Below, piece by piece: positions 1 through 64,000 of a stretch of 64,000 bases of DNA. The stretch is from the NCBI RefSeq assembly GCF_017313765.1, contig NZ_JAFLNC010000002.1, positions 1 through 64,000 of the forward strand. The letters are read 5' to 3'. Made by a program: the position numbers and the translations under genes. How positions within the stretch are numbered: position 1 is the stretch's first letter; each line of letters opens with the position of its first letter. The stretch comes from Sneathiella sedimenti. Its GTDB lineage: Bacteria > Pseudomonadota > Alphaproteobacteria > Sneathiellales > Sneathiellaceae. The notes below the pieces were generated by a model. It saw nothing but the letters and a program-made list of their open reading frames with translations. It searched no databases and had not been told where the DNA came from.

Positions 1-38
1 ATGTTCCCGCCGGCGATTGAGGCAAAAAACAAAATTAA

Positions 39-115
<77 letters not shown>

Positions 116-124
116 AAACGTCAC

Positions 125-149
125 AACCCGGCTCATGCCGGGTTTTGTC
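125..149 (+). terminator. Rho-independent terminator of tRNA-fMet
   Basis: An 8-bp stem, AACCCGGC paired with GCCGGGTT, with a TCAT loop, followed by a T-rich tail. It begins 10 bases after the tRNA CCA end, which fits termination of the tRNA transcript. Confidence 0.8.
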
Positions 150-266
150 GTTTTTGATGGGTGGGAGAAGGAATTGAAACTCAGTCAGGCTTTGCAACGC
201 AAAGGCTGGCAAGGTTCACAACAAGCGCACAGCGCGCAGGTGCAGGGAGGGGCATAGCCCCGAGCA

Positions 267-287
267 AAATCCTACCCCCGCAACCAA
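267..287 (+). repeat. Direct repeat of the tRNA-fMet 3' end (att-like)
   Basis: These 21 bases are identical to 96-116, which is the T-loop to CCA end of the tRNA-fMet gene plus one base. Duplication of a tRNA 3' end is the usual mark left by tyrosine-recombinase elements that integrate at tRNA genes. Only about 150 bases lie between the copies and they hold no recognisable gene, so an element is no longer present here; the repeat may be a scar or a remnant attachment site. A second terminator follows directly. Confidence 0.75.
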
Positions 288-294
288 TAATTAC

Positions 295-328
295 AACGGC
301 TTAGCTGGAAACAGTTAGGCCGTTTTTT
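295..328 (+). terminator. Strong terminator after the duplicated tRNA end
   Basis: A 13-bp stem (two G-T pairs) closed by a GAAA tetraloop at 308-311 and followed by six T. It stands 7 bases after the duplicated tRNA 3' end, just as another terminator follows the true tRNA, so the duplication looks like a tRNA end together with its own terminator. Confidence 0.85.
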
Positions 329-475
329 GTTGCCCGTAATTTACTTGCAGTTGATAGTCTAATCGTGGTGTGGAATTGTCATTATAACGTAGGTAAAACA
401 ATATATATCGGGATGTTAGGTCCTGTTTCAGGCTTGGGATGGAGCCACAAGGTATTGACGAAGGAGAATAACAAG

Positions 476-868
476 ATGGAATCACGTCGTGAAATTGGCT
501 TAAAGACATTAGGAGACCTGACACAGTCAGACGGGACGGGCATCCTGAAGCGTCTCAAGGATTTTCCTGTGCTTGCAGAGGGAGTTGTTGATTTTGCCTA
601 TGGCGAGGTCCTGTCTCGCGATGTACTCGATCCCAAGGTGCGGCAATTGGCGACTGTTTCATCGCTTGCTTCCCAGGGTATGCTCAAACCGCAGCTCAAG
701 GTACATTTTGCGGGTGCTTTGAATATTGGCGTGAAGCCCGAAGAGCTAATAGAGATCGTTTACATAACGGCTATCTATGCTGGTATGCCTAAAGCACTGA
801 ATGCTGCGGCGATCCTACAGGAAGTATTCAATGAAAAAGACATTAAAATCACGGTGATGGCTGACTAG
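476..868 (+). CDS. Carboxymuconolactone decarboxylase family protein
   Basis: A 130-residue single-domain CMD-fold protein. Residues 50-118 match the family core: LDPKVRQLATVSSLASQG, then KVHFAGALN (His77) and YAGMPKALNA. The length equals that of gamma-carboxymuconolactone decarboxylase (PcaC). The CxxC pair of AhpD-type peroxidase partners is absent, so a hydrolase/decarboxylase or binding role is more likely than a redox one. The ATG at 476 is chosen because AAGGAG lies 9 bases upstream; a longer frame from 365 has no such site and adds unrelated residues. No protocatechuate genes are nearby, so the substrate cannot be named. It is probably a single-gene unit. Confidence 0.85.
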   Translation: MESRREIGLKTLGDLTQSDGTGILKRLKDFPVLAEGVVDFAYGEVLSRDVLDPKVRQLATVSSLASQGMLKPQLKVHFAGALNIGVKPEELIEIVYITAIYAGMPKALNAAAILQEVFNEKDIKITVMAD

Positions 869-977
869 GTCATTTTTTGGCCCCCGGAGGAGGCAAATTC
901 CTTAAGGAATTTGTTCAATGTAACCTCCCCTAGGCGCAGCATGCTATTCTGGCATTGAATTTATTTTGCCACCAATT

Positions 978-1001
978 GGCTTTTTTCCGCGTGGAAAAGC
1001 C
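978..1001 (-). terminator. Possible terminator between convergent genes
   Basis: An imperfect hairpin (GGCTTTT with AAAAGCC, a TT bulge, then CC/GG) lies between the CMD-family gene and the end of the convergent GST gene. The T-run on either strand is short, so it is only a weak candidate. Confidence 0.35.
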
Positions 1002-1004
1002 TTC

Positions 1005-1802
1005 TTATATCAATCCCAATTCAGCATCGCTTGCTGATCCGTCATACTTATTCTTGGGAGGCCAGGGACGGCTTTGCCAGTCGGGTGTGAAGGCGAAGCT
1101 GGAAACCTGACGTCCATCCACAAGGGCGCCATTTCCAGCGCCGAGGGCATAGTCATAATAAAGCTTGACGATTTCCTCTCGCGAGACCTGCTGAGCCGCC
1201 GGATGGGCAAGACAGGCCTTCCGCCATTTCCGGACACGGGCATAGTCAGCTGCTTCGGGAAGGTCAAAGTCCTCATAATACTCGAGAAACCAGAAACGCA
1301 TGAACATAGGCGTGAAAACACACTCGGCGAGTCCAAATTCTTCAAAGAGCCAGGTGCCGTCCGGGTTATGCTCCATCAGGAAATCATTGAGATCCCTATA
1401 AAGCGCCAGCATCTTGTCAATGTGATCTTTCCGCTTTTCTGGGTCCTGATTCATGACAAAAAGGTAGCCAGCCATCGTAAACGGGCCTTCCCTGGTGATC
1501 AGAAGATTCTCGATCGCATGGCGAAGCGGATCAGCTGCTCGCACCTGGCCGCCGGGCACGATTTCGTCAAGATAGCGCAGGAGGACAAGACTTTCTTTTA
1601 GAATATTACCGTCATGTGTCTCGAGGACAGGCAGGGCGGTTGTCCCCCTTGTTTTCTCAAGGAGGGCAGGGTCACGCGGCCGGGTGATGTCAACGACCTC
1701 GAACCGGACATGATCCTGCTGATTTTTTAAATTGAGCAGGATTTCAACACGTTGGGAGAAGGGGCATACTGGTATATGATAAATTACAAACTCATTTGTC
1801 AA
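1005..1802 (-). CDS. Glutathione S-transferase family protein
   Basis: A 265-residue protein with an N-terminal thioredoxin-like domain and an all-helical C-terminal domain. VCPFSQR places Cys13 at the position used by omega- and beta-like GSTs and dehydroascorbate reductases, so thiol transfer or reduction is more likely than classical conjugation. LPVLETHDG and LKESLVLLRYLDE match the glutathione-binding cis-Pro and ESxxI regions. The start is a TTG: an in-frame stop lies two codons upstream, and AAGGA sits 8 bases before it, so no ATG is available. The downstream DUF1194 gene's start is 36 bases upstream of it on the same strand, so the two may be co-transcribed. Confidence 0.85.
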   Translation of the reverse strand: MTNEFVIYHIPVCPFSQRVEILLNLKNQQDHVRFEVVDITRPRDPALLEKTRGTTALPVLETHDGNILKESLVLLRYLDEIVPGGQVRAADPLRHAIENLLITREGPFTMAGYLFVMNQDPEKRKDHIDKMLALYRDLNDFLMEHNPDGTWLFEEFGLAECVFTPMFMRFWFLEYYEDFDLPEAADYARVRKWRKACLAHPAAQQVSREEIVKLYYDYALGAGNGALVDGRQVSSFAFTPDWQSRPWPPKNKYDGSASDAELGLI

Positions 1803-1838
1803 TTTTCAGTCCTTCTATTTTATTTACAAGTTTCCGCT

Positions 1839-2573
1839 TCAGTTTCGTAGCTCCATATTTTCGAGTGTTGTTTCAGCGATTTCAAGAATAAGCTTTTTCC
1901 TGACCGCATCGGCGAAGGTGGCGGCATTGTCAGCTGTAATTACAAATGCTCCATCGCCGCCAATGATCTGGGTTCTGAAGGCCAACTCCAGATCATAGCT
2001 GTTTGGCCGACCGGAGCAATGCCGGCAAAGGATGGCAAGACCATTGATGGTAATTCCCGCATTCACAATTTCCTGGCGGGCAAATTCAATCGGCGGACCA
2101 CTCCAGTTGTTGGCGCTATCTGCAGAGATATCTATGACGCGCCGAAATCCCCAAATATTATTGGTTTCGATGAGGTTCTTTCCGAACAACAATGCCGTGC
2201 CAATGGCGTTGTAACCGCGCGCTTTTCTCGGGTGACTCCGCAGTTCTTTCGCAAAATCCTGCGCGGATTCCTGGCTGTCGATGATACGCCATCCCACCAC
2301 GATATCCTGTGAATTCGAGTCTCCCCATTCTACATAGGTGACAGCAATTCTCTCATATATTGTTGTTTTAATTGCTGAAATAACATTCTGGTCGGTAATC
2401 GCCTTGGCATAGCCTTCCCGTTGAAACAGGATTTCCGCATCATCGATGGAGCCGGTGGCATCAGCAAGTAGAACAAGCTCCACCCCGACCTTTGTTTCTT
2501 CCTGCGCCCTTGTTGGCCCGGTCCAGAAGAACATCAGAATTATCAGGATGACACAAAGTTTATCGAGGTGCAT
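1839..2573 (-). CDS. DUF1194 (VWA-like) exported protein
   Basis: A 244-residue protein with a signal peptide (hydrophobic residues 6-18, likely cleavage near TRA-Q at 23). The mature part begins with a von Willebrand A-like strand and DATGS at 38-42, a variant of the DxSxS metal-ion site, then a regular alternation of strands and helices ending in ADAVRKKL. This matches DUF1194, a family common in alphaproteobacteria whose function is unknown. A pair of cysteines (CRHC, about residue 180) could form a disulfide in the periplasm. GAGG lies 7 bases before the ATG. It is upstream of the GST gene on the same strand and divergent from the catalase gene. Confidence 0.85.
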   Translation of the reverse strand: MHLDKLCVILIILMFFWTGPTRAQEETKVGVELVLLADATGSIDDAEILFQREGYAKAITDQNVISAIKTTIYERIAVTYVEWGDSNSQDIVVGWRIIDSQESAQDFAKELRSHPRKARGYNAIGTALLFGKNLIETNNIWGFRRVIDISADSANNWSGPPIEFARQEIVNAGITINGLAILCRHCSGRPNSYDLELAFRTQIIGGDGAFVITADNAATFADAVRKKLILEIAETTLENMELRN

Positions 2574-2756
2574 CTCCAGACCTCACCCTCCTAACATAAG
2601 GAAGATATAATTTGGTAGTTTTGTTAGGGGGTCAAGTAACAATACATTCGAGGAGTTTGTCGCAAGGCACTTCCCGTAGCCATTGCGGCAATAACATTGA
2701 TCCAAACGGTTTGTGTGGGCGTAAGAAATAATAAATCGGCAGCAAGCTTGACATTC

Positions 2757-2773
2757 ATTAGAATAATTCTAAT
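2757..2773. promoter_or_regulatory. 17-bp palindrome, likely Fur-family (Irr/PerR) operator
   Basis: ATTAGAATAATTCTAAT is a perfect palindrome centred 59 bases before the katA start codon. Its core TTAGAA-N3-TTCTAA matches the ICE motif bound by alphaproteobacterial Irr and is close to Per boxes of the Fur superfamily. Position and target gene (a haem catalase) both suit iron- or peroxide-dependent control. The regulator gene is not in the window, so the assignment to Irr or PerR is inference. Confidence 0.65.
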
Positions 2774-2823
2774 TGGATATGTACCCCGTAACGCGACGTA
2801 ATAAACCTCTTTGGAGAAATTCC

Positions 2824-4293
2824 ATGTCAAAACGCAAAAACATGACGACAACCGCCGGTGCACCGATCAGCGACAATCAAAACTCCCTCACTGCCGGGGC
2901 ACGAGGGCCTCTACTGATGCAGGACTATCAGTTGCTTGAAAAGCTCGCACATCAGAACCGGGAGCGGATACCCGAAAGGGTGGTTCATGCCAAGGGATGG
3001 GGCGCGCATGGCACCTTCACCGTAACCCACGACATTAGCAAATATACCCGGGCGAAGATCTTTTCTGAAGTCGGCAAGAAAACCCCGATGATCGCCCGTT
3101 TCTCTACGGTTGCTGGTGAGCAAGGCGCGGCGGACGCCGAACGGGATGTGCGGGGATTTGCCCTTAAATTCTACACCGAGGAAGGCAATTGGGATATGGT
3201 CGGCAATAATACGCCCGTATTCTTCGTGCGCGACCCCTTGAAATTTCCGGATTTTATCCATACCCAGAAGCGCCATCCGCGGACTAATCTGCGCTCCCCA
3301 ACCGCAATGTGGGATTTTTGGTCCTTATCCCCTGAAAGCCTGCATCAGGTGACTATCCTGATGTCGGATCGCGGCCTGCCTGTAGCGCCGATGTATATGA
3401 ACGGTTACGGATCACACACCTATAGCTTCTGGAATGAGGATGGGGAACGCTTCTGGATCAAGTTCCACTTCAAAACCAAACAAGGGCACAAGCATTACAC
3501 AAATGAGGAGGCCGCGAAAATTATTGGCGAGTCCCGTGAAACCTACCAGGAGGAATTGTTCGGCACGATCGAACACGGTGAATTCCCTAGGTGGACTGTG
3601 AATGTGCAGGTTATGCCTGAGGCGGACGCGGAGAAGACGCCTTATAATCCATTTGATTTGACAAAGGTATGGCCGCATGGCGACTATCCGTTGATCGAAG
3701 TCGGTGAGATGGAGCTCAATCGCAATGCGGACAACTACTTTGCGGAAATAGAGCAGGCTGCCTTCAGCCCGTCCAATGTCGTACCTGGGATAGGCTTCAG
3801 CCCGGATAAGATGCTGCAGGCTCGCATTTTCTCTTATGCGGATGCTCATCGTCACCGTCTTGGTACCCACTATGAAGCGCTACCGATTAACGCGCCAAAA
3901 TCTGCCGTAAACCATTATCACAAGGATGGGGCAATGCGGTTTTTCCGAAATGATACTGGAAATCCTGATGCCTATTATGAGCCCAACTCTGTGAACGGGC
4001 CGGTGGAAGACCAGAGTTATCGTGAGCCACCCTATCGTATTTCTGGTGATGCGGACCGGTATGATCATCGCGAAGGCAACGATGATTATTCTCAACCCAG
4101 GGCACTTTTCAACCTGTTCGACGCAGGAGAGAAAGAGCGGCTCTTCTCGAATATTGCAGCGGCAATGCAGGGTGTGCCTGAGGAAATCGTCCAGCGGCAA
4201 CTCGGCCACTTCTTTAAGATAGATCCCGCCTACGCAGAGGGCGTGGCCGCAAAACTAGGCACCTCCGTCTCAGAAGGAGCAACAGCCGCGTAA
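2824..4293 (+). CDS. katA: Catalase, monofunctional haem type
   Basis: A 489-residue small-subunit catalase that converts hydrogen peroxide to water and oxygen. His55 (in [11 protein letters not shown]), Asn128 (in GNNTPVFF) and the proximal haem ligand Tyr338 (in [14 protein letters not shown]) are all present. The length and the absence of a C-terminal flavodoxin-like domain place it among small-subunit clade 3 enzymes. The ATG at 2824 has GGAG 7 bases upstream; an earlier in-frame ATG at 2773 overlaps the operator palindrome and is less likely. The gene is monocistronic, ends in a strong terminator, and has a Fur-family-like palindrome at its promoter, suggesting control by iron or peroxide. 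No signal peptide is seen, so it acts in the cytoplasm. Confidence 0.97.
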
Positions 4294-4317
4294 GCGCGAC
4301 AGTAACTATCCAAACAG

Positions 4318-4352
4318 AAAGCCCCTTGAATAATTGATTCAAGGGGCTTTTT
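4318..4352 (+). terminator. Bidirectional terminator after katA
   Basis: A perfect 14-bp stem, AAAGCCCCTTGAAT with its complement, a 5-base loop (4332-4336), and T-runs on both strands. It serves katA and can also serve the convergent monooxygenase gene that ends at 4383. Confidence 0.93.
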
Positions 4353-4382
4353 GCTGGAACTGGGGGTGACGGATAGCCGTCT

Positions 4383-5525
4383 CTAGGAAAGGAAATGCCG
4401 ATCCGTTGCGAGCTTTTTCCAGGCATTGACATCCGGCGGGCCCATTGTGCGGATTTTCAAATCACGTATGCCCCTGCTTACCCAGCTCTGCATGCTTTCT
4501 AGATGCGTTAGCGGGGCGTCTGCAAACCGGATGACTCGCTCGACTTTTCTCTCTCTTCTTTCCTTGTATGTCATCAGCGCCTGATCAATATTTTGCATGG
4601 CCAAAGCATCCGCAAGGCAGCGGCTGTCGGCGAGGGCCATTGCAGCCCCTTGCTGGATTAAAGGAGAGCATCCGCTTGCAGAGTCGCCGACGAACGCGAT
4701 GCGCCGGTCGAAAAAGCAGGGCTTGATAACGGATTTCAGACGGTTCGTCAGGATATCAACATCGTCCAACTGGGACAGGATATACGGAACGGGTCCGCCG
4801 TATCCGGAGAACACCTTCTTGATATTCTCCTTCGCGTTGTCACCCAGAACTATGTCATTTAGGTCCTCATACACATGGCCATAACAATAAAGGGCATCCT
4901 CGCTAATGGGATAGACAGTGAAGAGATCTGTCTGGCCAATTAAATGTAGAGGTTGCAATGTATGCTCGGTATAGGGAACCACAAACCGCCAACTGATGAC
5001 ATTATGATCGACGAGCATTTCCTGCCCTTCATAATTGTTTTGGCGCACCAGGGAATTGATCCCATCCGCCGCGATCAAAAGGTCGTAGGATCCGTTCAGT
5101 AGTTCGTTCGTGCAGGTGATCTTGACCGCGTCATCACCATGTTCGACCGTCAGTATTTCCGTATTGTAGCGGATCTTTTTCTCCAGACCTTCAAGCAGGG
5201 CGCGATCAAGGTCCTGCCGTTTGAGTGAGATGAACTGATCGTTCTCGAACGGCGGTTCCGTCAAATTTGCAGACTTGATCGTCTTGCCCGTCATTTTGTT
5301 GTAGGTGATTGTAGAAGCCTCGAAATAACGGCCTTCCAATCGCTCCAGCGTGCCGAGATCTTTAAGCTCTCTCACAGCATTGAAAGGAAGGACGATGCCG
5401 GTATGGGCAATGCATTCCGAAGATCGCTTTTCAATTATCTCGAAGTCCAGCCCGAATCTACTTAGCCACTGCGCAATAGAAAGCCCCGCAATTCCGGCGC
5501 CTACAATCAAAATTTTCGATGTCAA
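4383..5525 (-). CDS. FAD-dependent monooxygenase (UbiH/salicylate hydroxylase-like)
   Basis: A 380-residue class A flavoprotein hydroxylase. GAGIAG (9-14) is the N-terminal FAD-binding fingerprint, LIAADGINSLVRQ is the DG motif that contacts NAD(P)H and FAD, and RRIAFVGDSASG is the GD motif that closes the FAD site. These three together define the PHBH-fold hydroxylases, which act on aromatic or quinone substrates; the substrate here cannot be told. The start is a TTG: no ATG occurs in frame after the preceding stop, and GAGGAA lies 9 bases upstream. It shares the katA terminator. No ubiquinone genes are nearby. Confidence 0.85.
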   Translation of the reverse strand: MTSKILIVGAGIAGLSIAQWLSRFGLDFEIIEKRSSECIAHTGIVLPFNAVRELKDLGTLERLEGRYFEASTITYNKMTGKTIKSANLTEPPFENDQFISLKRQDLDRALLEGLEKKIRYNTEILTVEHGDDAVKITCTNELLNGSYDLLIAADGINSLVRQNNYEGQEMLVDHNVISWRFVVPYTEHTLQPLHLIGQTDLFTVYPISEDALYCYGHVYEDLNDIVLGDNAKENIKKVFSGYGGPVPYILSQLDDVDILTNRLKSVIKPCFFDRRIAFVGDSASGCSPLIQQGAAMALADSRCLADALAMQNIDQALMTYKERRERKVERVIRFADAPLTHLESMQSWVSRGIRDLKIRTMGPPDVNAWKKLATDRHFLS

Positions 5526-5797
5526 ACCGGTATGTTCCTCATAATAGCCATACCCTCGTACGATAGAGCCGGATCATATAATTATTCCTCAGTTAAATCA
5601 AAGTAGCTTGTTGAGATGGTTGATGAAACTCTTATTTCCCAGGCGTCAGGCGGCTTGCAAGCGGGATTCTGACTGTTTAACGGAAGCTCAACACTTTCCA
5701 GCTAATGTTAGGCAAGCCTGAATTGTTCGAACCGGGAAGAAAATTTGATTAGACATCGCAATAACTTGCGCGCCGGACAACGCAAGGGAATTGGCTT

Positions 5798-7711
5798 ATG
5801 CTGAGCGAATTAGCCATTCTCATCTGCTTGCTTGTCATGTTAACCGTTTTTTGGAGGCGGAAAAAGCGGCTCACTCACGTCAAGTTAGGACGGGATTTAA
5901 TAAACTACGGCCTGCTTATCGTGGTAATCGCGTCCTTCGTCGATCTTTTGTTTGTTGGTGACGGCTCGGTATTCAATATCGGTTTTAGCGATATAAATTC
6001 ACTGGAAGTATGGAATGCCGTTGGTTATTTGCCGGGCCTCGTGCTGGTTGCGATCGGCATGTCGCGCATGCTTCCAGCTATTGAACGTCTCAATCAGGAG
6101 ATTCAGGCCAGGATAATCTCCGAAGAAAAGCAACGGGAACAAAATAAGCGTCTTCAGTTGACTATCGCCCGAGCTGAGACAGCCGAAACCACACTACTCG
6201 ATGCCATCGAATCAATGCCGGAAGGCGTTGCAATTTTCGATCCGAACGACCGGCTTTACGTTTGTAACAACCCCTATCGTGAGCGGTATAAGAAACTTGC
6301 GGACAAGGTACAGTCAGGCGTCCATTTCAATGAACTCGTCCGTTTGATGGTCGAAATGAAGCGGGTGCCGGAAGCGGTTGGCAGGGAAGAAGAATATATT
6401 GCGGCTCGAATCAAGGAACATAACAATCCAGCCGATCCGGTAGAGCAGGAAATGGACGATGGTCGGATTTACCGGCTATCCGAAACAAAGACCAAATCGG
6501 GAGGCACAGTATCCATTCGAACGGATATTACCGATATTCGTGCCCGTGAGCAGGCTCTTAAGGAAAATCGTGCAAAACTGGAGGAAGCTCAGGCCATCGC
6601 CCATATCGGTAACTGGATGCGTGATACTCGCGCCGACAAACATGAGTGGTCGGATGAAATTTTCCGCATTTTGGGATGCCAGCCTGGCGAAATCGAGCAA
6701 AGCTACAGCAATTTTATGTCCCGGGTACATAAAAACGATGTCGCACGTCTGCGCTCAGTCTTTGAGCATACGAACGAAAGTCTTGAGCCGTTCGAAGCGG
6801 AGTTCCGTGTGGTGCAGGATGGGGGCAGTATTGTTTACGTCAGGTTACTGGGGCGGGTGAATACTGATGAAAATGGAGTTGTGACAGGGGGCAGCGGAAC
6901 CCTTCAGGATATCACCACCCAGCATATATTTGAGCGCGAACTGATGCAGGCGAAACTGGAAGCGGAAGAGGGCACGAGATCAAAATCTCTGTTCCTTGCG
7001 AATATGAGTCATGAGCTCCGGACGCCGCTAAACGCCGTAATCGGCTTCTCCGAAGTTCTGGCGAAAGAAATTTTCGGCCCTCTGGCGAACGACCGGTATC
7101 GCGAATATGCCGACAACATCCAGTCCTCGGGTCGGCACCTGCTATCGCTAATCGATGATATTCTGGAATATTCGCGTCTGGAATCTGACTCCATCGAACT
7201 GCAGGAAACGGAGTTTAATCTCCTGAAGGCAGCAGAATCGACGAAAACCATGTTGTTGGCTAAGGCAAATGAAAAGCGGATCAGCTTTTTCCTTTCGAAG
7301 AATCTCGATATCGAGATTCGGGCTGATGAAAGAAAGCTGAAACAGGTGCTCATTAATCTTGTCAATAATGCCATAAAATTTACGCCGGAGAATGGACTGA
7401 TAGAATTGGACCTAGCTGAAGATTCGGATAATTTTATTTCGCTCTATGTGATTGATAACGGTTATGGCATCAGCAAGGATGAAATTAAGAATGTGATGCG
7501 CCCGTTTGGACGGACGCATTATTCCATATCAAAATCGATTGAGGGAACAGGTCTGGGACTCCCGCTTGCGAAATCAATTGTCGAGTTGCATGGCGGCATG
7601 TTGAAAATCAAATCCAATGCGAATAAACCGGGAACAACGATCGAGATACGTTTGCCAAAATCCCGGGTGGTAGGCCCGGAGCAGAATGCCCCCCGTCTGA
7701 ACGTAATTTAA
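5798..7711 (+). CDS. PAS-PAS sensor histidine kinase
   Basis: A 637-residue membrane kinase. Three hydrophobic segments occupy about residues 1-90, followed by a coiled stretch (95-125), a PAS domain (about 128-245, with ESMPEGVAIFDPNDRLYVCNN), a second PAS_3-type domain (about 265-385, with IAHIGNWMRD), HisKA with the phospho-acceptor His405 in MSHELRTPLN, and a HATPase_c domain with N box (NLVNNAIKF), G1 (VIDNGYGIS) and G2 (GTGLGLPLAKSIV). There is no receiver domain and no response regulator beside it, so it is an orphan kinase. AAGGGA precedes the ATG. The signal is not evident. Confidence 0.93.
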   Translation: MLSELAILICLLVMLTVFWRRKKRLTHVKLGRDLINYGLLIVVIASFVDLLFVGDGSVFNIGFSDINSLEVWNAVGYLPGLVLVAIGMSRMLPAIERLNQEIQARIISEEKQREQNKRLQLTIARAETAETTLLDAIESMPEGVAIFDPNDRLYVCNNPYRERYKKLADKVQSGVHFNELVRLMVEMKRVPEAVGREEEYIAARIKEHNNPADPVEQEMDDGRIYRLSETKTKSGGTVSIRTDITDIRAREQALKENRAKLEEAQAIAHIGNWMRDTRADKHEWSDEIFRILGCQPGEIEQSYSNFMSRVHKNDVARLRSVFEHTNESLEPFEAEFRVVQDGGSIVYVRLLGRVNTDENGVVTGGSGTLQDITTQHIFERELMQAKLEAEEGTRSKSLFLANMSHELRTPLNAVIGFSEVLAKEIFGPLANDRYREYADNIQSSGRHLLSLIDDILEYSRLESDSIELQETEFNLLKAAESTKTMLLAKANEKRISFFLSKNLDIEIRADERKLKQVLINLVNNAIKFTPENGLIELDLAEDSDNFISLYVIDNGYGISKDEIKNVMRPFGRTHYSISKSIEGTGLGLPLAKSIVELHGGMLKIKSNANKPGTTIEIRLPKSRVVGPEQNAPRLNVI

Positions 7712-7839
7712 CGGTCATAATCGGGCTGCAAAATACTCACCTGATTAGTGAATCTTTATGTAGCGTAGCAGTATTTTTTCTGCTAATGAGCCTCACCGAA
7801 ATATTTGGATTCAACAACTAAACAGGTGGAACATTAGAA

Positions 7840-9036
7840 TTGCAACTGCTCCAGGATTGTGAGGGCTATGTCGCTGATCGCGAGCATGCCCTAGCCGGTT
7901 TGCGGCGATATGAAAACGAAGCGACAGCTCTTGAAATCGAGCAGTCAAACGATGCTGTCCACTTTCTGTATATCGACAAGATTGCAGAGGCGGCCAGCAA
8001 CTTTCTCACCGGATTTCCAGGTACTTGTCTTTATGCGGCGAAAGCTAACCCGCATCCGGCGCTTCTGCGTCTGCTGTGGGCTGCGGGTATTCGTCACTTT
8101 GAAGTCGCCTCGATCCGGGAGATTGAGAATCTGCGTCGCGATTTGCCAATGGCGCAGCTTTATTTCATGCACCCGGTCAAAAGCCGGCAGGCAATTGCCC
8201 GCGCCTATGCGCTTGGCGTGCGCCATTTTGCCTTCGACAGCCTTGACGAACTTCGCAAGATAAAGCAGGAAACCGGCCATGCCGAAGACCTGTCGCTGAT
8301 GCTGCGTCTCAGTGTATCGCAGGTTGGTGCGGCATATCCGCTCGACAATAAATTTGGCGCGACATTGATGGAGGCTCCGCTTCTCCTCACCCATGCCCGC
8401 CAGATCGCTGAGAAAGTCGGCGTAACTTTCCATGTCGGCTCGCAATGTCTTGAGGTCGAGGCATATGTCAATGCCATCTACAATATCGCCAATATGCTGG
8501 AAGGTTGCGGTGTCAAGATCGATATGATTGATGTCGGCGGTGGTTTCCCGATTTCCTATCCGGATATGGAGCCTGCGCCGCTGCAGGATTATTTCGACGC
8601 AATCGCCAAAGCCCTGATGGAATGCGGCTTTGAAGATCTCGAGATTTTCTGTGAGCCGGGCCGGGCGATGGTTGCCGCAGGCGGAGCCGTCGCGGTAAGG
8701 GTTGAACTTCGCCGTGGGCAGTCGCTATACTTAAATGACGGCACCTATGGATCGCTCTTCGATGCGGGCCAGCTGGGCTGGACTTATCCGATTGAGCTAT
8801 ACCGGGCCGGACGGCTGGAAGTCCTTTCGGAAACGTCGCTATTTCAACTCTACGGGCCGACATGTGACAGCATCGACAAGATGCAGGATCGACTTTCGCT
8901 CCCAGAGGATGTGTGTGAGGGCGACTGGCTTATTTTCCGTCATTTGGGGGCTTATGGTTACGCCATGCAAACCAAATTCAACGGATTTTACTCCGAAACA
9001 GTCGTGGCGATCGAAGGCGGCGCCGAACTCGCGTAA
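7840..9036 (+). CDS. PLP-dependent ornithine/lysine decarboxylase (fold III)
   Basis: A 398-residue group IV decarboxylase. Lys68 in YAAKANP carries the PLP, His198 in HVGSQ stacks on the ring, VGGGFP and EPGR (272-275) hold the phosphate, and Cys342-Asp343 in GPTCDSID are the residues donated across the dimer. This pattern is that of eukaryotic-type ornithine decarboxylase, which makes putrescine; close relatives also use lysine, and diaminopimelate decarboxylase is less likely because of the GPTCDSxD motif. The start is a TTG, the first available after an in-frame stop, with AGGTGGA 9 bases upstream. It opens a cluster with a deoxyhypusine synthase-like enzyme and a ureohydrolase (gaps 33 and 20 bases), so a polyamine role is likely. 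Confidence 0.92.
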   Translation: MQLLQDCEGYVADREHALAGLRRYENEATALEIEQSNDAVHFLYIDKIAEAASNFLTGFPGTCLYAAKANPHPALLRLLWAAGIRHFEVASIREIENLRRDLPMAQLYFMHPVKSRQAIARAYALGVRHFAFDSLDELRKIKQETGHAEDLSLMLRLSVSQVGAAYPLDNKFGATLMEAPLLLTHARQIAEKVGVTFHVGSQCLEVEAYVNAIYNIANMLEGCGVKIDMIDVGGGFPISYPDMEPAPLQDYFDAIAKALMECGFEDLEIFCEPGRAMVAAGGAVAVRVELRRGQSLYLNDGTYGSLFDAGQLGWTYPIELYRAGRLEVLSETSLFQLYGPTCDSIDKMQDRLSLPEDVCEGDWLIFRHLGAYGYAMQTKFNGFYSETVVAIEGGAELA

Positions 9037-9069
9037 CGCAACTATTCAATAAAAGGCATTGAGGTCATT

Positions 9070-10107
9070 ATGATGAAAACCTCTCAAAGTAACGATAAGG
9101 CGGCTCTCCTTTCGAAGACCGTCGAGCATATCGATTTTAAAAGTTTTGACGCCCGACCAATCATTGACGCCATGGGCAAGATGTCCTTCACCTCGCGTGA
9201 TCTCGCACGGGCGACGGAAATTTTTAACATGGCCGTTGAAGACCCGGATTGCGCTGTCATCCTGACCCTCGCGGGATCGACATCCGCGGGCGGCTGTATG
9301 CATGTTTACCGGGATCTGGTGGAATTGGGCATGGTGGACGCGATTGTGTCCACCGGTGCTTCCATCGTCGACATGGATTTTTTCGAGGCGCTCGGCTTTC
9401 GCCACTATCAGGCCGACAGTTCTGTCGACGATAATGATCTGCGGGCGCTTTATATCGACCGTATTTACGACACCTATATCGATGAGGAAGAACTCCAGCA
9501 TTGCGACGAGACGATCAAGCTGATCGCCGATAGTCTGGAGCGGCGCCCTTATTCCTCACGGGAGTTTATCCAGGAAATGGGCCGTTGGCTCAAAAGCAAT
9601 TCGGTCAAGAAGAACTCCTTGATCGAGACCTGCTTCGACCATGATGTGCCGATTTTTGTTCCGGCTTTTTCCGATTGCTCCGCCGGGTTTGGCCTGGTCA
9701 AGCACCAGGTTGAAAACCCGGACGCACATTTGAGTATCGATAGCGTAAAGGATTTCCGTGAGCTGACGGAAATCAAGATCGCCGCTGGCACAACGGGCCT
9801 GTTGATGGTTGGTGGCGGTGTTCCGAAAAACTTTGTTCAGGACACGGTTGTCTGCGCGGAAATTCTCGGCAAGGAAGTGGATGTACATAAATACGCGGTG
9901 CAGATTTCCGTCGCTGATGTGCGCGACGGTGCCTGCTCCTCTTCCACCCTGAAGGAAGCGGCAAGTTGGGGCAAGGTCAGCACCAATCTGGAACAGATGG
10001 TCTTTGCCGAGGCTTCATCGGTTGTACCACTCCTGGCGTCTGATGTTTATCATCGCGGCGGATGGAAGAACCGTAAGCCCAGAAAATTCACCAAGCTGTT
10101 TCAGTAA
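9070..10107 (+). CDS. Deoxyhypusine synthase-like protein (polyamine synthase)
   Basis: A 345-residue member of the NAD-dependent deoxyhypusine synthase fold. GSTSAGGCMHVYRDL and AIVSTGASIVDMDF form the Rossmann-like NAD region, and SWGKVS contains Lys302, matching the lysine that carries the aminobutyl group in the eukaryotic enzyme. Where that enzyme has GGGVxKHH, this one has GGGVPKNF, so a histidine of the polyamine pocket is replaced. Bacteria lack eIF5A, so the product must be a small molecule; homologues are annotated as homospermidine or 1,9-bis(guanidino)-5-aza-nonane synthase. The flanking ornithine decarboxylase and ureohydrolase support a polyamine product, but which amine is used is inference. 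Confidence 0.85.
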   Translation: MMKTSQSNDKAALLSKTVEHIDFKSFDARPIIDAMGKMSFTSRDLARATEIFNMAVEDPDCAVILTLAGSTSAGGCMHVYRDLVELGMVDAIVSTGASIVDMDFFEALGFRHYQADSSVDDNDLRALYIDRIYDTYIDEEELQHCDETIKLIADSLERRPYSSREFIQEMGRWLKSNSVKKNSLIETCFDHDVPIFVPAFSDCSAGFGLVKHQVENPDAHLSIDSVKDFRELTEIKIAAGTTGLLMVGGGVPKNFVQDTVVCAEILGKEVDVHKYAVQISVADVRDGACSSSTLKEAASWGKVSTNLEQMVFAEASSVVPLLASDVYHRGGWKNRKPRKFTKLFQ

Positions 10108-10127
10108 CAGATTGCTGGATTAAAGCT

Positions 10128-11027
10128 ATGAAGGCTCCATTTGATATTCTACCCTCGGAAGAAGGGTTCCTGGGGTTGCCCGCGGAAGAAGCGGTCGACT
10201 ATGCGACGGCCAAAGCGGTGATAATCCCTTTCGGTCTTGAAGGGTCCGTCAGCTATGGCGGCGGGACAGCCATGGGACCCGCTGCCATGATCGAGGCGAG
10301 TCATCAAGTGGAGCTTTTTGATGAAGACCTTTGGTGTGAACCGTTTCGCAACTTTGGCGTTGTTACGATGCGGGAGCAGCCTGTCGACGGCAGTGATATC
10401 AAGAAGGCGGTCGATGATCTGGCGGCATTGACGGGGAACGCGTTGTCTGATGGGAAGTTCCCTCTCGTTTTCGGCGGGGAACATTCGATCACTCCCGGTG
10501 CGATACGGCCGTTTCTGGAAAAATATGATGATCTGATCATTTTGCATTTTGACGCCCATGCGGACCTGCGGGATGGCTTTGAGGGGGAACATTACTCTCA
10601 TGCCGCCGCAATCCGGCGCGTTCTTGATCATCCCACGGTACCCATTGTCTCCATTGGCATTCGTAATATCTCGGCGGAGGAAATCCCGTTCCTGGACGCA
10701 AACCGTCATCGTATTACGATTCACTGGGGCAAGGATCGCGAAAACTGGCGCGTTGAGGATATTGTTGCCCCTCTTAAGGACCGGCCCATTTATCTGACGT
10801 TCGACCTTGATGGTTTTGACGGGTCACTGATGCCGGCCACCGGAACGCCGGAGCCGGGCGGGGTGTTTTGGAATGATGCGATCAATATCATCAAGGCGGC
10901 GTCGAAAACCGGTAAAATAGTTGGTGCCGACATCAACGAACTTGCGCCGATAGAAGGGTTTCACGCGCCGAATTTCCTGGCGGCAAAGTTAGCTTACAAG
11001 ATACTTTCCTTTGCTTTTTCGCGTTGA
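10128..11027 (+). CDS. speB: Agmatinase-like ureohydrolase
   Basis: A 299-residue arginase/agmatinase fold enzyme. The binuclear manganese ligands are visible: His119 in GGEHS, Asp142, His144 and Asp146 in HFDAHADLRD, and Asp226 and Asp228 in TFDLDGFDGS, followed by the family signature ATGTPEPGG. Ureohydrolases remove urea from a guanidino group; agmatine to putrescine is the common reaction. Because the gene directly follows the deoxyhypusine synthase-like gene, a bis-guanidino polyamine is an alternative substrate. The ATG at 10128 has only a weak ribosome-binding site. Arginine decarboxylase is not in the window, so the source of any agmatine is unknown. Confidence 0.9.
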   Translation: MKAPFDILPSEEGFLGLPAEEAVDYATAKAVIIPFGLEGSVSYGGGTAMGPAAMIEASHQVELFDEDLWCEPFRNFGVVTMREQPVDGSDIKKAVDDLAALTGNALSDGKFPLVFGGEHSITPGAIRPFLEKYDDLIILHFDAHADLRDGFEGEHYSHAAAIRRVLDHPTVPIVSIGIRNISAEEIPFLDANRHRITIHWGKDRENWRVEDIVAPLKDRPIYLTFDLDGFDGSLMPATGTPEPGGVFWNDAINIIKAASKTGKIVGADINELAPIEGFHAPNFLAAKLAYKILSFAFSR

Positions 11028-11120
11028 CTGCCCCGAAAATAGCAAAATTTCACCTCATTTTTGAATAAAATTGGCCGCATTTCCCCGTCATGTTGTTTCT
11101 CGTAACAAGAGGACAGGGAA

Positions 11121-11348
11121 ATGGAAAAAGCAGGATATTCACGGAACAAGGGAAATATCTTTACCCGACTGTTTTCAGTGGCGAGATCATGCCGTCATCA
11201 GCTCGGCATTGTTGCTGTCACGATGGCGCTGGGACTGGCTATCATTTTGAATATTGCCATGGCGTCCGAGACAACCACCGAGAAAGCGCACGCCCAGATG
11301 GCTTACTTCAAGACAGATTCCTCGAAGAAAAGCATGGCCATCAATTAA
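11121..11348 (+). CDS. Small single-pass membrane protein, unknown
   Basis: A 75-residue ORF of no family that I recognise. It has a basic N-terminus (about 7 Lys/Arg in the first 25 residues), one hydrophobic segment at about 29-47 (GIVAVTMALGLAIILNIAM) and a short polar C-terminus, so it would be a single-pass inner-membrane protein or an exported peptide with an uncleaved signal. GAGGACAGGGAA precedes the ATG. It fills a 330-base gap between the ureohydrolase and the convergent isomerase gene, stopping 9 bases before the latter's end. Confidence 0.5.
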   Translation: MEKAGYSRNKGNIFTRLFSVARSCRHQLGIVAVTMALGLAIILNIAMASETTTEKAHAQMAYFKTDSSKKSMAIN

Positions 11349-11357
11349 GAAGGGCCT

Positions 11358-12008
11358 TTATCGCGCGACCAGCCCATCCTGTTTCATGCGCCACAAACAA
11401 ACCTCCACCCGGTCCTGTCCGAAGAAGGCTTCGTTCTTGTAGGCAAGGGTGGGGACACCCCAATGGCCTGATTTTTCAAGCGCAGCCTGATTTTCCTCGA
11501 CCTTGGCGGCATAACCGTCGAAATCATTTTCTATGAGGTTGTCAAGATGTGCGAGATCGAAACCGGCCTTCGCCGCTGCCTTGTCCAAATGGTCTCCTTC
11601 GTGCCATCCGCGCACCTCGCCGTTCCACAGGAGTTGGGAAATGTTATCCAGAAAGGCGAGGCCGTCGCCTGTTTCTGCAGCAGCAATCCCGAGATGCGTC
11701 AATCGATGGATAAAAGGTTGTTCCGCCGGCACTTCCCTTGTTTGACGGTTCATCTTGACTGGGTCCGGCCTTGGCCAGGAAATCGGGATGCCGTTCATGT
11801 CACCAACGCGTTGAATATCCGTCAGGAGATAGTCGATCCAAAGCGGATGCACATCCTTGAAGAATTGAGGTGTGCGAATTGCAATAGGATATACGGGGCG
11901 CACATTAACCTGAAGATCATATTCACGTGTTAATTCGACAATCCGGCGCGTTGCCAAGTACGAATAGGGGCTTCTGAACGACCAGAAAAGATCAACGCTG
12001 TGGGTCAT
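11358..12008 (-). CDS. DsbA-family 2-hydroxychromene-2-carboxylate isomerase-like protein
   Basis: A 216-residue thioredoxin-fold protein with a helical insertion. The N-terminus DLFWSFRSPYSYLA and the C-terminal SGHWGVPTLAYKNEAFFGQDR match the kappa-GST/HCCA isomerase group. The first-strand CxxC of true DsbA is replaced by SPYS, so this is a glutathione-dependent isomerase or transferase and not a disulfide oxidase. The start at 12008 has GGAG 6 bases upstream; a longer frame begins at 12149 without support and adds unrelated residues. No naphthalene-degradation genes are nearby, so the substrate is unknown. Confidence 0.88.
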   Translation of the reverse strand: MTHSVDLFWSFRSPYSYLATRRIVELTREYDLQVNVRPVYPIAIRTPQFFKDVHPLWIDYLLTDIQRVGDMNGIPISWPRPDPVKMNRQTREVPAEQPFIHRLTHLGIAAAETGDGLAFLDNISQLLWNGEVRGWHEGDHLDKAAAKAGFDLAHLDNLIENDFDGYAAKVEENQAALEKSGHWGVPTLAYKNEAFFGQDRVEVCLWRMKQDGLVAR

Positions 12009-12173
12009 GGTTACTCCATTGTTATTTGTTACTTTTTCTTCACAATAGGACCTTATAGTGACTTCCGCCAAGTAATTTTCTTTACCGCTGTAATGGCATG
12101 AGTCATTGTAACGACCGTGCAGGAAATGTAATGGGCCGTCGTATGCCAAATCCTAAGTATCTTAAGGGATAAC

Positions 12174-12974
12174 ATGCCTTTTTTTCATATACTAGTTCTT
12201 GCGGTGATTCAGGGAATTACCGAGTTTCTGCCTATTTCTTCGAGCGGCCATCTATTGATTATCCCGACGTTAACTGGCTGGCAGGATCAAGGGCAAAGTA
12301 TTGATATCGCAGTGCATGTTGGGACTTTGGTGGCTGTAGTGGCATATTTTCGAAAAGATATTATGCAGATTATGACGGCCTTTGTGAAACCGAATGATCC
12401 TGCAAGCGCCGAGGGGCGTCGTCTCGGTTGGCATCTAATAGTCGGCAGTATCCCGATCATTTTTGCCGGTGGAGCCATGTACTATCTCGTTCAGGGAGAG
12501 CTCAGGTCGATCCTGCTGGTCGCCGCGACCACGATCTTTTTCGGGCTGTTTCTTGGTTGGGCAGATAAATACTTTCCAGCCTCGAAAAAAGTAACTGAAA
12601 TCTCCATGATGGATGCATTCGTAATTGGCCTTTTTCAGGTTCTGTCGCTCCTTCCTGGAACTAGTCGATCTGGGATTACCATGTCGGCAGCGCGGATGCG
12701 TGGCATAAGCCGGAGCGATGGCGCACATTTTTCCATATTGCTTTCCATTCCAACAATTCTCGGGGCCGGCACGCTGGCGACCTACCACCTGATCCAGATC
12801 GGGGATGCACAGGTTGGTTTTGATGCCGTTCTGGCAGGCGTAGTCTCCTGTGTGGTTGCTTTTATGGTCATCAGCCTGCTGATGCGCTGGATCGAAAAAA
12901 TTGGCTACACCCCATTTATTATTTATCGGCTTATCCTCGGCGTTTTTCTGCTTGCGGTGTATTTTTCTTCATAG
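12174..12974 (+). CDS. uppP: Undecaprenyl-diphosphatase
   Basis: A 266-residue BacA/UppP membrane enzyme that dephosphorylates undecaprenyl diphosphate to recycle the lipid carrier of peptidoglycan synthesis. EFLPISSSGHL (17-27) and PGTSRSGIT (161-169, with the essential-type Arg165) are the two inverted-repeat signature motifs facing the periplasm. There are about eight hydrophobic segments, the usual number. AAGGGA precedes the ATG. It is a single gene here; the bulk of peptidoglycan synthesis lies 30 kb downstream. Confidence 0.97.
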   Translation: MPFFHILVLAVIQGITEFLPISSSGHLLIIPTLTGWQDQGQSIDIAVHVGTLVAVVAYFRKDIMQIMTAFVKPNDPASAEGRRLGWHLIVGSIPIIFAGGAMYYLVQGELRSILLVAATTIFFGLFLGWADKYFPASKKVTEISMMDAFVIGLFQVLSLLPGTSRSGITMSAARMRGISRSDGAHFSILLSIPTILGAGTLATYHLIQIGDAQVGFDAVLAGVVSCVVAFMVISLLMRWIEKIGYTPFIIYRLILGVFLLAVYFSS

Positions 12975-13074
12975 CGTTCGATAATCCCGGAGTAGTTTCG
13001 TAACGTCAAACTGCTTGATTAATCCTGTCTGAAACACCATTTCCCCATACATGGTGAACGGGGAGGGCGTAAAC

Positions 13075-13929
13075 ATGTCTGCAGTTCAAAAAAGTAGCGT
13101 AAATGCCGTAAAGATTTTCGGGGCAGGCCTTATGATCGTCGCCACTCTCTTTTCACGGCACGTTGCCGCTGCGGAGGATGAAACGGATTTACACTATTCC
13201 GTTTATCTTGGGGGGCTTTACCTCGGCAGTATTGAAGCTGAAGTCAGGCAAGGACAGAGTAACTACAGTATCGAGAGTGCCGCCCGCACCAATGCGGCGT
13301 TCAAGTGGATGCTAAACTGGTTTGCGACGGGCGAGACCGAGGGCCTGATCAGTCTTGATAAATTTTTACCACGTCAGCATTTGCATAAAAGCACCTGGAA
13401 TAAGAATGTCCGTACCGTCTTCTTGGATTACGCAAAAACAGGTGAGGTCAAAGTACAGAAAACTACCTCCCGCGTTGACCCTCCCAATAAATACACACCT
13501 ATTGACCCTGAAAGCCTGGCGAACACGATTGATCCGATGACGGCTTTCCTGACAATGTCCAATCGATTGGAAAAAGGGATGGGCTGCAACATCCAGATGC
13601 CGGTTTTCGATGGCCACCGTCGGTATGACGTGGTGCTGACCGATACACCTCCGCGTTATTTTAAACCGTCCCGGTATTCTGTATTTGAAGGGCAGGCTAT
13701 CGGATGCAAGATTGATATCGTCAGAAAAGGCGGATTCCCGGCAGACCAGGATTACGAAAATAATCCCACTGCCAATCAGGATATCATTTTGTATTCAGGT
13801 GCGCCTGTCGAGAACGGTAACGTCGTTCCGGTTCGCATGCGAATGAGTACCCAGTTCGGCATGATGGAAATTCACCTCGACCGCTATCGCGAAGGCCCTG
13901 TGAAGCTCGTGAGTCGTATTTCGCAATAG
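13075..13929 (+). CDS. DUF3108 exported protein
   Basis: A 284-residue protein with a signal peptide (hydrophobic 14-27, AAA at 31-33) followed by a beta-rich domain that opens with YSVYLGGLYLGSIEAEV, the hallmark of DUF3108. The family is periplasmic and of unknown function in alphaproteobacteria, sometimes linked to the outer membrane. The ATG at 13075 is chosen over one 24 bases upstream because GGGGAGG lies 8 bases before it. Two cysteines (about 158 and 209) may pair. No operon partner is obvious. Confidence 0.88.
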   Translation: MSAVQKSSVNAVKIFGAGLMIVATLFSRHVAAAEDETDLHYSVYLGGLYLGSIEAEVRQGQSNYSIESAARTNAAFKWMLNWFATGETEGLISLDKFLPRQHLHKSTWNKNVRTVFLDYAKTGEVKVQKTTSRVDPPNKYTPIDPESLANTIDPMTAFLTMSNRLEKGMGCNIQMPVFDGHRRYDVVLTDTPPRYFKPSRYSVFEGQAIGCKIDIVRKGGFPADQDYENNPTANQDIILYSGAPVENGNVVPVRMRMSTQFGMMEIHLDRYREGPVKLVSRISQ

Positions 13930-14069
13930 ACCTGCCTTTATCACAGGACGTCTGTCAGATAGTCCGCCACTGAATTAAAAATAAATGGCTTGAAGTTCTA
14001 ATGTCCTCTTTGGGGTGGTCCGGATCATCGAGTCAGACTAGATTGATCTGCATTGGTGGAGAAAACACA

Positions 14070-15464
14070 ATGGCAGAAGCTCACTTGGTTGATGGAATGC
14101 GTCCAATAAGTCGCAGGGAAGAACTTGAGGACATAGAGAGGAATAAATACCTCTACGAAGCACTGGACCAGAATAAACGCGAAGGCCTGATGCTGGCGGT
14201 CCGGGCCCGAACTATTTCCCTTGTGATTATTGGTGTTTTTCTGATTTACCTCAATCCAGACTGGTCTGTCCTGTACTATGAAGTACTGATTGCCGGCTTT
14301 TTGTTGATTGGCTGGTTGCAAGTTAAAATTGGCCGGGTGGAGCGATCGCGAGCGGAGTTGCTCCTGATCCTTCTGGATCTCGCGCTGATGACTATTGTCC
14401 TGGTCGTTCCCAATCCGTGGGACCCACGCCCCTGGTCTGTGGCCATGCAATACAAATATGCGCTCTTTCCCTACTTTTATGTACTTTTGGCAGGTGCTGC
14501 ACTTGCCTATTCCTGGCGGACATTACTGCCGGTCGCCGCCTTTACGACTGTTCTTTGGATTGGGGCCTATTTTTGGGCAATCGAACAACCATCGGACATT
14601 GCGGAGTTATCTGAGAAGGTAAAGTTGGCGCTTGCCGGATATCCACATGTACTTGACTTCGTTGACCCGAATTTTGTTCCGCTGGAGCAACGCATTCAGG
14701 AGGTCCTGATCTTCTGTATTGTCGCCGGATTGCTCGGGCTTAACGGTTGGCGGTCCCGCCGGCTGCTGGTCAAGCAGGCCGGTGTCGCGCGTGAACGCGC
14801 AAACCTTTCCCGGCATTTTCCACCGAATATCGTTGATACCCTTGCTGAAAGTGATCAACCCCTTGGTGATGTCAGATCCCAACCGGTAGCCGTGTTATTT
14901 GCAGACATTGTTGGTTTTACGAAAATGGCGGAAGCGGAAACGCCAGAACGAATTGTTGCGGTGCTGAGGCAGTTTCACACCCGGATGGAGGCCTGTGTAT
15001 TTGACAATCACGGGACGCTGGACAAGTTCCTCGGCGATGGGCTGATGGCAACTTTCGGTACGCCGGAGATAACAGTGGAAGATGCTGAGAATGCTTTGCG
15101 TTGTGCGGCCGCAATGCACCAGGAAATGAATATCTGGAACGAGCAACGGGCAAAAGAAGGATTATCCCCAATCCGATTATCCATCGGTATTCATTATGGG
15201 ACTGTGGTTCTTGGGGATATCGGTTCCGAACGCAGGCTTGAATATGCAGTGCTGGGGGACGTGGTGAATGTTGCTAGCCGGCTTGAGGCATTAACACGTG
15301 AGCTGAATGCATGCACGGTCGTCAGTGACAAGCTCATAGAGGCTGCAGGAGGGGCGGCAATCGCCAGGGATTTGGATTTCATCGAAAACGGGTCCCAGGA
15401 AATTCGGGGACGTGATGAAACGGTGACAACGTGGATACAGCCTCTTGCGTCTGTTGCCCCTTAG
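14070..15464 (+). CDS. Membrane-bound adenylate/guanylate cyclase (class III)
   Basis: A 464-residue protein with five or six membrane segments in residues 50-225 and a class III cyclase domain from about 268 to 455. FADIVGFT (Asp279) and FLGDGLMATF (Asp323) supply the two metal-binding aspartates, and the C-terminal part keeps GSERRLEYAVLGDVVNVASRLE, typical of bacterial adenylate cyclases. The likely reaction is ATP to cAMP. The ATG at 14070 has GGTGGAG 8 bases upstream; an earlier ATG at 14001 adds 23 residues without such a site. Its stop codon overlaps the stop of the convergent dctM by 4 bases. Confidence 0.9.
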   Translation: MAEAHLVDGMRPISRREELEDIERNKYLYEALDQNKREGLMLAVRARTISLVIIGVFLIYLNPDWSVLYYEVLIAGFLLIGWLQVKIGRVERSRAELLLILLDLALMTIVLVVPNPWDPRPWSVAMQYKYALFPYFYVLLAGAALAYSWRTLLPVAAFTTVLWIGAYFWAIEQPSDIAELSEKVKLALAGYPHVLDFVDPNFVPLEQRIQEVLIFCIVAGLLGLNGWRSRRLLVKQAGVARERANLSRHFPPNIVDTLAESDQPLGDVRSQPVAVLFADIVGFTKMAEAETPERIVAVLRQFHTRMEACVFDNHGTLDKFLGDGLMATFGTPEITVEDAENALRCAAAMHQEMNIWNEQRAKEGLSPIRLSIGIHYGTVVLGDIGSERRLEYAVLGDVVNVASRLEALTRELNACTVVSDKLIEAAGGAAIARDLDFIENGSQEIRGRDETVTTWIQPLASVAP

Positions 15465-16846
15465 CCGGAGAGAAGACGCGGAACGAAGAGGGCGATGGCC
15501 GGGAAGAGGAGGATAAGGGCAATCCGGACCAACTCGATCCCAAAGAAAGGGATGACCCCCTTGAAGGTATCTCCCATTTTCACGTCCCCGGCGAGTGCAC
15601 TGATGATGAATACATTCAGCCCCACCGGGGGCGTTATCAGCCCAAGCTCAATGACAATGAGCGAAAGAATACCAAACCAGATTTTCAGCTCATTGGCATT
15701 CATGGCGAACGCGGCCGTGGCCGCGGTTACGTAATCGCCGCCATTAATCTCGACGAGAACCGGCCATAAAAAAGGAACGACGACCAGGATCATCGAAAGG
15801 GAGTCCATAAAACAGCCTAGGATGATCAGTGCGATCAGCATCACAACAATAATTGACAGTGGCTCCAGAGTACTGGCTCCCGCCCATGATGCCAATGCTT
15901 CGGGAAGTCCGGCGCGTGTAAAAAAGCCCTTCAGGACCTCGGCACCGAACAGAATGAAATATATCATCCCGCTGGTTACGGCTGTCGCGAGAAGGGATTC
16001 CTTGATGCCCGCAAGGTCCAGCCCTTCTCCAAACCGGCGCAGGTATAGGCCATAGACAAGGATAAGGAAGACACCGATACCCGCGGCCGGCGTAGGGGTA
16101 AAGAGGCCGAGACCAAGCCCCAGGATAATCGCGCCGAAGATGACCACAACCGGGATGAGGCGCCGGATGGCGATCCGCCGCTCCTCTGGAGGCATCGGTT
16201 GTGCTTCCGGTGCGAGGGACGGCTTGATCCGGACCATTACCGCGATCGCCAAGACGAAAAACAGGACCGCAATAAGGCCCGGGATAATCGCCGCCTGAAA
16301 CATCTCAAGAATGGAGGCTTCAACGATAATCGCATAAATCACGAGCGCCACAGAGGGCGGTATGAGGATGCCAAGTGTGCCGCCTGCTGCCAGCACGCCG
16401 GTCGCGAACCCCGGCGCATAATTAAGCCGCCTGAGCTCCGGCAGGGCAACCCGCCCCATCGTCGAGGCTGTGGCAAGGGAAGAGCCGCATACGGCGCCAA
16501 AGCCGGCGCAGGCGCCAATTGCCGACATTGCTACACCGCCCCGGTACTTCCCGGCAAAGGCATTGACGCCCTGAAACAGGTCACGGCTGAGATTTGCGTT
16601 AGATGCGAGATAGCCCATTAGAATAAACAACGGAACAACGGACAGGTCGTAATTGCCGACCGAATTCCAGAGCAGGCTCTTGAATTGAAAAAGGTAGGGT
16701 TCAAACCGCAGATAGGGCAATGCCAGGCTTAACGCGAAGTTCCCGCCGATCCCTACCAGAACCATCGACAGGCCCACCGGGACGCGAAGGGCAAGAAGAA
16801 CGAATAGGACCACAAGGCCCAAAATGCCGATAAATTCGCCGCTCAC
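15461..16846 (-). CDS. dctM: TRAP transporter large permease
   Basis: A 461-residue DctM-type permease with about 12 hydrophobic segments that drives sodium-coupled uptake of the solute delivered by the periplasmic binding protein. Family landmarks include LRVPVGLSMVLVGIGG near the N-terminus, CGSSLATASTMGRVALPEL and GTLGILIPPSVALVIYAI. The start is taken as the GTG at 16846, whose bases overlap the dctQ stop in a GTGA arrangement with AAAGGA upstream; the longer frame to 16942 only reads through dctQ. It is the last gene of a dctP-dctQ-dctM operon and its stop overlaps that of the convergent cyclase gene. Confidence 0.93.
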   Translation of the reverse strand: MSGEFIGILGLVVLFVLLALRVPVGLSMVLVGIGGNFALSLALPYLRFEPYLFQFKSLLWNSVGNYDLSVVPLFILMGYLASNANLSRDLFQGVNAFAGKYRGGVAMSAIGACAGFGAVCGSSLATASTMGRVALPELRRLNYAPGFATGVLAAGGTLGILIPPSVALVIYAIIVEASILEMFQAAIIPGLIAVLFFVLAIAVMVRIKPSLAPEAQPMPPEERRIAIRRLIPVVVIFGAIILGLGLGLFTPTPAAGIGVFLILVYGLYLRRFGEGLDLAGIKESLLATAVTSGMIYFILFGAEVLKGFFTRAGLPEALASWAGASTLEPLSIIVVMLIALIILGCFMDSLSMILVVVPFLWPVLVEINGGDYVTAATAAFAMNANELKIWFGILSLIVIELGLITPPVGLNVFIISALAGDVKMGDTFKGVIPFFGIELVRIALILLFPAIALFVPRLLSG

Positions 16847-17340
16847 TCGCTTGTCCTTTTCTCGCGAAGCTGCATTGCCGCAACCAGGGCCCAGAGAACC
16901 AAGGACAGGATTCCGGGAATATAGAACGGCCAGTTCGGCCAACCAAGTATAGGGGAAGAGGCAAAATCCTGGTAAGCGGATATCATTCCAAGGGACATCC
17001 AGTACGCCAGAAACAGTGCCAGAAGGATCGTCAGAACCAGGATAATCTTTTCAAGAATTTGCTGGATTTGCACAGAAAAATGGTCGGCGAACAAGTCCAC
17101 CGCGACATGCCCTTTCCGGCGCTGGCAATAGGGGAAAAACATCAGGGCGACCGCGCTGATGGTCAGGCGGACAAAATCCTCATACCCCGCCAGACCGGCG
17201 ACATTCGCGCCAAACAGCCGGGCAATCTTGTCGGCCCCGAAGGCAGCCGTATTGATAGTAGTTGCAAGAACAATCAGAAGGGTAAGGACGCCTGCCAACA
17301 AGGCCCAGCCGGATACGATCCAGTCCAGTTTTTTCGGCAT
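16843..17340 (-). CDS. dctQ: TRAP transporter small permease
   Basis: A 165-residue DctQ-type protein with four hydrophobic segments (about 8-28, 52-72, 88-108, 133-155). CQRRKGHVAVDLF after the second segment is the family signature. It forms the membrane complex with DctM and lies 33 bases downstream of dctP and 4 bases into dctM, so the three are co-translated. The substrate is set by the binding protein. Confidence 0.92.
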   Translation of the reverse strand: MPKKLDWIVSGWALLAGVLTLLIVLATTINTAAFGADKIARLFGANVAGLAGYEDFVRLTISAVALMFFPYCQRRKGHVAVDLFADHFSVQIQQILEKIILVLTILLALFLAYWMSLGMISAYQDFASSPILGWPNWPFYIPGILSLVLWALVAAMQLREKRTSE

Positions 17341-17373
17341 CCTTACTCCCTTAACTGCTCGCGGTTAGCGTGG

Positions 17374-18402
17374 TCAATTGGAATGCTTGGCGATAGCTTT
17401 GCGTGCCTCATCGACCAGTTTTTGGCCGTCAATGCCGCGGTCGCTCACTTCACTGACCCATCGTGCGACGACCTTTCCGCCAACCTCGTCAAATGTTCCC
17501 TTGGCGGCCGCATCAAGCTGGACAATCTCGCCGCCTGATTTTTCCTGCATGCCTATTCCGGGCTTTTCGACATTGTTCCAGACGACGCCCATTTCCTCGG
17601 AAAAGGCAGGGCCGATATTGTCGTCGATAACCTTCTTCAGGTCATCAGGTAGGCTGTTATAGCGATCCTTGTTCATTGCAAAAAGGAAAGTTGCCGTTCC
17701 AAACCGTTCATTGTCGCCGCCGACGAGTGAGTAGTTTGTAAGTTCCGCCAGCTTGAACGGGGGAAAAATCTCGAAGGGAACCAAACCACCTTCGACGACA
17801 CCCTTCGACAGGGACTGCGGCAGATCCGGCAGAGGCATTCCGACGGGGTCGGCGCCCCAGGCTTCAATCATCCAGCCACCACTGCGCGAGGGTGTACGGA
17901 TTTTCATTCCCTTTACATCTTCCAGCGAGGTGACTTTCTTGGATGTCGTATGCAAGGCATTGCCTGCGTGCACATGGACGAGAAGCGGTTTCACCTCTGT
18001 AAAATCCTCAGCAATCAAAGGGAAAACGTCTTGTATGGCAGCGTTCGTTGCCTTGGCATCGCCCTTATGAACCGTTGGCAGTTCGAAAACTTCTATGCGA
18101 GGAAAAACCCCCGGCGTATAGCCCGGAACTGTCCAGACCATATCGACAACGCCGTCACGGACCTGCTGATAGAGCTCCGGTGGCTTCCCGCCGAGTGCCA
18201 TTGACGGGAAAATCTTTACCTCGATACGGCCGTTTGAGTCTTTCGCAACCTTTTCTGCCCAAGGCTGTAACATTTGAGTATGCGCCGGTGCCTTAGGGCT
18301 AAGAAAATGATGCAGGGTTAAGGTGACCTCGGCTGCCTGCGCAGAGATCACACTGGTAACCGTCATTACGGTTGCCAACGTAAATCCAATTAGCTTTTTC
18401 AT
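17374..18402 (-). CDS. dctP: TRAP transporter substrate-binding protein
   Basis: A 342-residue DctP-family periplasmic protein. Residues 1-23 form a signal peptide ending SAQA-A. TLTLHHFLSPKAPAHTQML opens the mature domain; MKIRTPSRSGGWMIEAWGADPVGMP contains the arginine that salt-bridges the ligand carboxylate in the family, so the solute is an organic acid. Divergent genes for an alcohol dehydrogenase and an enolase-superfamily enzyme suggest a sugar acid or other hydroxy-acid. The 246-base divergent region must hold both promoters; I see no clear operator in it. Confidence 0.93.
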   Translation of the reverse strand: MKKLIGFTLATVMTVTSVISAQAAEVTLTLHHFLSPKAPAHTQMLQPWAEKVAKDSNGRIEVKIFPSMALGGKPPELYQQVRDGVVDMVWTVPGYTPGVFPRIEVFELPTVHKGDAKATNAAIQDVFPLIAEDFTEVKPLLVHVHAGNALHTTSKKVTSLEDVKGMKIRTPSRSGGWMIEAWGADPVGMPLPDLPQSLSKGVVEGGLVPFEIFPPFKLAELTNYSLVGGDNERFGTATFLFAMNKDRYNSLPDDLKKVIDDNIGPAFSEEMGVVWNNVEKPGIGMQEKSGGEIVQLDAAAKGTFDEVGGKVVARWVSEVSDRGIDGQKLVDEARKAIAKHSN

Positions 18403-18648
18403 GTGTATCCTCCCAGTTTCGCCGATCCTGTTCTATGACAATTGATATACGGCGATAAAGTTGACATTAGCGATAATAGATCGGGCGTAAAATAAGATTA
18501 TGCTTCGCGCTATTCGTAAAATGCATGAAATGTAATTCCGTAACCGTCAACTCGTTACCAAAAAATGCCTCATGTGAGAAGGCTATGATTGACTTTCTGG
18601 TTCTGGATCAGGAAGACTTATCGGTGCAATACACTCAGGGAGCGATTC

Positions 18649-19731
18649 ATGAAAGCCGCCATCTGCCGGGAGTTCAACAAGCCGCTGCATATTGAGGAGC
18701 TAACTCTCGCGCCGCCTGAGGAGGGGGAAGTGCGGGTCAAGCTGGCTGCCTGCGCGATCTGTCATTCGGACATTACCTATATGGACGGAGGCTGGGGTGG
18801 CACCCTTCCAATGGTGCTTGGCCATGAAGCCGCCGGGGTCGTTGTAGAGACCGGCGCTGGCGTGCATGATATCAAAATGGGCGATCATGTACTCGTAACT
18901 CTTATTCGCTCCTGCGGTCATTGCGCGGACTGTGAAAATGGAAAGCCCTATATCTGTTCTACGCCATTTCCAATAGACACGGATAGCCGCCTGACATCTG
19001 TACAGGGTGAAAAGGTAGGGCAGGGTCTTCGCACCGGGGCGTTTGCCGAAGAGGTGGTCGTAGATCAATCGCAGCTTGTCAGTCTTCCAAAAGATTTGCC
19101 GTTGGATGCGGCGTCGCTCCTTTCCTGTGGGGTCATTACGGGACTTGGCGCGGTCGTGAATACGGCTGAAGTTGACTATGGCTCTTCCGTCGTGGTCATC
19201 GGTTGTGGCGGCGTTGGTTTGAATGCAGTGCAGGGAGCCGCGCTGGTGAATGCTGCGCCAATCATCGCTCTGGATCTGGTTGAAGAGAAGCTGGTCGCCG
19301 CCCGCAATTTTGGCGCAACTCATACTGTCGATCCACGCGCCAACAATGCGACGGAACAGGTGCACGCACTGACCCATGGACGAGGCGCTGATTATGTCTT
19401 TGTCGCAGCGGGTAGTCCCAAAGCGTTTGAACAAGGCCTTGATCTCCTCGCACCGTCCGGGACGCTGGTGATTGTCGGGATGCCGCCGACAGGACAGAAG
19501 ATTGCGGTCGAGGCCGGTAACATCGCCGGGGCCGCCCAGAAAATTCTCGGTAGCAAAATGGGATCGACCCGGTTGCGTATCGATATCCCGAAACTTGTCG
19601 CGCTCTATGAGGCGGGTCGGCTGAAACTGGACGAGTTGATTACTGGGCGATATCCGCTTGATCAGATTAACGAGGCCATTGACGAAGTGCGGGCGGACAA
19701 GGCCCTCAGAAACGTAATCATATTTGAGTAG
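18649..19731 (+). CDS. Zinc-dependent alcohol dehydrogenase
   Basis: A 360-residue MDR-family dehydrogenase. Cys38 (CAICHSD) with His59-Glu60 (GHEAAG) form the catalytic zinc site, and Cys89, Cys92, Cys95 and Cys103 the structural zinc lobe. VVIGCGGVGLNAVQGA is the NAD-binding Rossmann turn. The overall pattern resembles class III/aryl-alcohol dehydrogenases. The ATG at 18649 has AGGGA 7 bases upstream; the frame extends to 18589 without support. The next gene starts 5 bases after its stop, so the two form one unit, divergent from the TRAP operon, and probably oxidise a product of the imported acid. Confidence 0.92.
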   Translation: MKAAICREFNKPLHIEELTLAPPEEGEVRVKLAACAICHSDITYMDGGWGGTLPMVLGHEAAGVVVETGAGVHDIKMGDHVLVTLIRSCGHCADCENGKPYICSTPFPIDTDSRLTSVQGEKVGQGLRTGAFAEEVVVDQSQLVSLPKDLPLDAASLLSCGVITGLGAVVNTAEVDYGSSVVVIGCGGVGLNAVQGAALVNAAPIIALDLVEEKLVAARNFGATHTVDPRANNATEQVHALTHGRGADYVFVAAGSPKAFEQGLDLLAPSGTLVIVGMPPTGQKIAVEAGNIAGAAQKILGSKMGSTRLRIDIPKLVALYEAGRLKLDELITGRYPLDQINEAIDEVRADKALRNVIIFE

Positions 19732-19736
19732 ATGTC

Positions 19737-20930
19737 ATGAAACTAACCGATCTTGAAACCTTCGTTGTTGGTACGCCTCCCCCACATTGGGGTGGGCAGT
19801 TCTGGGTATTCGTCAAGCTGACCACGGACAGCGGGGTGAGCGGAATAGGCGAAGCCTATGCGGCGCCGTTTCACCCGGATGTCACAGTCAAGATGATCGA
19901 AGATGTATTTGAGCGGCGTCTTCTCGGGATGAATCCGTTTCATATCGAGCGCATCTGGCGTCGGGTCTATTCCAGCGGATACACACAGCGGCCGGACTCC
20001 GCCATGATGGCGGTGCTGAGTGCGCTTGAAATGGCATGCTGGGATATTAACGGGAAAGAAACAAATAAACCGGTTTATGAACTTTTAGGAGGTAAAGTCC
20101 GCGAAAAGCTTCGGACCTACACCTATCTCTACCCGAAGGAAGGGGATACCGCGGATGTTTATAGCGATCCAGACCTTGCCGCGGAGCGGGCGGCGGAGAA
20201 TGTTGCCCTCGGATTTACCGGCGTAAAGTTCGATCCGGTGGGGCCTTACTCGGCTTTCGATCCGCGCCAACCCTCGCTTGGCCGAATGGATCTGTCGGAA
20301 AAGCTGGTCGCCCGGGTCCGCGACGCCGTCGGTGATAAAGCGGACTTGCTGTTTGGTACTCACGGCCAGTTGACAACCTCGGGCGCCATTCGTCTCGCGC
20401 GCCGCCTGGAGAAATATGATCCGCTCTGGTTCGAGGAGCCGACCCCACCTGAAAATGCGAATGAGATGGCTAAACTCTCACGCCAGACAACGATCCCGAT
20501 CGCAACCGGAGAGCGTCTTTGTACGAAATATGAGTTTCACCGCGTGCTGGAAAGCGGCGCGGCTTCGATCCTGCAAATGGCGCTTGGACGTGTCGGCGGA
20601 ATATTGGAGGGCAAGAAAATCGCCAGCATGGCGGAAGTTTATTACGCCCAGATCGCGCCACATATGTACTGCGGCCCTGTTTCGGCAATGGCCGATATTC
20701 AGCTCAGCACCTGCACGCCGAATTTCCTGATACAGGAAAGCATCAACACCATGGGTGACTTTCATGCGGACATCCTGAAAGAACCGATCCAGTGGGAGGA
20801 GGGGTATATCATTCCACCCACGAAACCAGGTCTCGGGATTGAACTGGATGAAGACGTCATTGCCCTGCATCCCTTCACAGGCGACCAGCTTCATCTGGAA
20901 ATGGTCGATGACCCGGTAGTCTTTGACTAA
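19737..20930 (+). CDS. Mandelate racemase/muconate lactonizing family enzyme
   Basis: A 397-residue enolase-superfamily protein: a capping domain (1-125) and a beta/alpha barrel. Lys164 (GVKFDP), Glu233-Glu234 (WFEEP) and Glu259 (TGERL) match the barrel active site of the MR-subgroup sugar-acid dehydratases. At the first metal-ligand strand, where dehydratases such as GalD and ManD have DxHG, this protein has THG (Thr208, His209), so one metal ligand appears replaced. A dehydratase of a sugar acid imported by the neighbouring TRAP system is a fair guess, but the specificity is unknown. It follows the dehydrogenase by 5 bases and stops 1 base short of the convergent MBL gene. Confidence 0.88.
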   Translation: MKLTDLETFVVGTPPPHWGGQFWVFVKLTTDSGVSGIGEAYAAPFHPDVTVKMIEDVFERRLLGMNPFHIERIWRRVYSSGYTQRPDSAMMAVLSALEMACWDINGKETNKPVYELLGGKVREKLRTYTYLYPKEGDTADVYSDPDLAAERAAENVALGFTGVKFDPVGPYSAFDPRQPSLGRMDLSEKLVARVRDAVGDKADLLFGTHGQLTTSGAIRLARRLEKYDPLWFEEPTPPENANEMAKLSRQTTIPIATGERLCTKYEFHRVLESGAASILQMALGRVGGILEGKKIASMAEVYYAQIAPHMYCGPVSAMADIQLSTCTPNFLIQESINTMGDFHADILKEPIQWEEGYIIPPTKPGLGIELDEDVIALHPFTGDQLHLEMVDDPVVFD

Positions 20931-20931
20931 G

Positions 20932-21576
20932 TCAGCCGAAATTCATATCGGCCACAAATGGATTGGTTTCTCTTTCCTGACCGAAGGTCGAGAGATTTCC
21001 ATGCCCCGGAATAAAAGTGATATCATCGCCCAGCGGCCAGAGCTTTTCACGAATGGAATGGATCAAGTCCTCATGATTGCCGCGCGGGAAATCCGTCCGG
21101 CCAATTGATCCCTGGAACAATACATCCCCGACGATCGCGACTCGTTCCTTCAGGTTGACAAAAACGACATGGCCGGGTGTATGGCCGGGGCAATGCACGA
21201 CAGTAAATTCTTCATTCCCGACGGTGACTGTGTCACCATCTTCCAGCCAGCGATCAGGCGTGAAGGAAAATGACTCTGGGAAACCATATCTTGCGCATTG
21301 GGTTGGAAGCTGATCGATCCAGAATTTATCGTCCTTGTGCGGTCCTTCAACCGGCACGCCCAGCTTTTTGCGCAGCTCTTCCGTTCCGCCGGCGTGATCA
21401 AGATGGCCATGAGTGATCAGGATTTTCTCGATCGTCACGCCCTGTTTTTCAGCGGCTTCCTGAACACGATCCAGATCACCGCCGGGGTCGGTCACGGCGC
21501 CCTTCATGGTTTCTTCGCACCAGATCAGGCTGCAATTCTGGGCAAATGGGGTAACGGGAATAATGACGGCTTTCAT
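20932..21576 (-). CDS. MBL-fold metallohydrolase (glyoxalase II-like, YcbL type)
   Basis: A 214-residue single-domain metallo-beta-lactamase-fold protein. THGHLDH (His56, His58, Asp60, His61) is the binuclear metal motif; CPGHTPGH and IPGHG give the further histidines. The length and the absence of the helical glyoxalase II C-terminus match the YcbL/GloC group, which hydrolyses S-lactoylglutathione or related thioesters. Asp29 in TDPGGD is the usual start of the fold. It lies convergent to the enolase-superfamily gene with a 1-base gap and 49 bases downstream of the HerA-like ATPase on the same strand. Confidence 0.9.
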   Translation of the reverse strand: MKAVIIPVTPFAQNCSLIWCEETMKGAVTDPGGDLDRVQEAAEKQGVTIEKILITHGHLDHAGGTEELRKKLGVPVEGPHKDDKFWIDQLPTQCARYGFPESFSFTPDRWLEDGDTVTVGNEEFTVVHCPGHTPGHVVFVNLKERVAIVGDVLFQGSIGRTDFPRGNHEDLIHSIREKLWPLGDDITFIPGHGNLSTFGQERETNPFVADMNFG

Positions 21577-21625
21577 TAAATATCAGAGCGTGTAACGCCC
21601 TGTCCTTTGACTGTTGTTTTTACTT

Positions 21626-23131
21626 CTATCTTTTCAGGGCGCCGAGAATACCACGAAGAAGGGCCTTGGCAATGCTACGCCCGAAGGAGGAGCTGACCGC
21701 CCGCGTGAGGGACTTGACTGCGGCTTCACCAACACTCTGGCGGTTTGACCGGCGCGCGGGCACCTTTTTTGATTTTGCGGCTTCGGCAGCTTCAGCAGCT
21801 TTTGCTTTTTCCGCCGCTTTCGCCGCTTTTTCTGCCCGTTCCTGCAAAATTTCGTAGGCCGATTCATTATCGACCGTTTCATCATACTTACTCGCAAGCT
21901 TGCTGTCGTTCAGGACGCGCTTGCGTTCGGTCTGGCTTACCGGTCCGAGCTTGGAAGACGGCGGGCGGACCAATGTCCGTTCAACAATTGAAGGCTCCCC
22001 TTTATTCTCCAGGGTGGAAACAAGGGCCTCTCCAACGCCGAGCGTGGTGATGACATCTTCTACCTCAAAAGCCGGATTAGGTCGATAGGTCTGCGCAGCA
22101 AGCCGAATTGCTTTTTGTTGCTTCGGTGTAAAGGCGCGGAGCGCATGCTGTATTCTGTTGCCGAGTTGCCCCAACACAGTGTCCGGAATGTCGTCCGGAC
22201 TTTGCGTGACGAAAAAGACGCCAACACCTTTTGACCGGATCAGCCGGACCACCTGCTCAACCTTGTCAAGGAGAGCCTTGGGTGCATCGTCAAATAGCAG
22301 ATGCGCTTCATCGAAGAAAAAGACTAGCTTGGGCCGATCGGCATCGCCCGCTTCCGGCAACTCCTCAAACAGCTCGGATAACATCCAAAGAAGGAAAGTT
22401 CCGTAAAGGCGGGGTGAGTTCATCAGTCTGTCGGCAGCTAGAATATTGATCATGCCGCGCCCTTCATGATCAGTCCGCATAAAATCTCGAAGATCAAGCG
22501 CAGGTTCCCCGAAAAACTTGTCCGCTCCTTGGTCTTCAAGGCGCAATAACGCGCGTTGAATCGCGCCAATCGACTGTGGCGAAACATTTCCATAAACCGC
22601 GGAAATCTCTTTTCGTTGTTCATTGAGGACACCAAGGAGGGCGCGCAGGTCTTTCAGGTCGAGCAGTAACAGGCCCTGTTCATCCGCGACACGAAAGACG
22701 ATATTCATGACGCCTTCCTGCGTATCATTCAGCTCCAGCATGCGTGACAGCAAAAGTGGCCCGATTTCAGAAATTGTCGTGCGGACCGGGTGCCCTTGTT
22801 CCCCGAAAAGATCCCAGAAAACAGCGGGAAAGGCGGCTCCGTGGTATTCCTCTGTAAAACCGATTTTGCTGGCTCGCTTGGTCAGGAAATCCTGCATGTC
22901 CGATGTGTGACAAAGTCCGGAAAGATCACCTTTGGCATCGGCAAGAAAAACCGGAACGCCGGCGCTTGAAAACCCTTCTGCAAGGACTTGCAAGGTGACG
23001 GTCTTCCCCGTGCCGGTAGCGCCTGCAATGAGGCCGTGCCGGTTCCCCCATTTAAGAGGAAGATATTGGTTGCTCCCGCTGCCGTCGTCGCTCTTGCCGA
23101 TAAATATGCTGTCGCTTTGCAAACAGGTCAT
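21626..23131 (-). CDS. HerA/DUF853-type ATPase
   Basis: A 501-residue P-loop ATPase of the DUF853 family (E. coli YjgR type). GATGTGKT (37-44) is Walker A and [13 protein letters not shown] is Walker [13 protein letters not shown] is a sensor-like segment, and [27 protein letters not shown] is split here only to show the family core, which runs to about residue 400. The C-terminus is a lysine/alanine-rich coiled segment followed by a short basic tail. The role of the family is unknown. The ATG at 23131 is taken as start, with GGGAAG about 10 bases upstream; the frame reaches 23185 but the extra residues are not conserved-looking. Confidence 0.87.
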
Positions 23132-23193
23132 GGTCACTAACTTCCCTAAATTAAGTTCGGATCGGCAAAGACGCGGAAACTTCATCCTTGAAT

Positions 23194-24081
23194 TTATACC
23201 GGTTGTCCCGCTGCCTCAAGCATCCATTCACGCACGGCGGCGAGCTTGGGGCGCGTCGCTTTGCGCGCGGATGACACAAGATGGAAGGAATGGTTGGATC
23301 GGCGTTTGACATCGAAGAGTTTTACTAGCCGGCCCGCCGCGATTGATTCCTGCACCAGTGCATCGATGCCTATGGCAATGCCAAGGCCATTTTCCGCCGC
23401 ATGGAGCGCCATGTTCGCGCTTTCAAAATGCAGGCCTTTGCTGGAATTGATATCGTTGAATCCTGCCTCCGCGAGCCAGCGCGGCCAGTCAGTGGGGCGC
23501 GGGCTTTCATGGACAAAAACCGCATCGTGCAAATCGTCCGGCTGCGTGAATTTTTTGGCCATTTCCGGGCTGCAGACTGGATAGGTGATCACTTCGAGCA
23601 GTTTGTCGATCCGCATGCCGGTAAGGCTGATTCCATCGGGTAGGACCTGGATGGAGAGGTCAAAGTCATCTCGCTCAAAATCCGCCGGATTAAGGGACGT
23701 GATGAGTTGCACGTCAATATCCGGGTGGTGTTCATACAGATCTGCCCATCGTGGAATTAGCCAGCGCAACGCAAAAGTTGGGTAGGCACAAATGGAGACG
23801 GCGTTGCGTCGTGTTTCACTTCGTAAGCGCGCAGAAGCCGCCGCGATCTTCTCGAGCGGGAGGGTTATCTCCGCAAGATACTGCCGACCGACAGCGGTCA
23901 GTTCAATACGTTTGTGATGGCGATGAAAGAGCGTTTTTCCCAAATACTGCTCCAGTGCCTGGATTTGACGGCTGACAGCCCCCGGTGTCACACCCAGCTC
24001 TTCTGCTGCTTGATTGAAGCTCAAATAGCGGCAGGCGGCGTCAAAGGCCCTAAGTCCAGCTGTAGAGGGAATATGAAGCAT
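23194..24081 (-). CDS. LysR-family regulator, GcvA-like
   Basis: A 295-residue LTTR. The winged helix occupies about residues 5-65 ([19 protein letters not shown] then [14 protein letters not shown]), with [15 protein letters not shown] at its end, as in GcvA/AmpR-type members. The C-terminal effector domain runs from about 92 to 290. It is divergent from the two acyl-CoA dehydrogenases, starting 133 bases from the first, and is the most likely regulator of that pair. The ligand cannot be told. Confidence 0.92.
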
Positions 24082-24214
24082 AAATAATAAAATCCTGAGT
24101 GAGTTTTTTTCAATTATATTATGCTGAATTATCGATTGTCCATAGTCATCGTCTTGCTCATTATAAAAACCGAAATTTGAACTGGTAATGGCCTATAAAA
24201 AAAGCGGGAACGAT

Positions 24215-26002
24215 ATGACTTTTCTACATAAAAAGCAGGAATTCAAACCACAGGAACTCTCTGATTATATCGCGCCGGATTGCCATGGCCTTAACTTTTT
24301 CGAGGTTGATAGCAACCTGCGCGATTTGTTGCATGTCTATATGCCGGATGATTTGCGCCAGCATATGGAGCCGCATTATAACCGTCTGGGTGAAATTTCA
24401 GGTAACCAGCTTGATGACTGGTCGCGCGAAGCGGACAAACATGTCCCCGTCCTCCATGCCCGTGACGCCCGCGGCAGGAATGAAGACTGGATCGAGTTTC
24501 ATCCTTCCTACCGCAAGATGGAAGACGTCGCCTTTAAGGAGTTTGGCTTTCACCGCATGTCCCATTGCAAAGGCGTGCTCGGCTGGCAGGAAAAAGTTCC
24601 GCCCATCGGGAAGTATGTTTTCCAGTATATTTTTGGCCAGTCTGAGTTCGGCCAACTCTGCCCGATCTCGGCAACCGACACGTCGGCCATGCTGATTGAG
24701 CGCTATGCGGATGATGCCACCAAGGAAAAGCTTCTGGATCGGATGTACAGCCAGGATATGGACAAGATCCTCAAGGGCACGCAGTTCATGACCGAGAAGA
24801 CGGGCGGATCGGACGTCTCGCAAATTTCGTTGCAGGCGCGCCATGAAGACGGTGAGTGGAAACTTTATGGCGAAAAGTGGTTCTGTTCCGCCGCGGACGG
24901 AGATGTTGCTCTTCTGCTGGCCCGGCCTGAAGGTGCACCGGAAGGGAACAGCGGTCTTGCGCTCTTTGCCATGCCGCGTCGCCGTGAAGACGGCAGTCGC
25001 AATCCTTACCGCATTGTCCGACTGAAGGATAAGCTTGGCACCAAATCCATGGCATCTGGTGAAATAATCTTTGAAGGAGCGACGGCCTATCCGCTCGGTG
25101 AAGTTGGGGCGCACCCGAATCAAGGCCTCAAGATGATGATGGATCAGGTGAACTTCTCCCGTTTGTCGCATGGCGTGCGCGGGGCGGCGATGATGCGCCG
25201 CTGCCTGAACGAGGCATTGACTGTTGCCAACTACCGCAAGGCGTTCGGAGAAACCATCATTGATAAGCCGCTTTTGCGCCGGCAATTGATGAAACTGATG
25301 GTCCCGACGGAGCAGGCGCTGTCCATGTTTATGTATGTCGCCGTCAACCTCGAGCAGGGGGAAAAGGGGGACGAGGCTGCCGCGAAGAGGACCCGCATCC
25401 TGACGCCGCTCCTGAAGTACCGGACTGCACGGGACAATATTCGTGTTGCGACCGGCGCCATGGAAGTGCGGGGTGGCAATGGCTATATCGAGGATTGGGT
25501 CAATGCCCGCCTAGTCCGGGATGCCCATTTGGGTGTGCTGTGGGAAGGAACCTCCAATATCAACTCCCTCGATGTAACGACGAGGGCTGTCGCCCGGGTC
25601 GGTGCGCATGAGGATCTTGGCGAGGATCTTACCCGGCAAATTGATTCAAATACTGCGATGCCGGGTCAGTTCGCCGGTCAGCTTAAAGGGCTGGTCGATC
25701 AGTCCGTGAAGTTTGCGAAGGAAGTCGCCCGGCAGGGGAAGGAAACCCACGCCCGCAAGGCCGCAAGTGCGCTATATCATGTTACAACCGCAACCTTGAT
25801 GGCGAATGAGGGGGCGGAGCTTGGCGCGGCCGGAAAAGATGCCCGGCGACTGCTTCTCTCTCGTATGGTAATTGATCACAAGCTTGGCGCGGCCAATCCG
25901 CTTTCGATTGAAGCTGATGCCTTTGATACGGCGGCGACGGACGCACTCCTGAATGACGCACCGGTCAGCCTTGAGGAGGCAAGCCGTATCCTCACTTTGT
26001 AA
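24215..26002 (+). CDS. Acyl-CoA dehydrogenase (paralogue 1)
   Basis: A 595-residue FAD acyl-CoA dehydrogenase of the long form, with an N-terminal extension (1-90) and a C-terminal helical extension (about 465-595). MTEKTGGSDV is the flavin-binding segment, YRKAFGETI the arginine motif, and LWEGTSNI places the catalytic-type glutamate as in MCAD. It introduces the 2,3 double bond into an acyl-CoA; chain length is unknown. I prefer the ATG at 24215 to one 27 bases upstream because it gives exactly the same length and aligned N-terminus as the tandem paralogue and has GCGGGA before it. Divergent from a LysR gene. Confidence 0.92.
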   Translation: MTFLHKKQEFKPQELSDYIAPDCHGLNFFEVDSNLRDLLHVYMPDDLRQHMEPHYNRLGEISGNQLDDWSREADKHVPVLHARDARGRNEDWIEFHPSYRKMEDVAFKEFGFHRMSHCKGVLGWQEKVPPIGKYVFQYIFGQSEFGQLCPISATDTSAMLIERYADDATKEKLLDRMYSQDMDKILKGTQFMTEKTGGSDVSQISLQARHEDGEWKLYGEKWFCSAADGDVALLLARPEGAPEGNSGLALFAMPRRREDGSRNPYRIVRLKDKLGTKSMASGEIIFEGATAYPLGEVGAHPNQGLKMMMDQVNFSRLSHGVRGAAMMRRCLNEALTVANYRKAFGETIIDKPLLRRQLMKLMVPTEQALSMFMYVAVNLEQGEKGDEAAAKRTRILTPLLKYRTARDNIRVATGAMEVRGGNGYIEDWVNARLVRDAHLGVLWEGTSNINSLDVTTRAVARVGAHEDLGEDLTRQIDSNTAMPGQFAGQLKGLVDQSVKFAKEVARQGKETHARKAASALYHVTTATLMANEGAELGAAGKDARRLLLSRMVIDHKLGAANPLSIEADAFDTAATDALLNDAPVSLEEASRILTL

Positions 26003-26042
26003 GGGGACAGTGACTGTTGGAACATGAAGATAGGTCTATAAT

Positions 26043-27830
26043 ATGAATATGGAAGTCAAAATCAAAAATCGGGAAGAACGGGAACTTGAAGACTGGGTGG
26101 CGGCGGACTGCCATGGCCTTAACTTCTTCGAGATAGACAAGAGCCTTCAGGACCTGCTGACGATCTATCTTCCCGATGATCTGAGGGAACATATGACGCC
26201 GGTCTATCGGCAGCTTGGTGAAGTGGCAGGTAACCGTCTCGATGAGCTGGCGCGGATTTGCGAGACGCATATGCCGGTCCTTCATCCCCGTGATGCTCGC
26301 GGTCGCAACCGGGACTGGATTGAATACCATCCTGCCTTCCGCGAAATGGAGAAAATAGGTTACGGCGATTTCGGAATACATTGCATGTCGCGAAAACCTG
26401 GTGTCCACGGCTGGCAGGAGAAGGTCCCGCCGATGGCGAAATACGTGTTCCAGTATCTTTTCACACAGTCTGAGTTCGGCCTGATGTGCCCGATTTCCCT
26501 GACGGATACGTCGTCCATGTTGCTGGAACGTTATGGCCCGGAAGTGGCCAAGGAAAAATTCCTTGAGCGGATGCGCAGCCAGGATATGGACAAACTTTTC
26601 CGCGGGGCACAGTTCATGACAGAGAAGATTGGCGGTTCGGAGGTTGCCAATCTCGCGGTTACGGCGCGCGAGGAAAATGGCGAATGGCGGCTTTATGGTG
26701 ATAAATGGTTCTGTTCGAGCGCGGATGCAGAGGTCTGTCTTGTGCTGGCAAGACCGGAAGGGGCGCCAGAAGGAAATGCCGGTTTGGCGATTTTTGCTGT
26801 CCCTCGACAACTCGACGATGGTGCACGCAACAACTACCGAATCGTTCGCTTGAAAGACAAGATGGGTACGAAATCCATGGCCTCCGGCGAGATAATCTTT
26901 GACGGCGCGCTTGCCTATGCGTTCGGTGATGTTGGCGCGAAGCCCAATCCGGGCCTGCGCCAGATGATGGATCAGGTCAGCATGTCGCGCCTTTCTCATG
27001 GCGTGAGGGCCGCCGGCATGATGCGGCGTTGCCTGAATGAGGCAATGGTGACAGCCAGAACCCGGGATGTTTTTGGCGAGCCGATCATCAACAAGCCTCT
27101 CTTACGGCGACAATTGCTGAAATTGATGGTGCCGACAGAGCAGGTGCTGTCAATGGTGATGCATGTTTCCTCTGTTCTTCATAAGGCGGAGAATGGCGAT
27201 GAGGGAGCCAAGCGCCTCAACCGGATTCTGACACCGCTCGTTAAGTTCCGCGCCTGCCGGGACAACGTAACCGTTGCGACTGGCGCCCTCGAAATCCGGG
27301 GTGGAAATGGCTTTATTGAGGACTGGGTGAATTCCCGTCTTGTCCGTGATGCGCATACGGGCTTGTTGTGGGAGGGCACCTCGAATATCAACGCGCTGGA
27401 TATAACGACCCGTGCGGTGGCCAAAGCTGGCGCTCATGAAGATCTGGCGGATGATTTGAAGGACCGGTTGCAAAGCGCAACTGGACTCCCTGGTCAGTTC
27501 GCTGGCGAACTCTCGGGTCTTGTTGACCGGGCTAAGAAGTTTGCCGAAGATATTGCGAAATCCGGAAATGAAACCCAGGCGCGGCAGGCGTCGGATGCGC
27601 TCTATCACGCAACGACGGCAACCCTACTTGCGACGGAAGGCGCGGCGCTTGGCAAGGCGGGCGGCGATGCCCGTCGGATGCTTCTCTCCAGGCTGGTGAT
27701 GGATACACGATTGCGTCCTCATGATCCGCTCTGCAACGGAGGGAACCAATTTGAAATTGAGGCGGGAAATTACTTGCTTCAGGACGCATCGGTTCCAATT
27801 GATGTCGCCGCCGATCTACTGAGAGTTTAA
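26043..27830 (+). CDS. Acyl-CoA dehydrogenase (paralogue 2)
   Basis: A 595-residue protein collinear with the preceding gene over its whole length, sharing DCHGLNFFE near the N-terminus, MTEKIGGSEV, LKDKMGTKSMASGEIIFDGA and LWEGTSNI with the catalytic-type glutamate. It begins 40 bases after the first copy, so the two arose by tandem duplication and are probably co-transcribed. Divergence is spread evenly, with no truncation or frameshift, which argues that both are active, perhaps on different acyl chains or as a heteromer. A terminator follows. Confidence 0.92.
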   Translation: MNMEVKIKNREERELEDWVAADCHGLNFFEIDKSLQDLLTIYLPDDLREHMTPVYRQLGEVAGNRLDELARICETHMPVLHPRDARGRNRDWIEYHPAFREMEKIGYGDFGIHCMSRKPGVHGWQEKVPPMAKYVFQYLFTQSEFGLMCPISLTDTSSMLLERYGPEVAKEKFLERMRSQDMDKLFRGAQFMTEKIGGSEVANLAVTAREENGEWRLYGDKWFCSSADAEVCLVLARPEGAPEGNAGLAIFAVPRQLDDGARNNYRIVRLKDKMGTKSMASGEIIFDGALAYAFGDVGAKPNPGLRQMMDQVSMSRLSHGVRAAGMMRRCLNEAMVTARTRDVFGEPIINKPLLRRQLLKLMVPTEQVLSMVMHVSSVLHKAENGDEGAKRLNRILTPLVKFRACRDNVTVATGALEIRGGNGFIEDWVNSRLVRDAHTGLLWEGTSNINALDITTRAVAKAGAHEDLADDLKDRLQSATGLPGQFAGELSGLVDRAKKFAEDIAKSGNETQARQASDALYHATTATLLATEGAALGKAGGDARRMLLSRLVMDTRLRPHDPLCNGGNQFEIEAGNYLLQDASVPIDVAADLLRV

Positions 27831-27881
27831 GTCAACGAGAAATAAGTATAACAAAAAAATCTAATGTAAATTCGACAGATC

Positions 27882-27921
27882 TCCCCGACCGTGTCATTAT
27901 GTCGCTGTCGGGGATTTTTTT
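27882..27921 (+). terminator. Terminator of the acyl-CoA dehydrogenase pair
   Basis: An 8-bp stem, TCCCCGAC with GTCGGGGA (27882-27889 and 27907-27914), a 17-base loop, and seven T. It lies about 50 bases after the stop of the second dehydrogenase. Confidence 0.85.
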
Positions 27922-28108
27922 GTTCAAAAGCTCGTAGAACTGCGAAAAAAAGACACATACACAATAAAATTTTACCGAATAAATGTGTAAAATTTGAACC
28001 TGCGTCATCTCACCACATGGAAGGACGTCTGATAAAATTAAAATATGTTCCTCAGACATCGGCTTTTGATTGGTTGGCAATCGAACTGGAGAGGAGATAA
28101 TACGTGAC

Positions 28109-28909
28109 ATGTTGGGATCCTTGGATACGCGTATTTCGTCATTGGCTAAGTCGGAGGCGGAAGATGCCCGTCTTGAGCTGCCGGTAACGAATCCGGAGAC
28201 AGAGCGTAAAAACATTACGAGGGCGCCTTGTGCAACCTGCAGCGCCCATAATGAGGCCATTTGCTCCGCTATTAATGATTGTGACATGGACGATTTCGCC
28301 CGGAATGTCAGGACCAGGTTGGTCAAGCCAGGCCAATCCGTCTATCGGGAGTTTGAAGAGGCAAAGTTTGTATTTAGTGTTGTCTCAGGGGAGATCCGGC
28401 TTGCGAACCTGTTGGATGATGGCCGCCGCCAGGTCACCGCTTTCAAGACCGCCGGTGAGGTAATTGGCGCGCAACAGAATGGATACTACCAGTCAGATGC
28501 AGAGGCCGTCTGCGACACGGTGGTGTGTCAGATTCCGGTAAAGGCCCTGGAAACATATCTGAAGAAAATGCCAGCCATGCAAACCGCCCTGACAGAAAAG
28601 GTTCTTGAAGAGCTTCAGGAGCTTCGCCATTTAGCCATTCTTTTAGGCCGCAAAACACCGGTTGAGAAAATTGCAACTTTTCTTATTGATCGGGCGGAAA
28701 AGAGCGGCAGTGAAACCGAGAATGAGATCAAAGTCAGCCTGACAATGGGCCGTAATGACATTGCTGATTTCCTGGGGTTGACGATTGAGACTGTCAGCCG
28801 GACGATCACGAAACTCAAGAAAATGGGTGTTCTGGAAGTGCCGTCGAACCATTCGATCCTGATCAAGGACAGGGTATGGCTGGAAAACCTGGCGGAAGGT
28901 GAAAAATAA
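28109..28909 (+). CDS. fnr: FNR/FnrN-type oxygen-sensing regulator
   Basis: A 266-residue Crp/Fnr protein. Cys41, Cys44 and Cys52 (C-x2-C-x7-C, the FnrN spacing) plus an internal cysteine (Cys135 or Cys140) can hold an oxygen-labile 4Fe-4S cluster. The cyclic-nucleotide-fold sensor spans about 60-165, a dimer helix follows, and the winged helix contains ETVSR (227-231), the residues that read TTGAT in FNR. The ATG at 28109 lies 12 bases after GGAGAGGAG, a wide but usable spacing; an upstream in-frame TTG at 28070 precedes that site and is unlikely. It stands just before ccoNOQP, whose promoter carries a perfect FNR box. Confidence 0.94.
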   Translation: MLGSLDTRISSLAKSEAEDARLELPVTNPETERKNITRAPCATCSAHNEAICSAINDCDMDDFARNVRTRLVKPGQSVYREFEEAKFVFSVVSGEIRLANLLDDGRRQVTAFKTAGEVIGAQQNGYYQSDAEAVCDTVVCQIPVKALETYLKKMPAMQTALTEKVLEELQELRHLAILLGRKTPVEKIATFLIDRAEKSGSETENEIKVSLTMGRNDIADFLGLTIETVSRTITKLKKMGVLEVPSNHSILIKDRVWLENLAEGEK

Positions 28910-28919
28910 CTCTGGAGAT

Positions 28920-28956
28920 GCGGGATTTGGTCAACGAGCCTGTTTCCCGCTTTTTT
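28920..28956 (+). terminator. Terminator after fnr
   Basis: GCGGGA (28920-28925) pairs with TCCCGC (28945-28950) across a 19-base loop, followed by six T. It separates the regulator gene from the cco operon, which therefore needs its own promoter. Confidence 0.75.
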
Positions 28957-29142
28957 GGTCAGTTGATAGCACCGCATCTCTCTTAACCTGACAGAACAGA
29001 TCAAAAGAGCTCATAACTGGCGCTCGATTCCCAAAAATCGCTATGGCTTTACCTGTTCGGGGCCTTTAAAACGACATTCCATAGCAGATTAGTTCTTCCA
29101 AAAAACAAGTCCATATACGCAAGGCGGAAAGTTCATTTCTGC

Positions 29143-29156
29143 TTTGATTTCAATCA
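29143..29156. promoter_or_regulatory. Perfect FNR/FixK box upstream of ccoN
   Basis: TTGATTTCAATCAA fits TTGAT-N4-ATCAA exactly. Its centre is about 132 bases before the ccoN start and about 60 before a possible leader ORF. If the site is at -41.5 as in class II activation, transcription would begin near 29191. The regulator gene is immediately upstream, so low-oxygen induction of cbb3 oxidase is expected. Confidence 0.92.
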
Positions 29157-29208
29157 ATGCCGGAAAACCGTCTTCTTCTAGTTTGCGAGCTTAGGAGGAG
29201 TGTTGGTG

Positions 29209-29259
29209 ATGTCCAGAGCGAAGAGATCTGTAAAGCGCTTCAAATACTCCTGTAACTAA
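29209..29259 (+). CDS. Possible 16-codon leader peptide of the cco operon
   Basis: ATG at 29209 with AGGAGGAG 8 bases upstream, a better ribosome-binding site than that of ccoN itself. It encodes [16 protein letters not shown], a strongly basic peptide with one cysteine, and stops 22 bases before ccoN. It lies downstream of the FNR box, within the expected 5' untranslated region. I know no family match. It may be a translated leader or simply chance; the strong Shine-Dalgarno sequence is the main support. Confidence 0.4.
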
Positions 29260-29281
29260 TCACAAGAGACGGAACTCGGGT

Positions 29282-30910
29282 ATGAATCTGTTATGGCTCG
29301 CTTTTACAATCATGGGTGCCCTGCTGGGTATTGTGCTGTCTGCAAAGGCAGTCGACTCGTCAATGATGCTGCATGGCATGATATTCTCCATAGCCAGTGT
29401 GCTCAGCGCTTTTGCCCTGATAGCAAGGAATTACCGTAACATCCGCAGCCCCAGTCACACGGATACCAACGGCAGGGTTAGTTACAATACGGATATCATC
29501 AAGGCCGGGGTTATCGCCTCAGCATTCTGGGGGATTGTAGGATTTGCCGTTGGGTTGCTCATTGCGTTGCAGCTTGCGTTTCCAGCCCTGAACTTCGATC
29601 TTCCCTGGACAAATTTCGGTCGGCTTCGGCCACTTCACACGTCGGCGGTTATCTTTGCATTCGGCGGCAATATCCTGATCATGACGTCCTTTCATGTCGT
29701 GCAGCGAACCTGTCGCGCGCGGCTCGCCGGAGACATCGCGCCCTGGTTTGTCTTCTGGGGGTACCAGCTTTTCATCGTGCTGGCCGCGACTGGCTATGTG
29801 CTGGGTGTAACCCAATCCAAAGAATATGCGGAACCCGAGTGGTATGTCGATATCTGGCTGACACTGGTGTGGGTCGTCTATCTGCTGGTGTTCCTTGCGA
29901 CAATCTGGAAGCGGCAGGAAAAACATATCTATGTCGCCAACTGGTTCTATCTAGCCTTCATCGTGACCATTGCGATGCTGCATATCGTGAATAATCTCTC
30001 CGTGCCGGTCAGTCTTGCCGGTGTGAAAAGCTATTCCCTGTTTGCTGGGGTGCAAAGCGCGCTGACCCAATGGTGGTATGGGCATAACGCGGTCGGGTTT
30101 TTCCTGACGGCGGGCTTCCTGGGAATAATGTATTACTTCATCCCAAAACGGGTGAACCGGCCGGTTTATTCCTATCGCCTGTCGATCATTCATTTCTGGT
30201 CGTTGATATTCCTCTATATCTGGGCGGGTCCGCATCACCTGCACTATACAGCCTTGCCTGACTGGGCGCAGACCCTCGGCATGACCTTCTCCATCATGCT
30301 CTGGATGCCGTCTTGGGGTGGGATGATCAATGGCCTGATGACCCTTTCCGGGGCTTGGGATAAACTCCGGACTGATCCGGTCGTCCGCTTCCTGGTGACT
30401 TCGGTTGCATTCTACGGGATGAGCACCTTTGAAGGACCGCTTATGTCGATCAAGGCGGTCAACGCGCTCAGCCATTATACGGACTGGACCATTGGCCATG
30501 TACATTCTGGCGCGCTTGGCTGGGTTGCTTACATAAGCTTTGGGGCGCTTTACTTCCTGACGCCTGTCGTGTGGAAGCGCAAATCGCTTTATTCGGATGC
30601 GCTCGTCAATCTGCATTTCTGGATTTCGACGGTGGGCATCCTGCTTTACATCACCGCAATGTGGGTCTCCGGCATTCTGCAGGGCTTGATGTGGCGCGCC
30701 TATGATGCCTTCGGATTTCTGGAATACTCCTTCAGCGAGACGGTCGAGGCGATGCATCCTTTCTATGTGATCAGAGCCCTTGGTGGTGCCCTCTTCCTCA
30801 TTGGCGCTCTCATCATGGTCTACAACCTCTGGCGAACCGTCCGGGGCGATGTGCGTGAGAAAGAAGCAGGGGCACTTGTGCTGAATATGGAATTTGCAGG
30901 GGCGAGGTAA
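29282..30910 (+). CDS. ccoN: cbb3 cytochrome c oxidase subunit I
   Basis: A 542-residue haem-copper oxidase catalytic subunit. It has at least 12 membrane segments after an N-terminal segment (3-25) seen in many proteobacterial Cco[20 protein letters not shown] carries a haem-ligand histidine, WYGHNAVGF begins the copper-B site with its cross-linked His-Tyr region, and [14 protein letters not shown] carries the haem ligands of helix X. It reduces oxygen to water with high affinity and pumps protons. The ribosome-binding site is weak, and a short leader ORF precedes it. First gene of ccoNOQP, 5 bases before ccoO. Confidence 0.97.
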
Positions 30911-30915
30911 GGAAC

Positions 30916-31641
30916 ATGTTCAGTCACAAGAAAATTGAGAAAAACTCGATCCTGATGCTGGTTCTCGTCCTGATCGTGGTTTCCATCGGCGGGCTAATCG
31001 AAATTGCGCCGTTGTTCTATCTGGAAAGTACAATCGAGAAGGTAAAAGGAATGCGGCCCTATAGCCCGTTGGAGCTTGCCGGCCGGGATATCTATATCCG
31101 CGAGGGCTGCTACAACTGCCACAGCCAGATGATCCGTCCCCTCCGTGATGAGGCGGAACGCTATGGCCATTACTCTCTGGCAGCGGAAAGCATGTATGAC
31201 CATCCATTTCAGTGGGGGTCCAAGCGGACAGGTCCTGACCTCGCCCGGGTGGGCGGGCGCTATTCAGATGAATGGCATGTCACTCATATGAATAACCCGC
31301 GTGACGTGGTGCCTGAATCTATTATGCCGGGATATCCCTTCCTTGGGAAAACGCCCCTGCATGTGCCGGATGTTGCTGGCAATCTCGAGACAAACAAGAT
31401 TGTCGGGGTACCGTATACGGACGATATGATCACCAACGCGGAGCTGGATTTGGCAATACAGGTAAATCCGGATGCCGACGAGATTGATGCTTTTCTGGAG
31501 CGTTACCCCAAGGCACAGGTCAGGGATTTTGATGGTAATCCGAAGATGCTGTCGGAGCTGGATGCGTTGATTGCCTATCTCCAGATGATGGGAACCCTGG
31601 TGGACTTCACGTCATATGACGTGGATGCAAATAAACGGTAG
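30916..31641 (+). CDS. ccoO: cbb3 oxidase monohaem cytochrome c subunit
   Basis: A 241-residue membrane-anchored cytochrome c. One N-terminal membrane helix (about 11-33), then CYNCH (Cys65, Cys68, His69) for covalent haem c, and a methionine-containing C-terminal region for the sixth ligand. It passes electrons from CcoP to CcoN. It starts 5 bases after ccoN and ends 10 bases before ccoQ, and AGGAAC lies just before its ATG. Confidence 0.96.
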
Positions 31642-31651
31642 GAGGGGACTA

Positions 31652-31801
31652 ATGGATTATCATAGCGTTTCGACTTTCGCACAGAGTTACGGACTGCTTT
31701 ACCTATTCGGCCTGTTTATTGCGGTGCTTGTTTATGCATTGTGGCCGCGAAACAAGGAAAAGTTTGACAAGGCAGCCCATATTCCGCTCGAGGACGACTA
31801 A
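31652..31801 (+). CDS. ccoQ: cbb3 oxidase small subunit
   Basis: A 49-residue single-span protein (membrane segment about 13-31, then WPRNKEKFDKAAHIPLEDD). It stabilises the CcoNOP complex and the CcoP association. The ATG at 31652 has TAGGAGGGG upstream; the frame continues upstream only as an out-of-frame reading of ccoO. Its stop is 1 base from the ccoP start. Confidence 0.93.
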   Translation: MDYHSVSTFAQSYGLLYLFGLFIAVLVYALWPRNKEKFDKAAHIPLEDD

Positions 31802-31802
31802 G

Positions 31803-32672
31803 ATGTCTGACAAGGTTGAAAAAGACGAAATTACTGGTACCGATACCACAGGACATGAATGGGACGGGATCAAGGAGCTGGATAATCCCATGCCGCGGTG
31901 GTGGCTTTGGACGATGTACGCCTCTATTGTCTGGGCGATCGGTTACTGGATCGTTATGCCCGCCTGGCCACTTGTTACCAGCTATACTTCCGGATTCATC
32001 GGGTACTCCTCTCGCGGATCGCTGGAACAGGAACTGGCGGAGGCGAGTCAGGCTCATGCAGCAGACCGGGCGACTCTTCTCACGATGGAATTCAGCGCCG
32101 TAAAGAATAATGATCAGGTCTATCAGTTCGCCATTCGCGGTGGAAAGTCGGCCTTTGCCGTGAATTGCTCGCAGTGTCATGGGTCCGGTGCGCAAGGGTC
32201 ACCAGGCTTTCCGAACCTGAATGACGATGATTGGCTTTGGGGCGGGAACCTGGATGCGATCTACGAAACCATTAAATATGGAATTCGCTCAGATCATGAC
32301 GATACGCGGATTGGTGATATGCCTGCCTTTCTCACCGACGAATTGCTCACAAAGGAGCAAATAAACGATGTCGCGGAGTATGTCCTTTCCCTGTCAGAGG
32401 AGCGAAAAGATATGGCTGCAGTTGATCGCGGGTTGGAAGTTTACATGGAAAACTGTGCGTCCTGTCATGGCGATAAGGCAAAAGGTAATCGCGATTTCGG
32501 GGCGCCGAACCTGACCGACGCGATTTGGTTTTACGGGAAAGACAAAGATATCATTCTCCGAACCATTTCCCGGGGCCGCGCCAACGTCATGCCTGCCTGG
32601 ACCGGGCGGTTGGATGACACAACAATTCGCCAGCTTGCCCTGTATGTGCACTCCCTCGGGGGCGGAGAGTAA
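31803..32672 (+). CDS. ccoP: cbb3 oxidase dihaem cytochrome c subunit
   Basis: A 289-residue dihaem cytochrome c. One membrane helix at about 34-57, then two class I cytochrome domains with CSQCH (Cys122, Cys125, His126) and CASCH (Cys218, Cys221, His222). It takes electrons from a soluble or membrane cytochrome c, itself reduced by the bc1 complex whose petA and petB are at the end of the window. It begins one base after the ccoQ stop. Confidence 0.96.
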   Translation: MSDKVEKDEITGTDTTGHEWDGIKELDNPMPRWWLWTMYASIVWAIGYWIVMPAWPLVTSYTSGFIGYSSRGSLEQELAEASQAHAADRATLLTMEFSAVKNNDQVYQFAIRGGKSAFAVNCSQCHGSGAQGSPGFPNLNDDDWLWGGNLDAIYETIKYGIRSDHDDTRIGDMPAFLTDELLTKEQINDVAEYVLSLSEERKDMAAVDRGLEVYMENCASCHGDKAKGNRDFGAPNLTDAIWFYGKDKDIILRTISRGRANVMPAWTGRLDDTTIRQLALYVHSLGGGE

Positions 32673-32705
32673 TCCGTTTCACCTTTTTATTCTGGAGTAA
32701 GGGTT

Positions 32706-34166
32706 GTGGTTGACAGCTCCGTAGAAAATATTGACGTCCGTCCGGTTAACAAGAAGGAAAACCGGGCTCTCTTCGCCAAGCGTGAGAAAATCCAGCCTAA
32801 GAAGGCGCGTGGAAACTTCCGCCGCCTGAAATGGATCATCATGGGCATAACCCTGGCGATCTACTATATCACGCCCTGGATCCGCTGGGATCGCGGTGAG
32901 AGTGGGCCGGATCAGGCCGTACTTGTCGATTTCGCGCGAGAGCGGTTCTATTTCTTCTTTATCGAACTCTGGCCGCAAGAGGTCTACTATATTACCGGGT
33001 TGCTTATCCTGGCGGCAATTTCTCTATTCCTTGTGACGTCTCTATTCGGGCGGGCCTGGTGTGGGTATTCCTGCCCGCAAACGGTCTGGACGGATCTTTT
33101 CATATTTGTTGAGCGTATGGTGGAAGGGGACCGAAACGCCCGCCTTAGGCTGGACAAGGAACCGATGTCGATCTCGAAACTCAGCAAACGGGTGCTGAAG
33201 CATTCGATCTGGCTCGTAATCGGCGTGCTCACCGGCGGTGCCTGGGTATTCTATTTTGCCGATGCCCCGACGCTGCTGCGAGAGCTGCTAACGTTTGAAG
33301 CACCCGTCATAGCCTATTCCAGTGTTGCGGTCCTGACCGCTACGACCTATGTCTTCGGCGGTTTAATGCGGGAGCAGGTCTGCACTTACATGTGTCCCTG
33401 GCCCCGAATTCAGGGCGCAATGGTGGATGAGGACTCTCTGACTGTCACCTATCATGAGGCTCGCGGGGAACCGCGCGGACCGCATAAAAAAGGAGACCCC
33501 TGGACTGATCGGGGACATTGCATCGACTGTAACCAGTGTGTTGCGGTTTGTCCGATGGGGATTGATATCCGCGACGGCCAGCAGCTTGAATGTATTACCT
33601 GCGCCCTTTGCATTGATGCCTGCGATGACGTGATGGACAAGATCGACCTGCCGCGCGGGCTGATTAGCTATGATACGTATGCGGGACAGTTTGACAGCGA
33701 TCCGGACCGCAAGCTCAATATACGCTTTATCCGTCCGCGGACGATTGCCTATGGGCTGATCCTTGCCCTTGTCGGGGCGGTGATGGTCTTTACGTTGTTC
33801 AACCGGTCGGTGCTCGACGTAAATGTCATCCGTGACCGTAACCCGTTGTTCGTGACTCTCTCTGATGGATCAATTCGCAATGGCTACACGGTGAAGATTC
33901 TGAACAAAATTCATGAAACTCGGCAATTTTTGATTGAGGTGAAGGGTGTGAAGGGTGCTCAGGCGTGGATCGAAAGCGGCCCGCCGCTCGGACTGCCGAT
34001 ACTGGTCACGGTGCCGGCTGACGCCCTATCCAGCTATAAGCTCTTTGTCTCTGCGCCGTCGGAAAGCCTGCAGGACAAGAGTTCTGATATCGATATCGTC
34101 GTCGCGGATTTCGAAAGCGGCGAGACGGATGTGCGGACAACAAGTTTCAAGGGGCCGGAAAGATGA
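32706..34166 (+). CDS. ccoG: cbb3 oxidase maturation ferredoxin-like protein
   Basis: A 486-residue polyferredoxin of the FixG/RdxA family. It has about five membrane segments in 45-220 and two 4Fe-4S motifs: Cys272-Cys275-Cys278-Cys282 and Cys296-Cys299-Cys302-Cys306, followed by a last membrane span and an Ig-like C-terminal domain. It reduces copper on the route to CcoN. The start is a GTG with GGAG 9 bases upstream. It leads the ccoGHIS maturation genes, 33 bases after ccoP and overlapping ccoH by 4 bases. Confidence 0.95.
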   Translation: MVDSSVENIDVRPVNKKENRALFAKREKIQPKKARGNFRRLKWIIMGITLAIYYITPWIRWDRGESGPDQAVLVDFARERFYFFFIELWPQEVYYITGLLILAAISLFLVTSLFGRAWCGYSCPQTVWTDLFIFVERMVEGDRNARLRLDKEPMSISKLSKRVLKHSIWLVIGVLTGGAWVFYFADAPTLLRELLTFEAPVIAYSSVAVLTATTYVFGGLMREQVCTYMCPWPRIQGAMVDEDSLTVTYHEARGEPRGPHKKGDPWTDRGHCIDCNQCVAVCPMGIDIRDGQQLECITCALCIDACDDVMDKIDLPRGLISYDTYAGQFDSDPDRKLNIRFIRPRTIAYGLILALVGAVMVFTLFNRSVLDVNVIRDRNPLFVTLSDGSIRNGYTVKILNKIHETRQFLIEVKGVKGAQAWIESGPPLGLPILVTVPADALSSYKLFVSAPSESLQDKSSDIDIVVADFESGETDVRTTSFKGPER

Positions 34167-34660
34167 GCGCGAGAATAAACGGAAAGCTGCTGACTGGTCG
34201 CCATGTGGCCCTGATGCTGGCCGCATTTTTCGGGCTGATGTTCACGGTCAACGGTATCTTTGTGTATTTCGCACTCGGAAGCTTTTCGGGGGTCAGCGAG
34301 AACGATGCCTATAAGCGCGGCCTCGCCTATAATGAGGAAATCGATCTCCGGTCGCGGCAGCTTGCACGCGGATGGCAGCCAACGCTTATATTTGAGCAGA
34401 CAGGTGCCGCCCAAGGGAAGTTAATTTTCACTATTCTGGACGAGGACGGGCAAAAACTGGAAGATCTCGATATTGTTGCGACTATTCGTCGTCCGGTGAT
34501 AGACGCCAAAGATCAGGGTCTATCTCTGGTTTATGACAATGGCTATTACGCGGCGGATGTCTTGCTTTCGGGCCCTGGGCAATGGGATGTCTCCATTCTG
34601 GTTTATGGAGGCGATTATAACGAGCCTTACCGGTTGGATAAGCGGATATGGCTAAAATAG
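34163..34660 (+). CDS. ccoH: cbb3 oxidase assembly protein
   Basis: A 165-residue FixH-family protein: one membrane helix at about 11-35 and a periplasmic beta domain. YKRGLAYNEEID just after the membrane and GQWDVSI near the end are family features. It binds the assembling oxidase and works with CcoI. Translationally coupled to ccoG (ATGA overlap) and overlapping ccoI by 13 bases. Confidence 0.93.
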   Translation: MSARINGKLLTGRHVALMLAAFFGLMFTVNGIFVYFALGSFSGVSENDAYKRGLAYNEEIDLRSRQLARGWQPTLIFEQTGAAQGKLIFTILDEDGQKLEDLDIVATIRRPVIDAKDQGLSLVYDNGYYAADVLLSGPGQWDVSILVYGGDYNEPYRLDKRIWLK

Positions 34661-36969
34661 CGCTTGAAACTCAGGGAAACTTGACCGCCGGACGTTCCTA
34701 CGATCTGGGCGGAAATTGTTGTTCCGGCGGCGCCATGGCACTGGGCGATGCGATATCTCCCGCCGCCGATTTGGACGATTTTATCAATGCGGATCCAACG
34801 GCATTCGCTGAAACCGACCAGGATGGCAACGCGATTTTGCATACGCTCGTAGAGAACATGCATTGCGCCAATTGTATCAAAACGATCGAGCAGACGCTGC
34901 AATCCAATCCGTCGGTCCTTGAGGCGCGGGTCAATTTTTCAACCCGGCGGCTCTTCCTGCGCTGGCGGCCGGAAGGAGTGGATGTCAGTGACCTTGTAAA
35001 ACCGGTAATTGCTCTCGGCTACCCTCTCACACCCTATAACTCCGCAATGATTAAATCGGCAATCGCGGAGGAAAATACGCATCTTCTCAGGGCGCTGGCG
35101 GTGGCCGGTTTCGCGGCGGCCAACGTGATGTTGTTGTCCGTTTCCGTATGGGCGGGGCTCTTTTCTGAAGACATGGGACCAGCAACCCGGGATTTTCTGC
35201 ACTGGATTTCCGGGATGATCGCGCTGCCGGCTGTGGCCTATGCAGGTCAGCCCTTCTTCAGGTCCGCGATCGCAGCTCTTCGCGCCGGCCGTCTCAATAT
35301 GGATGTACCCATATCGCTGGCCGTTATACTCGCCGCAGGCATGAGCCTTGCCGAGACCATTCAAAGCGGGGAGCATGTCTACTTCGATGCCTCAGTTACG
35401 CTTCTCTTTTTCCTGCTCATCGGGCGGTATCTTGATAATGCGGCGCGCAGCAAGGCGCGCTCTGCGGCAGAGAGATTGCTGCTTCTGAAGGCGGTAGCGG
35501 CGACGATTGTTCTCCCGGACGGGAAATTTAAAACAGTATCGGTTGAGGCCGTTACGCCCGGGACACATGTCAGGGTTATGGTGGGGGACAGGTTACCCGT
35601 CGACGGGGAGGTGGTTAAGGGGCGGTCGGATATCGACGTGAGTTTGATTACCGGGGAAAGCTTGCCGAGTTCGGTCGGCGCTGGTGATGATGTCTTTGCC
35701 GGTACACTGAACTTGAGCGCGCCGCTTGAGATCGTGGCAACCAAGACGGGCGACAATACGCTGCTTGGGGATATCGTCCGTCTAATGGAAGCGGCAGAGC
35801 AGGGACGGGCAAATTATGTGCGTCTTGCTGACCGAATTGCTGGATTTTATGCGCCTGCGGTCCATCTGCTGGCAGCCGGGACCTTTATTGGCTGGTGGAT
35901 ACTGGCCGGGAGCTGGCAAAATGCGCTGATGCAGGCCGTGGCCGTGCTCATTATCACCTGTCCCTGCGCGCTTGGTCTTGCCGTACCTGTCGTGCAGGTG
36001 GTCGCGAGCGGACGGCTCCTGATGAAAGGGATATTGGTTAAGGCGGCGGATGGTCTCGAGCGTCTCTCGGAAGTTGACACAATTGTTTTTGATAAGACTG
36101 GCACTCTGACGGAAGGCCGTCTTGATCTTGTTAATCGCGATGAGATATCCGTGAGGCATCTTGACCTTGCGGCTCGGATTGGGCGCAATAGCCGCCATCC
36201 GCTTGCCCGTGCGGTAGCGCGGGCCGGAAAGGGAGCAGGGGAATATCTGGAAGTTGAAGAATGGCCTGGAGAGGGGCTGCGTAGCCTGGTCAGCGGCAAG
36301 GAAGTGCGTCTTGGCAGTCGCTCCTTTTGCGGTGTGCGGGACGACGCATCCTCTGACATAATTCCGGGTCCGGAGTTGTGGTTAAGCATTGAAGGCGAGG
36401 ACGCGATCCAGTTCCGTTTTCAGGATCGATTGCGCCCGGACGCCCTTGCCACAATCAAAAACCTGAAAGCGCGGGGTTTCAAGATCGATCTTCTCTCGGG
36501 GGATCGGGAAGCGGTGGTCAGAGATCTTGCCGAGAATCTTGGTATTGAGAATTGGTATGCCCAGAAAAAGCCCGAGGATAAGGTCGCACATCTCAAAACA
36601 TTGGAGGCGGCGGGACGTAAAGTATTAATGGTCGGTGATGGATTGAACGATGCGCCGGCGCTGGCCTCAGCCTATGTGTCACTTTCTCCCGCGAGTGCGG
36701 CAGATATCAGCCAGACAGCCGCCGATTTCGTATTTCAGGGCAGGGATCTCTCGGCCGTAATCGAAACGATCCAGGTCGCCCGCGCATCAAGGCGCCTGAT
36801 TTTCCAGAATTTCTCCCTTGCGTTTCTTTATAACGCCATAGCTGTTCCGCTCGCAGTCGCGGGCGTGGTAACACCGTTGATCGCAGCGGTGGCCATGTCC
36901 GCGTCCTCCCTTCTCGTTTGCCTGAATTCCCTCCGCCTCCGGTTGCATGGGAAAGGTTCCACAGGATGA
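34648..36969 (+). CDS. ccoI: Copper-exporting P1B-type ATPase for cbb3 assembly
   Basis: A 773-residue FixI/CtpA-type ATPase that supplies copper for the CcoN active site. The N-terminus has a Cys-Cys pair (24-25) and a heavy-metal domain with MHCANC (Cys73, Cys76). Cys438-Pro-Cys440 in TCPCALG is the transmembrane metal site, LITGESLP the actuator loop, Asp482 in DKTGTLTEG the phosphorylated residue, and VGDGLNDAPAL the hinge. Eight membrane segments are expected. Start overlaps ccoH by 13 bases with a poor ribosome-binding site, which implies translational coupling; stop overlaps ccoS (ATGA). Confidence 0.95.
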   Translation: MAKIALETQGNLTAGRSYDLGGNCCSGGAMALGDAISPAADLDDFINADPTAFAETDQDGNAILHTLVENMHCANCIKTIEQTLQSNPSVLEARVNFSTRRLFLRWRPEGVDVSDLVKPVIALGYPLTPYNSAMIKSAIAEENTHLLRALAVAGFAAANVMLLSVSVWAGLFSEDMGPATRDFLHWISGMIALPAVAYAGQPFFRSAIAALRAGRLNMDVPISLAVILAAGMSLAETIQSGEHVYFDASVTLLFFLLIGRYLDNAARSKARSAAERLLLLKAVAATIVLPDGKFKTVSVEAVTPGTHVRVMVGDRLPVDGEVVKGRSDIDVSLITGESLPSSVGAGDDVFAGTLNLSAPLEIVATKTGDNTLLGDIVRLMEAAEQGRANYVRLADRIAGFYAPAVHLLAAGTFIGWWILAGSWQNALMQAVAVLIITCPCALGLAVPVVQVVASGRLLMKGILVKAADGLERLSEVDTIVFDKTGTLTEGRLDLVNRDEISVRHLDLAARIGRNSRHPLARAVARAGKGAGEYLEVEEWPGEGLRSLVSGKEVRLGSRSFCGVRDDASSDIIPGPELWLSIEGEDAIQFRFQDRLRPDALATIKNLKARGFKIDLLSGDREAVVRDLAENLGIENWYAQKKPEDKVAHLKTLEAAGRKVLMVGDGLNDAPALASAYVSLSPASAADISQTAADFVFQGRDLSAVIETIQVARASRRLIFQNFSLAFLYNAIAVPLAVAGVVTPLIAAVAMSASSLLVCLNSLRLRLHGKGSTG

Positions 36970-37124
36970 ATGTGCTTATCTATCTCATCCCGGTCGCATT
37001 GTTTCTGGGGGGAATTGGGCTTGCGGCATTCCTTTGGAGCCTGAAAAGCGGTCAATATGAAGATCTTGACGGTGCCGCAAATCGCATTCTTATTGATGAA
37101 GATGATGACGAGAAAATTTCCTGA
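36966..37124 (+). CDS. ccoS: cbb3 oxidase maturation protein
   Basis: A 52-residue single-span protein. MNVLIYLIPVALFLGG is the family N-terminus, FLWSLKSGQYEDLDGAANR the conserved segment after the membrane, and the tail is acidic (EDDDE). It is needed for insertion of haem b and copper in CcoN. The ATG overlaps the ccoI stop; the frame also runs 48 bases upstream but only inside ccoI. Confidence 0.94.
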   Translation: MNVLIYLIPVALFLGGIGLAAFLWSLKSGQYEDLDGAANRILIDEDDDEKIS

Positions 37125-37219
37125 TATGCCGGATGCCGATGTTGTACAACACTGGCAGTTTTGAAACTCTCCTGATACTGTGGTTTCAAATAAACAAGAT
37201 TCTGGTAGCGTAATTCATC

Positions 37220-37957
37220 ATGGCGATTTGGGGAAAAATTCTGGGTGGAGCGGCCGGCCTTCTGATGGGGGGTCCTCTTGGCGCTCTTGTCGGCGGTCTT
37301 GCGGGGCACGCAGTCGATAAATATCGTGAAACAGCGTCGGGTGAAGACGAGATCGGGCACCATCAGGTCAAGCAGGTTGCGTTTACCATCGCGGTCATTG
37401 CTTTGGGCGCAAAAATGGCGAAGGCGGACGGCGTTGTCACGCGTGAAGAGGTCGATGTCTTCAAGCGCGTGTTTCGCATTCCGCCAAATGAGGAAAAGAA
37501 TGTTGGGCGTGTCTTTAACATGGCCCGTCAGGATACGGCCGGATATGAAGAGTATGCGGCCCAGGTGGCGCGGATGTTTCGCGACACGCCTCAGTTGATG
37601 GAGGATCTTCTCCATGGTCTTTTTGCTATTGCCATGGCGGACGGCGTTTTGCATCCGGATGAGGATATCTATCTTCAGAATGTCGCGGCGATCTTCGGCT
37701 TTAACGAGGCGGCTTATGCCCGTATTCGCAGCTATCACGCGAAAGATGGTGAGCGTGATCCCTATCAAATTCTCGGCGTTTCTGCAGACATATCCGATGC
37801 AGAACTCAAGAAAGCCTATCGTCAACTCATTCGAGAAAATCATCCAGACAAGGTTATCGCTGACGGTCTGCCACAGGAATTTGTGGATGTTGCCAACGCC
37901 AAGCTTGCAAAAATTAACGCAGCATATGACCAGGTTGTAAAAATCCGCGGTCTTTAG
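37220..37957 (+). CDS. TerB/J-domain co-chaperone, DjlA-like
   Basis: A 245-residue protein in three parts: a glycine-zipper membrane-like segment (about 6-32, GGAAGLLMGGPLGALVGG), an all-helical TerB domain (about 50-165) and a C-terminal J domain (about 178-243) with HPD at 208-210. DjlA of E. coli has the same order and activates DnaK at the inner membrane. The gene follows ccoS by 95 bases without a clear terminator between, so a link to oxidase biogenesis is possible but unproven. Confidence 0.9.
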   Translation: MAIWGKILGGAAGLLMGGPLGALVGGLAGHAVDKYRETASGEDEIGHHQVKQVAFTIAVIALGAKMAKADGVVTREEVDVFKRVFRIPPNEEKNVGRVFNMARQDTAGYEEYAAQVARMFRDTPQLMEDLLHGLFAIAMADGVLHPDEDIYLQNVAAIFGFNEAAYARIRSYHAKDGERDPYQILGVSADISDAELKKAYRQLIRENHPDKVIADGLPQEFVDVANAKLAKINAAYDQVVKIRGL

Positions 37958-37971
37958 TATCGGAACAAAAA

Positions 37972-38853
37972 TTGAAGAATAAAGATCTTGTCCTGATGCT
38001 TCTGGTCAATTTTCTCTGGGCATCAAATTTCCTGTCGGCAAAGATCGGAATGGAAGTGTTTACCCCGCTTCTTTTCACAGCGCTGCGCTTTTCCCTAGTC
38101 ATCATGGTGATGTTGCCCTTTGTCTCGCTCCCGCACGGCCATTGGCGAAAAATTCTTATAATTGGCTTGTTGATGGGTGTGCTGCACTTTTCCCTGATGT
38201 TTTGGGGGCTGTCTCTTTCGCCGGATATTTCCTCGGTTGCGATTATCAATCAGACCTTCGTGCCATTTTCCGCCTTGCTGGCGATGGTGTTCCTGAAAGA
38301 AAAGATCGGCTGGCGGCGCTGGGGCGCTATCATCATGGCGTTCGCTGGTGTGATGGTGATCGGATTCGATCCGGTAATATTCGCGAACTGGTTGTCGCCA
38401 ACGCTTGTCATCATCGCGTCCTTTCTGGTCTCTCTCAATATGGTCATTGTCCGGACGATGCCGGGTGTCAGCGCCCGTAATCTTACCTTCTGGACCGCGG
38501 CCATCGGCACCTTACCGTTATACTTCTTCTCCTATTTGTTCGAAGACGGTCAGTGGGCCGCCGTGCAGACCGCCAGCTGGAAGGAATGGGCCGCCGTCGC
38601 GTTCTCCGCCATCGGGGCGACAGTCATCGGCCATGGTCTTGGCAATTACCTGATCAAACGTTATCCTGTCAGTACAATCGCGCCCTACTATCTACTGGTG
38701 CCGGTTTTTGCCATCGCGCTCGGTATTATTTTCTGGGGAGATGTAATGACGCTGGAACTGATGATTGGCGGGGCGATGGTGATGAGCGGGGTAACCATCA
38801 TCACATTACGATCAGCAAAAAAACATCCAGCGAAGCATGTCAAAAGCGATTAG
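37972..38853 (+). CDS. EamA/DMT-family permease
   Basis: A 293-residue inner-membrane protein with ten hydrophobic segments forming two EamA repeats; FLWASNFLSAKIGMEV at the N-terminus and a matching region near residue 175 open each repeat. Members export or import amino acids and other metabolites. The start is a TTG with a weak GGA upstream; the first ATG lies six codons in. It begins 14 bases after the J-domain gene and overlaps the amidase gene by 17 bases. Confidence 0.85.
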   Translation: MKNKDLVLMLLVNFLWASNFLSAKIGMEVFTPLLFTALRFSLVIMVMLPFVSLPHGHWRKILIIGLLMGVLHFSLMFWGLSLSPDISSVAIINQTFVPFSALLAMVFLKEKIGWRRWGAIIMAFAGVMVIGFDPVIFANWLSPTLVIIASFLVSLNMVIVRTMPGVSARNLTFWTAAIGTLPLYFFSYLFEDGQWAAVQTASWKEWAAVAFSAIGATVIGHGLGNYLIKRYPVSTIAPYYLLVPVFAIALGIIFWGDVMTLELMIGGAMVMSGVTIITLRSAKKHPAKHVKSD

Positions 38854-39595
38854 GAACATTATCTGGCGTCCGTCGCCGAATTTCGACGATCGCGCCGCAG
38901 GCACGCCGATTGACATGCTTGTCCTGCATTATACAGGAATGAAGACAGCGGAGGCTGCGATTGAGCGCCTGACGGACGAGACTGCTAAAGTTAGTGCGCA
39001 TTATCTCGTTCAGGAGGACGGTCAGGTACTGGCGCTGGTGGCGGAGGAAAAGCGCGCCTGGCACGCCGGTGTTTCACGCTGGCGCGGCGCGGACAACATC
39101 AATGCCCGTTCGGTTGGAATTGAAATCGTCAATCCCGGTCATGAATTCGGTTATCGGCCTTTTCCGGACGTGCAAATGGAGGCGGTCACGGTGCTGGCAA
39201 CTGATATTGTTGCGCGTCACGCCATCCCGGCATGGAATGTTGTAGGTCATTCTGATGTGGCGCCAAATCGCAAGGAAGATCCGGGCGAGCTGTTTGAGTG
39301 GCGGGAACTGGCGCGCAAGGGCGTTGGTCTTTGGTATCGGGAGAACAGACACGCATCTCTACATTACGCTTCGCTGTTGCCGGGCACAGGGGGAGAGAGC
39401 GTCATTGCGATACAGGAAGCTTTGAACGAGATCGGCTACGATGTCATGAAAAATGGGATTTATGACGATGCGTTGACAGCTGTTATTTGTGCTTTTCAGC
39501 GTCATTGGCGACCGTCAAGAGTGGATGGAAATGTCGATGCGGAGACACAGGCCGTCCTTTACGCGTTGCGTGATGAAGTTCGGCGCTTGACTTGA
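38837..39595 (+). CDS. N-acetylmuramoyl-L-alanine amidase (AmpD/AmiD type)
   Basis: A 252-residue protein with an Amidase_2 domain (about 8-155) and a C-terminal peptidoglycan-binding domain (about 172-250). His31 (LHYTG), His138 (GHSDVAP) and Asp148 (KEDPG) are the zinc-site residues and Glu96 lies at the catalytic position. It cleaves the bond between muramic acid and the stem peptide. The domain pair is that of AmiD, but no signal peptide or lipobox is seen, so it may act on recycled anhydro-muropeptides in the cytoplasm. Overlaps the permease gene; rnpB follows 25 bases later. Confidence 0.92.
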   Translation: MSKAIRNIIWRPSPNFDDRAAGTPIDMLVLHYTGMKTAEAAIERLTDETAKVSAHYLVQEDGQVLALVAEEKRAWHAGVSRWRGADNINARSVGIEIVNPGHEFGYRPFPDVQMEAVTVLATDIVARHAIPAWNVVGHSDVAPNRKEDPGELFEWRELARKGVGLWYRENRHASLHYASLLPGTGGESVIAIQEALNEIGYDVMKNGIYDDALTAVICAFQRHWRPSRVDGNVDAETQAVLYALRDEVRRLT

Positions 39596-39620
39596 GCTTG
39601 GCTCATGCTTAGTTAAAACC

Positions 39621-39999
<379 letters not shown>

Positions 40000-40067
40000 T
40001 ATTTTCTATCGCAATCTGCGGTATAGTGGGATTTTGGCGAAGGCGTCTCTTCACAATAGGAAAAAAT

Positions 40068-41924
40068 ATGGGGTTCTTGCGAGCGGCGGGTCTCGGAATG
40101 GTGGCGGTTTTCCTGCCTGTTTTTGCGACGCCTGCTTTTGCTGCCGCGACGGAAATGCCCTCTCTTGTCTATGACATCGGTATTAGTATTTGCATCGCCA
40201 GTATGCTCTCGATCCTCTTTGTCCGGATCAAAATCCCAACCATTGCCGCGTTTCTTGTATGCGGGATCCTGATCGGGCCGATCGGCATAAAACTCATTAC
40301 CCAGCCGGACAATATTGACACAATATCTGAGCTTGGATTTATCCTGCTCCTGTTCATGATCGGGATGGAGATAGATCTTCGCCGGATGTTGCGGAGCGGC
40401 AAGATGATTATTGCCTCCGGCCTGCTGCAATATCCATTGACGGTATTGTTTGGCATTCTCGTGGCGAAGGCGCTCGCCTGGATCGGTTTGTCAACGGTGG
40501 GCGAAAACTATGATGCGCTGTATTTCGGCTTGTTCATTGCCGGTTCCTCGACTCTCCTGGTGATTAAGCTATTCCAGGAGAAATATGAACTGGATACTGA
40601 GCCGGGGCGCATCGCCCTCGGCCTTCTCGTGTTTCAGGATTTCTGGGCTATTATTGTGATTATCCTGCAGCCCTCCTTTGCGGCGCCGGAAATATTGCCT
40701 GTGCTATATACCCTTCTCGGGATCGCGCTTTTGGCCGTCGTGTCCTATTTGCTCGCCAAGAGCCTTGTGCCGCTGGTGTTTCGGTGGCTCTCCAAGGAAC
40801 CGCAGATGATGCTGGTCGGCGCCCTGGGCTGGTGTTTTGCCATTGTCTTTATCGGCAATGGATTTGAGTATGTTGGTGATTTCGCTTTCGGTGAAGGCTC
40901 TCACATGTCGGTGGCTACCGGGATGAGCGCGCTGATCGCCGGTTTGACCATCGCAACGCTTCCCTATAGCCGGGAAATTGTCGCGAAGGTCGGGATTGTT
41001 CGTGATTTCTTCATTACACTGTTTTTTGTGGGGCTTGGGATGAGTGTGCCGCCGATAGAGGGGGTGAGCGTCATGGTCATTGCTCTCGCGCTTGTCTTGT
41101 TTGCCTTAGTGAGCCGCCAGCTTATTTTCTTTCCCTTGCTCTATTTTACCGGCGGCGACCAGCGTCATGCCGAGGTCGCCTCTATCCGGCTCGCGCAGAT
41201 TTCGGAGTTTGGTCTTGTTATTTCCTACCTGGGGACGCAGTACGGCCATATCTCGGATGAGTTTGCGAGCGCGATCATTTTCGCCTTTATTATCACGGCA
41301 CTACTGACGCCGGTACTTTACAAGCATGCGTATAATATTCATCGGTGGATGGCACCGTTTCTGCAGGCAATCGGTTTTCGAGAGCCGGAAGAAGGCGCTC
41401 TGGAAGCGGAAAAAGAATATGATCTGGTGCTGCTCGGGTTTCATCGCGTTGCGTCATCTTTGCTGCATGATATCGCCAAAAACAAGCCGGAGTTGCTGTC
41501 GCGCATTCTCGTGATTGATTTCAATGTTCAGCTTCACCCCGCGATCCGCAAGCTTGGCGCGGCGGTCCGCTACGGCGATTTGTCAAACGATGAAATTCTC
41601 CTTCATGCCGGGGTCGGGAATGCAAAGGTCGTGGTTGCCACTATTCCTGACGACATTCTTCGTGGCACCAGCAACAAGGAATTGGTGAAGGTTGTTCGGC
41701 GGATAAACGAGAAAGCAATCGTGATTGCCAATGCCGAGGAGCTTGCCTCTGCGCAAGAGGTTTATGCCTGTGGGGCGGATTATGTCTATATGGGCCGGAT
41801 CAATACAGCCCGTGCCCTGGAAGAGATTATCACACGGACGATGGATGGGGCCCTTGAGGATTTTCGAAGGGATGAAGAGGAGCTTCACGGCCGCCATCAT
41901 GAAAGAACGGAAATCCTAAAATAG
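40068..41924 (+). CDS. CPA2 cation:proton antiporter with RCK domain (KefB-like)
   Basis: A 618-residue protein. Residues 1-25 look like a signal peptide (FATPAFA-A), then about 12 membrane segments of the Na/H exchanger fold (45-430), then a TrkA-N/RCK domain (about 450-590, starting YDLVLLGFHRVASS). It should exchange potassium or sodium for protons under nucleotide control. The ATG at 40068 is chosen because AGGAAA lies before it; the frame runs back to 39948 but that part overlaps rnpB. Single gene. Confidence 0.9.
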   Translation: MGFLRAAGLGMVAVFLPVFATPAFAAATEMPSLVYDIGISICIASMLSILFVRIKIPTIAAFLVCGILIGPIGIKLITQPDNIDTISELGFILLLFMIGMEIDLRRMLRSGKMIIASGLLQYPLTVLFGILVAKALAWIGLSTVGENYDALYFGLFIAGSSTLLVIKLFQEKYELDTEPGRIALGLLVFQDFWAIIVIILQPSFAAPEILPVLYTLLGIALLAVVSYLLAKSLVPLVFRWLSKEPQMMLVGALGWCFAIVFIGNGFEYVGDFAFGEGSHMSVATGMSALIAGLTIATLPYSREIVAKVGIVRDFFITLFFVGLGMSVPPIEGVSVMVIALALVLFALVSRQLIFFPLLYFTGGDQRHAEVASIRLAQISEFGLVISYLGTQYGHISDEFASAIIFAFIITALLTPVLYKHAYNIHRWMAPFLQAIGFREPEEGALEAEKEYDLVLLGFHRVASSLLHDIAKNKPELLSRILVIDFNVQLHPAIRKLGAAVRYGDLSNDEILLHAGVGNAKVVVATIPDDILRGTSNKELVKVVRRINEKAIVIANAEELASAQEVYACGADYVYMGRINTARALEEIITRTMDGALEDFRRDEEELHGRHHERTEILK

Positions 41925-42250
41925 GTCGGCTTTCGATATAAACATTGCCGATTATCTGATTTATATCAGAAAAATACGAATCACTTTGGCCTGAATTTTT
42001 GAAATCAGGCGATATTTCTCGCAGAAGTATAAATTTTCGTTTCTCCCTTTTGGCCCGAGAACGCGGACTCGTCACTCCAATAGCCCGTCGCCAAGTGACT
42101 GTGCCGTCCTTGATGAGTGATCGACAAGTCGGAACAAAAATAGAACATATATAAAATTCCCTATTACTTTCAATAAATCGATCAGGAGTTTTGATCGCAG
42201 AATATCGCTGCAGTAAAGGTCAAAATTTTACTTAAATTCCTCTGAGTTTT
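41925..42250. other. AT-rich spacer upstream of the mraZ control region
   Basis: No gene, RNA or ORF with a ribosome-binding site was found. It contains two small hairpins after the antiporter gene: TCTGAT-TTAT-ATCAGA (41955-41970) and GCCTGA/TCAGGC with an imperfect T/A middle (41989-42010), which may help end that transcript, though neither has a good T-run. The rest is AT-rich and blends into the phased repeats at 42251. Confidence 0.5.
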
Positions 42251-42325
42251 CTCCCGTAAATCCCAGTAATTGGGGGCGTTTCCCGTTGACTTCCATAAAA
42301 TCCCATGATATTCCAAATTTATCCA
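42251..42325 (-). promoter_or_regulatory. Phased MraZ-like operator array
   Basis: TCCC or TTCC motifs recur at a near 10-base pitch: TCCCG 42252, TCCCA 42261, TCCCG 42281, TTCCA 42291, TCCCA 42301, TTCCA 42311 and ATCCA 42321; the block at 42271 is instead GGGGG. On the minus strand these read TGGGA, CGGGA and TGGAA, matching the TGGGN half-sites that MraZ binds as direct repeats one helical turn apart. The array overlaps the likely mraZ promoter, so autoregulation of the cluster is the natural reading. Copy number exceeds the three to four known from other bacteria. Confidence 0.65.
42286..42312 (+). promoter_or_regulatory. Likely mraZ (dcw cluster) promoter
   Basis: TTGACT at 42286-42291 and GATATT at 42307-42312 with a 15-base spacer form a plausible sigma-70-type promoter, about 115 bases before the mraZ ATG. 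The -35 and spacer lie inside the phased TCCC array, as expected for a repressed promoter. The spacer is shorter than ideal. Confidence 0.5.
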
Positions 42326-42426
42326 TTATACACCAGAAGTGCTTGTTTTTGCCGGTCTGTGTCGGAAGTTCATAAGAAATTTTCTGGGTTCTTGGGGAAT
42401 GGAAAAGTAGGGGGATTTTTGGCTGT

Positions 42427-42891
42427 ATGGCCCTGTTTCTGTCCACATATGTCAACAAGGTCGATAAGAAGGGACGGGTATCCGTGCCGGCGAAGTTCCG
42501 TGCGGTTCTTGCGTCCAAGGGTTTCGACAGTGTTGTGCTGCTGCCCACAATCAATGGCGATGCCATTGACGCCTGTGGTATGGACGTGATGGAGCGCCTT
42601 CTCGAGAAGATCGGCGGCTTTGATCCCTTGTCTGAAGATCGCGAGAGCTTTGCTGATGCACTCATGAGTGACGCTGTCGAGCTCCCCATTGATGGTGACG
42701 GTCGTATTATGGTCCCTCTGGAGCTTCTTGAAAACGCAGGTATTGAGGGTCAATGCGCCTTTGTCGGGCGGGGCGACAGTTTTCAGATCTGGCAGCCCGA
42801 GGCCTTTGAAATTCGTAAGAAACAGGCGCGTGCCCGCGCCGTCCAGAAACGTGCCTCTAGTTTGGGCGGCGAAGGGGGTGCCAATGATTAG
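42427..42891 (+). CDS. mraZ: Transcriptional regulator MraZ
   Basis: A 154-residue AbrB-fold protein with two MraZ repeats. LSTYVNKVDKKGRVSVPAKFR begins the first (about 3-55) and DGDGRIMVPLELLENAGI the second (about 80-130); each carries the DxxGR signature of the family. It binds DNA direct repeats and controls the cluster that it leads. A TCCC array and promoter precede it. The ribosome-binding site is poor (AGGGGG about 14 bases upstream). Overlaps rsmH by 8 bases. Confidence 0.95.
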   Translation: MALFLSTYVNKVDKKGRVSVPAKFRAVLASKGFDSVVLLPTINGDAIDACGMDVMERLLEKIGGFDPLSEDRESFADALMSDAVELPIDGDGRIMVPLELLENAGIEGQCAFVGRGDSFQIWQPEAFEIRKKQARARAVQKRASSLGGEGGAND

Positions 42892-43843
42892 GCAAGATGC
42901 CCCTCATATCTCTGTACTACTGCGGGAAGTTCTAGAGATTCTTGGCCCGAAAGACGGGGGTGTCTATGTGGACGGGACCTTCGGGGCTGGTGGTTATTCC
43001 CGCGCAATACTTGAGGCCGCGGATTGTCATGTCTATGGCATTGACCGCGATCCACTTGCGATTGCGATGGGCCGCGAGATGGCAGCCGAGTTTCCCGGTA
43101 GGCTGGTCATGGTTGAAGGTTGCTACGCGGATATGGAGGGGTTGCTGTCCTCCCACGGCATAGATGCGGTTGATGGAATTGCTCTCGATATCGGTGTTTC
43201 CTCCATGCAGATCGATGAGGCGGAGCGCGGCTTTTCCTTCATGAGGGAAGGGCCACTTGATATGCGCATGTCCGGTGAGGGCCGGACGGCGGCTGACGTT
43301 GTTAATGAAGAATCTGAAGCAGAACTCGCCAGGATTATATTTGTGTACGGTGAGGAGCAAAGATCGCGTGCGATTGCGCGTGCAGTAGCCGAAAGGCGCG
43401 AGTTGGCGCCTTTCAAGAGTACAGTTGAGTTAGCGGAAGTGGTGGCTTCGGTTGTTCGTCCAACAGGAAAGGGCATTCATCCGGCGACGCGTACCTTCCA
43501 AGCGTTGCGTATAGTAGTAAATGATGAACTTGGGCAGCTGGTCAAGGGCCTGGCCGCATCCGAACGACTGCTTACTCCCGGTGGTCGTTTAGCGGTTGTG
43601 TCTTTCCACAGTCTTGAAGACCGACGCGTGAAAAACTTCCTGTCAGCAAGGTCTGAAGGGCGTGCCAGGCCGTCTCGTCATGTTCCTGTCTCGGACGAGG
43701 GGCCAGCTCCCACTTTCAAGCTTATCAAACGAGGTACCTTCAAGGCTCGTCCTGATGAATTGGCCGTTAATCCGCGGTCGCGCTCTGCGCGGTTGCGTGG
43801 GGCGATCAGGACTGATGCGCCGGCCTGGACGGAGGCGGCATGA
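42884..43843 (+). CDS. rsmH: 16S rRNA (cytosine(1402)-N4)-methyltransferase
   Basis: A 319-residue MraW/RsmH protein. VDGTFGAGGYSRAIL (29-43) is the SAM-binding loop, GIALDIGVSSMQIDEAERGFSF the core motif, and VVSFHSLEDRRVKNF the C-terminal signature. It methylates C1402 in the decoding centre of 16S rRNA. The ATG at 42884 overlaps the end of mraZ; a longer frame upstream is only mraZ in another frame. Overlaps ftsL by 4 bases. Confidence 0.96.
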   Translation: MIRQDAPHISVLLREVLEILGPKDGGVYVDGTFGAGGYSRAILEAADCHVYGIDRDPLAIAMGREMAAEFPGRLVMVEGCYADMEGLLSSHGIDAVDGIALDIGVSSMQIDEAERGFSFMREGPLDMRMSGEGRTAADVVNEESEAELARIIFVYGEEQRSRAIARAVAERRELAPFKSTVELAEVVASVVRPTGKGIHPATRTFQALRIVVNDELGQLVKGLAASERLLTPGGRLAVVSFHSLEDRRVKNFLSARSEGRARPSRHVPVSDEGPAPTFKLIKRGTFKARPDELAVNPRSRSARLRGAIRTDAPAWTEAA

Positions 43844-44244
43844 AGTTAAACCTAACAGTAATTTCTCTGGTTCTTGTTGCGGCTGTATCTTTCGGTCTCT
43901 ATCAGCTTTCCTATGAGGTTCAGGAGCTTGAAAAAGACCTCAAGGCGCTCAACAAAAGTATTTCCGAAAATAAGGAGAGTGTTCGTATTCTGAAAGCGGA
44001 GTGGACCTATCAGAACCGTCCGGACGTCCTGCAGTCGCTCGCAAGCAAGTATCTGCCGTTGCTCCTGATCGCGCCTTATCAGGTGGCGTCGGTTGGCGAG
44101 GTGCCATACCCGCCTATTGACCCAGAGCAATATTCTGTTCCCGTGCCGCGCCACAACCCGCGCCGCGATTATACGCCTGTAACGCCACTGCCAAAAGGAG
44201 CAATACAGCTTGCGACCTTTACGCATGAGGGGAGCTTGCAATGA
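43840..44244 (+). CDS. ftsL: Cell division protein FtsL
   Basis: A 134-residue bitopic protein with one membrane helix (about 5-23) followed by a leucine-zipper coiled coil (about 25-58) and a proline-rich periplasmic tail. Position between rsmH and ftsI and this architecture identify it as FtsL, part of the FtsQLB complex that activates FtsWI. The tail after residue 75 is longer than in E. coli, as is usual in alphaproteobacteria. Confidence 0.88.
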   Translation: MKLNLTVISLVLVAAVSFGLYQLSYEVQELEKDLKALNKSISENKESVRILKAEWTYQNRPDVLQSLASKYLPLLLIAPYQVASVGEVPYPPIDPEQYSVPVPRHNPRRDYTPVTPLPKGAIQLATFTHEGSLQ

Positions 44245-46037
44245 GCGAATTGACTTGGTCCACTAAGTCATCTCGCCCCCGCATTACGCTGACGCCCTCT
44301 CATGGCCACAACAATCCGGAAGATCGTCATATGGCGTTGCGGCTAGAGGGCAGTGCAAAGGAAACACTAGAGCAGGGTCGAAATCGACTTGTGATGGCCG
44401 GCGTTATCTTTGCCTTTTGTTTTGTTATCCTTGCCGGAAGGCTCGTTGGGCTGGCCATTAGCGGTATTGGTGAAGAGGACGCAATCGCCTCTGATGTTGA
44501 TGCGCCTCCGCCTGTCGCAGTCGGTGAAAGCATGCGGGCAGAGATCAGGGACCGGAATGGGGTCCTGCTGGCCACTACGCTAACCACGGCATCGCTGTTC
44601 GCCGAGCCCAAAAATATTATCGACCCCAAGGAAGTTGCGGCGAAGCTTACAACGGTTCTCGATGATTTGAGCGAAGCTGCGATCCTGAGCAAACTCGCGT
44701 CGGCAAAAAATTTCGTCTGGCTCAAGAGAAACTTGACGCCAACGCAGCAGTATCAGGTAAATGCCCTCGGTATTCCAGGACTGCATTTCCGTGAGGAGGA
44801 GAAGCGGTTTTATCCGATGGGGGCGCTGGTCTCTCATGTGATGGGCTTCACCGATGTGGACAACCACGGCATTGCCGGTGTTGAAAAGTATTTTGACGAC
44901 CAGCTCAGCGGGTCCCGCGACAGAGCTTCGCAGGAGTTAATGCTCTCTCTCGATGTTCGCATACAGCATGCCTTGCGGGACGAGCTTTCCCGTCACATGT
45001 CTATTTTCCGTGCCATCGGGGCGGCGGGCATGGTCATGGATGTACAGACGGGCGAAATACTGGGAATGGTCTCCCTGCCGGATTTTGATCCTAATCGGCC
45101 GAATGATTTTTCAGGGGATGCCAAGTTTAACCGGATTTCCCTTGGCGTCTATGAAATGGGCTCAACCTTTAAGACCTTTACGACAGCAATGGCGCTGGAT
45201 ATGGGCGTTGTTGGATTGCAGGGCGGATATGATGCGACAGACCCAATCCGCAAGGCCGGCTTTCGCATTCGCGACGACCATCCGAAGAAGCGCTGGCTGT
45301 CTGTTCCTGAAATATTTATGTATTCCTCCAACATTGGCGCGGCAAAAATGGCCGATGACGTTGGACCCAAGAAACACAAGGCATTCCTGGCGAAATTGGG
45401 CCTTCTCGACAAGCCATCTTTAGAAATTCCCGAGCTCGGTGCCCCAATTTTGCCGCCAAGATGGAATAGTCTTGAGACCATGACAATTTCATTTGGCCAC
45501 GGACTGTCTGTTAGCCCCCTGCAACTCAGCACGGGGATTTCGGCGATCGTCAATGGCGGCAATTATATCAACCCAACGGTGATCCGGCGCGATAAAGGAA
45601 AACTGACGCCGGTCCGTCAGGTTATTTCTGCAAAGACCTCCGATACTATGCGGCGGCTAATGCGGCTTGTTGTTGAAAAGGGGACCGGCGGCAAGGCATC
45701 TGCTGCGGGGTACCTCGTCGGCGGTAAAACCGGTACGGCGGAAAAGGCAGTTGGCGGCCGGTATAAGCGGGATGCATTGATCGCGTCTTTCGTCAGCGCG
45801 TTTCCCATGAATGATCCGCGCTACGTCGTGTTTGCCATGCTTGACGAGCCAAAAGGTAACGCCCAGACGCATGGCTTCAGAAGCGCAGGCTGGACGGCGG
45901 CGCCGATTGTCGGGCGGTTGATTTCCCGGATTGGTCCGATCCTGTCAATCCAGCCGGTCGAGGAAGAGAGCGAGGCTGTTCAGAAGGCCATGTTTATCCC
46001 CATTAATTCACGGGAGAAAAAACTTGCGTCTTTCTGA
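44241..46037 (+). CDS. ftsI: Peptidoglycan transpeptidase FtsI (PBP3)
   Basis: A 598-residue class B penicillin-binding protein that crosslinks septal peptidoglycan. Membrane segment at about 51-72, a pedestal domain, then the transpeptidase with Ser308-x-x-Lys311 (STFK), Ser362-Ser-Asn364 and Lys496-Thr-Gly (KTGTAEK). The first 50 residues are a longer cytoplasmic tail than in E. coli. Start overlaps ftsL by 4 bases and end overlaps murE by 14. Confidence 0.96.
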   Translation: MSELTWSTKSSRPRITLTPSHGHNNPEDRHMALRLEGSAKETLEQGRNRLVMAGVIFAFCFVILAGRLVGLAISGIGEEDAIASDVDAPPPVAVGESMRAEIRDRNGVLLATTLTTASLFAEPKNIIDPKEVAAKLTTVLDDLSEAAILSKLASAKNFVWLKRNLTPTQQYQVNALGIPGLHFREEEKRFYPMGALVSHVMGFTDVDNHGIAGVEKYFDDQLSGSRDRASQELMLSLDVRIQHALRDELSRHMSIFRAIGAAGMVMDVQTGEILGMVSLPDFDPNRPNDFSGDAKFNRISLGVYEMGSTFKTFTTAMALDMGVVGLQGGYDATDPIRKAGFRIRDDHPKKRWLSVPEIFMYSSNIGAAKMADDVGPKKHKAFLAKLGLLDKPSLEIPELGAPILPPRWNSLETMTISFGHGLSVSPLQLSTGISAIVNGGNYINPTVIRRDKGKLTPVRQVISAKTSDTMRRLMRLVVEKGTGGKASAAGYLVGGKTGTAEKAVGGRYKRDALIASFVSAFPMNDPRYVVFAMLDEPKGNAQTHGFRSAGWTAAPIVGRLISRIGPILSIQPVEEESEAVQKAMFIPINSREKKLASF

Positions 46038-47481
46038 ATTGATGAAAGGCCGGGAAATTCCGGCCATGCATGATACGCATATCAAGGGGCTGACCGCGGA
46101 CAGTCGCCAGGTTGAGCCGGGCTTCCTGTTTGCTGCGCTTTCTGGAAAAAGTGCTGACGGCCGTGAATTTATCGAGGATGCCGTTAAAAGAGGGGCAGTC
46201 GCCATCCTTACCAACACGTCATATGAGCCGGCGGACTGTAAGCTGCCATGTTTTCGCGAGGAAAACCCGCGCTTGATCCTGGCTCGCCTGGCGTCGCGCT
46301 TCTACGGGGCGGAGCCAGAGACGATGACGGCTGTCACCGGAACAAATGGCAAGACATCCGTGGCGTATTTTACGCGCGCTATTTGGCAGGCGATGGGTTT
46401 GTCCGCGGCGAGCATTGGGACACTTGGTGTCATGATGCCCGACCAGACGCTGCCCCTCGGCTACACGACTCCCGAGCCGGTCCTTCTGCATAAAACGCTT
46501 ACCTATCTCGTCGGTCATGGAATTCAGCACGCGGTTATCGAGGCGTCTAGTCATGGGCTTGATCAGTATCGCCTTGACGGAGCGCGTATAAAATCTGCCG
46601 CTTTTACCAATCTGACGCGTGACCATCTTGATTATCACGCGTCATCCGAAGGCTACCTGAATGCGAAGCTTGGCTTGATCTCCCGCGTTCTTGATAAAAC
46701 GGGAACGGCGGTTCTTAACGCGGATTCGGAAGTCTATCCCGCCTTTTTGCGGGCTGCCAAGGATCGCGGCGTGAAGATCATTTCCTATGGTCGGGCGGCA
46801 AATGACCTCAAGCTCATTGATCTCGCGCCTGAAAGCGCGGGGCAGGTTGTGACAGTGGAAATTTTAGGAAAGCGGCAGGAAATCATGTTGCCGCTTGCTG
46901 GTGAATTTCAGGTCATGAACGCTCTTTGCGCCCTCGGTCTGGTGATTGGCGCGGGCGGTGACCCGGCCGCTGCCAGCAAGGCGCTTTCAAAAGTGACCAA
47001 TGTGCCGGGGCGGCTTGAACTGGTTGCGACGCTTGCGAATAACGCCGCGATCTATGTTGATTATGCTCACTCGCCTGACGCGCTGGAAACCGTGCTCGAA
47101 GCCGTTAGAAGCCATGCAAAAGGCAAAATTCACGTGGTTTTCGGATGTGGCGGTGACAGGGATAAGGGCAAGCGCGCGGAAATGGGGCGTATAGCCGGTC
47201 TTTATGCGGATCGGGCCATCGTGACGGACGACAACCCGCGCACTGAAGACCCTGTTCAGATTCGGGCGGAAATCATCGTTGCTTGCCCGGACGCCCTGAA
47301 TATTGGTGATCGTTTTGCGGCGATTGAAACAGCGATCAAGGCTCTCGGGCAGGAAGATATACTCGTTGTGGCCGGGAAAGGTCATGAGGAAGGCCAGGTT
47401 ATCGGGACGCAAACCATCCCGTTTAACGACAAGAATGCCGTTCACGAGATCGTCGCGGCGTTAGGGGGCGAAAATGTCTGA
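46024..47481 (+). CDS. murE: UDP-MurNAc-tripeptide synthetase (meso-DAP adding)
   Basis: A 485-residue Mur ligase that adds meso-diaminopimelate to UDP-MurNAc-L-Ala-D-Glu. TGTNGKT (105-111) is the ATP loop, and DNPR at 403-406 is the motif that selects meso-diaminopimelate over lysine. The start is a TTG at 46024 with GGGAG 8 bases upstream, giving the usual RLSEL N-terminus; the longer frame to 45931 lies inside ftsI. Overlaps murF by 8 bases. Confidence 0.95.
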   Translation: MRLSELMKGREIPAMHDTHIKGLTADSRQVEPGFLFAALSGKSADGREFIEDAVKRGAVAILTNTSYEPADCKLPCFREENPRLILARLASRFYGAEPETMTAVTGTNGKTSVAYFTRAIWQAMGLSAASIGTLGVMMPDQTLPLGYTTPEPVLLHKTLTYLVGHGIQHAVIEASSHGLDQYRLDGARIKSAAFTNLTRDHLDYHASSEGYLNAKLGLISRVLDKTGTAVLNADSEVYPAFLRAAKDRGVKIISYGRAANDLKLIDLAPESAGQVVTVEILGKRQEIMLPLAGEFQVMNALCALGLVIGAGGDPAAASKALSKVTNVPGRLELVATLANNAAIYVDYAHSPDALETVLEAVRSHAKGKIHVVFGCGGDRDKGKRAEMGRIAGLYADRAIVTDDNPRTEDPVQIRAEIIVACPDALNIGDRFAAIETAIKALGQEDILVVAGKGHEEGQVIGTQTIPFNDKNAVHEIVAALGGENV

Positions 47482-48910
47482 CCAGCCACTTTGGAAAGGG
47501 ATCGATGTTATCGCCGCTGTTGGTGGAAAAGCCGACCGGGAAGACTGGACGGCGTCCGGCGTCTCCATTGATAGCCGCTCCCTTGAAAAAGGGGAGTTGT
47601 TTGTTGCGATTGTTGGCCCAGTGCATGACGGTCATGATTTTGCTCGCGCTGCATTTGATAAGGGCGCGGCGGCATTGCTGCTGAGCCAACGGCCTGATGA
47701 CCTGCCGGCGGAGGCGACTGTTATTCTTGTGGATGATACCTTGCGTGCGCTTGAAGATCTGGGGCGCGCCGCCCGGGCGCGAACAAAAGCGCAGATCGTT
47801 GCGGTCACCGGCAGCGTTGGCAAGACAGGCTCCAAGGAATCGCTTTTACACATTTTGTCGCGGCAGGGAAAAACCCATGCCAGCATCGGCAGCTTCAACA
47901 ATCACTGGGGCGTGCCACTGTCGCTTTCGCGCATGCCCGAGGATACTAAATTCGCCATTTTCGAGCTTGGCATGAACCATCCGGGTGAGCTTGGTCCCCT
48001 GTCAAGAATGGTCCGTCCGCATGTCGCGTTGATCACCACGATTGAAGCCGTTCATCTGGAGTTTTTCTCGGATGTCGAGGCAATTGCCCATGCGAAAGCG
48101 GAAATATTCGAGGGTCTGACCTCCAGCGGCTCGGTTATTCTCAATGGAGATAACAGCTATGGCGGCCTTTTGAAGAGCATTGCGGCGAATGCCGGCATTA
48201 CACATATCCTGACATTTGGTGAAAAGTCTGAAGCGGACATCCGTCTAACTGATTTTACGCTTTACCCCGATTACAGTGATGTCGCGGTCAAGATTGCGTC
48301 CCATGAGGTGTTTTTCCGCCTGGGTGTGCCAGGTCGCCACTGGATCAGTAATATTCTCGGCGTATTGGGTGCGGTGAGCGAGCTTGGCGCCGATATCGAA
48401 AAGGCGGCGGATGCTCTTAGCAATTTGCAATCCCCGAAAGGGCGGGGTGCACGTCATATGGTGCCTTGTTTCGGGGGCAGCTACATGGTCGTTGATGAAA
48501 GCTACAATGCCAGCCCGGCCTCCATGCGCGCGTCTTTGGAGGTCCTGCATAACCTCCATCCAGACGGCAACGGGCGGCGTATCGCTGTTCTTGGCGATAT
48601 GCTGGAACTGGGCGAGAAATCCGCAGATATTCATCGCAGCCTGAAAGCGGATGTGTGCGCGGCGGGAGTTGACCTTCTGTTCACCTGCGGACCGAATATG
48701 GCGCAACTGTCAAAATCCATGCCTAGCACTATCGGCACACATCATGAAGAGACATCGGATAGGTTGATCAATCCCTTGCTGGAGGTAATCGGTGCCGGTG
48801 ACATTATTCTAATCAAGGGCTCGCTTGGCAGCAAAATGCGTATCCCGCTCGATGCCCTGCTAGAGCGCCGCCCCGTCGTCATGGCGGGCGCCGAACAGAG
48901 GGGGCGCTGA
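47474..48910 (+). CDS. murF: UDP-MurNAc-tripeptide--D-Ala-D-Ala ligase
   Basis: A 478-residue Mur ligase. [12 protein letters not shown] is the ATP loop in the MurF form, [10 protein letters not shown] and NADS-like NGDNSYGG mark the central domain, and [14 protein letters not shown] is the MurF signature in the C-terminal domain. It adds D-Ala-D-Ala to the UDP-linked tripeptide in the cytoplasm. Overlaps murE by 8 bases and mraY by one base (TGATG). Confidence 0.96.
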
Positions 48911-49998
48911 TGCTCTATAACCTTTTATTCCCGCTGGCCGAAGATTTTACACTCTTCAACCTATTCCGTTACCTGACGTTTCGAACCGGTGGCGCGGTGA
49001 TGACGGCGCTGTTGATCAGTTTCATATGTGGTCCGGCGGTTATTCGCTGGCTGAAAAGCAAGCAGCATCGCGGACAGCCGATCCGTAACGATGGGCCGCA
49101 ATCTCATATTATCGCCAAGCAGGGCACCCCGACGATGGGGGGCTTCCTGATCCTTCTGGCGCTTGGGATCAGCACATTGCTCTGGGCGGACCTGAAAAAT
49201 ATCTATGTCTGGGTGGTACTGCTGGTCACGCTTGGGTTTGGCGCCATCGGCTTTGCCGATGATTATCTGAAAGTCAGCCGCCATAATACCCGGGGTCTCC
49301 CCGGGAAACTCAAGTTGCTGCTGGAACTACTGATCGCCGGATCGGCCGGTTATGTCATCATGGCAAGCTCACCGATGGATATATCGGGTGTGCTGACCAT
49401 CCCGTTCTTCAAGAATGCGATTATCAATCTTGGCTGGTTTTATATCCCTTTTGCCATTTTGGTGACAGTGGGGGCAGGGAACGCTGTTAACCTGACCGAT
49501 GGCCTAGATGGCCTTGCCATTGTTCCGGTTATGATTGCTGCCGCCTCCTTTGCGTTGATTGCCTATCTGGTAGGTAATGCCGTCTTCTCGAATTACCTCC
49601 AAGTCCAATATGTCCCGGGTTCTGGAGAGTTGACCGTATTCTGTGGTGCCTTGATTGGTGCCAGTCTCGGGTTCCTTTGGTTCAACGCGCCTCCTGCCAT
49701 GGTTTTTATGGGCGATACCGGCTCGCTTGCCATGGGCGGTGCGCTTGGCTCCGTCAGCCTCGTCGCGCGGCATGAGATTGTGCTGGCGATCATTGGCGGA
49801 CTGTTTGTGTTGGAGACCGTGTCCGTAATTGTTCAGGTGGCGTCCTTCAAGCTGACGGGGAAGCGTGTGTTCCGGATGGCGCCGCTGCATCATCACTATG
49901 AACAGAAGGGCTGGGCAGAGCCGACAATCGTAATCCGGTTCTGGATTATTGCCGTTATCCTCGCCCTTATCGGCCTCGCATCGCTGAAGTTGAGGTAA
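48910..49998 (+). CDS. mraY: Phospho-MurNAc-pentapeptide transferase
   Basis: A 362-residue integral membrane enzyme that moves phospho-MurNAc-pentapeptide to undecaprenyl phosphate to make lipid [17 protein letters not shown] contains the catalytic Asp-Asp pair, [10 protein letters not shown] the second motif and [12 protein letters not shown] the histidine-rich loop. Ten membrane segments are expected. Its start shares one base with the murF stop. murD follows after 4 bases. Confidence 0.97.
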
Positions 49999-50002
49999 GG
50001 GG

Positions 50003-51391
50003 ATGATGCAGAGCCATTCATATCAGCATAAGAACATCGCCGTATTCGGTCTGGGCAAGAGCGGTATGGCAACGGCGCGCCAGCTTCACCTTGGCGCAGC
50101 GCATGTTTTTGTCTGGGATGATAATGAGGCCCGGCGCCAAGCAGCGCAGGAGGCTGGCCTGATCGTGCAGGACCTGACGGAGAATAGCTGGCCGGAGGCA
50201 GAGGCGCTGGTCTTGAGCCCGGGCGTCCCCCTTACCCATCCGACACCGCACCCCGTTGTGAACCTTGCCAAAAAGGCCGGCGCTGCCGTTATTGGCGATA
50301 TTGAAATATTCCTGCAGGAGAAAGAGGCGGGACGGATAATCGGTGTGACCGGCACCAATGGGAAATCGACAACGTCAGCGTTGATACATCACCTGCTCGC
50401 GTCCGCCGGAAAATCCACAGCTCTTGGCGGAAATATCGGTACGCCGGTCATGGACCTGCCGGAGCTCGAACTAGAGGGATGCTATGTTCTGGAGCTGTCG
50501 TCCTACCAACTGGATTTGACGCCTTCCTGGCAGGCGGATGTGGCGATCCTTCTCAATATTACGCCTGATCATCTGGATCGTCATGGTGACATGGAAGGGT
50601 ACGCAGCTGTCAAGAAGCGCATCTTCCAGCACCAAGATGAAAATGGTATCGCAATCATCAATATCGATGATCCGATTTGTGAGCATATTGCGACCTGCCT
50701 TGCTATTTATGGTGAAGGTAAGCTTGTTCCCATTTCGACAGAGACGTCAGTTTCTGGCGGAGTGAGTGTCATTGACGGCCGACTCGAGGACCTGTCGGTT
50801 GGCGATCAATCTTGGACGATGGATATTTCAAAGATTGGTTCCTTGCGCGGCCGTCACAACTGGCAGAATGCCGCGGCAGCAGTTGCTGCCGCGCGGAGTG
50901 TCGGGTTAACGCCTGAAGAAATCAGGTCAGGCCTTCAGTCCTTCGGGGGCCTTTCTCACCGCATGGAAGAAGTGGGCCGCTGCGAAAATATTCTGTTCAT
51001 CAACGATTCCAAGGCGACGAATGCGGAAGCGGCGGAGAAAGCCCTGACCAGTTTTGGCAACATCTTCTGGATTGCCGGGGGCCGACCAAAAGCGGGCGGT
51101 ATTTCCTCGCTAGCACCACATTTTGGCAGAATACGAGAAGCTTTCCTGATTGGCGAGGCTGCGGACCAGTTCGCTGAGACGCTGGACGGAAAGGTTCTTT
51201 ACCGGAATTGCGGTGATTTGACCAAGGCTGTGCAAATGGCTGCGCAGGCTGCACAGAAAGCAGGGCATAAATCTTCCGTTGTGCTGCTGTCTCCAGCGGC
51301 TGCGAGTTTCGACCAATTCACCAGCTTTGAGGCCCGGGGCGATGCGTTTCGAGCCGCCGTCCAGCAATGGATCAAGGAGGCGCAATCGTGA
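50003..51391 (+). CDS. murD: UDP-MurNAc-L-alanine--D-glutamate ligase
   Basis: A 462-residue Mur ligase. GLGKSGMATARQL near the N-terminus binds the UDP part, GVTGTNGKSTTSALI is the ATP loop, LNITPDHLDRHG the central motif, and FINDSKATNAEA the C-terminal-domain entry. It adds D-glutamate. Two adjacent ATG codons (50003 and 50006) follow AGGTAAGGGG. Overlaps ftsW by 4 bases. Confidence 0.96.
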   Translation: MMQSHSYQHKNIAVFGLGKSGMATARQLHLGAAHVFVWDDNEARRQAAQEAGLIVQDLTENSWPEAEALVLSPGVPLTHPTPHPVVNLAKKAGAAVIGDIEIFLQEKEAGRIIGVTGTNGKSTTSALIHHLLASAGKSTALGGNIGTPVMDLPELELEGCYVLELSSYQLDLTPSWQADVAILLNITPDHLDRHGDMEGYAAVKKRIFQHQDENGIAIINIDDPICEHIATCLAIYGEGKLVPISTETSVSGGVSVIDGRLEDLSVGDQSWTMDISKIGSLRGRHNWQNAAAAVAAARSVGLTPEEIRSGLQSFGGLSHRMEEVGRCENILFINDSKATNAEAAEKALTSFGNIFWIAGGRPKAGGISSLAPHFGRIREAFLIGEAADQFAETLDGKVLYRNCGDLTKAVQMAAQAAQKAGHKSSVVLLSPAAASFDQFTSFEARGDAFRAAVQQWIKEAQS

Positions 51392-52512
51392 CAACCTTTA
51401 CCCGTCTTGATCGTTCTATAGTCGGAAGCTGGTGGTGGACTGTCGATCGCTGGACGCTTGTCGCGGTAGGATTGCTCGTTGCAATGGGCGGGGTGATGGT
51501 CTTGGCGGCAAGTCCGGCTATTGCGGCCCGACTTAACCTTGACAGCTTCCATTTCGTGCGGCGCCAGTTCATGTACCTGCCAATGGCCGTGATGATAATT
51601 TTCGCCATCTCACTGCTCTCGCCTCTCTGGGTGCGGCGGCTAGCGGTTGTCAGTTTCGTCTTTTTCTCCCTCCTGACAATTGCCACCCTGCTGGTCGGGC
51701 CTGAGGTAAAAGGCGCGCATCGCTGGCTGCAATTTGGCAGTTTTACCCTTCAGCCAACCGAATTCCTGAAGCCGTCATTTGCAGTTGTCGCCGCCTGGAT
51801 GTTTGCGGAGCAGCGTCGGAGCGATGAAATACCGGGTAATTTGATTTCCATGGTGTTGTTCGCCTTTGTTGTTACCCTGCTGCTCCTGCAGCCGGATGTC
51901 GGCATGACGCTGGTTGTTTCCGCTGTCTGGTTCGCCCAGTTTTTCCTCGCGGGTCTACCCATTATCTGGGTTGTGATGTTTGTTGTCGTCGGCATTGTCA
52001 GTGCCGCCGCGGCCTACAGCCTGTTTCCCCATGTGGCAAGCCGTGTCGATCGGTTTATGGATCCGTCGGGCGGCGGCAACTATCAGATTGAGCGCGCGAT
52101 GGAGGCGTTCCAGACCGGTGGCTTTTTCGGAGTCGGGCCAGGGGATGGCTCGGTAAAACGTCAACTGCCAGATGCGCATACTGATTTTATCTTCGCCGTT
52201 TTGGGGGAGGAATTTGGCGTCGTCATCTGCCTTCTCGTTGTTGCCCTTTTCGCGTTTATTGTCCTCCGTGGCTTCAGCCGCTTGCTGGAAGAAAAGAACT
52301 TTTTTGTCGTTCTCGCCGCGGCCGGCTTGCTCACCCAGTTCGGGTTACAGGCAGTAATTAATATAGGGGTCAATCTGCGCCTGATGCCGACAAAGGGAAT
52401 GACACTGCCCTTTATCTCCTATGGCGGTTCATCAATGTTTGCGCTCGCCCTTTTAATGGGCATGTTGCTCGCGCTCAGCCGTCGCCGTGCTGGTACGGGA
52501 GAGCTAAGATGA
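51388..52512 (+). CDS. ftsW: Septal peptidoglycan polymerase FtsW
   Basis: A 374-residue SEDS-family glycosyltransferase with ten membrane segments that polymerises lipid II at the septum with FtsI. KGAHRWLQFGSFTLQPTEF contains the conserved loop, and SYGGSSM near the end is the C-terminal signature. The start is a GTG whose bases overlap the murD stop, with AAGGAGG 7 bases upstream; the frame runs 21 bases further without support. Overlaps murG by 4 bases. Confidence 0.95.
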   Translation: MTTFTRLDRSIVGSWWWTVDRWTLVAVGLLVAMGGVMVLAASPAIAARLNLDSFHFVRRQFMYLPMAVMIIFAISLLSPLWVRRLAVVSFVFFSLLTIATLLVGPEVKGAHRWLQFGSFTLQPTEFLKPSFAVVAAWMFAEQRRSDEIPGNLISMVLFAFVVTLLLLQPDVGMTLVVSAVWFAQFFLAGLPIIWVVMFVVVGIVSAAAAYSLFPHVASRVDRFMDPSGGGNYQIERAMEAFQTGGFFGVGPGDGSVKRQLPDAHTDFIFAVLGEEFGVVICLLVVALFAFIVLRGFSRLLEEKNFFVVLAAAGLLTQFGLQAVINIGVNLRLMPTKGMTLPFISYGGSSMFALALLMGMLLALSRRRAGTGELR

Positions 52513-53648
52513 CGCGCCTGAATAAGCAGATAGTCTTGGCGAGTGGCGGTACGGGCGGGCATATATTCCCCGCCCGCGCGCTTGCGGAAGAACTGACGTC
52601 GCGGGGGTTTGAGGTGACGCTCATAACCGATATGCGCGGCGAGAAATATGACGAGCTTTTCCCCGGAGTTACCGTTCTCCAGGTCAAGTCCGGCTCCCCG
52701 TCTATCGGAGGACTTGTCGGGAAAGTGAAGGCCGTTGGCGCCCTGATTCTCGGCTTCCTGCAATCACGCAAAATGCTGCGCCGGATAAAACCCTTAGCAG
52801 TGGTGGGATTCGGCGGATACCCCTCCATGCCCCCGGCGGCTGCCGCGGCAAGTCTGGGTATTCCGCTGGTGCTGCATGAGCAGAATGCCGTGTTGGGCAG
52901 GGTGAACAAGTTGCTGGCGGGTTATGCGAAGATTATCGCCACATCCTTCGATCACACCGAGAGTCCGGACAACGAGACCGCGAACAAGATGATCTATACC
53001 GGCAATCCTGTCCGGCGAGCAATTCTTCCACTGTTTGGTAAGGGCTACATTAGCCCGGCACCAGGCGGCCCTATTAATCTGCTCGTTCTTGGCGGTAGCC
53101 AGGGGGCGACCATCCTGTCTGAAGTCGTGCCGCTCGCACTGATTGCCCTTCCTGATGACCTGAAGGCGCGCCTCCATGTGACGCAACAATGCCGCGCTGA
53201 AGACATTGAGAAAGTTCGCGCTCTCTATCTGGAGAATGGAATAGAAGCGAAGTTGGGTCGCTTTTTTGACAATGTCGCGGAACTGCTGGAAACATGCCAT
53301 CTGGCCATCACCCGTTCGGGCGCGTCGACGCTGTCTGAATTGACGGTGGCTGGGCGACCGTCGCTCCTCGTTCCCTATAAACATGCCATGGACGACCATC
53401 AGCGAAAGAACGGTGAGAATGCTGTGGCGCGTGGTGCCGCTCGGCTTGTCCTGCAGGATGAATTCACGGTTGAAGAAGTAAGCCGCCAACTGACTTACCT
53501 TTTTCACCATCCGGACTGTCTGTCGGTTATGGCAAATGCCGCGACAAGCCTTGGTGAAATTCACGCGGCAGAGAAACTTGCCGATCTGGTCGAGCGGTTC
53601 AAGCCCGCCAATAGTGACAATGAGAAAAACGGAAAGGCCGCCGCATGA
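52509..53648 (+). CDS. murG: Undecaprenyl-PP-MurNAc-pentapeptide GlcNAc transferase
   Basis: A 379-residue GT-B enzyme that converts lipid I to lipid II at the inner face of the membrane. [17 protein letters not shown] (13-29) is the first glycine loop, GGYPSMPP and [12 protein letters not shown] the acceptor side, GGSQGA the second glycine loop, and SGASTLSEL with [10 protein letters not shown] the donor site. Overlaps ftsW and murC by 4 bases each. Confidence 0.97.
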
Positions 53649-55069
53649 GAAAGCTACCCCTGGATATGGGCCTTGTTCATTTCGTCGGTATCGGCGGAAT
53701 CGGAATGAGCGGTATCGCGGAAGTGATGCATACTCTTGGCTACCAGGTGCAAGGCTCAGACCTAGCCGCCAATGCTAATGTTGAACGCCTGCGCGGCCTT
53801 GGCATCACGGTGCATGTAGGCCATGACGCAAAAAACCTGGGGGAGGCCCAGGTCGTTGTGATTTCCTCTGCGGTGAAGCCGGACAATCCCGAAGTGCGTG
53901 AAGCAAGGAGCCATCTGATACCGGTTGTTCGCCGGGCGGAAATGTTGGCTGAATTGATGCGGTTGAAATCGGCGATTGCCGTTGGCGGTACCCATGGCAA
54001 GACAACGACAACTTCACTGCTGGCGAGCTTGCTCGATGCGGCGGGGATGGAGCCGACAGTCATAAATGGCGGTATTATCAATGCTTACGGGACCAATGCC
54101 CGCCTCGGTAAAGGCGAGTGGATGGTGGTCGAGGCGGATGAGTCCGATGGCAGTTTTACGAAATTGCCGGCAACCATTGCTGTGGTAACCAATATTGATC
54201 CGGAACATCTGGATTTTTATGGCGATTTTGATGGCGTGCGTGAAGCCTTCCAGACATTTGTCCAGAATATTCCCTTTTACGGGTTCGCCGCGGTCTGTAT
54301 CGACCACCCCGAAGTTCAGGCGCTGATCGGCCGGATTTCGGACCGACGGCTTGTTTCATATGGACGCTCTCCGCAAGCGGATTACCGGGCAACAGATATC
54401 CGGTTTGCAGACGGGCATGCGCATTTCAATGTAGTGCTAAGCGATCGTATTGAAGGCGACACCCGTGAAATGAAGGGATTCGAATTGCCCATGCCCGGCG
54501 TTCATAATGCCATGAACGCGCTTGCGGCGATCGCGGTCGGCATGGAAATGGGCTTCTCGGAAAAAGACCTAAAGAAAGGCTTACGCAATTTTGGCGGGGT
54601 CAAACGCCGATTTACAAAAACAGGCGAAGTGAATGGCGTCACCATAATCGACGACTATGGCCACCATCCTGTTGAAATCGCGTCGGTTCTTTCCGCCGCG
54701 CGCCAAGCCTATGACAAAAAGGTGATCGCCGTCGTGCAACCGCACCGTTATTCGCGTCTTCATGACCTGTTTGAAGAGTTCTGCACCTGCTTCAACGATG
54801 CGGACACGGTCATCGTGGCGGATATTTATGCCGCGGGTGAGGCACCATTTCCAGGGATTGACAAGGAGCATTTCGTCGAGGCGCTTCGCGCCCGAGGGCA
54901 TCGCCATGTCCTGTCTCTGGACGGACCGGAGGCACTGCCCGCCATGGTCAAGGAAAACAGTCACCCTGGTGATGTCGTTGTTTGTCTGGGGGCGGGTTCT
55001 ATTTCAGCTTGGGCCAATGTATTGCCTGCGAATCTCGAAAAGCTGAGGGGCGAGGAAAAGGTAGGATGA
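53645..55069 (+). CDS. murC: UDP-MurNAc--L-alanine ligase
   Basis: A 474-residue Mur ligase that adds the first amino acid, L-alanine. [15 protein letters not shown] binds [16 protein letters not shown] is the ATP loop in its MurC form, EADESDGSF and [12 protein letters not shown] are the central motifs and [10 protein letters not shown] the C-terminal one. Overlaps murB by 4 bases. Confidence 0.97.
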
Positions 55070-56028
55070 ATGACATGACTCCTATGGAGCCACAAAATTC
55101 GACCAATGAAAAGCTGCTGGATCTTATGCCGCCTGCTCGTGGCCGGTTGCGCGAGAATGCGGATCTCAGCAAGGTGACCTGGTTTCAGGTAGGTGGACCT
55201 GCGGATATTCTTTTCAAGCCGGAAGACGACGCAGACCTAGCCGAGTTTCTGAAGAACCTGCCAGGTGATATTCCCGTTCATGTCATTGGCGTCGGATCCA
55301 ACCTTCTCGTGCGGGATGCCGGAGTGCGGGGCGTTGTCATTCGCCTGGGCCGCCATTTCGCGAAGATGAACAATGAGGGTGACAAGTTGACCGTGGGTGC
55401 GGGGGCGCTCGACGGGCATGTCGCGCGTTTCGCGGCAGATGCGGGGCTGGAAGGCGCCGAATTTTTGAGTGGCATTCCCGGAGGGATCGGCGGCGCGTTG
55501 CGGATGAATGCCGGGGCCTATGGCGCCGATATCTCAGATATTTTCCTGTCTGCGGTTGCGTACGACCGAAAAGGCCAGCGTCATGAACTGAGCCTGAAGG
55601 AGATGGGCTTTTCCTATCGTCACACGGATGTTCCAAAGGACTGGATATTCACGGAGGCGACATTCCGGCTCACGCCGGGCGACCGGCAGGAAATACTGGA
55701 CCGTATGGCGGATATTTCGCGAAACCGGGAGGAAAGCCAACCCATTCGCAGCCGGACCGGTGGCTCGACTTTTGCTAATCCTCCCGGAAAAAAGGCATGG
55801 GAGTTGATTGATGATGTCGGGGGGCGTGGATTTTCGATTGGTGATGCCATGGTCTCCGAAAAACACTGTAATTTCCTGATCAACAAAGGCGCCGCGCGGG
55901 CGGCTGACCTGGAGGCAGTCGGCGAAGAGCTGCGCCGCCGCGTGTTCGCCAAGCATGACACGCTACTGCGCTGGGAGATAGTTCGTCTCGGGGATGCAGG
56001 CGAGCGGATGGAAGGAGCCGATTCATGA
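55066..56028 (+). CDS. murB: UDP-N-acetylenolpyruvoylglucosamine reductase
   Basis: A 320-residue FAD enzyme that reduces UDP-GlcNAc-enolpyruvate to UDP-MurNAc. [11 protein letters not shown] and [10 protein letters not shown] form the FAD site, [19 protein letters not shown] the central motif, YRHTD carries the type I tyrosine region, and SGG-like [20 protein letters not shown] the substrate loop. The ATG at 55066 overlaps the murC stop and has AAAGGTAGG before it. Ligated by overlap to ddl. Confidence 0.95.
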
Positions 56029-56933
56029 AACATGTCGCTGTCCTAATGGGGGGGTGGTCCGCCGAACGCGAGGTTTCCATGAATAGTGGCCTCGCCTGCA
56101 GCGAGGCACTTAAATCATGCGGATACAAGGTTACGCCGATTGATGTCGGTCGCAATATCGCCGAGACACTCAGCGAGCTTAAACCCGATGTTTGTTTTAA
56201 TGCTCTGCACGGTCGCTATGGGGAAGATGGCTATATTCAGGGATTGCTCGAAATAATCGGCATTCCCTACACTCATTCCGGCGTTCTTGCGTCGGCACTG
56301 GCGATGGATAAGCCGGTTGCAAAGACGCTTTTTGCCGACGTCGGGATCCCTATTGCCGATGGCAAGATTTTCACGCGTCAGGATATTCAGGATGGCGCCA
56401 GCTTTCCTAAGCCTTTCGTCGTCAAACCTCTAAATGAGGGTTCGAGCGTCGGGGTGACGATTATTCTGGAGGACGAGAATATAAGCCTTCAGGATTTGCC
56501 CTGGACATTTGGCGAAAAAGTCCTGATCGAAACTTTCATTCCGGGGCGTGAAATCCAGGTTGCTGTCATGGGAGATACAGCTCTTGGCGCGGTTGAGATC
56601 AGGCCGCTCGGCCGATTTTATGATTATGAAGCCAAATATACTGCCGGAAAGGCGGAACATCTGATGCCGGCCCCGCTTGACCCCGCGGATTACGAGGAAG
56701 CGTTGCGGCTGGCCTTGCTTGCCCATCAGACCTTGGGATGCCGGGGCGTCAGCCGGAGCGATCTTCGTTTCGACGATACGAAAGACGGGCCGGGTAAATT
56801 TTATATGCTGGAAACAAATACACAGCCCGGCATGACATCGCTCAGCCTCGTTCCGGAAATTGCCGCTCATTCCGGCGTTTCCTTTGAAGAGCTTGTCCGC
56901 TGGATTGTGGAGGATGCATCATGCGACCGATAA
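56025..56933 (+). CDS. ddl: D-alanine--D-alanine ligase
   Basis: A 302-residue ATP-grasp enzyme that joins two D-alanines for MurF. GGWSAEREVSMNSG is the N-terminal substrate loop, HGRYGEDGYIQGLLE follows, KPLNEGSSVGV is the ATP-grasp loop, and LETNTQPGMTSLSLVPEIA the C-terminal metal site. The LETNTQPGMT form is typical of alphaproteobacterial DdlB. Overlaps murB by 4 bases and ftsQ by 13. Confidence 0.96.
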   Translation: MKHVAVLMGGWSAEREVSMNSGLACSEALKSCGYKVTPIDVGRNIAETLSELKPDVCFNALHGRYGEDGYIQGLLEIIGIPYTHSGVLASALAMDKPVAKTLFADVGIPIADGKIFTRQDIQDGASFPKPFVVKPLNEGSSVGVTIILEDENISLQDLPWTFGEKVLIETFIPGREIQVAVMGDTALGAVEIRPLGRFYDYEAKYTAGKAEHLMPAPLDPADYEEALRLALLAHQTLGCRGVSRSDLRFDDTKDGPGKFYMLETNTQPGMTSLSLVPEIAAHSGVSFEELVRWIVEDASCDR

Positions 56934-57976
56934 CAATTGACAAGGACGACCGCGTTATTCCGTCAACATCACGACCGCGCAAGGCGACGTCCAAGAGTGG
57001 CGGCTTTTTTAAGAGCCTGCGCGGTGGCGGCAAAAAGAAAAAGACGACCAAAAGAAAAACGGAACCTCGGATTTCGACTGAGGCTGCATTTTCACGGCTG
57101 GGCAGCATGACGATTGGGATTACGGACCGGATTAGCGCACCCTTCAGGTCAGAAAAACCGCGACGGGGAAGCCGGCGAAAACCTACACCTGCCTGGCGTA
57201 AGCCTGCCGTTATATGTGGCGGCGTGCTGCTAGCCGCGATCGTTATCGGCGGTATAACAAACTTCATCGTTCGTGCAGAATTGCCCGAAAGAAGCGCCGC
57301 CTGGATCGACGCGCAGCAACAGGCCCTTGCGGAAGTATTCGGCCTTACAGTGCAGCAAATTAGCGTGACGGGTCGGGACAAGACATCGGGTGACGATATT
57401 CTTCGTGTCCTCGACGTTAAACGCGGTGATAGCATTCTGAACATTGATCCCGAGGCGGCCCGTGAGAGGCTCGAGACGTTGGGGTGGATTGAAACTGCTT
57501 CCGTGATGCGCCGCTATCCCGATGAAATCTTTATCGAAATCACGGAGCGTCGTCCGTATGCGCGCTGGCAGGTTAATGGAAAGACCGGCGTGATTGATCG
57601 AACGGGAGCACTCGTCTCCAAAAAAGACGAAGCCGCCTTTCGCTATCTACCGAAGGTCGTCGGATCCGGCGCGAATGAACATGCTGCCGAGCTATTCGAT
57701 ATGTTGGCACAAACACCGGAGTTGTTTACGCGCCTTGAAAGTGCCGTACGTATTCGCGATCGGCGCTGGAACCTGGAATTCAAGAATGACGTAACAGTTC
57801 TACTTCCTGAAAAAGGGGCATCGCATGCCTGGAAGCAGCTCTATCAGATACAGAATGAGCAGAGGATTCTTGACAAGGATGTGGTCTCCATCGATTTGCG
57901 CGGAAAGGACCGCATGTATGTGCGCCTGAAGGATGAGGCGGCGAAACTTCGCCGTCTGGCGGGGAACGATACATGA
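56921..57976 (+). CDS. ftsQ: Cell division protein FtsQ
   Basis: A 351-residue bitopic protein. A long basic cytoplasmic region (1-90, rich in Lys and Arg) precedes the membrane helix (about 92-114), then a POTRA domain (about 145-215, VQQISVTGRDKTSGDDILR) and the FtsQ domain. It scaffolds FtsL and FtsB. The extended N-terminus is common in alphaproteobacteria. Overlaps ddl by 13 bases; 52 bases separate its stop from ftsA. Confidence 0.92.
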   Translation: MRPITIDKDDRVIPSTSRPRKATSKSGGFFKSLRGGGKKKKTTKRKTEPRISTEAAFSRLGSMTIGITDRISAPFRSEKPRRGSRRKPTPAWRKPAVICGGVLLAAIVIGGITNFIVRAELPERSAAWIDAQQQALAEVFGLTVQQISVTGRDKTSGDDILRVLDVKRGDSILNIDPEAARERLETLGWIETASVMRRYPDEIFIEITERRPYARWQVNGKTGVIDRTGALVSKKDEAAFRYLPKVVGSGANEHAAELFDMLAQTPELFTRLESAVRIRDRRWNLEFKNDVTVLLPEKGASHAWKQLYQIQNEQRILDKDVVSIDLRGKDRMYVRLKDEAAKLRRLAGNDT

Positions 57977-58028
57977 TCACCTGTTGGAAAAGCTGGACAG
58001 AACGAAAGACGGAGCGAGTGAAAAGGTA

Positions 58029-59270
58029 ATGGCAGCGGGACGAAATGGACCATTGGCAGCACTGGATGTCGGCTCGACGAAAGTATGTTGTTTCGTCGCG
58101 ACGGAAGAGGCTGGGCGTCTTCGGGTCACCGGTATCGGTCATCAGGTCTCCCGAGGTTTGCGGGCAGGCGGCATTACCAATATGGAAATGGCGGAAGAAG
58201 CCATTCGTTCCGCCGTTGATGCCGCAGAGCGCATGGCGGGAGAAACCGTAAGAGAGGTTTTTCTGGGAGTTTCGGCCGGTAAGCCGGCGTCGCAAACGGT
58301 AGATGTCGAGATGTCGATCGGCGGACAGGAAATTACCGAGAAGGACCTGCAGCGCACCTTGAAGGAAGCCCGTGCCAGCTATCAGCCCGAAGGACGCACC
58401 GTTATTCATGCGCTGCCCGTCGGCTATACCGTGGATGGGAACCGTGGCATTCGCGATCCGCGCGGGATGTATGGGGAAAGTCTCGGCGTCAGCATGCATA
58501 TGGTTTCCCTGCAAAACAGCCATATGCGCAATATCGCCAACTGTGTTGAACGTTGTCATCTGGGGGTGGCGGGCATGGTTTCCGCGCCCTATGCCTCAGG
58601 CCTCGCCAGCCTGGTCGAAGATGAAATGGATCTTGGGGTAACCGTGATCGATATGGGCGGTGGCTCGACCTCCTTCGCCGTCTTCTATGATGGAGAAATG
58701 GTTTATAACGAGGTGATACCGGTCGGCGGCGGTCACGTCAGCAATGATATCGCGCGGGGATTGTCCACCACGCTTGCCAATGCGGAGCGGATGAAGACGC
58801 TCTATGGAAATGCCCTTGCGAGCCCGGCAGATGAAAAGGAAATCATCGATGTCCCGCTGATCGGGGAAATGGACCATGACGTCGCCAATCATGTGCCACG
58901 ATCCATGCTCGTCGGCATCATCAAACCCCGCCTCGAAGAGATATTGGAACTGGTGAATGACCGGTTGACCGCCTCCGGGTTCAATAAGGTTGCCGGACGC
59001 CGTGCGGTGTTGTGCGGTGGCGCGGCGCAGCTATCCGGCGTGCAGGAACTCACGGCCCGTGTCCTCGATAAGCAGGTGCGCATGGGTAAACCTATCCGTG
59101 TTAAAGGACTCGCCGATGCGACGGACGGACCGGCCTTTACGACAGTTGCCGGATTACTGTCTTACGCCGTGCGCGAAAGATTCGATGAGGGCATCAAGAT
59201 GTCGGTGGCGGAAAAGCCGCCGAAAAACCGACTTTTGCGGGTTGGAAACTGGTTCAAGGAGAATTTTTAG
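58029..59270 (+). CDS. ftsA: Cell division actin-like protein FtsA
   Basis: A 413-residue actin-fold ATPase that anchors FtsZ to the membrane. LDVGSTKVCC is phosphate loop 1, VIDMGGGSTSFAVF phosphate loop 2, and VLCGGAAQLSGVQEL the adenosine motif; the C-terminus NWFKENF is an amphipathic membrane-targeting tail. The ATG at 58029 with AAAAGG upstream gives a normal N-terminus; an in-frame TTG 45 bases upstream is a possible alternative. ftsZ starts 108 bases later, the only sizeable gap in the cluster, and may have its own promoter there. Confidence 0.94.
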   Translation: MAAGRNGPLAALDVGSTKVCCFVATEEAGRLRVTGIGHQVSRGLRAGGITNMEMAEEAIRSAVDAAERMAGETVREVFLGVSAGKPASQTVDVEMSIGGQEITEKDLQRTLKEARASYQPEGRTVIHALPVGYTVDGNRGIRDPRGMYGESLGVSMHMVSLQNSHMRNIANCVERCHLGVAGMVSAPYASGLASLVEDEMDLGVTVIDMGGGSTSFAVFYDGEMVYNEVIPVGGGHVSNDIARGLSTTLANAERMKTLYGNALASPADEKEIIDVPLIGEMDHDVANHVPRSMLVGIIKPRLEEILELVNDRLTASGFNKVAGRRAVLCGGAAQLSGVQELTARVLDKQVRMGKPIRVKGLADATDGPAFTTVAGLLSYAVRERFDEGIKMSVAEKPPKNRLLRVGNWFKENF

Positions 59271-59318
59271 GCAGGAAAATGCAGAAAAATTGTCAATATA
59301 GTGAGAAGTAGGGTTTCA

Positions 59319-59341
59319 TTAACCACAATATTTGGTATTAA
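59319..59341. promoter_or_regulatory. Possible regulatory repeat upstream of ftsZ
   Basis: Two TTAA blocks (59319-59322, followed by CC, and 59338-59341) frame an AT-rich core in the ftsA-ftsZ gap. CtrA, which controls ftsZ in some alphaproteobacteria, uses TTAA-N7-TTAA; the spacing here is 15, so only half-sites fit. The blocks also form a rough inverted repeat. Weak evidence. Confidence 0.25.
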
Positions 59342-59378
59342 TTAGCTGTTCGTCAGCGTAGTAGAGGAGGAGAGTACC

Positions 59379-61070
59379 GTGACTATCAATTTGTCAGTGC
59401 CGGAGCAAACAGAGCTAAAACCGAAAATACTGGTATTAGGCGTTGGAGGGGCTGGCGGTAACGCGGTGAACAACATGATTAGCTCGGAGCTTCAAGGGGT
59501 GGAGTTCGTTGTCGCCAACACAGACGCGCAGGCCTTGAAGCAGAGTTTGGCGGAGCGCAGAATTCAACTTGGAGCTGAGCTGACCGAAGGGCTTGGCGCC
59601 GGATCAAAACCTCATATTGGCGCCGGAGCAGCGGAAGAAGCGCTCGACGAAATCATCGGCCATCTTGAAGGCGTGCATATGTGTTTCATCACGGCTGGTA
59701 TGGGTGGTGGTACAGGAACAGGCGCGGCGCCAGTTGTGGCACGGGCGGCCCGTGAAAAAGGTATTCTGACGGTTGGCGTTGTCACAAAACCCTTCCAGTT
59801 TGAAGGCAATCACCGGATGCGGATTGCGGAAGCGGGTATCGAGGAGTTGCAGCGTTATGTGGATACGCTGATCATTATCCCGAACCAGAATCTCTTCCGA
59901 ATTGCCAATGAGAAAACGACTTTCGCCGATGCGTTCAATATGGCCGATGAAGTCCTTCATTCCGGCGTTCGCGGCGTCACCGACCTGATGGTCATGCCGG
60001 GCCTGATCAATCTTGACTTTGCGGACGTGAACACGGTCATGAATGAGATGGGCAAGGCAATGATGGGCACGGGTGAGGCGAGCGGTGAAAACCGTGCGAT
60101 CGAAGCAGCCGAGGCGGCCATCTCCAACCCGCTGCTTGATGATGTCTCCATGAAAGGCGCCCGGGGCGTTCTGATCAATATCACGGGCGGCATGGACCTC
60201 ACCCTGTATGAACTGGATGAAGCCGCCAACCGGATCCGCAGTGAAGTCGACCCGGAAGCGAACATCATCGTCGGCTCTACTTTCGATACGGAGATGGAAG
60301 GCAGCATGCGGGTTTCCGTCGTTGCGACAGGTATCGATGCTTTGGAGGCTCAAAAAGCCAATTCTCCAAATGTAACGTCACTCCTTTCCGTGAAGGGTGA
60401 AAGCAGAGCCGCATCTTTCTCGGCCTCTGGCTCTAGCGATTCCGCACCCATGGTACCGGCAGCCGCAGATATTTCTGCATCCGGATTTGGCGCGACGGTA
60501 CCTGGCGGCAACTTCTCTGGTCAGCCAGTGGCTCAGGCGGGAGATGCTAACTCTTCTTCGGAAAACCTTGAAATGGGGTCCACCTCATCGGATGCCGGTT
60601 ATGTGAGTGGCAATCTTGCCGTTGATCAGGAGCGTGACCTTCTCTCCGATATTGATGAAGAGATGGAAGAAAGCGATCAGGGACCATCTGAAACGCAAGG
60701 GAAAGACAGCCCCTTCAAGGCACCTCCGGCGATTAAAGTCGATAAGAGCCCGGAAAAACTGGTAAATCCTGATGCGCACCATGCCTTGGCCGATGCGGCG
60801 GATCCAAAGTCCAAAAAACGCGGACCGAGCCTGTTTGAGCGGATGACCGGTGTCAGCCGGACCTTCCGGAAGGAAACGGCCCGGGAAGAAACACCGGCTC
60901 CGGTTCGCAAGGAACCGACAAGCGAACGGGTGGCACCAACTCCTGCCGCGCCCGCCCCGCAAAGCCCGACTGTTCGCAAGGAAGTCACGTCTTCGGTGAA
61001 GATTGACCAGAAACAGGAAGACGAGGACCTTCTCGATATCCCGGCTTTCCTTCGCCGGCAGGCAAACTAG
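59379..61070 (+). CDS. ftsZ: Cell division GTPase FtsZ
   Basis: A 563-residue tubulin homologue that forms the division ring. GGGTGTG (109-115) is the tubulin signature for [14 protein letters not shown] the T7 loop that completes the neighbour's site. The core ends near residue 330, then a long linker (about 330-545, low-complexity and acidic to basic) leads to the conserved tail [13 protein letters not shown], which binds FtsA and others. The start is a GTG with AGAGGAGGAG upstream. Length is above the E. coli enzyme because of the linker, as usual in alphaproteobacteria. A strong terminator follows. Confidence 0.97.
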
Positions 61071-61092
61071 GCGACTAGGTACTGAAAAAAAG

Positions 61093-61125
61093 AAAGGCGT
61101 GAAACCAATTGGTTTCACGCCTTTT
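61093..61125 (+). terminator. Terminator of the dcw cluster
   Basis: A long perfect inverted repeat, AAAGGCGTGAAACC with its complement around AATT, flanked by A-runs and T-runs so that it works in both directions. It lies 22 bases after the ftsZ stop and may also end a minus-strand transcript of the small ORF at 61197-61316. Confidence 0.94.
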
Positions 61126-61196
61126 ATATGCGGTGGTCTCCCACCAGTAACATGTCTGTATTTTAATCCGTGTCGAGGGGAGAAGAGGTTTCGGAG

Positions 61197-61316
61197 TTAG
61201 AAACAGTCGCAGCCGTGACAAGGTTTCGCACCCATTGATGTGCTTGCCATATGAGCGCGCAAGCTCCTCAGTGCGTCTGCTATCAAAACCAAGATGCTAT
61301 ATCTGTATCTGACCAT
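61197..61316 (-). CDS. Candidate 39-residue microprotein with CHGCDC tail
   Basis: An ORF too short for usual gene calling. It has a basic N-terminus (MVRYRYS), a short hydrophobic stretch (ILVLIADAL), a basic helix-like middle (RSLRAHM) and ends KPCHGCDCF with three cysteines and a histidine, a plausible metal-binding site. AGAGGAATAGG lies before the ATG. On the same strand TATAAT stands at 61354-61359 with TTGGAG 15 bases further upstream. It sits alone in the 368-base ftsZ-hemF gap and ends towards the bidirectional ftsZ terminator. I know no family for it. Confidence 0.45.
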   Translation of the reverse strand: MVRYRYSILVLIADALRSLRAHMASTSMGAKPCHGCDCF

Positions 61317-61353
61317 CGTCCTATTCCTCTAAAAGTCGCGATCACGAGACGAT

Positions 61354-61380
61354 ATTATAACGTCTTGACTCACTCTCCAA
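61354..61380 (-). promoter_or_regulatory. Candidate promoter for the microprotein ORF
   Basis: On the minus strand a consensus TATAAT (61354-61359) is preceded at 15 bases by TTGGAG (61375-61380). Transcription would start about 30 bases before the microprotein's ATG. On the plus strand the same bases offer TTGACT at 61364 without a suitable -10. Confidence 0.4.
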
Positions 61381-61438
61381 GAAAAAGAGGTGTGCGCAGC
61401 GTCACAGCCCAGTAACTTAAGGTAACTTACTTGCCATG

Positions 61439-62290
61439 CTAGGGCCATTTCACCTCAGGTGGCAGGGACATCAGAATGGCTTCCGTATTGCCCCCGGTCT
61501 TGAGGCCGAAAGTCGTTCCTCTGTCATATAGAAGGTTGAATTCGACATAACGCCCGCGCCGAACAAGCTGGTGTTCACGCTGTTCGGCTGTCCAGTCCCT
61601 ATTCATATGACGGCGTACAATTTCCGGGTAGATATCGCGAAAGGCCCGGCCAACATCCTGGGTAAAGGCGAAATCCTTTTCCCAGTCGGTTTCCAGACGG
61701 TCATAGAAAATTCCGCCGACGCCGCGCGCCTCGTCGCGATGGGGCAGGAAGAAATAGTCATCGCACCATTTCTTGAAACGCGGATAGTAATCCGGATCAT
61801 GGCGATCACAGGCTGTTTTTAATGCGGCGTGAAAGTCCTGTGTGTCTTGTACATCAGGATACATGGGGGTCAGGTCGGCTCCCCCACCGAACCAGTGGTT
61901 GGCGGTCACGATATGGCGGGTGTTCATATGTACAGCGGGAACCAGAGGTGACTGCATATGGGCGACAAGGGATATGCCGCTTGCCCAGAACGAGCCATCA
62001 GTCTCGGTGCCTGGAATGGATTTCCTGAATTCCTCGGAAAACTGGCCATGAACCGTCGAAATATTGACGCCCACTTTTTCGAACACCCGGCCTTTCATTA
62101 CGGACATCTCTCCGCTGCCACCCCCGGCACGATCCCACTTCGTGACCTCGAACTGCCCCGGTTCCCGGTCGCTGAGTTGGCCCGATAATTCTTGCTCCAG
62201 CGCCTCGAAGCTTGCCCGTATTTCATCGCGCAAGGAACGAAACCATTCAGTGGCACGTTTTTTTTGAGAATCTGTCACACTATCTGTCAT
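61439..62290 (-). CDS. hemF: Oxygen-dependent coproporphyrinogen III oxidase
   Basis: A 283-residue HemF that oxidatively decarboxylates coproporphyrinogen III to protoporphyrinogen IX. Family motifs are [61 protein letters not shown] and [16 protein letters not shown]. The ATG at 62290 is the first that leaves a normal N-terminus; the frame to 62386 overlaps trmL. It starts 13 bases after trmL on the same strand. Because it uses oxygen, the cell would need HemN for anaerobic haem; none is in the window. Confidence 0.95.
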
Positions 62291-62303
62291 GAACTTACCG
62301 TCT

Positions 62304-62771
62304 TTAAAGAGAAGGGGAAGGTTTGGGAAAGCCCGCTGTCTGGCGAAGTGCTTCACCAAGTACCATAGCTGCGGAAAGCGCGACATTGATCGAACGCAAT
62401 CCTTCTGTCATCGGGATCAGGAGCCGATGGTCCGCAGCATCATGGACGGTTTCGGGTACGCCGGCGCTCTCCCGTCCCACCAAAAGAATATCCGATTCTG
62501 TGAATGTAAAATCTGTGTAGGTAATATCTGCTTTTGTTGACAGTAAAATGAGGCGTTTTCCGCTTTTGTGCCGTGTGAACTCCTGCCAGGAAACATGGCG
62601 CGTAACATCAGCCGCAGCGGCATAATCCATCACGGCTCTTTTAAGGTCTTTCGCCCCGAATGGAAAGCCGCAAGGCTCGATAATATCGACCGGAACGCCA
62701 AGGCAGGCGCCCAATCTGAGCAGGGTTCCCACGTTGGGGGCTATATCTGGTTGGTAAAGTGCAAGTCGCAT
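62304..62771 (-). CDS. trmL: tRNA (cytidine(34)-2'-O)-methyltransferase
   Basis: A 155-residue SPOUT methyltransferase that methylates the wobble ribose of tRNA-Leu isoacceptors. [20 protein letters not shown] is the family N-terminus, [11 protein letters not shown] and [18 protein letters not shown] form the trefoil-knot SAM site. The ATG at 62771 matches the family length; a longer frame to 62930 runs into the petA promoter region and start. No clear ribosome-binding site is visible before it. Divergent from petA and followed by hemF. Confidence 0.94.
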
Positions 62772-62920
62772 CTTGCTGTTGTAATGGGAGTGTTGTAACA
62801 AATACAGAAAAAATGCGCGCTTTATTGTCGCATTCGGCACGTTCGGGCTGGACATGTCGGCATTATGATGACAAAAAGCGGGCGCGGTAAAATTATTTTT
62901 ATAGGCTTTGGGGAAAGTAA

Positions 62921-63448
62921 ATGACGACAACCACCCCTGAAGAAGAGAACGGCGTAAAGCGCCGTGATTTTCTTTATATTGCTGCAGGCGGCCTTGGTGC
63001 CGTGGGGACGGCAGCGGCCATCTGGCCCTTTATTTCGCAAATGAACCCATCTGCGGATGTTCTTGCGCTGTCAACAACGGAAGTTGATCTTGATGGCATT
63101 GAAACCGGATCTGAAGTCACTGTCGTTTGGCAGGGCAAGCCGGTTTTTGTGAGGCATCGGACAGAAGAGGATATCGAGAGGGCCGAAGATGTCGACCTCG
63201 CCGATTTACCCGATCCACAACCTGATTCCGAGCGGGTAATCAATCCCGAATGGCTGATTATGGTCGGTATCTGCACTCATCTGGGCTGTGTCCCGCTTAA
63301 AGGGCAAGGTGATTTCGGGGGATGGTTCTGTCCCTGTCATGGATCGCATTACGATACGTCAGGACGTATCCGTAAGGGCCCGGCACCAGCGAATCTGGTC
63401 ATTCCGCCTTACGAGTTCCTGAACGACAGCAATATCAAGATCGGGTAG
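62921..63448 (+). CDS. petA: Rieske iron-sulfur subunit of cytochrome bc1
   Basis: A 175-residue Rieske protein. KRRDFLYIA (13-21) is a Tat-type signal that stays as the membrane anchor (about 17-38). Cys118 and His120 (CTHLGC) with Cys137 and His140 (CPCHGSHYD) bind the 2Fe-2S cluster; Cys123 and Cys139 can form the supporting disulfide. It passes electrons from ubiquinol to cytochrome c1. petB follows 11 bases later, so the bc1 operon continues past the window. Confidence 0.97.
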
Positions 63449-63459
63449 GGGGCCCCAAG

Positions 63460-64000
63460 ATGTCTTTTGAACCTAAAAATCCCGCTGTGAAGTGGTTAGA
63501 GGATCGGTTGCCGATTACAGGGATGCTTCATCATGCCCTGTATGAGTATCCGACACCTAAAAACCTGAGCTACTGGTGGACATTCGGCTCTCTGGCAGGC
63601 GTTATGCTGGTTGTTCAGATTGTCACCGGCATTGTTCTTGCCATGCATTACACGCCGCATGTGGACCTGGCCTTTACCAGCGTCGAACATATCATGCGCG
63701 ACGTGAACTATGGTTGGCTGATCCGGTATATGCATGCCAATGGCGCCTCGATGTTCTTCATCGTCGTCTATCTCCATATTTTCCGGGGCCTATACTACGG
63801 TTCCTATAAGGCGCCGCGGGAACTCTTGTGGTGGCTTGGTCTGGTCATCTTCCTGTTGATGATGGCCACTGCCTTCATGGGGTACGTGCTTCCCTGGGGA
63901 CAGATGAGCTTCTGGGGTGCAACGGTTATCACCAATCTGTTCAGCGCAATTCCGGTTGTGGGGGACAGCATTGTGACCTGGTTGTGGGGTGGTTTCGCGG
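63460..64000 (+). CDS. petB: Cytochrome b of the bc1 complex (partial, 5' end)
   Basis: The first 180 codons of cytochrome b; the gene runs off the window. The reading begins [18 protein letters not shown], then three membrane helices; [11 protein letters not shown] and [27 protein letters not shown] carry haem-ligand histidine regions of helix B, and [19 protein letters not shown] is the quinol-oxidation site motif. It follows petA in the usual order. Electrons from this complex reach oxygen through the cbb3 oxidase described upstream. Confidence 0.96.

Follow-up and report, generated by a model that had tools for sequence, protein, structure and literature searches.

A conserved decarboxylase-SpeY-ureohydrolase operon in Sneathiella sedimenti, predicted to convert arginine to homospermidine

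The window analysed here is a 64,000-nucleotide stretch of the Sneathiella sedimenti genome (3.58 Mb, 8 contigs) and represents the first part of contig C2 (NZ_JAFLNC010000002.1). Three genes in the same direction, with intergenic gaps of 33 bases (DEC/SpeY) and 20 bases (SpeY/ureohydrolase), form a polyamine operon (Table 1), in agreement with an earlier sequence-only reading, which had described them as a polyamine cluster with this layout. The Pfam domains identified were Orn_Arg_deC_N (148.8 bits) and Orn_DAP_Arg_deC (39.7 bits) in the decarboxylase (DEC), DS (deoxyhypusine synthase; 301.8 bits) in SpeY, and Arginase (200 bits) in the third gene product. The G+C contents of the three genes are 0.547, 0.528, and 0.539, respectively, and that of the window is 0.532. 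Two promoter-like and three terminator-like sites were found, numbers that do not exceed those obtained with shuffled sequences (3.5 and 4.2, respectively). A homologue of the sensor kinase encoded upstream of the operon is present at the same place in two other Sneathiella loci, L002 (69% identity) and L004 (45%).

Table 1. Genes of the operon and the gene directly upstream, with positions in the window
Feature	Position	Strand	Remarks
PAS-domain sensor histidine kinase, directly upstream of the trio	5798..7711	+	Pfam domains
Decarboxylase DEC (alanine-racemase-fold PLP type, ODC family; predicted arginine decarboxylase)	7840..9036	+	398 aa, TTG start; PF02784/PF00278
Deoxyhypusine-synthase homologue SpeY, caldomycin-synthase type by sequence	9070..10107	+	345 aa; NF002699, PF01916
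Agmatinase-type ureohydrolase	10128..11027	+	299 aa; TIGR01230, PF00491

The SpeY model NF002699 was found in 20 of the 25 genomes searched in the family, and tblastn placed the three genes in the order DEC-SpeY-ureohydrolase in all 20 of these SpeY-positive genomes (the window's own included), indicating that the arrangement is not due to chance. In a scan of named genomes, the closest SpeY gene bearing a name among the matches listed belongs to a Sneathiella MAG (91% identity), and the best 80 among the matches listed (L002-L081) were compared with the window, giving 81 loci. A decarboxylase match, always upstream and on the same strand, was present in 74 of the best 80 loci, at a distance of <1 kb in 73 and 2.2 kb in L076, with a contig edge cutting the decarboxylase region in L058 and L069, whereas a ureohydrolase was present in 8 of the 80, located 5-168 bases downstream of SpeY. 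Decarboxylase and SpeY thus make up the shared core of these loci, to which a ureohydrolase is added only in some. An N-carbamoylputrescine-amidase motif was identified in at least 8 of the best 80 loci, at least 5 of which also contain an ORF of a deiminase-like cluster; these counts are lower bounds, as the ORF caller misses genes in some G+C-rich loci. For the two of the five deiminase-like ORFs that were scored, agmatine deiminase was the best model, with 252.5 and 254.2 bits against a cut-off of 483, and of the two amidases scored, that of L046 was over the model cut-off and that of L063 below it.

SpeY scored 579.6 bits against NF002699, exceeding the curated cut-off of 500. In a control set of 14 genomes this model matched seven, three of them over the cut-off; Thermus composti is among the seven and not necessarily among the three. 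The middle enzyme, termed deoxyhypusine synthase-like in the sequence-only reading, reached the cut-off of no deoxyhypusine synthase model: PRK00805 (273.6 of 434), TIGR00321 (204.7 of 304.25), PRK02301 (198.7 of 364), PRK01221 (137.9 of 350), and PRK03971 (120.3 of 380). eIF5A is not known from bacteria. PF03435, which we take to be the family carried by bacterial homospermidine synthase (HSS; Blastochloris type), is absent from SpeY, PF01916 being its sole Pfam match.

A purified deoxyhypusine synthase homologue of Thermus, CdmS, is described in the account of its assays as using agmatine, not putrescine or spermidine, and as producing caldomycin, which the ureohydrolase TtSpeBap then converts to homospermidine, N1-aminobutylagmatine occurring as a minor intermediate (PMC10981699; Kobayashi et al. 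2024). The same account names seven CdmS residues (S67, E136, D143, F204, L286, E293, and K299), the guanidino-binding roles of which come from a docking model, mutagenesis still being ongoing at publication (PMC10981699). When compared with these published residue positions rather than with the CdmS sequence itself, the window SpeY has counterparts at S70, E139, D146, F207, C289, E296, and K302, with an offset of +3 throughout; six of the seven (K302 included) are identical, the exception being the change of Leu to Cys at C289. A homologue on a Trichormus plasmid, which is also over the NF002699 cut-off, has all seven CdmS residues at an offset of -4, and three of the seven are present in the plasmid-borne deoxyhypusine synthase of Haloferax alexandrinus and likewise in a PRK00770-like protein. 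All seven residues of the window SpeY are invariant in the 81 loci (the window and the best 80), some of which, from Pelagibacterales and Brevundimonas, carry amidase and deiminase genes, although the spacing of the residues varies in the family, e.g. F208 and C293 in Caulobacter. By its sequence, the window SpeY is of the CdmS type, since it exceeds the NF002699 cut-off and has six of the seven residues at a constant offset. The residue pattern of the agmatine-coupling Thermus enzyme is thus common to sequences ranging from Sneathiella to Pelagibacteraceae. Agmatine coupling is the easiest reading of these residues, and we lean slightly towards the view that SpeY couples agmatine rather than putrescine.

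The ureohydrolase exceeded the cut-off of the agmatinase model TIGR01230 (205.9 bits; cut-off, 174.3) and contains the motifs GGEHS, DAHAD, and DLDGFD at positions 116, 142, and 226 of the protein, respectively, which we take to be metal ligands. This enzyme is predicted to act on agmatine or caldomycin.

DEC exceeded no NCBIfam cut-off, its best model being lysA (142.2 of 297.9). In the PDB, it matches lysine/ornithine and ornithine decarboxylases best (from 139.6 bits downwards), and the viral arginine decarboxylase 2nv9 ranks lower (104.9 bits). A tree was built of 34 decarboxylases chosen from those fetched; the assayed pair from Pelagibacterales and chromosomal ODCs with a known function are not among them. 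In this tree, 28 SpeY-linked sequences were split from 6 others with a support of 96/96. These six, retrieved from 60 listed, are encoded on plasmids and had no SpeY gene in sight beside them (one of the six records is unannotated); L118 and L121 form long branches, and the outgroup side of the tree is unsure. Quick trees, one of them drawn without 11 SpeY loci that lack a usable decarboxylase row, agree with this split. The 28 sequences include those of four Pelagibacterales loci, with G095 and G176 inside the same clade, and among the 28 the clade of the window's DEC shows no particular closeness to that of the Pelagibacterales; the window's DEC shares 42-44% identity with the decarboxylases of the four Pelagibacterales loci. 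The purified 'ODCs' of Ca. Pelagibacter ubique and Ca. Fonsibacter ubiquis are tabulated with L-arginine as their sole substrate (PMC9992855, Table 2). A His located one residue after LFDA was considered as a marker of true ODCs and dropped, as His-bearing Brevundimonas loci carry amidase homologues nearby, accompanied in L019 and L046 by deiminase homologues.

In the S. sedimenti genome, two proteins matched PF02784, namely DEC and lysA on contig C1 (484.6; cut-off, 297.9), and no match to the OKR_DC family was found. The genome thus has no other arginine decarboxylase candidate among PF02784 and OKR_DC, pyruvoyl-type arginine decarboxylase (PF01862) lying outside the search. No match to PF04371, the agmatine deiminase family, was found either, and a second PF00491 protein, encoded on contig C6 beside an ornithine cyclodeaminase gene, is an arginase (277.8; cut-off, 227.6). 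The speD (125.8; cut-off, 75.65) and speE (309.2; cut-off, 249.55) genes lie together on C6, and a second speE homologue on C1 is below the cut-offs (222.7 of 249.55). Because of the speD and speE genes on C6, the cell can probably make spermidine as well and needs an aminopropyl acceptor. The PF03435 search identified two matches elsewhere in the genome (25.8 bits, with a cut-off of 25.1, and 21.7 bits), which were rejected as HSS because they are weak and short (64 and 73 profile positions), so that no convincing HSS was found by this search. As no other decarboxylase entry was found in the families searched, DEC seems, within these families, to be the sole point of entry into di- and triamine synthesis. 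If DEC made putrescine from ornithine, the ureohydrolase of the operon would be left with no agmatine source from these families (import being possible).

The company kept by SpeY was examined in 193 evenly drawn alphaproteobacterial genomes of at least 95% completeness. NF002699 was found over its cut-off in 13 of them (the window's own genome included); one genome, G188, with a weak match (82.9 bits) adjoining an agmatinase gene, was left out of this group. In eight of the 13, an over-cut-off agmatinase is encoded immediately beside SpeY and PF04371 is absent, and in the other five a PF04371 protein is present with no over-cut-off agmatinase. Both enzymes occur together in none of the 13, compared with 27 of the 193 overall, and at least one of them occurs in 13/13 SpeY genomes versus 95/180 others (Fisher one-sided P = 0.0004, uncorrected for kinship and thus too small, since the window's genome, two congeners, and two further pairs from a common family are all among the 13). 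The presence of SpeB or AguA/AguB is taken in the relevant passages of PMC10407285 to suggest arginine decarboxylase, as confirmed by assay for SpeD-derived enzymes. However, Methanolacinia, whose speB is not clustered, is counted there as a potential ODC form (PMC10407285), so the rule is not absolute. Judged from its clade and gene content, DEC probably acts on arginine, and 'ornithine decarboxylase' is likely a misnaming for arginine decarboxylase. The earlier designation as ornithine decarboxylase-like therefore holds for the family (PF02784/PF00278) but probably not for the substrate. This likely misnaming concerns a gene pair that is widespread in alphaproteobacteria.

In the route that we propose, DEC would decarboxylate arginine to agmatine, SpeY would probably couple agmatine to give caldomycin, and the ureohydrolase would take off both guanidino groups as urea to yield homospermidine; the gene order and its conservation, the families, the residues, and the gene content are observed, and every substrate is predicted. 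The ureohydrolase may also supply the speD-speE pathway, encoded separately in the genome, with putrescine made from agmatine. We give this sequence of reactions about an even chance of being correct as a whole, and homospermidine is very probably the end product by either this route or the one through putrescine considered below. The route is most likely of a kind already published in other bacteria; no report of the Sneathiella operon or of homospermidine in Sneathiella was found in the open-licence PMC literature. The conversion of agmatine to a bis-guanidino polyamine followed by the action of a ureohydrolase is described for Thermus (PMC10981699), and the clustering of SpeY with arginine decarboxylase and agmatinase is described for Pelagibacterales, other bacteria, and archaea (PMC9992855, PMC10407285). 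The two schemes offered in the sequence-only reading, i.e. putrescine to homospermidine and agmatine to a bis-guanidino product that is then trimmed, are indeed the two live ones, and both are already in print.

The other live scheme is a close rival of agmatine coupling, and we regard it as possible, if not as the probable course: agmatine made from arginine by DEC would be converted to putrescine by the agmatinase, and SpeY would join two putrescine molecules to form homospermidine. On a SpeY tree of 27 chosen and labelled rows, the agmatinase and deiminase types interchange five times (at least three of them forced by well-supported branches), even inside Pelagibacteraceae-like loci, and no SpeY position is fixed differently between the two types at the 70% level; L045 and L053 were assigned to the deiminase type by their amidase alone, and named loci were judged by their fetched flanks only. 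The easiest reading of this interchangeability is that both types supply putrescine to SpeY, which both enzyme sets yield by their usual reactions. The seven residues are also invariant at the amidase and deiminase loci among the 81, where putrescine would be the natural substrate of SpeY. Furthermore, a review attributes putrescine conversion to the Anabaena SpeY in the section concerned with it (PMC10385936), and the Pelagibacter enzyme is termed homospermidine synthase where it is named in PMC9992855. According to the same section of the review, homospermidine formation in Anabaena stops upon loss of speA, speB, or speY (PMC10385936), which fits either order of reactions. Against the putrescine route, the window SpeY passes NF002699, an NCBI model named for bis-guanidino synthesis, and it shares its residues and their spacing with CdmS, for which the account of the assays reports no use of putrescine (PMC10981699). 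The question is thereby made concrete, namely whether the alphaproteobacterial SpeY works on agmatine or on putrescine. A wider form of the agmatine-coupling proposal, in which all alphaproteobacterial NF002699 enzymes, including those of SAR11 and Caulobacter, would couple agmatine and not putrescine, and the deiminase lineages would reach homospermidine via a bis-carbamoyl derivative, seems unlikely to us; if true, caldomycin would be the actual starting material for the homologues of agmatine deiminase and N-carbamoylputrescine amidase in those lineages. No report of a bis-carbamoyl homospermidine route was found in the open-licence PMC literature.

It is considerably less probable that DEC is a true ODC producing putrescine, with the ureohydrolase acting on agmatine from elsewhere and SpeY possibly joining putrescine and agmatine into a mixed product: the top PDB matches of DEC, the C6 arginase as a possible supplier of ornithine, a cluster of Pot-like ABC transporter genes next to the arginase gene (recognized by eye), through which agmatine might be imported, and a genome search that did not cover pyruvoyl-type arginine decarboxylase would accommodate it, but the genome contains no other arginine decarboxylase candidate of PF02784 or OKR_DC, the clade and gene company of DEC point to arginine, and agmatine is reported as the sole substrate of CdmS in assays that also offered putrescine (PMC10981699). 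The idea in the sequence-only reading that ODC and ureohydrolase together leave room for a mixed guanidino/amino product thus finds no support for its premise, as the sole non-lysA PF02784 protein groups with SpeY-linked homologues from a lineage in which both assayed enzymes accept arginine alone; nor is such a product unconsidered, N1-aminobutylagmatine having been reported with CdmS and the ureohydrolase (PMC10981699).

Several known systems resemble the operon. The clusters of Ca. Pelagibacter ubique and Ca. Fonsibacter likewise combine an ODC-homologue decarboxylase, SpeY, and one or more agmatine-using enzymes, and the Pelagibacteraceae-clade loci G095 and G176 have a DEC-SpeY-agmatinase order identical to that in the window; two decarboxylases of Pelagibacterales are recorded as arginine-specific by assay (PMC9992855), whereas the specificity of the window's DEC is predicted from sequence. 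The Thermus thermophilus pair of CdmS and TtSpeBap (PMC10981699) shares with the window a deoxyhypusine synthase homologue, a ureohydrolase, and six of the seven residues at the same spacing, the one named residue that differs being Leu in CdmS and Cys in the window. The SpeDA-SpeB-SpeY clusters described for diverse bacteria and archaea also unite arginine decarboxylase, agmatinase, and SpeY, but their decarboxylase is pyruvoyl-dependent and SpeD-derived, whereas that of the window is of the PLP type (PMC10407285). In Haloferax volcanii, a deoxyhypusine synthase homologue is clustered with an agmatinase-like gene and the aIF5A gene, and agmatine is the proposed donor in the part of PMC5178350 concerned, although the acceptor there is a protein, aIF5A.

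The operon is preceded in L002 and L004, both of them Sneathiella loci, by a homologue of the PAS sensor histidine kinase that lies 5' of it in the window. A second spermidine synthase homologue in the window's own genome scores below the NCBI cut-offs (231.6 against 260 and 222.7 against 249.55), and it is conceivable that agmatine is its substrate. Two SpeY loci, L071 and L046, carry homologues of agmatine deiminase that both fall well under the NCBI cut-offs for that enzyme and possibly represent a subfamily acting on a different guanidino substrate.

Features at the SpeY and related loci.
Feature	Position	Strand	Location or basis
PAS sensor histidine kinase	window 5798-7711	+	upstream of operon
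Second spermidine synthase homologue	L093:1240-2184		contig C1, own genome
Agmatine deiminase homologue	L071:6889-7965		SpeY locus
Agmatine deiminase homologue	L046:9882-11027		SpeY locus
DHS homologue, very divergent	L132 = G188:C15:22801-23733		profile scores

SpeY homologues adjoining rocD, with iron-transport genes nearby, are found on a Trichormus plasmid (L115) and a Nostoc plasmid (L134); both match all seven CdmS residues, and that of Trichormus exceeds the NF002699 cut-off. The divergent homologue in G188 (81 bits against NF002699 and 112 against PRK00770) adjoins the agmatinase with the top score among the 193 genomes sampled, and one in-frame TAA was counted at this locus in the genome search.

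Five metagenome-assembled genomes (L033, L078, L009, L012, and L037) are titled Rickettsia typhi, Rhizobium, or Marinimicrobia. Their decarboxylases cluster in a quick tree with those of other alphaproteobacterial MAGs, and these genomes are perhaps misnamed or misbinned.
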